Part shown: positions 1 through 45,297 of the stretch, piece after piece
How the letters are laid out: every line of letters begins with the position of its first letter
How positions within the stretch are numbered: the stretch's first letter is position 1
Source of the DNA: Candidatus Nitrosocosmicus sp.
Lineage (GTDB): Archaea; Thermoproteota; Nitrososphaeria; Nitrososphaerales; Nitrososphaeraceae
Direction of reading: 5' to 3'
Length of the DNA stretch: 45,297 bases
NCBI GenBank assembly: GCA_029194465.1
Contig: JARFXS010000020.1
Coordinates: forward strand, 1 to 45,297
Notes under the pieces: model-generated
What the model was told of the DNA's origin: nothing
Databases searched by the model: none
What the model saw: only the letters and a program-made list of their open reading frames with translations
Translations under genes and position numbers: made by a program

Positions 1-357
1 TTTTCAGCCCGTTTCTTGTATCCTAATACTTGCTGAATAAAAGACTTTACCTTAAAGCATCATGCTAGGTCCGAATATTTGCAAGATTCACTAGACAACC
101 TCATGAATGATTTATGATGGGGGGAGTGTCCTGTTGCACCTGATGAGATCGACTTGGGAACTAGATCTGTATTCGAGACTTCTCACCTTCCAAAAGGGAC
201 CGGTTCAAGTCCAAGGTATTTTACAAGGATGACCAGGGTGCAAAATTGATAACTTTAAATATGAAATACTTTTATTAATAGTTACATCGACCAAACCGAA
301 GGGGAACATGTTTAGCGCATTGATAATATCAGTGCGCTGAGCAATTTTAATTGATTA
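1..357. other. Intergenic, no gene recognised
   Basis: No open frame or RNA gene could be supported here. A GGTTCAAGTCC string near position 200 resembles a tRNA T-loop, but its flanks do not form a stem. The segment from 310 to 345 has short complementary pieces (gcgca / tgcgc) just downstream of the next minus-strand gene and may act in its termination. Confidence 0.4.
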
Positions 358-963
358 TTATTTAGGCAAGAATTTAAATGACTTTATCATATCATTTGCG
401 GTATTTTCAAAGGTATTGTATTTATCCAATGAGGCTTTGTATGTAAGAATGTATATATTCTCATAATTGGAAACTACAATTTGCATTGCCTTGCGATTTT
501 GTAATTTACTGTCCGTTGCTGTAAAAACTACTTTCGCAGCCTTCTTTCCGTCCACTGTTAGGGTATCAGATGTTTCCAATTTGAAATCTTTATGTTCTTT
601 TTGAATTTGAGATACAATGCCTTTTGATGCAGAATCGGCAGATATGTTTTTTCCTGTAGTGGGAACTACTTTGACCACGATACCAGCTGGGCTACTTACC
701 GAATCTTTGTCCTTAGGGGCAATCAGTATTATTTCATTGTTTAGCTTTACCGATTTTTCCCAGTTATTAGGATAGTCAATTGCAAAATGAAACTTATTGT
801 CTGTATGAGTTAACATTGGCTGATTTTGAGTTTCGAAAAATAAACCATGAATTAAAAGATCCTTACCCGATAACTGATTCAGATGAAATAAAAACACAAG
901 TATAACCACAGAAATCAAGATATTTCCCATGGATTTTTGTAAATATTCGTGAGACATGATCAT
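358..963 (-). CDS. Membrane-anchored PsbP/DUF1795-like protein
   Basis: The 201-residue protein starts with a short polar segment followed by a hydrophobic stretch (about residues 14-32, NILISVVILVFLFHL), which is a signal anchor. The rest looks like the PsbP/DUF1795 fold seen in many thaumarchaeal exported proteins: FHFAIDYPNNW, then alternating strands, VDGKKAAKVVFT in the middle and YILTYKASLDKY near the end, closing with a helix ending in MIKSFKFLPK. Such proteins face the outside of the cell and their function is unknown; a photosystem role is not implied. It is the last gene of a minus-strand run after Alba, 74 bp away. The family call rests on pattern only. Confidence 0.6.
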   Translation of the reverse strand: MIMSHEYLQKSMGNILISVVILVFLFHLNQLSGKDLLIHGLFFETQNQPMLTHTDNKFHFAIDYPNNWEKSVKLNNEIILIAPKDKDSVSSPAGIVVKVVPTTGKNISADSASKGIVSQIQKEHKDFKLETSDTLTVDGKKAAKVVFTATDSKLQNRKAMQIVVSNYENIYILTYKASLDKYNTFENTANDMIKSFKFLPK

Positions 964-1037
964 AATATCATACTTTTCAAGTAATTATTAAATATTCGAA
1001 AAATTATACGATTAGACTTTGAAAAAGTAGCAAAAAT

Positions 1038-1346
1038 TTACTTTGATCTTGAAATTGATACCTCTATTGTAGAGACATTTCTAGGTTTATCATCTTCGGT
1101 GCCAGTGAGAACATCCGACCCTAACTTTACTTTTTCTACCCTATAACCCAATGTATTCATTCTTTTCACTATTATTTGAGCCACATCTACTGCCCTTGTG
1201 ATGCTTTTCCCTCTTGCTTTTATGACGACAGTTGGCTCATTAGCTAGTTGGACTAGAGTTGCGGTAACATACGTCATTAGTGGTTTTTTCCCGATAAAAA
1301 TTTCATTGCTTTTTCTATTTCCCGATTCGTATTTGCTATGAGACAT
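1038..1346 (-). CDS. alba: Alba, archaeal chromatin protein
   Basis: This 102-residue protein has the complete Alba core. NEIFIGKKPLMTYVTA begins at about residue 15 and includes the lysine pair that contacts DNA and is the acetylation site in Sulfolobus Alba. It continues with VVIKARGKSITRAVDVAQ, then IIVKRM, and ends with a beta hairpin (VSTIEVSISR). Alba dimers coat DNA and also bind RNA, acting as an abundant chromatin component. Length is slightly above the usual 90-100 because of a polar N-terminal tail. The neighbours are other housekeeping genes on the same strand, and the frame is intact. Confidence 0.95.
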   Translation of the reverse strand: MSHSKYESGNRKSNEIFIGKKPLMTYVTATLVQLANEPTVVIKARGKSITRAVDVAQIIVKRMNTLGYRVEKVKLGSDVLTGTEDDKPRNVSTIEVSISRSK

Positions 1347-1382
1347 TAAATATTATGCAAAATTCAATAATATAATAGTATA

Positions 1383-1613
1383 TCACTTTTCTAGCTCTTC
1401 TAATATTTCAATTATTTTATCAGGATTTAGCATTGCCTTTTCTACTGTGTTCTTGTCTGTAATTTCATAACAACTGATTAACTCATTTTCATCCTTGTAA
1501 AATAGAAAAATTGAGTTATCATAAATAATCGGGTATAGCTTTTCAATGATCATATTTTCAGGATTTATCTTTATCTTGTTTTCGACATCAATTTCCACGG
1601 GGTTTTTACTCAT
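1383..1613 (-). CDS. Small conserved-looking hypothetical protein
   Basis: The 76-residue acidic protein has no signal peptide, membrane helix or cysteine. It has an N-terminal polar segment, a probable beta-rich middle (IYDNSIFLFYKDENELIS) and a C-terminal helix rich in Glu (DKIIEILEELEK). I do not recognise a family. It lies between secE and alba on the same strand with gaps of 77 and 36 bp, and its composition matches those genes, so it is likely real and co-transcribed. Most such small proteins at this position are lineage-specific to the phylum. Confidence 0.65.
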   Translation of the reverse strand: MSKNPVEIDVENKIKINPENMIIEKLYPIIYDNSIFLFYKDENELISCYEITDKNTVEKAMLNPDKIIEILEELEK

Positions 1614-1690
1614 CTTAGCTCACAAAAACAAATCATAGCGTCAAATCTATAATTCTAGCTTTCAATTGCATAAAAGGCAAAAAATTCGTG

Positions 1691-1888
1691 CTACTTATTT
1701 ACAAATAGTAGCTCGCCAACTAACTTTATTATGAATCCAATCCCGCCTACAGCACCTATAGCCAATAATACCAATCTTAGATGAGTGAAATAATCGTCCT
1801 TGCTTGTTTTCTTAGCTAATTTAAGAGTCTGAAAAATCTCTCCTATTCTTTTTTGGATTTTATCGAGTATTTTTTGGAACGAGAACAA
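1691..1888 (-). CDS. secE: SecE/Sec61-gamma translocase subunit
   Basis: The 65-residue protein has the expected architecture of archaeal SecE: an amphipathic N-terminal helix (KILDKIQKRIGEIFQTLKLA), a basic hinge (KKTSKDDYFTHLR) and one C-terminal membrane helix (LVLLAIGAVGGIGFIIKLVG). The protein clamps the SecY channel in the cytoplasmic membrane and is needed for Sec-dependent export. In many archaea secE precedes the Spt5/NusG gene and rpl11. Here the next gene downstream is a small unknown followed by alba, so the usual cluster is rearranged. The start gives the normal length and no upstream in-frame start is better. Confidence 0.85.
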   Translation of the reverse strand: MFSFQKILDKIQKRIGEIFQTLKLAKKTSKDDYFTHLRLVLLAIGAVGGIGFIIKLVGELLFVNK

Positions 1889-1966
1889 TTGATTTCTAAG
1901 ATTCTAAATATTTCATTATAATTTTAATATTTCTAATTTCAAAATCCAATTCATCATGACCACTAC

Positions 1967-2458
1967 TCAGCCAAAATTTTGATTACTAGTTTGTATCGAA
2001 TAAACCGGTTCCTTATCTGTTCGTTGCATCTCCACGAAGGTCTCTGTAGCTTGTATCCCTTCTATTTTCCCAATTCTCTCTATTACTACCTTGTGAAGTT
2101 CCTCTAGAGTTCTTGTATTTACTGACAGGATTATGTCGAAACGACCAGTAACCTCTATGAGTGACCTTATTTCAGGAATTTTGATAAGTTCATTATGGAT
2201 AGGTTCTTTTAATTTTGGATCACGATTTATGCCTACTGTTGCCTTTATGTTAATACCCAACTGTGATTCATTTATGATAACAGTAAATTTCCTGATAAGT
2301 TCTCGTTTAGTTAGCCTTTTGATTCTACTATATAAAACTGAGGAGTTAATGTTTAATTTCTTACTTAGCTGGGGGATTGAAATACTTGCATCTTTTGTCA
2401 ATTCTGACAAAATTTTCATATCTAAATCATCGAATCTTTGCAAGATTGACTCTATCAT
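1967..2458 (-). CDS. Lrp/AsnC-family transcriptional regulator
   Basis: The 163-residue protein begins with an AsnC-type helix-turn-helix (residues about 10-55; LDMKILSELTKDASISIPQL followed by the recognition helix SSVLYSRIKRL). It continues with a RAM ligand-binding domain (about 70-150) that contains VTGRFDIILSV, matching the family motif G.yD....v. Members form dimers to octamers and sense amino acids or other small metabolites, either activating or repressing. It is divergent from the plus-strand gene at 2591, and a 7-bp inverted repeat lies between its ATG and the shared promoter region, suggesting autoregulation. The metabolite is not predictable. Confidence 0.85.
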   Translation of the reverse strand: MIESILQRFDDLDMKILSELTKDASISIPQLSKKLNINSSVLYSRIKRLTKRELIRKFTVIINESQLGINIKATVGINRDPKLKEPIHNELIKIPEIRSLIEVTGRFDIILSVNTRTLEELHKVVIERIGKIEGIQATETFVEMQRTDKEPVYSIQTSNQNFG

Positions 2459-2469
2459 ATAATTATTGG

Positions 2470-2487
2470 TTACATTAATAAATGTAA
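2470..2487. promoter_or_regulatory. Candidate operator, TTACATT-AATA-AATGTAA
   Basis: A perfect 7-bp inverted repeat with a 4-bp AT spacer sits 11 bp upstream of the Lrp/AsnC start. Lrp-family sites are often AT-rich imperfect palindromes of this size, so this is a plausible autoregulatory operator. The surrounding DNA is very AT-rich, which raises the chance of coincidence. Confidence 0.4.
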
Positions 2488-2554
2488 TTAAATAATTTGC
2501 TTAAAATCATAAATATATTTAAAAAATCTAGTATCTTTTTTTATCAGATCATTA

Positions 2555-2570
2555 GTAAATATTATATTAT
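2555..2570 (+). promoter_or_regulatory. Archaeal TATA box for the gene at 2591
   Basis: An AT-only stretch (aaatattatattat) ends about 21 bp upstream of the ATG at 2591. That spacing fits an archaeal TATA box driving a leaderless or nearly leaderless mRNA. Another AT-rich run (aaatatatttaaaa, about 2511-2525) could serve the divergent regulator. Confidence 0.4.
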
Positions 2571-2590
2571 TAGATCGTTAACTTTTCAAC

Positions 2591-3094
2591 ATGTTTGGAA
2601 TGTCTAAGTTCAAGCCCGGTAATTTTGTTTTTGTGGTAAGAAGAGATGAAAATTCAAATTATGTGATAATAGGCAAGATTATTTCTGATCATGATAGAGT
2701 AATAAGAATTAAGGGTACTTTCCTAAAACCAGTAGGCCTGCTTGAAAGAATTAGGTCGGGAAGGGCTCAAGGAAAACCAATTGAAGCAATAAACAATCCA
2801 GAACCTAACAACTGCATTTTCTTTATTATTGATAGGCTAGATACTGGGGATTTCGAAGACATTATTGACCCAAAAATCGATAAGGTAATCCCAATAAATG
2901 AGAATAGGTATTTTGTATTGGATGGTTGGATTAAAGAAAGCTTTGCAGAATTGTTTAGTAATTACTTTAGTTCAGCATCCGACGAAGAGAGGTCCGAAGC
3001 AAGAACAATGTTGATAAAAAAAATGAATTCTTTGATGTCTCAGGAATTAAAGGAGCATGTTTATGCTGTTGCACGTAGTTCACGAATTTTATAA
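2591..3094 (+). CDS. Hypothetical protein upstream of rpl12
   Basis: The 167-residue soluble protein begins with a beta-rich region ([20 protein letters not shown]), a basic patch ([14 protein letters not shown]) and an acidic C-terminal helical part ([19 protein letters not shown]). There are no membrane helices or recognised catalytic motifs. It is intact, has a good TATA box, and its stop is 37 bp before the rpl12 start, so it may be partly co-transcribed with rpl12. The basic loop could contact RNA, but that is speculation. I do not recognise a named family; it is probably phylum-specific. Confidence 0.7.
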
Positions 3095-3096
3095 AG

Positions 3097-3107
3097 TTTT
3101 ATATTAT
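3097..3107 (+). promoter_or_regulatory. TATA box for rpl12
   Basis: The string ttttatattat lies between the stop of the preceding gene and rpl12, centred about 30 bp before the ATG at 3132. Transcription would start within a few bases of that ATG, so rpl12 probably has its own leaderless transcript. Confidence 0.55.
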
Positions 3108-3131
3108 GGACTTGTGAAATTTTCATTTATC

Positions 3132-3443
3132 ATGGAATATGTATATGCTGCTTTATTATTACACAAATTAAAGCAAGATGTCAATGAAGATAATGTAAAA
3201 AATGTAATTAAATCAACAGGTGTAGAACCAGATGAAGTTAGAGTTAAATCATTGGTTGCAGCCTTAAGTGAAGTTAACATTGAGGATGCATTAAAAGCTG
3301 CTCCGATAGCTGCCGCTGCCCCAGCAAGCGCACAAGCTACTCCAGCTGCTGCAGGCTCAGGAGCCCCGGCAAAAGAAGAAGAGAAGAAGGACGAGAAGAA
3401 AGAAGAAGAAGCATTAGAAGGCTTATCTTCACTTTTCGGCTAA
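3132..3443 (+). CDS. rpl12: Ribosomal protein L12 (P1/P2 type)
   Basis: This is an archaeal P1-type stalk protein of 103 residues. It has an N-terminal dimerisation domain starting [15 protein letters not shown], then an Ala/Pro hinge (about residues 55-80), a charged Glu/Lys tract and the conserved C-terminal tail [11 protein letters not shown] that recruits translation GTPases. The open frame extends 25 codons upstream to 3057, but those residues are not homologous and overlap the previous gene and its promoter; family alignment and the TATA box favour the ATG at 3132. Unusually, it is on the opposite strand from rpl10 and convergent with it rather than downstream in the same operon. Confidence 0.93.
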
Positions 3444-3446
3444 ACT

Positions 3447-3482
3447 TTATCCTTTTCTCGATTTTAATATTATTATTTTGTC
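3447..3482 (+). terminator. T-rich terminator after rpl12
   Basis: Several T-runs (tttatccttttctc, gattttaatattattattttg) follow the rpl12 stop directly. Archaeal intrinsic termination uses such oligo-T tracts without a strong hairpin. Confidence 0.35.
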
Positions 3483-3691
3483 ATATTATTTTGCACAAGT
3501 TTAATCTAGCATTTTAGTCTCAAAGGGTTCCAAGTAACAAATTATCCCAAAAGATAACTGATATCTAAACTTTGGCATTTGTGATATCCTGGGTGTAAAG
3601 TCAAGGGTACAAAAAGAAGCCAGATTCAGATTTAAAAAATTAATGAACTGTTTTGAATTCTATTAAGAATTACCAAATAAAAAAATATGGA

Positions 3692-4594
3692 TCAGTTATT
3701 GGAAGAAAAGCCCTTGGAATCTAACTGGCGAGCCAAACTTGAAGCAATTGCATTAGCTTTGAGCATTACCAGTTCAATCGTGTCAGGCGAAGTATATCCG
3801 GATTCTGAAGCTAGGGACAATGCATGTTGTTTTGCCTTTGAGAGTATTAATGGCATTGATTCCTTTGTAAAGTATACCGCTTCTACTGAAAGGGACAAAG
3901 CCTCCTGGAAGGATTTTATTAATTCCTGAACATAATCTGAAACTACTATCTTTAGATCCTTTTCCTTAAACTCAAGCCCCTCAGAAATCGCAAAATTAAC
4001 TGAAACGCCTGCTTCGATTGGTTTTACATCCAATTTACTTAACAAAGCTGCTAACTTTTGGGGGATAACATCACCGGCTCTTGCGACAACTGTGTCCTTA
4101 GAAACCCATATCGTCCCTTGATCAATTTTGGTTGGGACATTAGATTCTTTGAATTCAGATAATACTGGACCTGGATTTATCCCTGTATTACCAGCAGGGG
4201 ATGACAAGTTCGTTGGGGCGATATCACCGCCTTTGGCTGCCATGAATATCTTGTTTTTGTCAAATGTTAAATTCATTTTAAATGGGCTAAGGTTGGTAAA
4301 CATCAATGCGCACTGGCCCTCAAGCTCTTTATTGAGGAATTCCAATCCTTTAACATCCTTGAAAATCTCTTCAAAGGCCCTCTGAGCAACCTTGTTTTTT
4401 ATGGTAATTATCTTGATCTCACTTCTGAATTTTTTTCTAATTGCCATAAGCTGAGCTGATCTCACTTTTGTCATCCTCGAAAGTGCAATTACATTATATG
4501 ATTTGGCTAGATCTTGCAAAGTTTTATATAAATTGACTTTCCTTCCTGGATAAGATGTTCTTCCTAACTTATTGATGATGGCTGTTTGACTCAT
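3692..4594 (-). CDS. rpl10: Ribosomal protein L10 (P0 type)
   Basis: The 300-residue protein is the archaeal P0/L10 stalk base. Residues 1-100 bind 23S rRNA (YNVIALSRMTKVRSAQLMAI, then KIITIKNKVAQRAF). The domain-II insertion follows (GDIAPTNLSSPAGNTGINPG, about 125-145), then helices with repeated hydrophobics that bind L12 dimers. The protein ends in KGFSSNN and lacks the acidic GLG-LFG-like tail found in euryarchaeal P0; here only L12 carries that tail. It follows rpl1 by 18 bp, so the two are one operon. A plus-strand open frame at 3687-3929 is only its shadow. Confidence 0.95.
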   Translation of the reverse strand: MSQTAIINKLGRTSYPGRKVNLYKTLQDLAKSYNVIALSRMTKVRSAQLMAIRKKFRSEIKIITIKNKVAQRAFEEIFKDVKGLEFLNKELEGQCALMFTNLSPFKMNLTFDKNKIFMAAKGGDIAPTNLSSPAGNTGINPGPVLSEFKESNVPTKIDQGTIWVSKDTVVARAGDVIPQKLAALLSKLDVKPIEAGVSVNFAISEGLEFKEKDLKIVVSDYVQELIKSFQEALSLSVEAVYFTKESMPLILSKAKQHALSLASESGYTSPDTIELVMLKANAIASSLARQLDSKGFSSNN

Positions 4595-4612
4595 AATGAT
4601 TATCCCTGTCGT

Positions 4613-5266
4613 TTATTTTCCAAGGGTACTTGCTTTTAATGCTTTACCCATAGTAAATTTGATTATAGCGTTCCTAATGTTCTTATCTCCTTGAGGCAGT
4701 TTCTTTTCAACTGAAGCAATGACCGCACTAGCATTTGCTACAAGTTGCTCATCAGTCATTGATTCATCTCCTATTTTTGTTGACATGTTTAACTGATTTT
4801 TGGATCTTATCCTTGTTGATGATCTCAGCCTTGATGCTATGTTTTCGATAGGTGCGCCATAGGGAACAGGGGTGGGCATTTTACCTTTAGGACCCAAAAA
4901 TTGACCTAGCGATCGACCAACAGATGACATCAAAGTAGCATCTGCGAGGAAAAAGTCATAAGAGCGAACGATTTTTCTGGCCTCTCTCCGATTTGTCCCA
5001 ATCCTATCTAGAGTATCAGGTTCCATCACCTGATCAACACCGGCCTTCTTTGCTCTTAACCCCATGTCTCCAGTTGCAAGCATACAAAGTGAAGATCCTT
5101 TCTTAGTTGGATTAGGCAATACTACTATTTCGTTGACACTAAATCCTTTTTTGACATCAATATCTTTTAATACTAAAGTTATTTCAGCCGATTGAGCAAA
5201 ATTTCTTTTTGGAGTGGCCTCTCTTGCCTTTTTTACAAGCTCCTTTAATTGATCATTGTTAAACAT
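4613..5266 (-). CDS. rpl1: Ribosomal protein L1
   Basis: The protein (217 residues from the chosen start) shows L1 hallmarks: KRNFAQSAEITLVLKDID near the N-terminus, the domain-II core VVLPNPTKKG, then FFLADATLMSSVGRSLGQFL and GPKGKMPTPVP, and a closing domain-I strand (IRNAIIKFTMG). L1 forms the mobile ribosomal stalk at the E site and in archaea can repress its own operon. The frame is open to an ATG at 5296, but that codon lies inside a good TATA-like sequence about 30 bp upstream of the ATG at 5266, and MFNNDQLKELVKKA is the usual family start. The typical upstream partners nusG and rpl11 are absent here. Confidence 0.93.
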   Translation of the reverse strand: MFNNDQLKELVKKAREATPKRNFAQSAEITLVLKDIDVKKGFSVNEIVVLPNPTKKGSSLCMLATGDMGLRAKKAGVDQVMEPDTLDRIGTNRREARKIVRSYDFFLADATLMSSVGRSLGQFLGPKGKMPTPVPYGAPIENIASRLRSSTRIRSKNQLNMSTKIGDESMTDEQLVANASAVIASVEKKLPQGDKNIRNAIIKFTMGKALKASTLGK

Positions 5267-5292
5267 GAATATATAATGTAGACGTGCAAAGG

Positions 5293-5303
5293 CCATTTAA
5301 AAT
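5293..5303 (-). promoter_or_regulatory. TATA box of the rpl1-rpl10 operon
   Basis: On the minus strand the sequence gattttaaatg is centred about 32 bp upstream of the ATG at 5266. This spacing predicts transcription starting at or near that ATG, and it argues against the longer start at 5296. Confidence 0.5.
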
Positions 5304-5844
5304 CGTTTTTACGACAATTGAAATGTGATGTTATTGTCACTCACCTACCTTGCTGAATCCAGCTATATTTCAATATTTTCGGGTCAACCTCGTACTGCGT
5401 AATTCCTCTCAACTCTCCTACACGACCAACCCTATCGGTTCTTCAATATTATTGTCTGGCCACTAATTGAAATGACAACCAACTAATCAACTCAAGAGGT
5501 ACTGACCCATCTGCTATTTACTCGTAAATATAAATAGTGGTACATTATTCCTTGCAACAAATTAACAATAACTTTTATGGGATATGCGGGTTTGCATCTA
5601 ACCTTTGTGTTCTGCAAGCACAAGCAAATTACAATATGTAAAGTTACTATACCTGCAGTTCTTCAATCTATCTTTAACAATAGGACAAGGTTTAATGCCA
5701 TCTATCCCTGCGTTCTAATTTTTTAGACCCAAAACATTCTTCATTTATCGATTAACATCCAACAAATATCAAGCTATATTTTTTTGATTAGAGATCAAGC
5801 ATGCATTATAGAAGGAAGTCTTGATCTCCAAATAGCCTCAGCCA
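5304..5844. other. Intergenic, nothing recognised
   Basis: This 540-bp AT-rich spacer lies between the rpl1 promoter and the end of the propeller gene. Neither strand has a convincing open frame, and I saw no tRNA or other structured RNA. It contains an AT-rich promoter-like patch near 5520-5545 (cgtaaatataaatag). Confidence 0.4.
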
Positions 5845-7281
5845 TTATAGGTTACTAATTTTATTTATGTAATTGATCAGTCTTTTATCAAGAAAATCAA
5901 ATTGAAAATCAGTGAGTGAGCCCCGTCTGTATGTATTAAATATATCTCTCCTAAGGTTTTCCAATTTGATAATGCTTTGAGTTTTGTCACCTACGTCAGC
6001 ATCTTGTATGGCTTTGTTAGTAATCTGAATTAGTTTGTTAAACTTTCTTCTTTGTCCACCCTTGAAAAACCATCCAAGTAAGACCGAAGCCATACCTGTA
6101 ATACCTCCTATTAGGAAGATATATTGTTCGGTCGAAAGTGTTGGTCTAAAATTAGCAACAATGTTGCCATATTCGCTTGATTTGAATTTTAGCGGGTTTT
6201 CAGTGCTGAGGGTGAGTCCTGACCAAGAATCAAATGTGTATCCTCTTTCAGGAACTGCCGTGCAAGTTGCCTCATTGTCTGTGGTAATAATGGTAGAATT
6301 TTGATTCAAATTTTTTATACCGTTGCACTCTATGAACCCAGAATTTTCTGGATTAGTCTGAAATCCTATCCTTACTATCCTTTCATCTTCTTTTCCGTCA
6401 ATTACTGAGAGGGTATTGGAAGCAGTATTTGTGATGTATACTAGGTTCGTTAGGGGGTCTATTGCCACGAAACTTGCAATCAACGGGAATTTTATGTTGG
6501 TGGGAATTGTAGAAGGATATCCTTCTCTTTTGGTGATTGAGGAAGGGTTTACTGGAATATCCTTTATTTTCTCCAGGGAAGTTTCGTTTATTACGCTTAC
6601 AGTGTTGGATCCTATGTTGCTTACATATACCTTGTTTGAAACGGGGTTTATTTTTACACCTACTGGAAACTGACCAGTCTCTATGGTCTTTATCACAGTA
6701 CCATCAGTTCCATTTATCACAGAAAGCGAGTTTGAAGCGTAATTTGTAACATAAACAAGGTTCCTTTTCTCATTAATGTCAATTCCTACCGGAGAATTAC
6801 CTGCAGGTATGTTTTTAACAAAATTGTAACTATCTTCATCCAATAACGTGATAGTAGCATTAGCAATATTTGAGACGTACAGTTTATCTGATATAGGTTC
6901 AATGCCGATACCATACGGAGTACTTATCCCGCTTATTGTTCTGATGACCTTGTTGGTTATTCCGTCAATTACAGAGATTGAGCTTGAATCAATATTCGTA
7001 ACATATACCCAATTGCTTGATTGATCCACAGCAACTTGGACCGGGGATTTGCCAACTGCAATGTTGTCAATAACTGAATCTGTAGAACCATCGATCACCG
7101 TAACGTCGTCAGATCCTCTGTTTGTCACATAGATTCTATTATTGAACTGATTTGCGTCTATACTATAGGGAAATATCCCCGTCTGTACAGTACTTATGAG
7201 TTTATCCGTTTTTGCATCAAATACCGAAACTGTATTGGAATACTGATTTGCTACATAGATTTTACTAGTAAATGGATTCAA
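5845..7281 (-). CDS. YVTN beta-propeller protein with C-terminal membrane anchor
   Basis: The 478-residue product has seven blade motifs of the YVTN type: KIYVANQ, RIYVTNR, WVYVTNI, KLYVSNI, LVYVTNY, KVYVSNI and LVYITNT. They are spaced about 42 residues and fill residues 1-300. A compact repeat like the InlB-B/Flg_new type follows (GYTFDSWSGLTL...IVANF, about 305-375), then a membrane helix (YIFLIGGITGMASVLLGWFF) and a charged cytoplasmic tail of about 75 residues. Such proteins are surface proteins of unknown ligand. The only start is a TTG at 7281, which lies inside a blade; the frame continues upstream with blade-like residues (STGSYPVGIT) to a stop at 7348-7350. The signal peptide is therefore missing, by truncation or a frameshift. 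Confidence 0.85.
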   Translation of the reverse strand: MNPFTSKIYVANQYSNTVSVFDAKTDKLISTVQTGIFPYSIDANQFNNRIYVTNRGSDDVTVIDGSTDSVIDNIAVGKSPVQVAVDQSSNWVYVTNIDSSSISVIDGITNKVIRTISGISTPYGIGIEPISDKLYVSNIANATITLLDEDSYNFVKNIPAGNSPVGIDINEKRNLVYVTNYASNSLSVINGTDGTVIKTIETGQFPVGVKINPVSNKVYVSNIGSNTVSVINETSLEKIKDIPVNPSSITKREGYPSTIPTNIKFPLIASFVAIDPLTNLVYITNTASNTLSVIDGKEDERIVRIGFQTNPENSGFIECNGIKNLNQNSTIITTDNEATCTAVPERGYTFDSWSGLTLSTENPLKFKSSEYGNIVANFRPTLSTEQYIFLIGGITGMASVLLGWFFKGGQRRKFNKLIQITNKAIQDADVGDKTQSIIKLENLRRDIFNTYRRGSLTDFQFDFLDKRLINYINKISNL

Positions 7282-7350
7282 GGTTATTCCTACTGGGTAG
7301 CTTCCTGTGCTGAATCCCGAAATGAAATTCTTGTTGACCTCTTTGGTTTA

Positions 7351-7830
7351 GTGCTATATTGTTTGCGTGAATGTCTTGCCCTGGTCAATATTCATCCGTT
7401 CAGAGAAAATCAGTCTGTCTACAGCAGAGAGGATTAAGTAAAATTTGTAGATTTACCAATATTAAAAAAGAAATGACATGAAAATAAGCAAGCAAGAGTT
7501 CATGTATTGACTTTGACCTAATCAATTATAATTTTTTGTATCCTCTAATAATATCGAGAAGAGGTGAATGTGTATAATGTTATTGATAAATCATACTTAA
7601 CAATTATATCTTTAATATCATATTAAGTTGAAAGGGATTCAAAAAAGGCGTGTGCAAAGTAAGAACCCATAGTTTATCGTTGGCGTATATTATGTTTTAT
7701 GTCATTTTTACTTTTTCAATTAATCCTTTAATGGATGATTTTCTTGGAATGTCAATTGAGGTAACAGATCAAAACAATGAGGTGTATTTAGTTCTTTGTC
7801 GAAATTTTGAATTAAACCATCGAGGAGATA
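7351..7830. other. Intergenic, possible lost 5' end of the propeller gene
   Basis: No recognisable gene. A signal peptide for the propeller gene would be expected between 7350 and 7500 on the minus strand, but all three frames are interrupted there. A 61-codon plus-strand open frame from 7650 has no family resemblance. Confidence 0.35.
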
Positions 7831-7977
7831 AATAGTGCTGATGAAGAGCACCAAAACCATCATCATCATCATCCGACTCCTCTTCTAATAATGCTGATGA
7901 AAAGAGCACCAGCCTCTTCATCATCATCATCATCGACTCCTCTTCTAATAATGCTGATGAAAAGAGCACTTCTTCTA
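7831..7977 (+). repeat. Tandem repeat, 2.5 units of 56-60 bp
   Basis: Units begin with aata(g/a)tgctgatgaa at 7831, 7887 and 7947. The first two contain a (cat)n or (atc)n microsatellite followed by gactcctcttct. Read on the plus strand in the frame ending at 8159 they encode SSSNNADEKST blocks; units 1 and 2 differ in length by 4 bp, so the frame is not kept through all units. Confidence 0.75.
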
Positions 7978-8159
7978 AAGTCCCAATTGCCGCATCCGAA
8001 TCTTCTAACTCCGCTAGCAGCAATTCTACAGCTGACGACTTGGGGAAAAAAAATCAAACTGACACCAATAAAGTAATATTGGCTGACATTGCCCCTTCCT
8101 CAAATCGGGAATTTTTATTTCAAAAAGCAATCAAAGTAACCTTAACTAATAATATTTGA
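7845..8159 (+). pseudogene. Remnant of Ser/Asn-rich exported linker protein
   Basis: In one plus-strand frame the DNA from 7845 to the TGA at 8157 reads as a low-complexity segment (DSSSNNADEKSTS, then ASESSNSASSNSTADDLGKK) ending in a more ordinary stretch (VILADIAPSSNREFLFQKAI). No start codon is visible and the CAT microsatellite sits inside. Ser/Asn/Thr-rich segments like this are typical of linkers in archaeal surface proteins. I read it as the tail of a decayed surface gene; the minus-strand open frames here, with poly-Met and poly-Asp, are artefacts of the microsatellite. Confidence 0.4.
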
Positions 8160-8460
8160 GTCACTAGTTAGGGTTGGCTCATTAGAAAATATCGACATTT
8201 TTGGATACTCTATTGAAAAGCAAAAACTCGGTTGTAACCAGTTGTACGTTAACGAATCAGAAGGTTGTCTACTTGTTTTGGTCAATTAAAGGATAATGGA
8301 TTAATCAGATCTTTTAAATGAAGTAGAGGCATGTTTGAATAACGTTATAAAAAATGACAACATGTCTAATAATTATTTTATGTCGAGCAAAATTGTATAG
8401 ATTTCAAATAATGATAAAAAAAAAGGCTGGGTATATACCGATTTGTCAGGTTGGACTGTC
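8160..8460. other. Intergenic, nothing recognised
   Basis: AT-rich spacer between the Ser-rich remnant and the end of the first substrate-binding gene. No open frame or RNA is supported. Confidence 0.35.
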
Positions 8461-9642
8461 CTACGATACTATATCTGCTATTGCCTCACCACTCGAAGTG
8501 CTGTTTGTGGCATTGCTTATTGCTCCTGTGTCGTCGATTGACTGTAGACCCTTTTCGGCGAGTACTTCATTTAACAATGTCGTATCATAGATGCCTGAAA
8601 GATTTGGTCGATCTTTACCTTTCTCTATAAATCCTAGGTCATAAGCGTCATTTGCACTCTTAAAGAGGGTTAATTTCAATGGATCATAAGTTAGTTCTAG
8701 ATTACTAAAGGCCTTGTCTAGGACATTTTCTGATATCTCTTGACCAGTAAGTTTCTTCAACTGAGTATTGAATTCCTTTGCTGCTGCTGCTGCTGTATCG
8801 TTGTTTATCTTTAGTGTTTCATCTACGTGAGCTTCAAGCAGTTTCTTTATGACATCAGGATTCTTTTCAAGGTAGTCCGTTCTGACAATTAAATTGGCAG
8901 TCACGAATTTACCATCTGGCCATAAACTTTTTTCATCAACTAATACTTTACCGCCTGCTTCTTGTACTAATCTTGTTGCCCAAGGTTCAGGTACCCATGC
9001 TCCGTCAATTTCTTTTTTCAAAAATGCTGTCAATATATCCGCATTTGCAATAGGTAACACCGTTACGTTTCCACCATTTTCAATGGTATTAAAGCCATTG
9101 TCTATCAAGTATTTTCTCAAAGCCACATCTTGTGTGTTACCTAATTGAGGGGATGCAAATTTCTTTCCGCCTAAGTCATTGACTGTTTCTATTCCTGAAT
9201 CATTTCTAACTATAAATGATGCGCCACCGCTTGATGCACCAGAAATTACCCTAAGATCTTTGCCGTCTGTAAGAAGATAACCATTAATTGCTGGATTGGG
9301 GCCAATGTATGTTGCATCAATCCTATCTGCTAATAACGATTCAATTGCAGATGGTCCAGCATTAAATTTAACTGTTTCAACAGTAACATTAGCGCCTAAT
9401 ACATTCTGAAAATCTCCATCATTTAATCCAATTACAGCCTGTGCATGAGTGATATTTGGAAAGTAACCAATTCTCAAAGTCTTTTTCTCATCACCTAATG
9501 ATTGTGCACTGGCAATCGATATGGGTGCTGATATCAATGCCACTGTGGTAATAATCATTGTAAAGACTAAGATAAGTTGTCTTCCTCTGTTATCAAGATT
9601 CTTTAGATTCTTGATACCTACTTTTTCTGACTTATTAATCAT
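8461..9642 (-). CDS. ABC substrate-binding protein, SsuA/TauA/NrtA type (1)
   Basis: The 393-residue exported protein has a Sec signal sequence (about residues 20-47, LILVFTMIITTVALISAPIS, ending in SAQS). The periplasmic-binding-protein type II fold follows, with family motifs LRIGYFPNITHAQAVIGL, YIGPNPAINGYL, LGGKKFASPQLGNTQDVALR and DGAWVPEPWATRL. The C-terminus is low-complexity (NATNSTSSGEA). Relatives bind aliphatic sulfonates, taurine, nitrate or bicarbonate outside the cell and deliver them to a TauC/SsuC permease. The neighbouring ComA homologue makes a sulfonate the more likely ligand, but the motifs do not decide it. It is the most distal gene of the cluster, and a second paralogue lies 441 bp upstream. 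Confidence 0.88.
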   Translation of the reverse strand: MINKSEKVGIKNLKNLDNRGRQLILVFTMIITTVALISAPISIASAQSLGDEKKTLRIGYFPNITHAQAVIGLNDGDFQNVLGANVTVETVKFNAGPSAIESLLADRIDATYIGPNPAINGYLLTDGKDLRVISGASSGGASFIVRNDSGIETVNDLGGKKFASPQLGNTQDVALRKYLIDNGFNTIENGGNVTVLPIANADILTAFLKKEIDGAWVPEPWATRLVQEAGGKVLVDEKSLWPDGKFVTANLIVRTDYLEKNPDVIKKLLEAHVDETLKINNDTAAAAAKEFNTQLKKLTGQEISENVLDKAFSNLELTYDPLKLTLFKSANDAYDLGFIEKGKDRPNLSGIYDTTLLNEVLAEKGLQSIDDTGAISNATNSTSSGEAIADIVS

Positions 9643-10083
9643 CAGTCGTATATCGTTAAACGTTACTTATTATTCATTTTCAATGTGCCATTTTTTTTAA
9701 TATTGCGCAGTTTAAGCATATATTCTGCGCCGACCGAAAAGTTATAATACTATGTCATCCACACGCCGGGACCTGATCGGCTCAACCATTATGGATAATT
9801 TAGTATGTCGTTTAGTACAGGCAGGCGATACGATACCTACTTCGTCCAAATTTGAAAGTATCGTGATCCAAAACCAAAAATCTAAGGAATAAGATTTTGA
9901 ATAGTGATGCTTAACTTTTTACCCATGATAGTATCATTGACTAGAATTTATAGACTTTAAGTTACGAAATTGTGTTACCTGATCCTTTTCGTCCCAATAT
10001 GTTTGATAGAACCTACCTCCGTTTACTAACATTTATTTAATTACTCATTATTAGTAAATTAAAAAACAAACTATTATTACTGC
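9643..10083. other. Intergenic between the two binding-protein genes
   Basis: This 441-bp spacer holds no open frame. A TATA-like minus-strand signal (revcomp of gttataatac, near 9740) lies about 100 bp upstream of the first binding protein, so that gene may have its own promoter. A more GC-rich patch (cacacgccgggacctgatcggc, 9760-9782) stands out in composition, but I could not fold it into a known RNA. Confidence 0.35.
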
Positions 10084-11241
10084 TTATGAAATGGGGCTCA
10101 GGCCTTTACTTTTTAGTACTTCGTTTAAAAGCCCGAGATCATAGATGCTTGATAAGTCTAATTCACGACCGCTTCCTAAATTAATGTATCCCAAGTCGTT
10201 AGCATCCTGAGCAATCTTGTTAAGCGATGACGAGAGGGGATCGTACGTAAATTCTATTCGTGATAATGCGTCTTTTATTTGGTTTTCTGGATAAGTTTTA
10301 CCAGTAATTTTTTTTAGCCCATCATTGAATGCAACCGTTAATTCTTGAATATTTTTTTCATCCGTTTCGGTATCATTAGTTTTTGATAATTTTTGATTTA
10401 TCCATAGCGTTTCATTGACATGTGCTTCAAGCAGTTTCTTTATGATTTCAGGGTTCTTATCGAAATAATCTGTTCTAGCTAAAATATTAGCTGTCACAAA
10501 TTTACCTTCTGGTGGCCAGAGATCCCTTTCGTCGACCAAGATAAATCCATCCCCCTGTTCTTTAAGAATGGCAACTAAAGGTTCAGGTACCCATGCTCCA
10601 TCAATCTCTTTATTTAGGAACATATTGATAATGTCTGCAGGTTTTGCTGCCACGACTGTTACGTTTCCACCATTTTCAATGGTATTAAAGCCATTGTCTA
10701 TCAAGTATTTTCTCAAAGCCACATCATGTGTGTTACCTAATTGAGGGGATGCAAATTTCTTTCCGCCTAGGTCATTGACTGTTTCTATTCCTGAATCATT
10801 TCTAACAATAAAAGAAGCTCCACCGCTGGCTACACCAGAAATTACGCGTAAGCCATCGCCCCCAGATACAATGTAACCATTAATAGTAGGGTTAGGACCA
10901 AGGTAAGCTACGTCAATTTGTCCTGAATATAGAGCTTCAATTGCAGAGGGACCGGAGTTAAAAACAATCCCTTTTAGAGATATGTTACCCAAGTTTTTAT
11001 CATTTTCTATTATTTGCCTAAAATCTCCATTATTTAAGCCAATAATGGCTTGAGCATGATTTAAATTTGGAAAATACCCAATTTTCAAAGCATCAGCCTT
11101 CGCATTTACGGTTTGACTGGTGGATCCTGTTGTACTGTTATCCTGACCAAGCAATAATGACCAATAAAAGTTATAATTAGAAGATATGATAACTGCGATA
11201 ATTATAGCAAAAGATATACCCAATTTTAATTTTGAATCCAT
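10084..11241 (-). CDS. ABC substrate-binding protein, SsuA/TauA/NrtA type (2)
   Basis: The 385-residue paralogue of the protein at 8461-9642 has an N-terminal membrane/signal segment (LGISFAIIIAVIISSNY), a Ser/Thr linker (STTGSTSQTVNA), then the binding domain (LKIGYFPNLNHAQAIIGL, YLGPNPTINGYI, DGAWVPEPLVAIL). The two proteins are clearly diverged except for a central block around ASPQLGNT and the next 35 residues, where DNA identity jumps (see findings). Two binding proteins served by one permease would broaden or tune substrate range. It lies about 200 bp downstream of the permease gene on the same strand. The frame is intact. Confidence 0.88.
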   Translation of the reverse strand: MDSKLKLGISFAIIIAVIISSNYNFYWSLLLGQDNSTTGSTSQTVNAKADALKIGYFPNLNHAQAIIGLNNGDFRQIIENDKNLGNISLKGIVFNSGPSAIEALYSGQIDVAYLGPNPTINGYIVSGGDGLRVISGVASGGASFIVRNDSGIETVNDLGGKKFASPQLGNTHDVALRKYLIDNGFNTIENGGNVTVVAAKPADIINMFLNKEIDGAWVPEPLVAILKEQGDGFILVDERDLWPPEGKFVTANILARTDYFDKNPEIIKKLLEAHVNETLWINQKLSKTNDTETDEKNIQELTVAFNDGLKKITGKTYPENQIKDALSRIEFTYDPLSSSLNKIAQDANDLGYINLGSGRELDLSSIYDLGLLNEVLKSKGLSPIS

Positions 11242-11439
11242 GTTATTTTTTTTGTAAATGGTATGTATTAATAATCAGAAATAGGCAAAAAATGTACAAT
11301 ACATGTGGTTTTTGCAACATATGCATGATCCTGACTCTCAAATGGTTATTTTCAATATTCTAACACCCCTATCTTAACTCGTCACGGTTCAATAGAAGGA
11401 TGTGTGTATTACTAAAAATGTTGTTAGCTCAATGTCAAG

Positions 11440-12376
11440 TCATTTATTCTCGATGTCATGCTCTTGTCTTAATCCCCATTTCTCTCTTACCTTATCTTCT
11501 AGTTTTGCAAAGATTACCTTGTCAAATAGCATTCCTAATGCGAAAATAGTAATCATAGATGCTATTATGTTATCCATCAGCTGAAATTCTCTACCAACTA
11601 ACAGTATATGTCCTATCCCTACCGCAGCAGCCATAAGTATTTCAGCTCCAATCAAAGCGTGCCAAGCAAATGACCACGCTTGTTTTATTCCTATTATTAA
11701 TGCAGGTGTGGCTGCTGGTATCATCAAATATCTAAATAATGAGAAACCCTTTGCTCCCATGTTTCTTGCAGCCTTTAGATATATGGGAGGTATGTTTCTT
11801 ATTCCACTATATGCTGAGATCATTACTGAAAATACTGAACTCATTATGACTACAAATAATATTCCAATATCATTTAGACCGATAAGTAGGATAGCAAATG
11901 GAACCCAAGCAACACTGGAAAAGACTGCAATCCTACTGCAAAAGAACTCATTGTTTTTCCAAACCACTAAATCTTACCATTGCAAGTCCCACACAAACTC
12001 CAATTCCTATTGATGCAGCAAAACCAATCAAAAGCCTGTAAAGGGTCATTCCTATGCTTATCCACAACGTGTTATCTAGAATTAGGTCATAAAACGATCC
12101 TACTACCATGATAGGAGAAGGTAGTGAAACTTTTGGCCAAATACCACTTAAATATGCTAGTTGCCATAGGCCGATAAAAACTGCAATAAATAAAACAGTA
12201 TTAGCTAATTCATCCAACTTAATTTTCTTTTTCAAGGGATTCTTACTTTTATTAGTCCTTTTTTCTTCTAAAGATATGATTTCTGATTCTTCGATGGATT
12301 GTGATTCATCTATGTTAATCATTACATCTTCTTTATTTTTCCGTCTAATTTTGTCGTCTTCCGGCCCCTCGTACAA
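11440..12376 (-). pseudogene. ABC permease, TauC/SsuC type, two one-base deletions (copy 1)
   Basis: Read as one gene it would encode about 312 residues: a charged N-terminal tail of about 60 residues, then the binding-protein-dependent permease domain with the EAA loop (KAARNMGAKGFSLFRYLMIP). It falls into three frames. Compared with the intact copy at 27123-27947, one C is missing near 11918 (cactgga versus cactcgga) and one A near 11964 (ccaaacc versus ccaaaacc); restoring both gives 313 codons. Outside its N-terminus it is nearly identical to copy 2. The charged tail with IEESEIISLEEKR is absent from copy 2. Two isolated indels in an otherwise perfect gene suggest either very recent inactivation or sequencing error. 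Confidence 0.8.
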
Positions 12377-12762
12377 AGAAATCTTGTTTATTATTAGACC
12401 TCCCGTATATCAATTTTCTTTCTCAGAATTTTTTGGAATTTTGTTCTTATCAACTATATCATAATATCTGCATTGCCTGGAAGCGGTTCCTTTGTGTCCA
12501 AAAAGTCCAAGGTAAACCCCCTACATACTTTTAGTTCCAATATAATATAATCATCTTTTTCGGTATTTTGGTGATGTTGGATAATTAATCAAAAATATCT
12601 TGTCTTAGTATTAGAAATTTAATTTAAATTCAGATAAAACTGTAAAAAAATAAGAGTAAATCTTAATTTTATACAACTGAAATACCTTAGGAAGAAATGG
12701 CAATTTTGAAGGTGTAGTCTGTCTAATGTTCGTCAGTATTTCTTAGATCCATTCTGCCTTGA
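12377..12762. other. Intergenic between comA-like gene and permease
   Basis: No gene recognised. The spacer has a TATA-like patch (tccaatataatataatc, about 12537-12553) that could drive the permease gene on the minus strand from roughly 170 bp upstream. A short segment near 12470-12520 is more GC-rich and may be a coding relic, but it cannot be assigned. Confidence 0.35.
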
Positions 12763-13731
12763 CTAAATTGTAGACTTTTTTTCTCGTATCGTCCAGTTTT
12801 TATTCTTTTCTACTATCAACCTTGCTTTTTGAGTTCTTCGACTGAAAGCTTGAACTGTTCTTCGTGGTAGATTTGTAATATAGATCAATTCGCTTTGATC
12901 AATGGGGTGTTTACTTCTAATTATGTAATGAATAAATTTTGTAGCCGGACTACCTTCGGGCCCTTTCTTTACTGGAGTTATACTAAAGCTTGCCTTTGAT
13001 AAGAAACCCCTCCTTTGAGATTCTATGGATAAAACATTATTGAGTTTAATCTCACCCATGCTTACACGCTGGCCAAACTCAGCAACCAGTACTGCCTGCT
13101 GAATCTCTAAAGGAGCTTCAAAAATTATGCTGTTGGGAGAAATTTTTGAAGTAATGGCAGAAAGCAAATTCCATTTTATATCGCCCTTTTCATCATAGAT
13201 GCCCACATTATATCCCAAATTTGCCTCCAGAACTATTTTCTCTTGGCTTATTTCTAGAACTTCATTCATTTTCTTTACAGTTTCATCGACTGAAAGTTGC
13301 CTTCTGGGATCTTTGTGCCCTATTTTCCATTGAGCCCTCATGTCATACGAATCAACTATTTTTAGAATCTTCTTTTTTTCCTCAAAGGTAAGATGAATGC
13401 TGTTTTCACTTATTTCAATAATATCAAACCCAATTGTTTTTGCACTTTCCATGAATTTTTCAAACACCTTTTCACGAATAGCGTATTCAGTGAGAGTGCT
13501 TCCAGTAGAGACTAGAACATTTGACTGATGGTAAAAATCAATTCTATTAATGAGACTATGTTGTTTAAGAAGGAGAGGAAAAGCTCCATATATCTTGACC
13601 ATATCGATATAGGGAGAAATAGCTTCAAAATTCTCTTTGTCAAGCCCTTGAAATTTGTCTATAATATACGTAATACCATCATGACGGGGTTTTTTATGAT
13701 CTATTCTATCCTCAATCAGGGTTTCTAGCAT
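12763..13731 (-). CDS. ComA-like phosphosulfolactate synthase with C-terminal putative winged helix
   Basis: Residues 1-250 follow the ComA (PF02679) pattern through ISENSIHLTFEEKKKI, GHKDPRRQLS, NVGIYDEKGDIKWNLL, IIFEAPLEIQQAVLVAEFG and NVLSIESQRRGF. ComA makes (2R)-phosphosulfolactate from PEP and sulfite in coenzyme M synthesis and is about 250 residues. Here about 65 extra residues follow, resembling a winged helix (FIHYIIRSKHPIDQSELIYI, then a recognition-helix-like segment PRRTVQAFSRRTQKARLIV). Two normally conserved stretches are altered: the usual FGWGT region reads IYGAF and the PGGTLFE region reads STGSTLTE. The gene lies between ABC ATPase and permease genes. It may be an enzyme, a regulator derived from one, or both. 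Confidence 0.8.
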   Translation of the reverse strand: MLETLIEDRIDHKKPRHDGITYIIDKFQGLDKENFEAISPYIDMVKIYGAFPLLLKQHSLINRIDFYHQSNVLVSTGSTLTEYAIREKVFEKFMESAKTIGFDIIEISENSIHLTFEEKKKILKIVDSYDMRAQWKIGHKDPRRQLSVDETVKKMNEVLEISQEKIVLEANLGYNVGIYDEKGDIKWNLLSAITSKISPNSIIFEAPLEIQQAVLVAEFGQRVSMGEIKLNNVLSIESQRRGFLSKASFSITPVKKGPEGSPATKFIHYIIRSKHPIDQSELIYITNLPRRTVQAFSRRTQKARLIVEKNKNWTIREKKSTI

Positions 13732-14271
13732 GAATGGATGTATGCAGAATTTACATATAATTAAATTGATATATGCATTTTTGTAAGTATACAGTAGACA
13801 AGGAGCAGTAATTTTCGCATAAGACGCTAATTTGACGCATTGTAATCCTCATTCCTATTACGGCTTTACATCCCTAAATTTGTCCCCATCTAATTGTGAC
13901 GACGAATTTTATGGTCAATAGTTTACTGTAAAAAATGGTTTAATTCTGATTGAAATGTATTGTTTTTATTCAACAGATCATGTTTGAACAATATTTAGCA
14001 ATCGTATACCGGCCGTACCTTGGTATATTTTCCAAGCGTTTCATCCGGAATACCGGTTGAGGCCGTGATTGACAGCATGTCTTTTGAATAGTCTAATGAT
14101 GATGTTTTGAAAAATTCAAACTTTTCGGATAACAATAGTGGCTATCTTGATTCCAAGACACAATAACCGGTGTAGAAACAGTATTAAAACAAATAGATTT
14201 TTCTAGTGCCTTTGAATATCTTTTTGTTTCATCATCACAGTATCCTGATCTTGCGTTTATAGAACACTTGA
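13732..14271 (-). other. Spacer with unidentified coding relic
   Basis: Between about 14000 and 14240 the minus strand reads as two adjoining frame pieces, STPVIVSWNQDSHYCYP and LDYSKDMLSITASTGIPDET, ending at a stop. They look like the C-terminal part of a protein that I cannot identify. The remainder, 13740-13980, is non-coding and includes the upstream region of the comA-like gene. The same pieces occur in the inverted copy near 17390-17580. Confidence 0.35.
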
Positions 14272-15139
14272 TTAATTTACCGTAGAAATAATTGTGCGAT
14301 CAAGGTCTTCACTAGCAGTTTCAGACTCTTTAACAGGATCATTCACAAATAAATCATTTGATTCAGAAATTATTTCTCGGGTTATTGATTCAACGAGTGG
14401 ATGATCAATACTGCGTGGTCGCGGTATATTCACAAATATTTGTTTCTTTATATTCGCCAATTTAGGAGACATGACAATAACTCTGTCACCCAACGCCACT
14501 GCCTCATGAATGTTATGCGTAACAAACAAAATAGTTTTTTTGGTTTCTTGATGAATTCTCAACAAATGTGAATAAAGCATTTTCCTAGTCTGAACATCTA
14601 AAGCGGCAAATGGCTCGTCCATCAACAAAATTTTAGGATCAATGCCAATGCTCTGGCTGTGCAACTCTTTGCTTCATTCCTCCCGATAAGCTTTGATGAA
14701 TATAGGCTTGTGTAAAACTAGTCAATTGAACCATTTCGATTAATTTCATGACTTTTTCTTTTCTTTCTTTTGGAATCCTTGCAATCTTTAAACCAAATTC
14801 AATGTTTTCATAAACTGTTAGCCAGGGAAACAATGCTCCTTCTTGAAAACAACAACTCTATCCGTTCTTGGTGAGAAAGCAACAGGTTTATCATCAACAA
14901 GTATCTCCATCAAATACCTCGTCTAAACCAGCAACCAAATTAAGTAACGTACTTTTTCCACATCCAGAAGGACCCACAATTGTAACGAACTCTCCATTTT
15001 TAATACTTAAATTAAGTTTGTTGATAACCGTATGTTTGGAATTAATTTTGTTCTTTTTATCAGTAAATTCTTTAGAAATGTTTTCAAGTTTTAGAATTAA
15101 ACCATCAGTAGATTGAATAGGACTTGCTAGACTAGACAT
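14272..15139 (-). pseudogene. ABC ATPase, SsuB/TauB type, broken by small deletions (copy A)
   Basis: All ABC motifs are present but in different frames: Walker [19 protein letters not shown], signature LSGGMKQRV, Walker [14 protein letters not shown] and the switch histidine in [10 protein letters not shown]. Comparison with the inverted copy shows a missing GA in the gagaga run near 14902, a missing T in a T-run near 14848, and two missing bases near 14640-14662. Adding five bases gives 873 nt, an intact 290-residue protein. It would energise import through the downstream permease. The start at 15139 has an AT-rich promoter upstream. The inverted copy is correct at the first two sites, so a working allele can be rebuilt from the two copies. 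Confidence 0.82.
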
Positions 15140-15613
15140 ATTTATTATATAAATGAGAAATTATATAATTAAAGTCTATATGCAACATTCACCGATATAT
15201 GTCATACCTGCACACTTTCCGGAGATTTATGCGTCTTTTATGACCAATTATTCAGAACTTAGAGTCAAAATCTGGAAAGTATCTTGGTTTATTACCTATT
15301 TAGAAGGAATTGATCTACATCAATCCCATATTTATAGCACAGAAGGTATTAGTAGAGAATCTAGAATCCCTCATTCTAGATTAATTTAGGCCATGGCTAA
15401 ATTTACCCGTTGCAATCTTTTCTTGTTAACGTGTAATTCCAAATTGTCTGGTAACTCCTAATAATTCAATGGTAGTTTCGGATTTCCTCTCTAAATTTAT
15501 GATTTCTAATAAGGCGATCCAAAACTTCAAGAACTCAATTGTATTAGTGAATTTGCATAATGTAATTGGAAATAAGTAATCTTCAGATAAGTTCCTATGT
15601 GCAAGATCTGCAT
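15140..15613. other. Upstream region of the ATPase operon, possible small gene
   Basis: A TATA-like sequence (revcomp of atttattatataaat, 15140-15154) sits directly upstream of the ATPase start. A minus-strand frame of 63 codons (15426-15617) has a helical, amphipathic look (FLKFWIALLEIINLE, then TTIELLGVTRQFG), but in the inverted copy it is interrupted. No family is recognised. Confidence 0.35.
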
Positions 15614-15980
15614 CCATTAGCTAAATTTAGCATATTATTATACCTGGCTAAATGTTTTAATCATATTATATTTTATTGGGGATTGATCGCTGGCAATGGA
15701 TTTACTAATTGAAATTAAATAGTTTTTTATATTTTTTATAAAGTGTTTTAATAACTACTGAAATATCATATATGATGATTGGCAGTCCCCATCCAATCAA
15801 GTAGTTATACCTTGCAGAGAAACACAAGAGCGTGCATATTCATTATAGTATGTGATTCAGGTAATAACTGAACCCGTGCCATCACATGGTTGAGTTAGCA
15901 ACCTGAATCACAATCTTTATTATATAAAATAGAATACAAAACAAGTTTATGAGCACTATCATTTCATAAGGTTGACGTGA
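15614..15980. repeat. Loop element S1 of the fold-back
   Basis: This non-palindromic 367-bp segment separates arm A from its inverted copy. A second copy (S2) is at 19597-19964 in the same orientation, with long exact runs (for example 45 bp around the hairpin at 15851) broken by clustered small differences. No protein frame is conserved between the copies. Confidence 0.8.
15851..15912. promoter_or_regulatory. 12-bp perfect inverted repeat, structured element in S1
   Basis: tgtgattcaggt (15851-15862) is the exact reverse complement of acctgaatcaca (15901-15912), with a 38-nt loop containing a smaller ccat-cac-atgg hairpin. Both stem halves are identical in S2. It could be a structured RNA, an operator or a recombination site; strand and transcription are not known. 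Confidence 0.5.
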
Positions 15981-16449
15981 TGCAGATCTTACACATAGGA
16001 ACTTAATTGAAAATTACTTATTTCCAATTACATTATTGTAAATTCGCTAATACAATTGAGTTCTTGAAGTTTTGGATCGCCTTATTAGAAATCATAAATT
16101 TAGAGAGGTGAAATCGAAACTACCATTGAATTAGTAGGAGTTGCCAGACAATTTGGAGATTACACGTTAACAAGAAAAGATTGCAACGGTGAATTTAGCC
16201 ATGGCCTAATTAATCTAGAATGATTCTGAATCTTTCTACTAATACCTTCTTGTGCTATAAATATGGGATTGATGTAGGATCTATTCCTTCTAAATAGGTA
16301 ATAAACCAAGATACTTTCAGATTTTGACTCTGCTAAGTTCTGAATAATTGGTCATGAGCCATAAATCTCAGGAAGTGTGCAGGTATATTTCCTATAAGTG
16401 GTGTTGCATATAGGGCTTTAATTATATAATTTCTCTGTTTATAATAAAT

Positions 16450-17321
16450 ATGTCTAGTCTAACAAGTCCTATTCAATCTACTGATAGTTTAATTCTAAAA
16501 ACTTGAAAACATTTCTAAGGAATTTACTGATAAAAAGAACAAAATTAATTCCAAACATACGGTTATCAACAACCTTAATTTAAGTATTAAAAATGGAGAG
16601 TTCGTTACAATTGTGGATGCTGGATGTGGAAAAATGCATTACTTAATTTGGTTGCCGGTTTAGACGAGAGTATTTGATGGAGAGATACTTGTTGATGATA
16701 AACCTGTTGCTCTCTCACCAAGAACGGATAGAGGTTGTTGTTTTTCAAGAAGGAGCATTGTTTCCCTGGCTAACAGTTTATGAAAACATTGAATTTGGTT
16801 TAAAGATTGCAAGGATTCCAAAAAAGAAAAAAAGAAAAGAAAAGTCATGAAATTAATCAAGTGGTTCAATTGACTGGTTTACACAAGCCTATATTCATCA
16901 GCTTTATCGGGAGGAATGAAGCAAAGAGTTGCAATAGCGGAAGCATTGGCATTGGATCTAAAATTTTGTTGATGGACGAGCCATTTGCCGCTTTAGATGT
17001 TCGAACTAGGGAAAATGCTTTGTTCACATTTGTTGAAGATTCATCAAGAAACCAAAAAAACTATTTTGTTTGTTACCCATAACATTCATGAGGCAGTGGC
17101 GTTGGGTGACAGAGTTATTGTCATGTCTCTAAATTGGCGAATATAAAAAAACAAATAATTGTGAATATACCGCGACCACGCCAGTATTGATCATCCACTA
17201 GTTGAATCAATAACCAAGAAATAATTTTGAATCAAATGATTTATTTGTGAATGATCCTGTTAAGAGTCTGAAACTGCTAGTGAAGACCTGAATCGCACAA
17301 TTAAGCACTACGGTAAATTAA
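16450..17321 (+). pseudogene. ABC ATPase, inverted copy (A')
   Basis: Homologous to the gene at 14272-15139 from ATG to stop. It has its own set of defects: the Walker A region is damaged ([15 protein letters not shown] in mixed frames, where copy A has [12 protein letters not shown]), there is extra purine sequence near 16820, and frame breaks occur near the signature and in the C-terminal third. Walker B ([14 protein letters not shown]) survives. It is correct at the gagaga and T-run sites where copy A is wrong. Not functional as written. Confidence 0.8.
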
Positions 17322-17857
17322 TCAAGTGTTCTAAGAATACAAGATCAAGTGCTGTGATGATGAAACAAGTAGATATTCAAAGGCACTAGAAAAATCTGTT
17401 GTTTTAGTATTGTTTCTATACGGTTATTGTGTCTTGGAATCAATATGACCTCTATTATTATCGAAAAGTTTGAATTTTCAAAAACATCATCATTAGACTA
17501 TTCAAAAGACATGCTGTCAATCACGGCTTCAACTGGTATTCCTGATGAAACGCTTGGAAAATATACCAACGTAGGCCGTTAAACGATTGCTAAATATTGT
17601 TCTAAACATGATCTGTTGAATAAAAACAATACATTTCAATCAGAATTAAACCATTTTTTACAGTAAACTATTGACCATAAAATTCGTCGTCACAATTAGA
17701 TGGGGACAAATTTAGGGATGTAAAGCCGTAATAGGAATGAGGATTACAATGCGTCAAATTAGCGTCTTATGCGAAAATTACTGCTCCTTGTCTACTGTAT
17801 ACTTACAAAAATGCATATATCAATTTAATTATATGTAAATTCTGCATACATCCATTC

Positions 17858-18391
17858 ATGCTAGAAACCCTGATTGAGGATAGAATAGATCATAAAAAAC
17901 CCCGTCATGATGGTATTACGTATATTATAGACAAATTTCAAGGGCTTGACAAAGAGAATTTTGAAGCTATTTCTCCCTATATCGATATGGTCAAGATATA
18001 TGGAGCTTTTCCTCTCCTTCTTAAACAACATAGTCTCATTAATAGAATTGATTTTTACCATCAGTCAAATGTTCTAGTCTCTACTGGAAGCACTCTCACT
18101 GAATACGCTATTCGTGAAAAGGTGTTTGAAAAATTCATGGAAAGTGCAAAAACAATTGGGTTTGATATTATTGAAATAAGTGAAAACAGCATTCATCTTA
18201 CCTTTGAGGAAAAAAAGAAGATTCTAAAAATAGTTGATTCGTATGACATGAGGGCTCAATGGAAAATAGGGCACAAAGATCCCAGAAGGCAACTTTCAGT
18301 CGATGAAACTGTAAAGAAAATGAATGAAGTTCTAGAAATAAGCCAAGAGAAAATAGTTCTGGAGGCAAATTTGGGATATAATGTGGGCATC
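17858..18391 (+). pseudogene. Truncated comA-like copy (first 178 codons)
   Basis: Identical in translation to residues 1-178 of the gene at 12763-13731, then the sequence switches strand at the fold-back junction and the open frame runs on for about 30 unrelated residues to a stop at 18487. The barrel's C-terminal half and the winged helix are missing, so it cannot fold as a ComA domain. The lack of any differences over this part contrasts with the eroded ATPase copy next to it. Confidence 0.85.
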
Positions 18392-19596
18392 TATTTTCCA
18401 TTGAGCCCTCATGTCATACAGATCAACTATTTTAGAATATGCTTCTTTTTTTTCCTCAAAGGTAAGATGAATGCTGTATTCCAATAATATCAAACCCAAT
18501 TGTTTCAACACTTTCCATGAATTTTTCAAACACACACAGGCATGTATGTGGATATCTTCAGTAGAAGACTAGAACATTGACTGATGGTAAAAATCAGTTC
18601 TACTAATGAGACTATGTTACTTTTAGAGAATCCATATATCTTGACCATATCGACTATAGGAAAATAATTCTCTTTATCAAGCCTGAAATTTGTCTATAAT
18701 ATAAGCAATACCATCATGACAGATATATCTATTCTATCCTCAATCAGAAGGTTTCTAGCACATGAATGGATGTATGCAGAATTTACATATAATTAAATTG
18801 ATATACCATTTTTATGTTAATAAGACAAAAAATTCAGTAATTTTCACTATAAGTTTTACTTAATTTGGCACGTGTAATCCTCATTCTGTGCAACACATCT
18901 AAATTTGTCCCCATCTAATTGTGACGGCTGTACAACATGGTCAATAGTTACTGTAAAAAATGGTTTATCTGATACGAAATGTATTATTTTATTCAACAGA
19001 TCATGTTTAGAACAATATTTAACGATTTAATTTATATTTTTAAGCGTTCCACCAGTTGAGCCCATGGCTCATCTAATGACAATGTTACATTTATAATAGA
19101 TACTTGTATTCTTAGAACACTTGATAATTGCACCATGCATCGTCTTCACTGTAATTTCAGGCTCTTATCATTTGATTCAAAATTGGCAGATGAGATGATC
19201 AACTGCATGCAATTACTGACCAGGAGACAGCAACCCAATAACTCTGTCATAACATATACCTACCTCATGAAATAACAAAATAGTTTTGATTTCTTATTCT
19301 CAACAAATGTGGTATAGACATGTAAACGAGTCAGACGAACCATTTCATTATTCATGACTTCTTTCTTTTTCTTTGCAGAATCCTTACAATCTTTAAACCA
19401 AAATTCAATATTTCATAAACTGTGTAAGCTCATCTCCTGTAAAACAACAACTCTATACAAAATTTCCATCATGCATTCATCTAAACAAAGCAATAAATTA
19501 AATAACGTAAACTTTTCAGAAGAACCCACAATATAACGAACTCTCTTGTTGACAACCATATACATTCTTCTATCAGTAAATTCTTTAGAAATGTTT
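18392..19596 (-). pseudogene. Eroded third copy of comA-like/ATPase block (A'')
   Basis: In the original orientation this segment matches 13323 to about 15085, but it is shortened from about 1.76 kb to 1.2 kb by dozens of small deletions and substitutions. Recognisable pieces are the comA-like part at 18392-18770 and ATPase scraps at about 19130-19595 (for example the segments for EFTDK and the C-terminal DHP region). No reading frame survives. The part of arm A from 15085 to 15613 is absent, and the copy runs straight into loop S2. Confidence 0.75.
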
Positions 19597-19964
19597 CATT
19601 AGCTAAATTTAGCATATTATTATACCTAGCTAAATGTTTTAATCATATTATATTTTATTGGGGATTGATACTTATTGTGGATTTACTAATCGAAATTAAA
19701 TAGTTTTTTGTATTTTTTTTATAAAGAGTGTTTAATAACTATGAAATACCTAATGTTCATGATTGGCAGTCCCATCCAATCAAGTAGTTATGCCTTGCAG
19801 AAACACAAGAGCGGTATGTATTCATTATAGTATGTGATTCAGGTAATAACTGAACCCGTGCCATCACATGGTTAAGGTAAGCAACCTGAATCACAATCTC
19901 TGTTACATAAAAAGCAGAATACTAAACATGTTTATGAGCACTATCATTTCACAAGGTTGACGTA
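19597..19964. repeat. Loop element S2
   Basis: Direct copy of S1, including the 12-bp inverted repeat at 19833-19844 and 19884-19895. The sequence becomes unrelated to arm A immediately after 19964, where unique DNA begins. Confidence 0.8.
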
Positions 19965-20138
19965 ATTATTAGGAAGGCCAATAACTGATGCATTCTCTAT
20001 TTGGTTTATTATAAAATATGGCGTACAAACTGGAGAAATTTTAATCAAATGGGCTAAAAGATCATCAAAATCTACTGTTTTATCTAACATAACTGAATCT
20101 GTTTGACTTTTATAACATTTAGCCAACCCAAGATTCAA
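19944..20138 (-). CDS. Short unidentified open frame ending in S2
   Basis: A 64-codon minus-strand frame (VDFDDLLAHLIKISPVC in the middle) that terminates within the last 20 bp of S2. Composition is protein-like, but no family is recognised. Because its 3' end lies in the repeat it may be a truncated gene cut by the duplication. The stretch 20139-20273 downstream of the next gene holds nothing else. Confidence 0.25.
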   Translation of the reverse strand: MNLGLAKCYKSQTDSVMLDKTVDFDDLLAHLIKISPVCTPYFIINQIENASVIGLPNNYVNLVK

Positions 20139-20273
20139 CTAAATAATATGCAAGCTAATTGCAGTTAGCAATCTGCCTAGCCGTTCGGATGAGCTATTAA
20201 TATATTTAGCTACATGATAAATTTACTAAAGCGTCTATTTGTCATCAATGGGAGCATTTCTTCTATAATAGTT

Positions 20274-21063
20274 CTATTTTATCTTAATAGATTTTGCTGG
20301 TACCCCTACAACAATGTCTTCATCTACAATATCATAGATAACAGAACTGCCTGAACCCACAATAACTTGATCTCGCTATTTTTATCTTGTTTTTATGATA
20401 CTATTTAGTCCTGTCAACAATTATTGCCAATGGTTGTGCTACCGCCTACTATAGTTCAGGCTGTTAGTTCAGTATTTTTTTTTCAATGGTAACATTATGA
20501 AATATGACATGATGTATCAATTTGGTTCCTTGGCCTATAATCGTGTCAAGTGATCCTCGTGCTAGAACAATTTGCAAATATTTCTACATCGTTTCTATCA
20601 CTACTTTGCCATAGTGAGGAAATTTTTCGAGTTCTAAAGTCATCTGCTCTTTCAAATGCATATCCATCAGACCCAATAGTAGTATTGGGTTGAATAAGAC
20701 AATTATCCCTACTATACAATTTTGCAAATTTGCCTTTGATTCTATTATGGCATTATTTATAAATGATGCAAGTATCTCTATAATACGTAATCGCCAATAT
20801 ACGCAATCTCTCCCTATCTTTTATGAATCGGCTATAACAGAACTTTGGATACTGACCTTGGGCAGAGCATAATTAATGCGCTTTACAAGTCTTGTATATT
20901 CAATTCTAGGATTATCAACAAATATCGATAGTTGTCTTATTTTTGAATTTGGTACCACAGACCCTCCATACTTTTTTACAAAGTATTACGCCATTTAGTC
21001 TGAAATAGAGAGCATACGTTTGGATTCTCCATATGAACAATATGAACCGATTAGATTTTCCAT
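20274..21063 (-). pseudogene. LpxD-like hexapeptide-repeat acyltransferase, shredded
   Basis: Frame pieces on the minus strand line up in order with an LpxD-like left-handed beta-helix enzyme: an N-terminal stretch (VDNPRIEYTRLVKRINYALP), KIGRDCVYW, LEKFPHYGKVVIE, ARGSLDTIIGQGTKLIHHV, VGGSTTIGNNC, VIVGSGSSVIYD and a hexapeptide-family ending, VGVPAKSIKIK. The family transfers acyl groups to nucleotide-activated amino sugars; in archaea such enzymes serve surface glycan synthesis rather than lipid A. The frame is broken by many 1-3 base losses while local residue identity stays high. That is more like unpolished sequence than slow decay, but real inactivation cannot be excluded. Confidence 0.6.
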
Positions 21064-21720
21064 GAAATAAGAGGACAGGCTTTTTTATTAATTCAAAATT
21101 TTTTTCTAATTCCTGGCCTTGAAATGAATAACCTCGGAGTCGGAAAGGTGCTGCAATAATGATTCAACGATTTAGCAATTATGAAATTCATCCTCATTTT
21201 CGTTCCCTCTATTTGTATCGAACTAAACCTGGAACTTTAGTAAACTAAAAAGTAAATCTTATCCATCTAATTTCTTTTGTTTGCAGACTGGACGACATTT
21301 TATGATTGTCTAGATGGATAACTCAGATGCTTCGAAATGATACATTCAAGGCATTCGTTACATTTTAAGAGCATATTTGAAGTCGGGGCTTCAAACGCGT
21401 ATCGAGATCACCCCTTTCAATCCTTGAATCGCTGAATGATTTAGTTGCAAAGTCATAATTAGTTATTACAATAGTGTAATAAAAGGAATGTTTATATGAT
21501 ATATTAGAATAGTATGCATAGATAATTCACATTCTGTAGTTTTATTCCAGCAAGAATGCTGAAGTTTACGGTAAGAACAAAAGCGTTACAAGTTGCATCT
21601 ACTATCTAAATAATCCTTTTCACAATTCCTACAAATGACTGAATGATTGCTGTTAATTAATAAATAAATAGAAAAAAAATCATAAAATTCGCGAAGAAGG
21701 AATAAGACTAATAAAGTTAC
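21064..21720. other. Intergenic, nothing recognised
   Basis: AT-rich DNA without a convincing frame on either strand. A short complementary pair (aagtaaatcttatccatctaa / ttgtctagatggataact) lies near 21250-21320 and could form a weak hairpin. Confidence 0.3.
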
Positions 21721-22049
21721 TTATCTCATCATGTTTCTACATTCTTGGCTTTATTTTTACATTCCAGCATTCCTTACATGCTTCCATTTTTGTTACCATT
21801 TTTTCGTTCCATTGCATGCATCCACCAGTAGCACATTTCACACGACTTGCTTTGGTATTCGCTACCTCGAGCCATCATCATTGAAACCATCATACACATC
21901 ATTGCGCGTCTCTGCACATCATCATACATCGGCCCATCATTCGGCCATTTTCGGTGTTAAACATGCATGCGATAACAGACTTCGCACATCATTGCGCATT
22001 CATTGCAAATATCAATACAAGTTTGGTTTTTGATTAATAAAGTGTTCAT
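21721..22049 (-). pseudogene. Decayed copy of the copper-storage (DUF326) gene
   Basis: Aligns from stop to start with the intact gene at 29329-29679, including the AT-rich promoter segment beyond 22049. Small deletions shorten it by 22 bp and break the frame in several places, so Cys-rich helices are split. A plus-strand open frame across it is a shadow of the repeated Met/Cys codons read backwards. Confidence 0.75.
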
Positions 22050-22079
22050 GCATTTAATATCTTAAAATAATTATATATA

Positions 22080-22621
22080 AAAAATACGTCATTTATATAA
22101 ATATGTGCAAATATTGTATATATTGACAACAAATATAATATTTAACAAATATACGGAGGATATTGCCCACATCTGATTTAATTTTGAGACTTTGCTAATC
22201 GAGAATTAATCGGAATCAAGAAAAATATGAAAATAGTAAATCTAATATTTCATATTTGAAAATAAGATAGAAAGGTAATGGGTGATTTCTATTTTTGTGT
22301 CTAGAAGGCTACTGTTGTCCCAAAGCATTGTTTCCTTCATTAAGATTAAGTAAGAATCCCCAAATTATTTCTGATACCTTGAAGCATCTCATTGCATCTC
22401 ACTGAATCTTGTTCCAATCTTGAAGTTGTGATATTCCTGGCCCTAGCTTCATTAGATTTTTTATGTGTTTTCCACCTGCAGATAGCTGAATTGTCTTGAC
22501 TCGTTACTATTGATCCTATCAAGACGATTTTTAACAAATACCGCAACTAACCACGTTATTTTTATGTTATTTGATTTAATCATATTGTAGGATTCATAGG
22601 AAAAATAAAAATTTCAGTGTT
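22080..22621. other. Intergenic, weak minus-strand frame
   Basis: Mostly AT-rich DNA. A 66-codon minus-strand frame at 22346-22546 (RLEQDSVRCNEMLQGIRNNL) looks protein-like, but I cannot assign it. Confidence 0.3.
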
Positions 22622-23059
22622 GTGACATATATTTACTGCAATTCAAATCTAAATATATATTTGGTAACATATAACATGAAGAAAAAGTTATGTATGAGAA
22701 AATATTACATGATAATTACTCAATTGAATCTAATTATTGATTTTGATACCTCTCTGTCTCTCAGATGCGGGCCTTACAAATTGAGTATTCTAAGTCATGT
22801 ATATTTAATGGGGTATTATCATAATGTTAGTCCCAACACAAAATCTTTGGAATTTTGGTCTCAATCAGAATTAGTTAGTTCTCAATGGGTTAATAGACAT
22901 CTACAAGACAGTAGCGTAAGACTTGTTAAGAGTGATTTCATTATCATCAATTTAACTGCACATCTCAATATTGTTAACCCTAATATTTATGGCAGAGAGA
23001 AAGGTACTATCGATACGATAAAGATGCATGTGAATATTTCTATTCTGAAGCAATTGTAA
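22622..23059 (+). pseudogene. Open frame containing a rhodanese N-terminal relic
   Basis: Only a central piece, LVSSQWVNRHLQDSSVRLVK (about residues 84-103), is recognisable. It matches the start of two-domain sulfurtransferases, such as VDTRWVEEHLNDPNIRIVEV in the gene at 44507. Flanking residues are not homologous, and the expected GHIPGA loop is missing. The rest of the 145-codon frame is rich in Tyr, Ile and Asn, as expected for AT-rich non-coding DNA. I read it as a fragment of a fifth-or-earlier sulfurtransferase copy, not a gene. Confidence 0.4.
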
Positions 23060-23061
23060 GC

Positions 23062-23391
23062 ATGGCATCTGAGGACAATTCATCTCAAAGCTTCATGAAA
23101 TTAATCAGCAGCTTATGTTATATTGATGTTGTTAACAATATCAAATGTTTGACTGGTTTCGCTAGTTGCGACGGAATTGACTTTGACTGTGCTACTAAAT
23201 CACAAAAGTTAGAACGTATCAAAAGATATAAACAAATCCTATTAGAAAAATACAATAACTCTAAAAATGATATTTTTAAAACATTGTGGATAAACCTTGA
23301 ACATGATCATTCGCTCAGTATATTATTACAATATTTCATAACAAAACATATAATGAATTCGGAACTATTCATGTTACACAATAGTATTTAA
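23062..23391 (+). CDS. Unidentified 109-residue open frame
   Basis: The frame starts 3 bp after the preceding stop and encodes a mainly helical polar protein (LERIKRYKQILLEKYNNSKN in the middle) with four cysteines and no membrane segment. No domain is recognised. The composition is more protein-like than the surrounding DNA, but this lies in a zone with no other intact gene, so it may be chance or a relic. Confidence 0.3.
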   Translation: MASEDNSSQSFMKLISSLCYIDVVNNIKCLTGFASCDGIDFDCATKSQKLERIKRYKQILLEKYNNSKNDIFKTLWINLEHDHSLSILLQYFITKHIMNSELFMLHNSI

Positions 23392-24482
23392 CAATTGCTT
23401 AATGTTCAGGGCATTTGTAAAGGGGTAGAATTTTTGCTAACATCATGAAGAAAGGACATCATAATCACCCAATTCCCAATAGAATAACCGGTGATTCTGA
23501 ATGATAATAAAGAAACACAGTTCAATAAAATAGCCTGCTGGCATTTTTTTGGAGAGAGTATTCACTCAATTAGTTTTTTGAGTTAGAACAAAGTCAATTA
23601 CAATTAAATCGAAGTCTTGGTTACGGGAAGTAAAAGCAAAGTAAGTCGTGACATTGGTGACCAACAAAACAAGATTCATGTTCTAGTAATGGTTTATATA
23701 TTAGAAATAAAGTGGAAGCGATTTGTATCAGTAGTGATTATAATGAGTCAAATCTCTCATGAGTAATCCCACAATATTTCCTCGTTTTGCTAAAAGAGCG
23801 CTTACATGGTGAGGACTGATTATGAATTATGTAATAGCAAAATTAGATATTTAGAACTTGTCAAATATGCAGTTTTTCTAAAATGATAAGAAAATAGCGT
23901 CTAATTTTGTAATTTATCTACAGGCATAGTTGTTTATGTATTTAATTCCAATTCTTTTCCTAGTCCTAAGAAGAGGATAAAAGTTTTCTTTTTCACGTGA
24001 TTTGGTGTTAACCGCTTCGAAGAGAGAGGGTTAGTCTTTTACAAATGATTAACTTTTTTCTCTAAATATATTGTCTCGTAAAAAATAACATGTTCGATTG
24101 AAACTAAAATAAATTCTAGATCAATACTGTTTTCAATATTCTTTTAATTAAACATAGTGAAGTCGTTACAAGAGAGTGGATGCCCTTATCTTCGATTCGA
24201 ATAAGCGACTATTTAGGTGTATTTGAGGATTAAAGATAGAATCGGAATTAATATAGACGGTGATGATTCTCCAATAAACAATACCTGCTGTCTGCCACCG
24301 TTAGTTGGTACCTTTAGTTTTGTCAAAAGCTAAACAAACTTTATAATGCTATAATAAATCTTAAGCACACCTTGTAATTGCAATGTAAACCTGACAGGAG
24401 ATGAGAACCATTGAATGCTAACTTTGAAGTATAGATTCTTTAATATGGAAATATGTTTTAAAACTGGAGCCTTTTACACAGC
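23392..24482. other. Gene-free stretch, 1.1 kb
   Basis: No frame of more than about 50 codons has protein-like composition on either strand. I saw no tRNA, repeat array or copies of the other duplicated blocks here. Confidence 0.35.
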
Positions 24483-24985
24483 CTATTTTGAAAAACAATG
24501 CCTGCAGGTATGATAGAATCCGGATATCCATCTTCCTGGCATAATGATCACAGAGGCACCCATCGAACAATTGTTGAAACCACTGCTCCAAAGCATTCTG
24601 CCCGTGTCCATAAGTTTGTCGTTTATCTTGTAGTGGATATTTTTTCTTGTAAGTAAGTACGTTTGCCGCACTTGAATAGCCTCCAAACCAGACGTTCTTT
24701 TCCCTATGATGCTATCAAGGATCACGTTATGATGGGATATTTTTGTATCCCCTGCAAAAGGATTTTCCTCATTTCTACACCAGCGCCTATATCGGTCTTA
24801 CACAAGCATGCTATTCCTTATTAGTGAACCTACTCGATAAACTGCTTGCCTATGTGAACTATTTTTGCAAAGTCATCGATAACTACATGGTCCTCAATAA
24901 TGTTTTTCGTTTTTGCAACTGTGGCCTTGTTTGATATAGTGGTAGCCTTTATTTCAAACTTTAGTAACTCCTGAGTAATATCTAG
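24483..24985 (-). pseudogene. GlmU-like nucleotidylyltransferase/acetyltransferase, C-terminal relic
   Basis: Minus-strand pieces in order read NIIEDHVVIDDFAKI, TDIGAG, DSIIGKRTSGL, KNIHYKINDKLMDTGRML and SVIIMPGRWISG. This matches the left-handed beta-helix half of archaeal bifunctional sugar-1-phosphate nucleotidylyltransferases, including the family's D(T/S)GRxK-like turn and the SIMPG motif. The N-terminal nucleotidyl domain is not visible upstream. Several frame changes and stops interrupt it. Together with the LpxD-like relic 3.4 kb away it points to a former surface-sugar locus. Confidence 0.55.
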
Positions 24986-25619
24986 AATTCCCATGGATGT
25001 TGAAAATTAAAGGATTCAAGTGCTGACTTGTTGGAATTAGTTCCCACTATTGTGTTGTAAGGATTCATCGAGATGAGTTTTGTCATAAACCGGTGTTATC
25101 TGAGAATATTGCGATTTGGAAAAATCAGGGTCTTGTGCGTCGAGAATTGGTTATACTCGTTGTGTTTATTTCTGACGAAGTAAAAGAGCAAGACGATGAT
25201 AATATATTCAAATTGGCTATTGACGTTCTTTGATCTTGTTTTTCTTGACTGGTACTTCCAGTATTATCCTCAATAGTGTCATTCAAATTCCAATCAGATT
25301 TACTGTTCTCCTCGTCTGCTTCGATAATAGGCATACTTTTGAACTCAGTCTTTCAGACAATGACTAGAAAATCCATTTTCTTTGGAATTACAACCGAATT
25401 CATGCCATAGAGTGAATTTATTATGGAAGATGTTGCGAACTATGATAGATTTTCCAAATAGATTTAATGATCTGTTGGATGGCATCTGTTCATAATTTTG
25501 TCATCATCATGATCAATAAATGAATAATTATTTGATGGGGCATCAGTAAAGATTATTTTCATTATGTTTACATCCGTTGAATACGACTAGTATATATTGA
25601 AAGAAAATTTCTTTCCTTG
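24986..25619. other. Intergenic, low-complexity frame only
   Basis: Contains a 69-codon minus-strand frame (25125-25334) rich in Ser, Asn, Thr and Asp (SDWNLNDTIEDNTGSTS). This could be a surface-protein linker relic but has no start context or domain. Nothing else is supported. Confidence 0.3.
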
Positions 25620-26512
25620 TTAGATTGAATCTTTCTCTATAGGATTTCCTATCAGGTTTCCCATTCTGTCCAAGATCCGTCATAAAGGTTTTTCACATCG
25701 GGGTAGCCTAACAAATACTTTAAGACAAACCATGTATGCGAAGAACGTCTTCCAAATTCGTATGCGTAGGTAATTACTTCGTTAATGGGATGGATACCCT
25801 TTGCTTCATACAATTTAGACAATTCTCTTGCCGTTTTGAATGTTCCATCGTCATTCAATACTTGTGCCCATGGAATGTTACTTGCTCCTGGGGATGTGGC
25901 CAGCCCTTTGTGCATGTTCAGTGGGGATACTTCCGGCGGTGCTGTTATTCTTCCGTGGTATTCATCAGGCTCCTTACATCTACCAATTTTATTTGAAATT
26001 TTCTTCTGCTTACCAGAGTAATCTTTTATGTCAGATAGAAATATCCTTATACTGCTGTCTGGTGCAAAGATTCACCAAGATTAAACGTGCCTTTTGATAC
26101 CGGCATGTCTTTTGTAATTTCTCTATCTTCTTCTAACCATTTCTTTTCTTCCTCCATTTAACAAACGAATATCTTTATATCCATAGTATTTAAAAACCCA
26201 AACGCAAATGCGGTAAACTGCCAATTATTAAAATCGCCATATAATACAAGTGTTTTTGAGTCATCATCTAATCCAAAACCTTTGGAGTAAATTCTCATAG
26301 TTTTCTTTAGTCAAAATATCTCTTGACAAAGTGCATGGTTAATGTCCTTTTTCCAATCCGCCAAAACTGCGCCGCGTATGTGTCCAAGAAGATAATTGGC
26401 TTTGAGTCGTAGTCCACCTCAATGATTCTTACATTGGGGTCACTTAAGTGTTTATCAAACCTGGGTTTCTAGTATACCGGATGTTTGTATTCTATTTTGT
26501 TGATTGAGCCAT
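25620..26512 (-). pseudogene. Two-domain rhodanese, broken (copy 2)
   Basis: From ATG (26512) to TAA (25620) it follows the intact gene at 44507: MAQSTK start, HLSDPNVRIIEVDYDS, DWKKDINHA, LDDDSKTLVLYGDFNNW, then the second domain with PEVSPTEHAQ-like and INEVITY segments and a GNPIEKDSI ending. At least two breaks are single missing bases in runs: one A after the MAQSTK codons and one G in the tggggaaacc expected near the end. At the active-site loop, where copy 4 has YCRIGER, this copy reads YAYEFGRR, so the catalytic cysteine is not encoded as written. It would transfer sulfane sulfur to a thiophilic acceptor if functional. Confidence 0.8.
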
Positions 26513-27122
26513 ACTTATGTTGGATCACGCTCTGTTTATTTTTGAACCGAGTACGTAATTTTGGATCTAAATATGCAATTTATGCGTAAATAGTAGCTTA
26601 TTGTTGGTCTTAAATTAATGGCTGTTTCAATTACGAATGATATTGCATTTTTCATGCAAACCCAATCAAATAAGATCTTTCAATATTTTATTTCATTCTA
26701 AATGTGAACAAACTATTAATATTAAAGAGGTCCATATCATAGAGCATGAAATTTATTAGTGGGTTTTATTTTTTAATATTGTATACTTTGATTTGAATAT
26801 GGAAGATATCTCTCGTAAATAGAAATTTTCGTGTATAAAAACAATATTATTACTTTTAGTCGTAGAATAGATAGCGCAGTGCTACGACTGTGTAAGAATA
26901 TTTGTTCGCTGCAAATTACAGATTAGGGCGATTAGGTAAGTTGATTTTTTCTTCCAGATGTCCTAGTCTGTAATTATGAAATTAACATTAAATTTGATTC
27001 CATTTGTCTTACATCAGACAAACGATCAAACATATTCTCTATAACAAAATCGTTTAGTTAATGCAGGGCATTAATAACCCTCTGAAATTCATAAAAAAGA
27101 ACATTATGTACAGGATACTGTT
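26513..27122. other. Intergenic, nothing recognised
   Basis: AT-rich spacer of about 610 bp between the rhodanese relic and the second permease. No frame or RNA supported. Confidence 0.35.
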
Positions 27123-27947
27123 TTATTTGTTCTCGATGTCCTGCTCTTGTCTTAATCCCCATTTCTCTCTTACCTTATCTTCTAATTTTGCAAAGATAAC
27201 TTTGTCAAATAGCATTCCTAATGCGAAAATAGTAATCATAGATGCTATGATATGATCCATCAGCTGAAATTCTCTACCAACTAACAGTATATGTCCTATC
27301 CCTACCGCAGCAGCCATAAGTATTTCGGCTCCAATCAAAGCGTGCCAAGCAAATGACCACGCTTGTTTTATTCCTATTATTAATGCAGGTGTGGCTGCTG
27401 GTATCATCAAATATCTAAATAATGAGAAACCCTTTGCTCCCATGTTTCTTGCAGCCTTTAGATATATGGGAGGTATGTTTCTTATTCCACTATATGCTGA
27501 GATCATTACTGAAAATACTGAACTCATTATGACTACAAATAATATTCCAATATCATTTAGACCGATAAGTAGGATAGCAAATGGAACCCAAGCAACACTC
27601 GGAAAAGACTGCAATCCTACTGCAAAAGAACTCATTGTTTTTCCAAAACCACTAAATCTTACCATTGCAAGTCCTACACAAACTCCAATTCCTATTGAAG
27701 CAGCAAAACCAATCAAAAGCCTGTAAAGGGTCATTCCTATGCTTATAGTCAAAGTGCTATCTAGAGTTAGGTCATAAAACGATCCTACTACCATGATAGG
27801 AGAGGGGAGTGAAACTTTTGGCCAAATACCACTCAAATATGCTAGTTGCCATAGGCCGATAAAAACTGCAATAAATAAAACAGTATTAGCGAAAACTTCT
27901 AGATCTACTTTAGTCTTTAAGGGAGATTTTTTTTGTAGCTCTAACAT
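27123..27947 (-). CDS. ABC permease, TauC/SsuC type (copy 2, intact)
   Basis: The 274-residue inner-membrane subunit has about six membrane helices: VFANTVLFIAVFIGLWQLA, LYRLLIGFAASIGIGVCVGL, PFAILLIGLNDIGILFVVIM, PALIIGIKQAW, LIGAEILMAAAVGIGHILLV and MITIFALGMLF. The cytoplasmic EAA loop that contacts the ATPase is KAARNMGAKGFSLFRYLMIP. It would import a sulfonate, taurine or nitrate-type anion. It is nearly identical to copy 1 at 11440 except for a short N-terminus (MLELQKKSPLKTK). It starts 2 bp after the stop of the preceding ATPase remnant, so the two are one transcription unit, yet no binding-protein gene is adjacent. It may use the binding proteins at 8.4-11.2 kb. Confidence 0.9.
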   Translation of the reverse strand: MLELQKKSPLKTKVDLEVFANTVLFIAVFIGLWQLAYLSGIWPKVSLPSPIMVVGSFYDLTLDSTLTISIGMTLYRLLIGFAASIGIGVCVGLAMVRFSGFGKTMSSFAVGLQSFPSVAWVPFAILLIGLNDIGILFVVIMSSVFSVMISAYSGIRNIPPIYLKAARNMGAKGFSLFRYLMIPAATPALIIGIKQAWSFAWHALIGAEILMAAAVGIGHILLVGREFQLMDHIIASMITIFALGMLFDKVIFAKLEDKVREKWGLRQEQDIENK

Positions 27948-27949
27948 GA

Positions 27950-28321
27950 TTAATTCGGGCCCATTTCCGAAATAATTAGTTCATCATCTACATGTTTGAG
28001 ATCTAATACACGATCTTTAATAATGAATCCTTCAGATTCCAATACTGTTTCTCTTGAAATTGATTCGACTAAGGGATGATCGATTTTGTCCTGGCAAGTC
28101 GCATTATGATCAGTTTCTATATTTAGTAATGCACTTTTTTCATGTTCAAAAGGATCTGCAATAGCAAGAAATTCTCCTTTTTTTACCTTTGAATTTAATT
28201 TATCATTGACAGCAAATCTAGTGGTATCATTATTATTGAGAACATATAATTCCATTGAAATACTTTGAAGATCTAAAAAATTATTGTTAAGAGATTGTTG
28301 GAGGTTCACTAAGTTTGACAT
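27950..28321 (-). CDS. Core-less ABC ATPase remnant with open frame
   Basis: The 123-codon frame matches both ends of the SsuB-type ATPase at 14272-15139. Residues 1-70 correspond to its N-terminus (KVKKGEFLAIADPFEHEKSA where the ATPase has [19 protein letters not shown]), and residues about 80-123 to its C-terminus (DHPLVESISRETVLESEGF). About 140 internal residues including signature, Walker B and the switch histidine are gone, and Walker A has lost its GxxGxGKST pattern, so it cannot hydrolyse ATP. The internal deletion is in frame and no stop interrupts it. The gene is directly upstream of the intact permease. It may be a dying pseudogene or a retained permease-docking or regulatory fragment. 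Confidence 0.65.
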   Translation of the reverse strand: MSNLVNLQQSLNNNFLDLQSISMELYVLNNNDTTRFAVNDKLNSKVKKGEFLAIADPFEHEKSALLNIETDHNATCQDKIDHPLVESISRETVLESEGFIIKDRVLDLKHVDDELIISEMGPN

Positions 28322-29328
28322 TTAAATTATAACAAAGTGTTATAATATAATTGAAATCTTATATGCAGTATTAGCAGTTCAATGCAAGATCTGCCAGTAT
28401 CGACTGCAGATCTCGTCTATAATTTCGAAAAAGGTACTTAAAACCTTATATCCTTAACGGGGAGAAATTAATATCCTATACTCTGAAAGATCAAAGAAAA
28501 TCTCTTGACTCATTGATATAGTAACGATATTTCTTACTCTCTTGTAATGATTAATTCCGACTAGATTATGACAATTGAACAAAGAAATATTCTTTTCTGG
28601 TTAAAGATCACCAAATTAAAAAAGATAAAAAAATAAAATAAATCATGAGTGCCATTTTTTGAAAAAGTTTGATCCTCAACAGGGTTTTGAAGTAGCTATC
28701 ATTCATTATACGTTATAAGAGATAACTGTACCAAATCAGTATTGAATAACTAACACAACAATTCATGCTATTTATGCATCCTTATGACCAAAAGGTCACA
28801 GATCCTAGAATAAATATACAATTTACCCGTTTTATTTCATATGAAAAAGGCATCAACATCTCAAATGATAGAAGCCGAATGTACTCATCACACGAATCCT
28901 GGTAACTTAGGTAATGAAAAAACTGAGAAAGAATTTGAAAAAAGGGAAATTGCAGAAGCTTTGGCTCATATTTACGGATATGGTTAGTAATGAGAGGAAT
29001 TACTGATCCAAGCACTAAAGTCTCAAAATTTATTCCTATACCTAAAATTGTAGATATTTATTCAAACCGAATCATCTCATACTACACATTACAAAGTTAG
29101 CAGTTTTTAATAGGAGTAGGTAACATGCCTCTAAAAGTCTGCACCAATCAACATTAGGGTGATAAAATTGCAATCAATTTACGGTTATTTTAAGATCTAC
29201 AGATTGAATAATTTAATTTGTTGAAACAATGATTTTGGATTCTTAGAGGATCAATCCATCAAAAAAGAACTAATACAAAGTATTTGATGGTATATTATGA
29301 TTATAGATTCAGATGTTTTATGAGAAAA
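28322..29328. other. Mostly non-coding spacer
   Basis: The first 50 bp resemble the promoter of the ATPase copy at 15139 (atataattgaaatcttatatgc against atataattaaagtctatatgc). A small plus-strand frame at 28841-28987 is listed separately. Nothing else is supported. Confidence 0.35.
28841..28987 (+). CDS. Possible 48-residue hydrophilic protein
   Basis: An ATG-started frame encodes a charged, helix-forming peptide (NEKTEKEFEKREIAEALAHI near the end) preceded by an AT-rich region. Its composition is more coding-like than the opposite-strand frame covering the same DNA. No family is recognised and no copy is visible elsewhere in the window. Confidence 0.3.
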   Translation: MKKASTSQMIEAECTHHTNPGNLGNEKTEKEFEKREIAEALAHIYGYG

Positions 29329-29679
29329 TTATCTCATCATGTTTCTACATTCTTGGGCACATTTTTTACACATTTCAGCACATTCTTTACATGCTTCCAT
29401 TTTGTTACCCATTTTTTCACATTCCATTGCACATGCGTCACATACGGTAGCACACATTTCACACATCTGCTTTGAGTATTCGCTACCTCGAGCCATCATC
29501 ATTGAAGCCATCATACACATCATTGCGCAGTCTCTGCACATCATCATACATCGGCCCATCATACCGGCCATTTCGGTGTTAGACATACATGCGGTACAAC
29601 AAGCTTCGCACATCATTGCGCATTCATTGCAAGTATCAATACAAGTTTGGTTTTTTTGATTAATAAGAGAAGTGTTCAT
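29329..29679 (-). CDS. Cytosolic copper-storage-like four-helix protein (DUF326)
   Basis: The 116-residue protein has 21 cysteines and a very large number of methionines in CxxxC/CxxC spacing along predicted helices (TCNECAMMCEACCTACM, RCMMMCRDCAMMCMM, QMCEMCATVCDACAMEC and KECAEMCKKCAQEC). This is the DUF326/Csp pattern: a four-helix bundle that stores many Cu(I) ions inside the core. There is no signal peptide, so it would act in the cytosol like Csp3. Ammonia oxidisers have high copper demand, which fits a buffering role. A TATA box about 25 bp upstream predicts a leaderless mRNA. A decayed duplicate lies at 21721-22049. Confidence 0.85.
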   Translation of the reverse strand: MNTSLINQKNQTCIDTCNECAMMCEACCTACMSNTEMAGMMGRCMMMCRDCAMMCMMASMMMARGSEYSKQMCEMCATVCDACAMECEKMGNKMEACKECAEMCKKCAQECRNMMR

Positions 29680-29698
29680 GCATTTAATATCTTAAAAT

Positions 29699-29710
29699 AA
29701 TTATATAAAT
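29699..29710 (-). promoter_or_regulatory. TATA box of the copper-storage gene
   Basis: atttatataatt on the minus strand, centred about 25 bp upstream of the ATG at 29679. The same AT-rich core is kept in the decayed copy near 22069-22078. Confidence 0.5.
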
Positions 29711-30146
29711 CTTTCTAAAAAATACGTCATTTATGTAAAATATATGCGAAAATAGCGTATAAATAATAAAAAAGATAAAATATTTATAAAAAATGTATGT
29801 GATTCAAACGCATAGCGATATACATATTAGACAGATTTTGTCTGGCTATCAATCCATTAATCTTGGACCTAAGAATATGCCCGATATCCCAAGAAAAAAT
29901 CATCTTAATACTGTTTGGATCATTGCCTGGTTCTAAGGGATAATATGTCTAGACGGATCATATTTTCTAAACAATATAATAAAGGGTAACGGCTCATCTT
30001 TTTTAAAGTTCAGATTCAAAAATGTAATGTTGTATTCTAAGGAGTCAATATCTGACAAAAAAATAAATGAATTATGGCTTATTGATCAATCTGTCTTTTT
30101 AAATTTATGAAAACATGAGTATGAGAAAAATCAAAGACCAAAACTC
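29711..30146. other. Intergenic, nothing recognised
   Basis: AT-rich spacer between copper-storage and carbonic-anhydrase genes; no supported frame on either strand. Confidence 0.35.
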
Positions 30147-30639
30147 TTAAGTTATTTCTTTTATTCGGCCAGTTTTTACATCATATACGAACCTATTTAC
30201 AGATACAGTATCAGCGAGGAATGGAGTATTACGAATTTTGTCGACCTGTCTTTTTACATTTTCCTCTAAATTGTCAAAAGTATGAAATACTATACCTGAA
30301 GCGTTTGATTTGTATTTCTCTGAGATTTTTCTTTTGCGGGTCTTCGTCACTAAAAGTCAACATGCCACAGTCTGTGTGGTTTATTACAATGAATTCTTGT
30401 GTCCCGGTAATTCATGTGAAATGATCAAAGAGCGTATAGCGTCATCTGTAGCAATTCCGCCGGCATTCTAATGATATGAGCTTCGCCGATCCCCAATCCT
30501 AATAATTCATTTACATTCAATCTTGCATCCATGCAAGCAAGGACGGCAATTTTTTTTGAGGAGGTATGGACAAATCTCCATCCTTGAATTTTTCAGCATA
30601 TTTCTCATTCTGAGATTTTATCGACTCCAATTGTGTCAT
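30147..30639 (-). pseudogene. Beta-class carbonic anhydrase, four homopolymer indels
   Basis: Corrected, the gene encodes a 164-residue beta-carbonic anhydrase with all zinc and catalytic residues: the Cys, Asp and Arg of ACMDAR and the His and Cys of NHTDCGM. It runs from MTQLESIK to DVKTGRIKEIT. It interconverts CO2 and bicarbonate, which feeds carbon fixation and pH control. Four changes break the frame. One A is missing in an A-run near 30550, one in an A-run near 30465 (agaatgcc for agaaatgcc), and one near 30403 (ggacac for ggaacac); there is one extra A near 30328. Net minus two bases, giving 495 nt when fixed. With every key residue intact, sequencing error is the simpler explanation. 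Confidence 0.85.
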
Positions 30640-31212
30640 ATAATAAAGTGATTGCTAAACATAGAATTACCTTCGAAATGAGTCATTTAGGTCTTTTTTA
30701 TGTGATAATTTCATCTTGGTCCTTAATTTAGCGTATGTCTTGCTTGTTTCATACAGGGTCTCCTTTGGCAAATCATGTTTCCTATGGCCAAAAAAATTTG
30801 CGGTCATGATGTTATGGTTATACGAGATGGTAAGCAACCAAACGCTTGATATACCAAATCATACCTTAGCTCACAATCAAGGCAGAGTAGGAAAATGGAT
30901 TGGAAGTCTACTTAGGAAACGACGGGTAAACAAATCCACATTTTCTCATTGAATGGCCGAATTTTGCGTTATTTTTGTATTACGATCAAATCATGAAACT
31001 GATTTGCTATTATCTGGCCTTAATTAAGCTTCTCATCATACCAGAATCGTACCAATGCTTGGAAATTCTTCATTCTTTTCAAACTAATCGTAAATCAGAA
31101 TTACTTGGAAGAGATCCTGTTCCTGTCAAGGATAGACAATATTTATTTCCAATTCGTGATTTCATATTGCATGATTAGTTATTATCTGACTCCATAAGAC
31201 CCTATATAGAAA
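30640..31212. other. Intergenic, only weak frames
   Basis: Frames on the plus strand at 30716-30952 and 30975-31178 lack recognisable domains. A segment near 30780-30846 reads MAKKICGHDVMVIRDGKQ in another frame and may be a coding relic. Nothing can be named. Confidence 0.3.
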
Positions 31213-31467
31213 TTATGGTTTTTGAAGACTTAGTGTAATTTGTATTTGAGAAATCTCTTTGTCTATGATTTGAGTGTCTTCGTTGGATCTTATGTATTTT
31301 GAAAGATTCCTGCAAGCTTGGATTTGAGCTCGATAGATTTCTGTCTTTTCCAAATAAAGACTATTAAGCGGTTCTATGAATGAATATAGGATTTCTCTCC
31401 TTTTGGAATTACCGCCAATTTTTGCATCTAATAGAAATAAGGTTTCTACTTCTGGTTCCTTCATCAA
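31213..31467 (-). CDS. Small helical hypothetical protein
   Basis: An 84-codon frame encodes a charged, probably all-helical protein (YLEKTEIYRAQIQACRNLSK) without signal or membrane segments. Codon use looks genuine, but the family is unknown and its neighbours are non-coding. The start is an ATG pair; either could be used. Confidence 0.4.
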   Translation of the reverse strand: MMKEPEVETLFLLDAKIGGNSKRREILYSFIEPLNSLYLEKTEIYRAQIQACRNLSKYIRSNEDTQIIDKEISQIQITLSLQKP

Positions 31468-32225
31468 TCTTACCTTCTTTGCCTATTGTAATTTCTAGAT
31501 TCGTGAACTGGTTTGTCAGCTTTACTTTCTAAACAGGAAGTCATTGAAACGTATAAAAGACTATTTTTTTTCTTGGCTAATATTATTTTATGCATGTATA
31601 TGAATGTAAGAAACGTATACATAAAAAGGATTTTAAATATGCAAAAAAGGATCAATCCAAGCAGACTACAATCGTGATTTGCATTAATTTCCCTTTTATG
31701 CTCAATTTCACATCGATCTGAATTTAAAATAATAGATAAGTATAAACAAAATTCATTCCGATCATAATGCTTTTCCTAATTAGTGTGGACGTAATTACAA
31801 TATTAAATTCTAATCAGGCTAAAAGCCTGCTATGACAGTTATTTGAAAAGTAAATCTCACTCCATCTATAATACATCAACGAATTAACTTTGTAATGAAA
31901 AAAAGTATGGAATTAAATATATTAAAAATCATCAAAAGTCCTGTTTCTATTCTCTGTTTTATATTACTCAAAAATAAATATCATATTATCTTCAATATCA
32001 TACTATCTCAGAGACATTTATATTTCAAATAGGTTAATAACAATTAATACTCGTTATTAATGCTAAGAATTAGCGATTTATATAATTTGCACATAACAAC
32101 AGAATTTTTCACATATCAGAATGATATTAAGTATCAGTCGTATTATTAATCTAGTAATAATTAATGTCATTCGGAATTTTCAAAGAAATTGAAGACTAGT
32201 CGAATATATTCCAATCGAAACTGAT
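31468..32225. other. Very AT-rich gene-free stretch
   Basis: No coding potential. A perfect short inverted repeat (aggctaaaagcct, about 31817-31829) could be a small hairpin; otherwise nothing is visible. Confidence 0.35.
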
Positions 32226-32760
32226 ATGGATGGGATTGGCAAATTATCAAGTGATAAAGATATTGATTCTCCATTTTATTTTGAAGATCTTGACAGAATA
32301 GCGGTAAGACTAGGAGTCTTGGAAATTGGAAAAAACACCATAAGTCTACGAGACATAATTAAGCTGTTAAACAAATTTTAAAAGATGCTAGAGTTGAGGA
32401 GTTTGTAGAAAGTCCAAGAAAATATAAAATATTGTTGACTAGTGGTTCTGGTTTGCCGTTAAAAAATTTATTGTTTGAATTCAGTCTCTCAGCTTTAGCT
32501 GGGGATAAGTTAGATGCAAAATATATTTAACTCATACATATCATATTTTAGGCCTGAGAAGAAGCTTAGTTTACTCCTCTCGATAATTGTAAATGAAATT
32601 GAGAACATAAAATATGATACCGACGTAAGAGAATTATTCACACTTTTTAGCGCTGATGTCGGAACCGAATAATGTTGATATTCATTTTAGTATAGATGAG
32701 GATGGGTTTAGCAAAAGATATAGCGAATACTACAAGAACTCCAAAAATTAACATTACCTA
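32226..32760 (+). pseudogene. Unidentified frameshifted gene
   Basis: From the ATG at 32226 successive frame pieces join into a continuous protein-like sequence: DRIAVRLGVLEIGKNTISLR, then KDARVEEFVESPRKYKILLT, LKNLLFEFSLSALAGDKLD, RPEKKLSLLLSIIVNEIEN, and FSIDEDGFSKRYSEYYKNSK. At least four frame changes are needed, for a protein of about 175 residues that appears soluble and alpha/beta. I do not recognise the family. It is another case where residue-level quality is good while the frame is broken by small indels. Confidence 0.5.
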
Positions 32761-33018
32761 CAAAAGGTAAAGATCCAATTGATCTTCATTCCATAAAATC
32801 ATATTAGAACGATAATAATTTTTTGATCTTGTTAATATATTTTTACCTCATTTTATTCTCAATTGAATTAGTCTAAATTGTAATCATAAATAATAGAATA
32901 AACGAAATAGGTTCAGATCTTTGGGATTATATATAAAAAGTATATGAAAATTAACACCATTCTAAACTATTTTGCATATTTAACAGTAGTAATATACAGG
33001 TTAAATCAATTAATCATA

Positions 33019-33244
33019 ATGGAAAATAAAAAATTTCATAAAAAAAATATTTAGGACTGGCAGTCGTTATTTTTTGCAGTCATGCTGGTAAAATCTAGTA
33101 ACTTGATGCTGCTTTCTCACAAAACAATACAGAAATGAGTCAGGAATCTAAATTTGACGGGCGGTGATGTCTCACAAGCCTAATTCAACTGGGACAGATG
33201 CTAGCTCTAACGGGACCGATTCTAATTCAACATATGCCCCATAA
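33019..33244 (+). pseudogene. Small exported Ser/Thr/Asn-rich protein, broken
   Basis: Starts MENKKFHKK, then a hydrophobic segment in two frames (LAVVIFAVMLV-like), then a mature part rich in Ser, Thr, Asn and Gly (MSQESN, TGTDASSNGTDSNSTYAP). This is a signal peptide plus a short disordered tail. Two or three small indels break it. The last 60 bp recur at 42170-42230 at the start of the direct repeat. Confidence 0.45.
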
Positions 33245-34543
33245 TAGACAATTGTTCTAAATAATCACCTTTTTTAAATACTAATAATTTTTGCGTTATC
33301 AATCCCATTCTTGATGTAGCGGTATCAAAAAAAAGACTATCATGATCATAACACATAAAACCTGCAATCTACGAACACTATTTTATTTGCAGATATAGGA
33401 TCAATTTACACTAAACCGATAAACCTTCACATATCACAAGTATATTATTACTAAATAACTATTATTACTTTATCGCATTAAAGTAGATGTATAAGAACTT
33501 AAATCATGCATATTGCTAAAAGGTAGGAGCAAAAAGATGAAAATAAAAATCTCATGGTAGTATCATCGTAGTCCGTGCTGTAATCTTTGCTTCTACTTTC
33601 CTGCAATATTTATTCTTAAGTATCATTCTTTAGTATGGATAATTAAATAATTGAAAAACCCAAGCAGTGATTAAATATGACATTCGGTTTTTTCTCAAAA
33701 TAATTTGTAGTAACATAGTAAATTTAGAAAATACTATTAAACGTCAATCTCAAAACTATCCTTGTTACTTCTATGACAAAGTTAATTAATATACACTTTT
33801 GATTCGAAAGCATCTAGAAAGATATCTTATACAAGACAACAATTTCAAATGATTTATTTCATTTGGGTTGTATGACAATAGTGAATCTAATTGGATCCTC
33901 CTGACAGATCCAACGTGTAGCTCATTAACCATGTTTTTTGTGGGTTAACTTTTAAATTAGCGGACCATGTAAACGCTTCTTCAAGTATTATTGAATCGTC
34001 AGAATCGCAAAAGGCGTTACTGCTAGCTATTTTCAAATAGACAACTGATATGATAAAGGGTTATATACATCGAAATAGTAAAGTTGTAATTGAAAAAGTT
34101 CACGTTGAACTTTCATGCTTTGTATCTTTCTATGGTAGCTGTTATATCATCAAAAGCCATCGTTAAGATGATCCTCACATGAGTCATTTGATTGGAATAT
34201 GAGCAACACGATTCAATTTTCCTTTTATTGACACTTATTACACGATTGTAGCTCTTTACCATCATTATAGTATCACCATGAGTCTCGTTGAGGATCTGAG
34301 TCTGAGTGCAAGTATAGTAAGCACATTATCTAATTATCGTATTTGTGTCTTTATGATATAATACTTATTCTGTTCTGGTTATGTCTAACATTTATTCTTA
34401 CCACTCATATATCTAAAACCTGTAAGATAGTATCATTATTTAGAAATGATTAGTAATCATTTATGCATAAAATTGACTTAATAAATCACATTGACGGATT
34501 CTCGCATTAGGCATTTAAAAGCTATGTTGCAATATATCATTAC

Positions 34544-34700
34544 ATGACATCTGAAGAATTTGAAAATAAAAAGAGTAGACACTAAGAATGTCGATGAAGC
34601 AGGAGATAAATTAGAAGTTAGAAAAAAAGTAGCAAATAAGACGTATATGGCTGACAAAGATATCGAACAGAGTATAAAAAAGAAAAGTTAAAAGCAATAA
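34544..34700 (+). pseudogene. Decayed CsbD-like copy
   Basis: Matches the intact gene at 43666-43836 from MTSEEFENK through the DKDIG segment, but lost bases in the repeat-rich middle (the AGAKAVANKI part) and an early extra base break the frame. Confidence 0.65.
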
Positions 34701-34845
34701 CAAGAGATTTATTCCAAATTTATGGTTCAATCTCTATCAACTGTAGACATAAACCATATAGTAAATCCCAATTTAATAGTCATAGTATTGAATAATAGAT
34801 ATTTCTATATAAAGTAAAAAAGAATTGTCTACAAAATTGGCGGTA

Positions 34846-35082
34846 TTAGTTAATGTTGTCTATTATATACCTCTTCAATCTGTTACTGACGTCGAATATA
34901 AACGTGCTTTGCTCATGCACTCGGACATTTATAGGATGGGACCAATCTGTTATGGCTAATACCTAAATCGAAGAATGATAATAACAAGTTTGCAGCGATT
35001 GGTGTCTGTTCTGTTCAATTATACCAATGGTATCGGTCAGAGCCGCGCTGGCTATTGGAATTTAGGCCAATTTTGAAGACAT
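34846..35082 (-). pseudogene. Decayed zinc-ribbon copy
   Basis: Corresponds to the gene at 43985-44299. The C-terminal half is recognisable (the DNA for the CPEC knuckle region and NRLVPSYK), but about 80 bp covering the N-terminal half are lost and the frame is broken. Confidence 0.65.
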
Positions 35083-35165
35083 AGGTATTACAACAGATAA
35101 TTATGATTCAATTGATTCATATTAATGAAAACATATAGGATGTCAGAAATTACCTCATTTCTGCG

Positions 35166-37059
35166 AAAGGAGAAAAAAGATAAAATCGGATCATCATAGT
35201 GACTGGTTTAGATATGATATTTTCAAACAATTAAAACATTTCGATATTACGTTAGAACATTTATTGTTCTTCCATTATTCATTATATATCATATCAGAGC
35301 AATTTCGAAGAAGATCTAGACCTAACTCTCGCGGAATTATAAAGATTTTCAAATTTAATTAGAGATATTAAAATAACGATTACTTACGTTGGCACTCGCG
35401 CGTATAGTTTTCGTCTCATATTAAATACGAAAACTTAACCGAGATAAATGATGGAAAACGCTTGATGAAATAAAAGAAACAGCCGTTTTTCTAAAAGTTC
35501 GTCTAAACGTTCAAACTCACCAAAAATCGTGTCTTCAGAGCTTGTTACCAGACAGAGGAGTCCACAGAATGGTGATATTCACCTCCGACACATGGTACAA
35601 CATAACCTTCAACAGTCTACGCAACGAGATATGATTTACCTGTTATCGAGTTAATGAATAAATTAAGCGAGCACACTTGAGTCACATCGCGCAATGTATT
35701 GTCATTATTTGCTTTAAAGTACTAGACGCCATTATATCATTATTGTGAGGAAATTGGAATCCATCGAAAAGGAAAATTATAGCAAAAACAATTGATATCG
35801 TTAGCTTATCAGTTATAACTTTTTCCTTATGTTCATTTAAATGGATCAATGAAATGTTTGCTTCATTGTTATATTGGCAATGATTTGATATACTAGACAA
35901 TTTGCATCTATTTACATGAATATATAAAAATTATCCTGTGTTTCATCCAATCAAGTACTTGTACAGTAGTTAAAGCAAACAATTGTGGAATATGTAGTTG
36001 AGTATGAATTGTACTGAGATTCAATGTCAATTTAGTCAATTCTATTACTCTGCATATACATTCAGGCCGGGACATTATAAACATGTGGCCTACTTCACCT
36101 GATCGATAATTGCTCATCGTACGATTACGTTAATATCGGTGCAGATTTGTTATACTTCGCCAGTACTTTTTCCCTAAATTGCAATAATATTTGAATGCGT
36201 CATATACAACACAGATTGTCTGTTTAATAAAAACATGTTGAATTACATTTGCATTTTCGTAGTTATACAATTTTTTCTGAATTAATTCTTTGATATTAAA
36301 TTCACTGTTACCTTAATCTGAGTATTGTATATCTCGATTTGTTTGTTTGCATATGTTGAAAGAAACTGAAAATACAATGAATAAGAGATATCAAGACAGC
36401 TTTTGCGATTTGAAACATAGCACTCAGCTCGAGTTTTTCAGCCATATTGTTGACTGGTCTTATAATTGCACTGTTGATATTCTATCATTACATCTATAGC
36501 AGAGTTCACTTTTAAATAAAAATAGTCATTGAATTTGAATAAATGCTCTATTTTCTTTAGGAGAATCCTGTCATTTTTTTAGACGGATTATGGTAAAGCT
36601 CCTCGTTACATTATTACCCATCTATATTGTGCATGATTTCAGTGGGGATTACACGAGCTGCTAGTGGCTTCGTGTTCACATTTCACAATGCTGATTTGTT
36701 ATACCACGGAAAGTTTAAAAGAATTCTGAAGAAGAATATGACATTAGCACGATGGTTCTAGGAGTCATTCTTTCTAATGAAATACTACTGTTATCCTAAC
36801 ATTACTGAGGCTAGAAAAGAAACAGTCATCTATATACAATCAGAACTCATTTTTTGATACGACGAGTATGTATAAATAAACCACCTCAGGTTTACGGGGA
36901 GGGGGGCGAGATGTTGATGAGCAATATGAAAATGCAAATCGATTGTAGCAGATTTAACGAAAGGTTGTTTTGTCAAATCAGATATCTTCGATATTCCGTA
37001 ATCACAGTAATTTGATAGTATTGTCAATAACAGAATAGAATAAGAAATGATTTAAGGTC
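35166..37059. other. Gene-free AT-rich DNA
   Basis: No frame has a recognisable product. Two segments (about 36540-36620 and, more weakly, 36040-36070) are inverted matches to 39510-39600 and 40215-40260, which extends the fold-back centred near 38000. Frames at 35682-36117 and 36830-37027 are not convincing. Confidence 0.35.
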
Positions 37060-37590
37060 ACACTATACAATGACATCGTCTTAGAAGTTCAAGTTATATT
37101 AGCAAAGTTCTAAACATCAGAATATTGTTTGATTCCAGATTTAGAACGAAAAATGGGACATTTAGAAACCTAAGATAAAATAAAATTTAGTTTGAATTCC
37201 AAATTTAACAATTCCCTGTTTGCAGTACTTCCTTCCTGTCTTTTTATTTCAGCATTAGTCATCTTCAAAAGCTGTAGAATATAAAGTTCTTGAACTTGAT
37301 TTCATCAAGAGTATTAGCGTGTTTTCCTTCCTAAAGTTTGGTTCCTGACTACTGCGTCAATCATTATTACACCATCTCTTTGTTTTTTCCCAAGTCTTTT
37401 CCGCAGACGATATGGTATTTCCGAACTACTCACCCATCATTGAAACATTCGTGATGAAATACATCCAGCAACATTGGAATACATTTACGTATTTTACAAC
37501 CATTAGACTAAATCACTATTTTCGATGACTAGTCTCGACTTAACATCATCAGATAACAGTAAGATAGCATTCTCGATATGTCTTCATTAT
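37060..37590. repeat. Left arm of third fold-back
   Basis: Inverted match to 38395-38960, with near-exact runs such as aagttcttgaacttgatttc at about 37286. On the minus strand the arms carry pieces of an unrecognised protein (LLDVFHHECFND, then IMIDAVVRNQTL), broken in both copies. Confidence 0.75.
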
Positions 37591-38394
37591 AATAAGTAGT
37601 TGAAGGAATTTTGACTCATCTATACAAACTTTAAGGGTCGTAATATTAGAAGCAACTCAGATGGTGGATGCGTTTTTAATTTTTGGCGAATATTTCAAAT
37701 ACTTTCCAAAGATACGATACTTCATAAACACAATTACAATCGAATCTGGATTTTCCTAAAATTATTTTATTCAGTTGATAAGAAAGTCGGACAAAATAAC
37801 TCTGAGACTATACCCTACAACAGACCCAAAGAATAAAAAATATCAAATATCAAAGGTCTTTGCATTAATAGCCAAAAATGATTTTCGAAGGATGCTATTG
37901 GTGAATCATTCGTTGTCAGAACAAATCAACATTACTGAAGACAAGTCTGAGCACATGAAAATAGGATATCCATGTATTAACCAATCATTAGAAAACCATC
38001 TCCACCTTAGATTATCATCTTATTCTGAAGAAAACTTAGTCACATATAATTCGAAGTTTTGAGAGAAATCTCTAAGATAACATTCACCACAATTTAATGA
38101 ATCAGTTCTACACCTCATTTGTTTCACATCCAATTTGCAAATTTGATTAAAATTATTTCGAGAAAGATTTGATTAATAGGCTAAATTAGCAGAAGAAAAT
38201 AAATTAGAAGATTGATGCAATCTTATTCAATTTGTCATATTGAATTCACCTAATAAGAAGTTAAAGCGTTTCAAGAAATCAATTACCAAATTGCCTTCCC
38301 AAAGTGCAATGAATCTAGACAATACTGCAAAATTCAGATCCACGTTGGAGGAACTTATAACACAAAAATAGCCTCATCGGATAGGTTAAAAATT
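37591..38394. other. Loop of third fold-back, weak frame
   Basis: This 0.8-kb segment between the arms contains a 95-codon plus-strand frame (37775-38062) starting MIRKSDKITLRLYPTTD. Its first 40 residues look protein-like, but no family is recognised. Confidence 0.35.
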
Positions 38395-38960
38395 ACAATA
38401 CACTGTTGTTCGATGATGTTAAGTCGAGACCAGTCATCGAAATATGATTATCACTTAGGTCTAAATGATTTGCTAAAATGAGGCGACAAAATTAATTCAA
38501 AGTTGCTGGATGTATTTCATCACGAATGTTTCAATGATGAACACCTAGTTCGTAAATGCCATATCGTCTGTAAAAAGACTTGGGAAAAAACAAAGATGGT
38601 GTAATAATGATTGACTATAGTATCAGGAACCAAAACTTTAGAAAGCGAAAAACACGCTAATACTCTTGATGAAATCAAGTTCAAGAACTTTTATATTCTA
38701 CAATAGACCTTAATTACGACTTAATGCTGGAAATAAAGACAAGAAAAGAGTGCTGCAAGAGCACAACAGATATAAGGCTAAAGAATTGTTAAATTTGAAT
38801 TCAAACTAGGTTTTATTTATATCTTAGAGTCTTTGCACACCCCACTATTCTTCCTTTCGTTCTAGTCTCTCAGAATCAAACAAATAATTTGATATTTTAG
38901 ACTTTGCTAATATAACTTGAACTTCTAAGACGATCATTGTATAGTGTGACATCGATTTCA
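38395..38960. repeat. Right arm of third fold-back
   Basis: Reverse complement of 37060-37590 with many small differences. The plus-strand reading LLDVFHHECFNDEHLVRKCH near 38500 is the better preserved version of the arm's protein. Confidence 0.75.
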
Positions 38961-40689
38961 CTTCAGTATTTTGACGTAGTAAAATTCCTATTCCTGTTAT
39001 TGATATCTATCAAATCATTGTGGATTGCAGAATATCGAAGATATCTCCTGTTTTAAAGCAACCTTCGTTAAATCTTTCTACAATCAGGTTCTGTTTTTCA
39101 TATTGCTCATCAACATCTTTATCCTGCAAACCTGTGAATAAATTCAATGTTTCATAATTTTCTTCTCGTTTTATAGTAAATACAAATTTCTCCGCAGTTC
39201 CTCTTTATCAACTACTTCATACTATCTGAATGATTACGATCAAAATCAATTCCCAGATTGGTACATTCCAGATATTTGTTTCTTTTCTATCTCAGTAATA
39301 TTAGATAATAATAATACTTCTGCAATTAGAAAAATGACTCTAATGTCTTCCTCTAGAACCATCAATGCTAATGTCATAGTCTTCTTCAAATTCTCTTAAA
39401 CTTTCCATCAATGGTTATAAACCAACTAACATGGGCTTTAATTGAGTGTAGGTATCTTTGCAAGCCCTTACGTCATCAAAAAGCAACCTGCACCAATATA
39501 ACATGCCTTTCTTTAATATAGATGGGTAATATTAATAAATAGGAGCTTTTTACCATAATCCGTCCTACTTAGATAAGTTCTCCTAAAATATAATTGTTCT
39601 AACTAATGACCTATTCTTGATTTAAAGAGGTGAACTGCTTTAACACTTAGGATTAATGACCAGGAGGAAATTATCCAAAGTAATGATGAGTTTATCATTG
39701 AGGTCTGATAATGGTTCAATAAAACCGAGGGTCAACAATTGATAATGCAGCAGCATTTTCGAAACTGAATATATGGTTTCAGAAATCGCAAACTTGCAAA
39801 TGTTTTTATCTGTCTTAATTTCATTGTAATTTTTTTTCCGGTTTCTTTTTTCAACATAGCGAGATTTATTGTCCTTATAGAATAAATACGAAAAAATCGA
39901 ATGTAAACACAATACCTAAGATTAGGTATCATCGAACTAGCACTAAACTGAATTCAGAAAAATTGTGTAAAGATAGCCTCTGCGAAGAATGCAAAATGCC
40001 TGAAATTAGTATGCTTTACAAATAAGACATAATCTCTGTATTTATTATATAATTTTCCTATTCGCAATCCTGTTAACCTACTAATTTAGGGACTAGAACC
40101 TTGGCGAAATTAATAAATCTACTACGCTGATATTGGCTACATCATTAATCATTTTCTTTGAGTATGGCGAATTCATCGGTCAGGTTGAGAGTAGACAATG
40201 CTGCTAATGAGTATTCCCATCAGCCTGAATGCATAATATGCAAATGAAAATAGAATTTTGACTAGGACCACTTTGACCTAAGTTACTCTGGTGTAGTTTC
40301 CTTTCCCACGTGTCATTTGAATTATGATTTTCCAATTTGATAATTCGTCATACTTTCAATTAACTCTGCCAATTTCCTACAAGTTACCATTTCATATGCA
40401 CTCACTTAGTAAACCCTATGCATATTGCACAGTGCTGAATTGGATAAACGCAGGATATTAATTTTGTAAATTCTTAACCTGTTCGAAATTCGTAAAGTGT
40501 TATAAATAAGGAATACCAAATTGGTCTAGTCATCAAATCATTGTAATATTCGTAATAGTAACATACTGTTGATCCATTTTAAATGAATATAAAGTAGGAT
40601 TCCATAACTGATCAAAAAATATTCTTTTGATATCCAGGTTTCTTTTCTATTTACTTTATCTTGTTTGTGATAATGGTGTTTTTGCTTCC
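38961..40689. other. Non-coding DNA with unassigned relics
   Basis: Minus-strand pieces at 39040-39420 (LMESLREFEEDYDISI, then ITEIEKKQISGMYQSG) look like a decayed soluble protein of unknown family. A 90-codon minus-strand frame at 39640-39912 is partly protein-like (AISETIYSVSKMLLHYQLL). Neither can be named. The segment 39510-39600 is an inverted match to 36540-36620. Confidence 0.35.
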
Positions 40690-41574
40690 AATAATTTTTC
40701 CTTCGATTGGATTTCCAATTAGATTTCACCTGAATCATGAATATCGTAATTCTTAACGTCTGGATATCCTAAAAGATAATTTTTAAACAAACCATGAATG
40801 AGGTGATCGCTCTCCTATTCTGCAATAAGTGCAATCACTTCATTGGATGGTAAAATATCCCTTGAACGATAACATCGATAACCTATTAGCAGATTTAATG
40901 TACCATCCTCGTTTAGAACATGAGCCCATGGTATTTTGAGCCCCAGGGATATGCACCGCCTTGAGCATGTTCGGTAGGATATTCGGGAGGTGAAGTTATC
41001 TTCAAATTGGCATATTCCTGTGGACTCCTTTTACATCTACTAATCTGATTCAAACCTCCTTCTGCTGCTCACAAGAGAATCTCGGATGTCTGAAAGATAA
41101 ACCCTGATTTTTGAGTTAGGTTTGAACGATTTAGACAGGCTATACTTCCCCCTTTAGAAAAAACAACTGTTTCCTTTGAAATAGGTCTGTCTTCATCAAG
41201 CCATTTTTTCCTTCCATCATTTATCAGTTTTAAGTTTTGTAACCATAATACTAAAGACCCAAAAAGCAAATGCTGCGAACCATCGTTAGCTCCATAAGAT
41301 AATCGTTATTGTTTTATCATCATCTAATTCAAGTTTACGAGAAGGATATTTTTATAACTTTCTACAGTGAGAATGTCCCTTGAGAGTGGGTGGTTTATGT
41401 CTTTTTCCATTCAAGTAGAATTGCCCCTGGAATATGGCCATCATGGTACTCAGTGAGAGAATCATAGTCAACTTCTACTATTTCATATTGTATCGTTTAA
41501 ATGTTCCCTCAACCCACCGTGTGTCAACCAAGTACTTCCGATGGAATATTCGATTTTAGTTGTTTCAGTGTCAT
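40690..41574 (-). pseudogene. Two-domain rhodanese, broken (copy 3)
   Basis: Inverted copy of the gene that begins at 44507. The start (MTLKQLKSNI in a shifted frame) and the pieces VVFSKGG, NGGRKKWLDEDRPIS and SLVLWLQNLKLI are clear, and the active-site loop TYCRIGERSPHSW can still be read in one frame. Breaks are numerous small indels. It reaches further downstream than the window-edge copy does (GNPIEGKIIGSKN region), so it predicts how copy 4 ends beyond the window. Confidence 0.8.
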
Positions 41575-41779
41575 ATCTAAATTGGAGTGTTCTATATGAT
41601 ATTCTTTTAGCTTGTTGGAGTATTTCTGTTGCAGATATGGAGAATTATGCATCGGTTTTTATCTTTTTCTCGAAGAATACCACCAGAAGTAGATTGAATA
41701 TTTCCTGGCGTACTTTCATATATATGTGCTTTACATTGCTCGAGATCTAATTAAATCATAATTATCTGTTATATTACCT

Positions 41780-42086
41780 ATGTCTTTGACAAAATCGTAC
41801 TCACAAAGGTCAGACAGGTAAGAGATTCCAAAAAATACAAAAAAGTTGTAAGTAGTGAAAGAAGAACACTGTCCCACAACCAGTCACCATTTGAAAAGGT
41901 TATAATTGGACAAGTGACAGACGCAAAATTATTCACAAAACTTGTTATTATCATTCTTCGGTTGGAGGCTAGCCATAACAGATTGGTCCCATCCTATAAA
42001 TGTACGTCCCGCGGAGTGCATGAGCGAAAAACCTTGGTTGTCATTCATCTAGTAACAGATTACAATAGATAGACAACATTAACTAA
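41780..42086 (+). pseudogene. Inverted zinc-ribbon copy
   Basis: Mirrors the gene at 43985-44299 from MSLTKS to DNIN. Small losses around the serine/arginine-rich middle and near the second CxxC knuckle break the frame. The DNA for SSERRTLSHNQSPFEKV is essentially intact. Confidence 0.75.
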
Positions 42087-42155
42087 TACCAATTTTGTAG
42101 ACAATTCTTTTTTTTTACACTTATATAGAAATATCTATTATTCAATACTATGACT

Positions 42156-43640
42156 ATTAAATTGATTTTACTAACTGGGACAGATGCTAGCTCTAACGGG
42201 ACCGATTCTAATTCAACATATACCCCTTAATAGACAAATGTTCTAAACCATCACCTTTTTTTTAAATACTAATAATTTTTGCATTATTAATCCCTGTACT
42301 ATTTTAGAAAGTGGCATCAAATTATACTGATTATCATGTTCATAACACATAATACCACCACTCCACGTAGACCATTTTATTTGCTAGATATGAGATCAAT
42401 TTACCTATAAACCGATAATCCTTCACATATCACAAGTATATTATTACCAAATTACTATTATTACTTTATCGCATTAAAGTAGATGCGGTACAAGAACTTA
42501 AATCATGCATATTGCAGGCGAGGTAGGAGCAAAGAAGATGAAAATAAAAATCTCTCATGGTAGTATCATCGTAGTAAATTGCTGTAAGCTTGCCTCTACT
42601 TTCCTGCAATATTTATTCTTAAAGAATTGTTAACATTCTTTAGTACGGATAATTAAATAATTAAAAACCTAAGAAGTGATTAAGTATGACATTCGGATTT
42701 TTCTCAAAATAGATATAGTAGTAACATAGTAAATTTAAGAAGAAAAGTACACTTAAACGTCAATCCCAAAACTACCTTTGTTACTTCCATGACAAAAGTT
42801 AATTAATATACACTTTTGCTTCGAAAGCAATCTATACAGATATCTTATACAAGACAATAAACTTGAAATGATTTATTTCATTCGAGTTGTATGAATATAG
42901 TGAATCTATATTGGATCCTCCCGAGTCAGATCCAACGTGTAGTCTTGCATTAACCATGTTTTTTTGCGGGTTAACTCTTAAAATTGAAGCGGACCATGTG
43001 AAAATTTTTCCTTTTTCCAAGGGTTTATTATAACCGTTTAGAATCTGTGCATGTGGTTACTTCAAGTTAGCCATTTTCAAATAGACTAATCAGTAGATAT
43101 GATAAAGTATTGGTTAGTATACTCTGAAATAGTAAAGGCGTCAATTGGAAGTTCACGCTGGGAACTTTCTCATGCTTTTGTATCTTTCTTATGGTAGCAG
43201 CTGTTTTATCGATCAAAAAACCTGGTTAGGACAACCCTCACGTGAGTCATTTGATTGGAATATGTGAGCAACACAAATTAATTTTCCTTTTACAGACACT
43301 TATTACACGATTGTAGCCTTTACCACTTCATTACAGTATCGGGCCCATGAGACCCGATGATTTTCGCCTATTTCTACGAGTCTGAGTCTGAGTGCAAGTA
43401 TAGTAAGCACATTGGTTATTTATTTTTGATCTAAATTATCATTTTGTATTCTCAGGAGTGATAATAACACTTGATCTGCTCTGTTGATTACTCAACGCAT
43501 AATATGTCTAACATTTATTCTTACCACTCATATCTAAAAACCTGTAAGATAGTATCATTATTTAGGAAATGATTTGCAATTTATTTATGCATAAAATTGA
43601 CTTAATAACCACATTGACGGATTTCTGTACTAGGCATTTA
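42156..43640. other. Loop of terminal fold-back, eroded non-coding part
   Basis: Begins with the tail of the Ser/Thr-rich exported gene (42170-42230). The rest has no supported gene; a 62-codon minus-strand frame at 42832-43020 is not preserved in the copy at about 33830-33980. Confidence 0.4.
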
Positions 43641-43665
43641 AAGCATGTTGCACATATATCATTAC

Positions 43666-43836
43666 ATGACATCTGAAGAATTTGAAAATAAAAAAAGAGA
43701 CACTAAGAATGCTCTAGATGAAGCAGGAGATAAATTAGAAGCAGGTGCAAAAGCAGTAGCAAATAAGATCGGCGATACTGACAAAGATATCGGAACAGAG
43801 TATAAAAAAGAAAAGTTAAAAGAAGATTTGGAATAA
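43666..43836 (+). CDS. CsbD-like small stress protein
   Basis: The 56-residue hydrophilic helical protein (DTKNALDEAGDKLEAGAKAV, then KDIGTEYKKEKLKEDLE) resembles CsbD/LEA-like stress proteins. The frame is open from 43645, but the first seven residues (MLHIYHY) are unlike the family, and the ATG at 43666 is retained in the decayed copy at 34544. Function is unknown; bacterial CsbD is induced by general stress. It lies in the loop between the two rhodanese arms and is the first intact gene after 13 kb of broken ones. Confidence 0.6.
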   Translation: MTSEEFENKKRDTKNALDEAGDKLEAGAKAVANKIGDTDKDIGTEYKKEKLKEDLE

Positions 43837-43984
43837 GAGATTTATTCCAAATTTATGGTTCCTAATCTCTATCAATCAGACATAAACCATATATTTAGCA
43901 TATTTTTAGTTTAAAAATGTTCAGTAAGTGTAATATCAGAAAATATAAAGTGTAAAAAAAAAAGAATTGTCTACAAAATTGGTA

Positions 43985-44299
43985 TTAGTTAATGTTGTCT
44001 AATATATATTCCTTCAATCTGTTACTAGACGTCGAATAGTAACCAAGGTTTTCGCTCATGCACTCGGGACATTTATAGGATGGGACCAATCTGTTATGGC
44101 TAATACCTCCAACCGAAGAATGATAATAACAAGTTTTGCAGCGAATAATTTGCGTCTGTCCTTGTCCAATTATAACCTTTTCAAATGGTGACTGGTTGTG
44201 GGACAGTGTTCTTCTTTCACTACTTACAACTTTTTTTTGTATTTTTTGGAATCTCTTATACCTGTCTGACTTTGTGAGTACAGATTTTGTCAAAGACAT
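43985..44299 (-). CDS. Zinc-ribbon protein divergent from rhodanese
   Basis: The 104-residue basic protein has a helical, Lys/Arg-rich N-terminal half and a zinc ribbon with two knuckles: Cys54-Cys57 (CKTC) and Cys77-Cys80 (CPEC). Such small ribbons usually bind nucleic acid or act as structural modules; no enzyme motif is present. It diverges from the rhodanese gene with a 207-bp gap. This pair was duplicated together in the fold-back, with a partial copy at 34846, so the two may be functionally linked, though physical linkage alone would give the same pattern. Confidence 0.65.
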   Translation of the reverse strand: MSLTKSVLTKSDRYKRFQKIQKKVVSSERRTLSHNQSPFEKVIIGQGQTQIIRCKTCYYHSSVGGISHNRLVPSYKCPECMSENLGYYSTSSNRLKEYILDNIN

Positions 44300-44506
44300 A
44301 GGTAATATAACAGATAATTATGATTTAATTAGATCTCTACGAGCAATGAAAAACATATATATGAAAATTACGCCAGGAAATATTCAATCTACTTCTGGGT
44401 GAGTATTCTTCGAGAAAAAAGATAAAAACCGATGCATAATTCTCACATATCTGCAACAAAATACTCCAACCAAAGCAAAGATATCATATGAACACTCAAT
44501 TTAGAT

Positions 44507-45297
44507 ATGACACAAACAACTAAAATCGAATATTCCCATCCGGAAGTACTGGTTGACACACGGTGGGTTGAGGAACATTTAAACGATCCTAATATAAGGA
44601 TAGTAGAAGTGGACTATGATTCTCTCACCAATTATCATCTTGGCCATATTCCAGGAGCAATTTTACTTGAATGGAAAAAAGACATAAACCACCCACCCTC
44701 AAGAGACATTCTCACTGCAGAAAGTTACAAAAATATCCTTCGTAAGCTTGGACTAGATGATGATAAATCAATAACGATTGTCCTTTATGGAGACTTTAAC
44801 AATTGGTTCGCAGCATTTGCTTATTGGGTCTTTAAGTATTATGGTTACGAAAACTTGAAACTGATTAATGGTGGAAGGAAAAAATGGCTTGATGAAGACA
44901 GACCTATTTCAAAGAAAATAGTTGTCTTTTCTAAAGGGAAGTACGGCCTGTCTAAATCGTTCAAACCTAACTCAAAAATCAGGGTTTATCTATCAGACAT
45001 CAAAGAAGCTCTTGTGAGCAGAAGGAAGGTTCAGACCAGAATAGTAGATGTAAGGAGTCCACAGGAATATACTGGTGAAATAACTTCACCTCCAGAATAT
45101 CCTACTGAACATGCACAAAAGCCGGGTCATATTCCTGGAGCTCAGAATATACCTTGGGCACATGTTCTAAACGAGGATGGTACATTCAAATCTGCTAACG
45201 AGTTATCCGATATTTATCGGTCAAGGAATATTTTACCATCCAATGAAGTGATCACTTATTGCAGAATAGGAGAGCGATTCTCTCATTCATGGTTTGT
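44507..45297 (+). CDS. Two-domain rhodanese (thiosulfate/3-mercaptopyruvate sulfurtransferase), 3' truncated by window
   Basis: The gene is open from ATG at 44507 to the window edge (263 codons). Domain 1 (about 10-140) has VDTRWVEEHLNDPNIRIVEV, GHIPGAILLEW and a KLGLDDDKSI loop, with no catalytic Cys: its equivalent loop reads YGDFNNW. Domain 2 (about 165 onward) has TRIVDVRSPQEYTGE, GHIPGAQNIPWAHV and the active-site loop YCRIGER with Cys252. The family moves sulfane sulfur from thiosulfate or mercaptopyruvate to a thiol or cyanide, often releasing sulfite. Copies 2 and 3 suggest only about 30 more residues follow. It is the only intact copy of at least three in this window. Confidence 0.9.
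   Translation, partial: MTQTTKIEYSHPEVLVDTRWVEEHLNDPNIRIVEVDYDSLTNYHLGHIPGAILLEWKKDINHPPSRDILTAESYKNILRKLGLDDDKSITIVLYGDFNNWFAAFAYWVFKYYGYENLKLINGGRKKWLDEDRPISKKIVVFSKGKYGLSKSFKPNSKIRVYLSDIKEALVSRRKVQTRIVDVRSPQEYTGEITSPPEYPTEHAQKPGHIPGAQNIPWAHVLNEDGTFKSANELSDIYRSRNILPSNEVITYCRIGERFSHSWF

Follow-up and report, generated by a model that had tools for sequence, protein, structure and literature searches.

INTRODUCTION

Regulators that derive from metabolic enzymes, or that combine enzymatic and regulatory functions, are already known, as exemplified by BirA, NadR, PutA and the ROK repressors. To our knowledge, none of these is built on ComA, the (2R)-phospho-3-sulfolactate synthase (PF02679, TIGR03849; structures 1qwg and 1u83), and within the literature searched we found nothing on point about ComA in Nitrososphaera/Thaumarchaeota, about a ComA-based regulator, which as far as we know is thus undescribed, or about a NAD kinase with a winged helix. 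Bacterial Ssu/Tau operons, which encode the SsuABC/TauABC transporters (TIGR01728), are controlled by the LysR-type regulators Cbl/CysB. In ammonia-oxidising archaea, we are aware of few transcription factors with a known role.

Here we analyse a protein of Nitrososphaerales that resembles each of these systems in part. Its entire barrel aligns with ComA, but it continues into a winged-helix tail, falls below the ComA equivalog cut-off and occurs without comB. This tail aligns with the MarR/SlyA regulators (PF12802, PF01047; 4mnu, 1lj9) in the recognition helix and a portion of the wing, and the fusion shares with them a palindromic operator candidate, although the DNA-binding module is all that the two have in common and the remainder of the fusion is an enzyme barrel. 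Like BirA, NadR, PutA and the ROK repressors, it combines a metabolic enzyme domain with a DNA-binding domain and is encoded close to genes from the same pathway, and a related module is carried by a different enzyme in Thermoproteota, namely a NAD kinase with a C-terminal MarR-type winged helix. The ABC genes linked to the fusion are similar to those of SsuABC/TauABC transporters, their substrate being putative, but they are tied here to a ComA fusion rather than to a LysR-type regulator. We consider it likely that the family is a ComA-derived, autoregulating transcription factor for sulfonate/sulfite-related genes, for which both DNA binding and the ligand are predicted.

RESULTS

The DNA stretch analysed in full (hereafter, the window) is an entire 45,297-nt contig of a draft Candidatus Nitrosocosmicus genome (84% complete, 263 contigs). 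An earlier note, made from the letters of this DNA, had described an open reading frame at 12763-13731 specifying a ComA-like barrel with an additional C-terminal domain. The reading frame exists and runs on the minus strand, encoding 322 aa as read from an ATG start, as compared with ~328 aa in intact relatives. The barrel assignment was well founded: residues 12-244 (13000-13698, minus strand) match PF02679 with an E-value of 1.5e-61, far above the cut-off, and the barrel's only convincing relatives in the PDB are entries annotated as phosphosulfolactate synthase, although the protein scores 169.8 bits against the TIGR03849 equivalog model, under its 280-bit cut-off. Comparison with M. jannaschii ComA (1qwg) and B. 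subtilis YitD (1u83) further confirmed that the stretches IYGAF and STGSTLTE, singled out earlier, differ from ComA. In the window protein, KFGWG is replaced by KIYGA and (P/F)GGTL by TGSTL, and, taking the M. jannaschii letters as the reference, EISDG reads EISEN, TEVGKK reads WKIGHK, EGRESG reads EANL-G and LRGDTF reads LSKASF. Signature motifs common to the M. jannaschii and B. subtilis proteins are hence altered in the window protein; FEAP and QQ are retained, and a Lys aligns with K137 of the M. jannaschii enzyme.

The extra ~75 C-terminal residues are conserved across dozens of genomes. Intact relatives stop ~80 residues beyond the barrel, whereas the M. jannaschii and B. subtilis proteins terminate before the tail. 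The tails of intact relatives follow the consensus GxPAxKFIYYIIxxKxPIxQSELIxxTxLPRRTVQxAxExLKxQGLIxExxSLDDxRKKVY, with invariant residues in the helix and the wing. Searched against the PDB, the tail profile finds MarR/SlyA proteins (4mnu at 3.1e-5), and every one of the 22 tails sampled hits both Pfam MarR_2 and TrmB with E <= 0.1, the best MarR_2 value being 9.1e-8. AlphaFold predictions from shallow alignments were uninformative (pLDDT 38 for the full protein with 5 sequences, 52 for the tail alone with 4 sequences), so the fold claim rests on sequence similarity; by this measure, the tail of intact relatives is a winged helix, as first suspected, and of the MarR type. The window's own tail (residues 260-322; 12766-12954, minus strand) is frameshifted from about position 12846, and the undisturbed frame would end near 12743. 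Relative to the closest intact relative (L055), it has accumulated indels of +1, -1 and then +2, so that 'QAFSRRTQKAR' can be read as a frameshifted 'QASVEELKEQG' and 'KNWTIREKKSTI*' as a frameshifted 'SLDDTRKKVYNLVKAEWI', which places half of the recognition helix and the entire wing out of frame. With these three indels, the window copy has no intact MarR-type domain.

Further damage is evident around the gene. A truncated second ComA-like copy comprising the N-terminal part of the barrel (17858-18394, plus strand) sits within a 791-nt perfect inverted repeat, and a third, degenerate ComA remnant follows at 18684-18745. The genes for the ABC ATPase (14272-15139, minus strand; ORFs 14272-14664 and 14894-15139) and the ABC permease (11440-12376, minus strand; two ORFs) are both broken, and an intact second copy of the permease maps to 27123-27947. 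ORFs of at least 150 aa account for 41% of the first 9 kb, 32% of the next and 5-9% beyond 18 kb. Decay seems a likelier cause than sequencing error because, judged by eye, genes at the left end, including those for ribosomal proteins, look undamaged. Given the frameshifted winged helix and a neighbourhood that is rearranged and decaying, the window copy is probably inactive, and a regulatory function is not supported for it. As a separate observation, coding is very sparse between 18500 and 45000, where decayed ComA-like, Cys-rich and rhodanese duplicates occur.

We surveyed 201 genomes of the order, 71 of which have PF02679 matches (tail-less types counted). The tailed type, and with it the fusion, is conserved in no fewer than five families of the order (f1, f8, f9, f10 and f14); one tailed protein was found outside the order (L088, tail visible in the translation). 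In a barrel tree rooted with the M. jannaschii and B. subtilis proteins, and from which the short ComA-like proteins that have no tail (L009, L023 and others) were excluded, all tailed proteins group together as a clade, in which those of the Nitrososphaeraceae type (with f9) fall on one branch with 100/100 support. Because the root relies on just two outgroup rows, one of them on a long branch, this topology suggests, rather than proves, that the fusion arose once. Four deep-branching tailed proteins (L007, L008, L060 and L079) keep every ComA motif compared (KIGWG, GGTL, E-V-G-K/R-K, EGRE(S/T)G and LRGDTF), whereas typical Nitrososphaeraceae proteins have KIYGA, TGSTL, WK(I/V)GKK, EAN-G and LSKASF; most ComA signature motifs, including KFGWG, PGGTL, TEVGKK, EGRESG and LRGDTF of the reference enzyme, were thus lost or altered on one branch. 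The order of events was likely fusion first and loss of signature residues second, and a catalytic role of the compared motifs is suggested by their conservation. In f8 and f10, tail-less ComA-like proteins of a distinct type (L009, L023, L024, L030 and others) carry the motifs KFAGG and ESEGITEDLP.

None of the sampled fusion genomes contains comB (PF04029); the gene is present in a single one of the 201 genomes, which is without ComA. A role of the fusion in coenzyme M biosynthesis was rejected because comB is missing. These findings weigh on one of the two roles offered in the earlier note, that of a bifunctional autoregulated enzyme like BirA or NadR. In this reading, for which PutA is a further parallel, the barrel would still make phosphosulfolactate or a related sulfonate while the winged helix adjusts expression. 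The intact motif set of the four deep-branching proteins and the Lys of the window protein at the K137 position are in keeping with such a role, but GWG, GGT, EVGKK and EGRESG are altered in Nitrososphaeraceae and no fusion genome sampled offers comB as a partner. We regard it as unlikely for the family, and as plausible mainly for the deep-branching relatives that keep the motifs (f14, f8 and f10). The other role, that of a metabolite-sensing transcription factor, fits both the motif loss in Nitrososphaeraceae and the absence of comB, but is not supported for the frameshifted window copy.

The genomic neighbourhood of the fusion gene was then compared across loci. In 17 of 24 larger regions (14 of the 20 in one set, plus L036, L037 and L039), genes for a substrate-binding protein, permease or ATPase of the sulfonate/nitrate/taurine class adjoin the fusion gene, often in divergent orientation, and smaller loci agree. 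This adjacency recurs in f1, f8, f9, f10 and f14, so the sulfonate-type ABC context initially read from the window is conserved across families, and one linked substrate-binding protein exceeds the TIGR01728 SsuA cut-off. The ABC genes are the only widely conserved neighbour cluster; they are also more widespread than the fusion, many genomes carrying them without it, and ABC genes are not adjacent to several of the fused genes, among them the second Nitrosocosmicus paralog. The window encodes two SsuA-family relatives on the minus strand, substrate-binding protein copy 1 (10084-11241; family assigned via a relative) and copy 2 (8461-9642). Tandem rhodanese genes likewise recur near the fusion gene, and the window encodes a rhodanese-type sulfurtransferase, of this recurrent neighbour class, at 44507-45297 (plus strand). 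UDP-sulfoquinovose synthase is an enzyme that uses sulfite, and its gene adjoins the fusion gene in f8 (G064) and f10 (G145), in place of the ABC genes. The G145 neighbour scores 578.6 with NF041015 (cut-off 575) and matches SQD1 at 9e-122, and that of G064 is slightly below the cut-off at 558.7. At L146:11207-13468 (plus strand), UDP-sulfoquinovose synthase appears as one 754-aa ORF with a long insertion, possibly an intein.

A near-palindrome with the consensus TATGCAGAATCTGCATA precedes Nitrosocosmicus copy 1 of the fusion gene, and its counterparts in several further genera, at about -26 to -33. Its window version, TATGTAAATTCTGCATA in the minus-strand reading, occupies 13741-13757, 26 to 10 nt upstream of the start codon (score 20.7). 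Matrix scanning located further operator-like sites upstream of the truncated second ComA-like copy (17832-17848) and of the third remnant (18773-18789), in the inter-repeat region (15598-15614, score 18.3, and 15979-15995, score 14.9), 78 nt upstream of substrate-binding protein copy 2 (9704-9720; same position in L036, L133 and L135) and about 80 nt upstream of a Cys-rich gene (29743-29759; likewise in L186 and L135), along with a weaker site about 60-75 nt upstream of the ATPase start (15198-15214, score 12.1). Five window sites score >17 against 0.05 expected with a matrix partly trained on the window's own fusion gene site; three of them are at fusion gene copies and one at 15598, and the fifth, within the Cys-rich gene, is probably not an operator. 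The arrangement of sites differs between promoters: the fusion gene has its site just ahead of the start codon, and in Nitrosocosmicus most of the sites seen at the ATPase, second substrate-binding protein and Cys-rich genes stand near -76 to -81, upstream of an AT-rich TATA-like stretch. The small Cys-rich protein (29329-29679, minus strand), copper-storage-like by eye, occurs with an upstream operator-like site in three Nitrosocosmicus genomes (the window, L186:4328-4681 and L135:14939).

Whole-genome scans with two genus-level versions of the palindrome pattern returned zero-mismatch matches solely at the fusion gene in G083, G086, G164, G167, G063, G041 and G049. When up to one mismatch is allowed, G063 has three matches, all of them within about 10 kb. 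A matrix built from the fusion family's own promoters proved enriched upstream of substrate-binding protein and ATPase genes after exclusion of regions shared with the fusion (p 1.2e-9), as compared with a best value of 4.9e-7 and a 5th percentile of 0.004 for 200 shuffled matrices in the same test. All these p-values are too small because the species are related rather than independent, but the contrast between the real matrix and the shuffles holds despite this kinship. The operator-like palindrome common to the fusion gene and the ABC genes is thereby supported computationally, and not in every genus, since the motif is weak, different or absent in genera g5 and g8 and in family f14. Rhodanese genes are uncertain targets: a site precedes two near the Nitrosocosmicus locus (L258, L259) and two unlinked ones (L239, L240), but none was seen at the distant L246-L248 and L250-L252 or at L249, which adjoins the fusion gene in G056. 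The promoter of the second ComA-winged-helix paralog shows, by eye, a different conserved repeat like GGTATAGTTCAATATACC (L054, L071, L072, L032, L046 and L057), possibly a different operator.

The palindrome could belong to another, unlinked regulator, with the ComA-winged-helix protein otherwise employed, for instance as an enzyme or as a binding protein with an interaction tail. The motif is indeed tied to the protein through neighbourhood only, and G110, where the fusion gene was not detected, has TATGCATTTTATGCATA upstream of its substrate-binding protein gene. Against this, the exact sites are located at the fusion gene itself, the ABC genes are its sole widely conserved neighbours, and near-complete genomes that are devoid of the fusion score low upstream of the substrate-binding protein (G032, 6.2; G087, -3.2; G009, 3.6; G114, 4.3), all of which makes an unlinked owner of the palindrome quite improbable. 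That the protein is an ordinary ComA enzyme with an irrelevant C-terminal extension is scarcely credible, for its PF02679 match is far over the cut-off but its score is well under that of the ComA equivalog, the M. jannaschii and B. subtilis proteins stop before the tail, the tail has invariant helix and wing residues, and comB is lacking.

DISCUSSION

We favour an autoregulating, ComA-derived transcription factor over these alternatives. The fusion is probably a sulfur-sensing gene switch because it joins an enzyme to a DNA-binding domain, adjoins sulfonate-type uptake genes and has a promoter motif in common with them. As to DNA binding by the fusion protein, its ligand and the direction of regulation, we infer that the ComA barrel would sense a sulfite- or sulfonate-related metabolite and that the C-terminal MarR-type winged helix would bind palindromes of the TATGCAGAATCTGCATA type. 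The protein would repress its own gene, self-repression being probable because, at its own promoter, the site falls between the presumed TATA box and the start codon, close to the latter. It would also control, and perhaps activate, ABC and sulfur-handling genes; activation is possible at the Nitrosocosmicus ATPase, substrate-binding protein and Cys-rich genes because there the site is upstream of the presumed TATA box. The Nitrososphaeraceae barrel, most of whose ComA signature residues are lost, probably serves purely as a sensor, and that of the deeper relatives may still be an enzyme.

A wider proposal, which we put forward tentatively and would rate at somewhat below even chances, is that these proteins represent a new archaeal transcription factor family in which a phosphosulfolactate-synthase barrel was captured, its active site at first intact and later catalytically silenced, as a sensor of sulfite/PEP or sulfonate controlling organosulfur uptake and sulfur handling. 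The family would then be one instance of a broader pattern in Thermoproteota, where a single winged-helix module makes regulators out of metabolic enzymes (ComA, NAD kinase). The fusion family lends itself to direct testing: an operator and targets (sulfonate-type ABC genes, the Cys-rich protein and perhaps rhodanese) are proposed for it, and the list of candidate ligands is short. If the proposal is correct, soil nitrifiers regulate their use of organosulfur compounds, and the fusion family offers a worked example of the transition from enzyme to sensor with the intermediates still living. Together with the NAD-kinase fusion, it would point to a reusable module that couples metabolism to transcription.

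Two further observations were made in the course of this analysis. A palindrome, TGTGCGAATTTCGCACA, lies about 69 nt upstream of amoA (L227, L228, L230 and L236); it is perfect or nearly so in G083/G086, and its core is GCGAATTTCGC or close to it in G056 and G089. This palindrome is a candidate regulator site for ammonia monooxygenase, but amoA was not counted as a target of the fusion protein, as the perfect palindrome occurs only in G083/G086 and the core GCGAATTTCGC is different. Finally, the NAD kinase with a related C-terminal MarR-type winged helix occurs in most sampled Nitrososphaeria and in many other Thermoproteota, for example at L104:661-1692 (plus strand), whose tail scores above the Pfam MarR_2 gathering cut-off, and in the window's own genome (C204:13004-13171). 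Each of the complete genomes G007 and G056 carries such a tail exactly three times, twice on ComA-like proteins and once in a ~340-aa NAD-kinase-like ORF.
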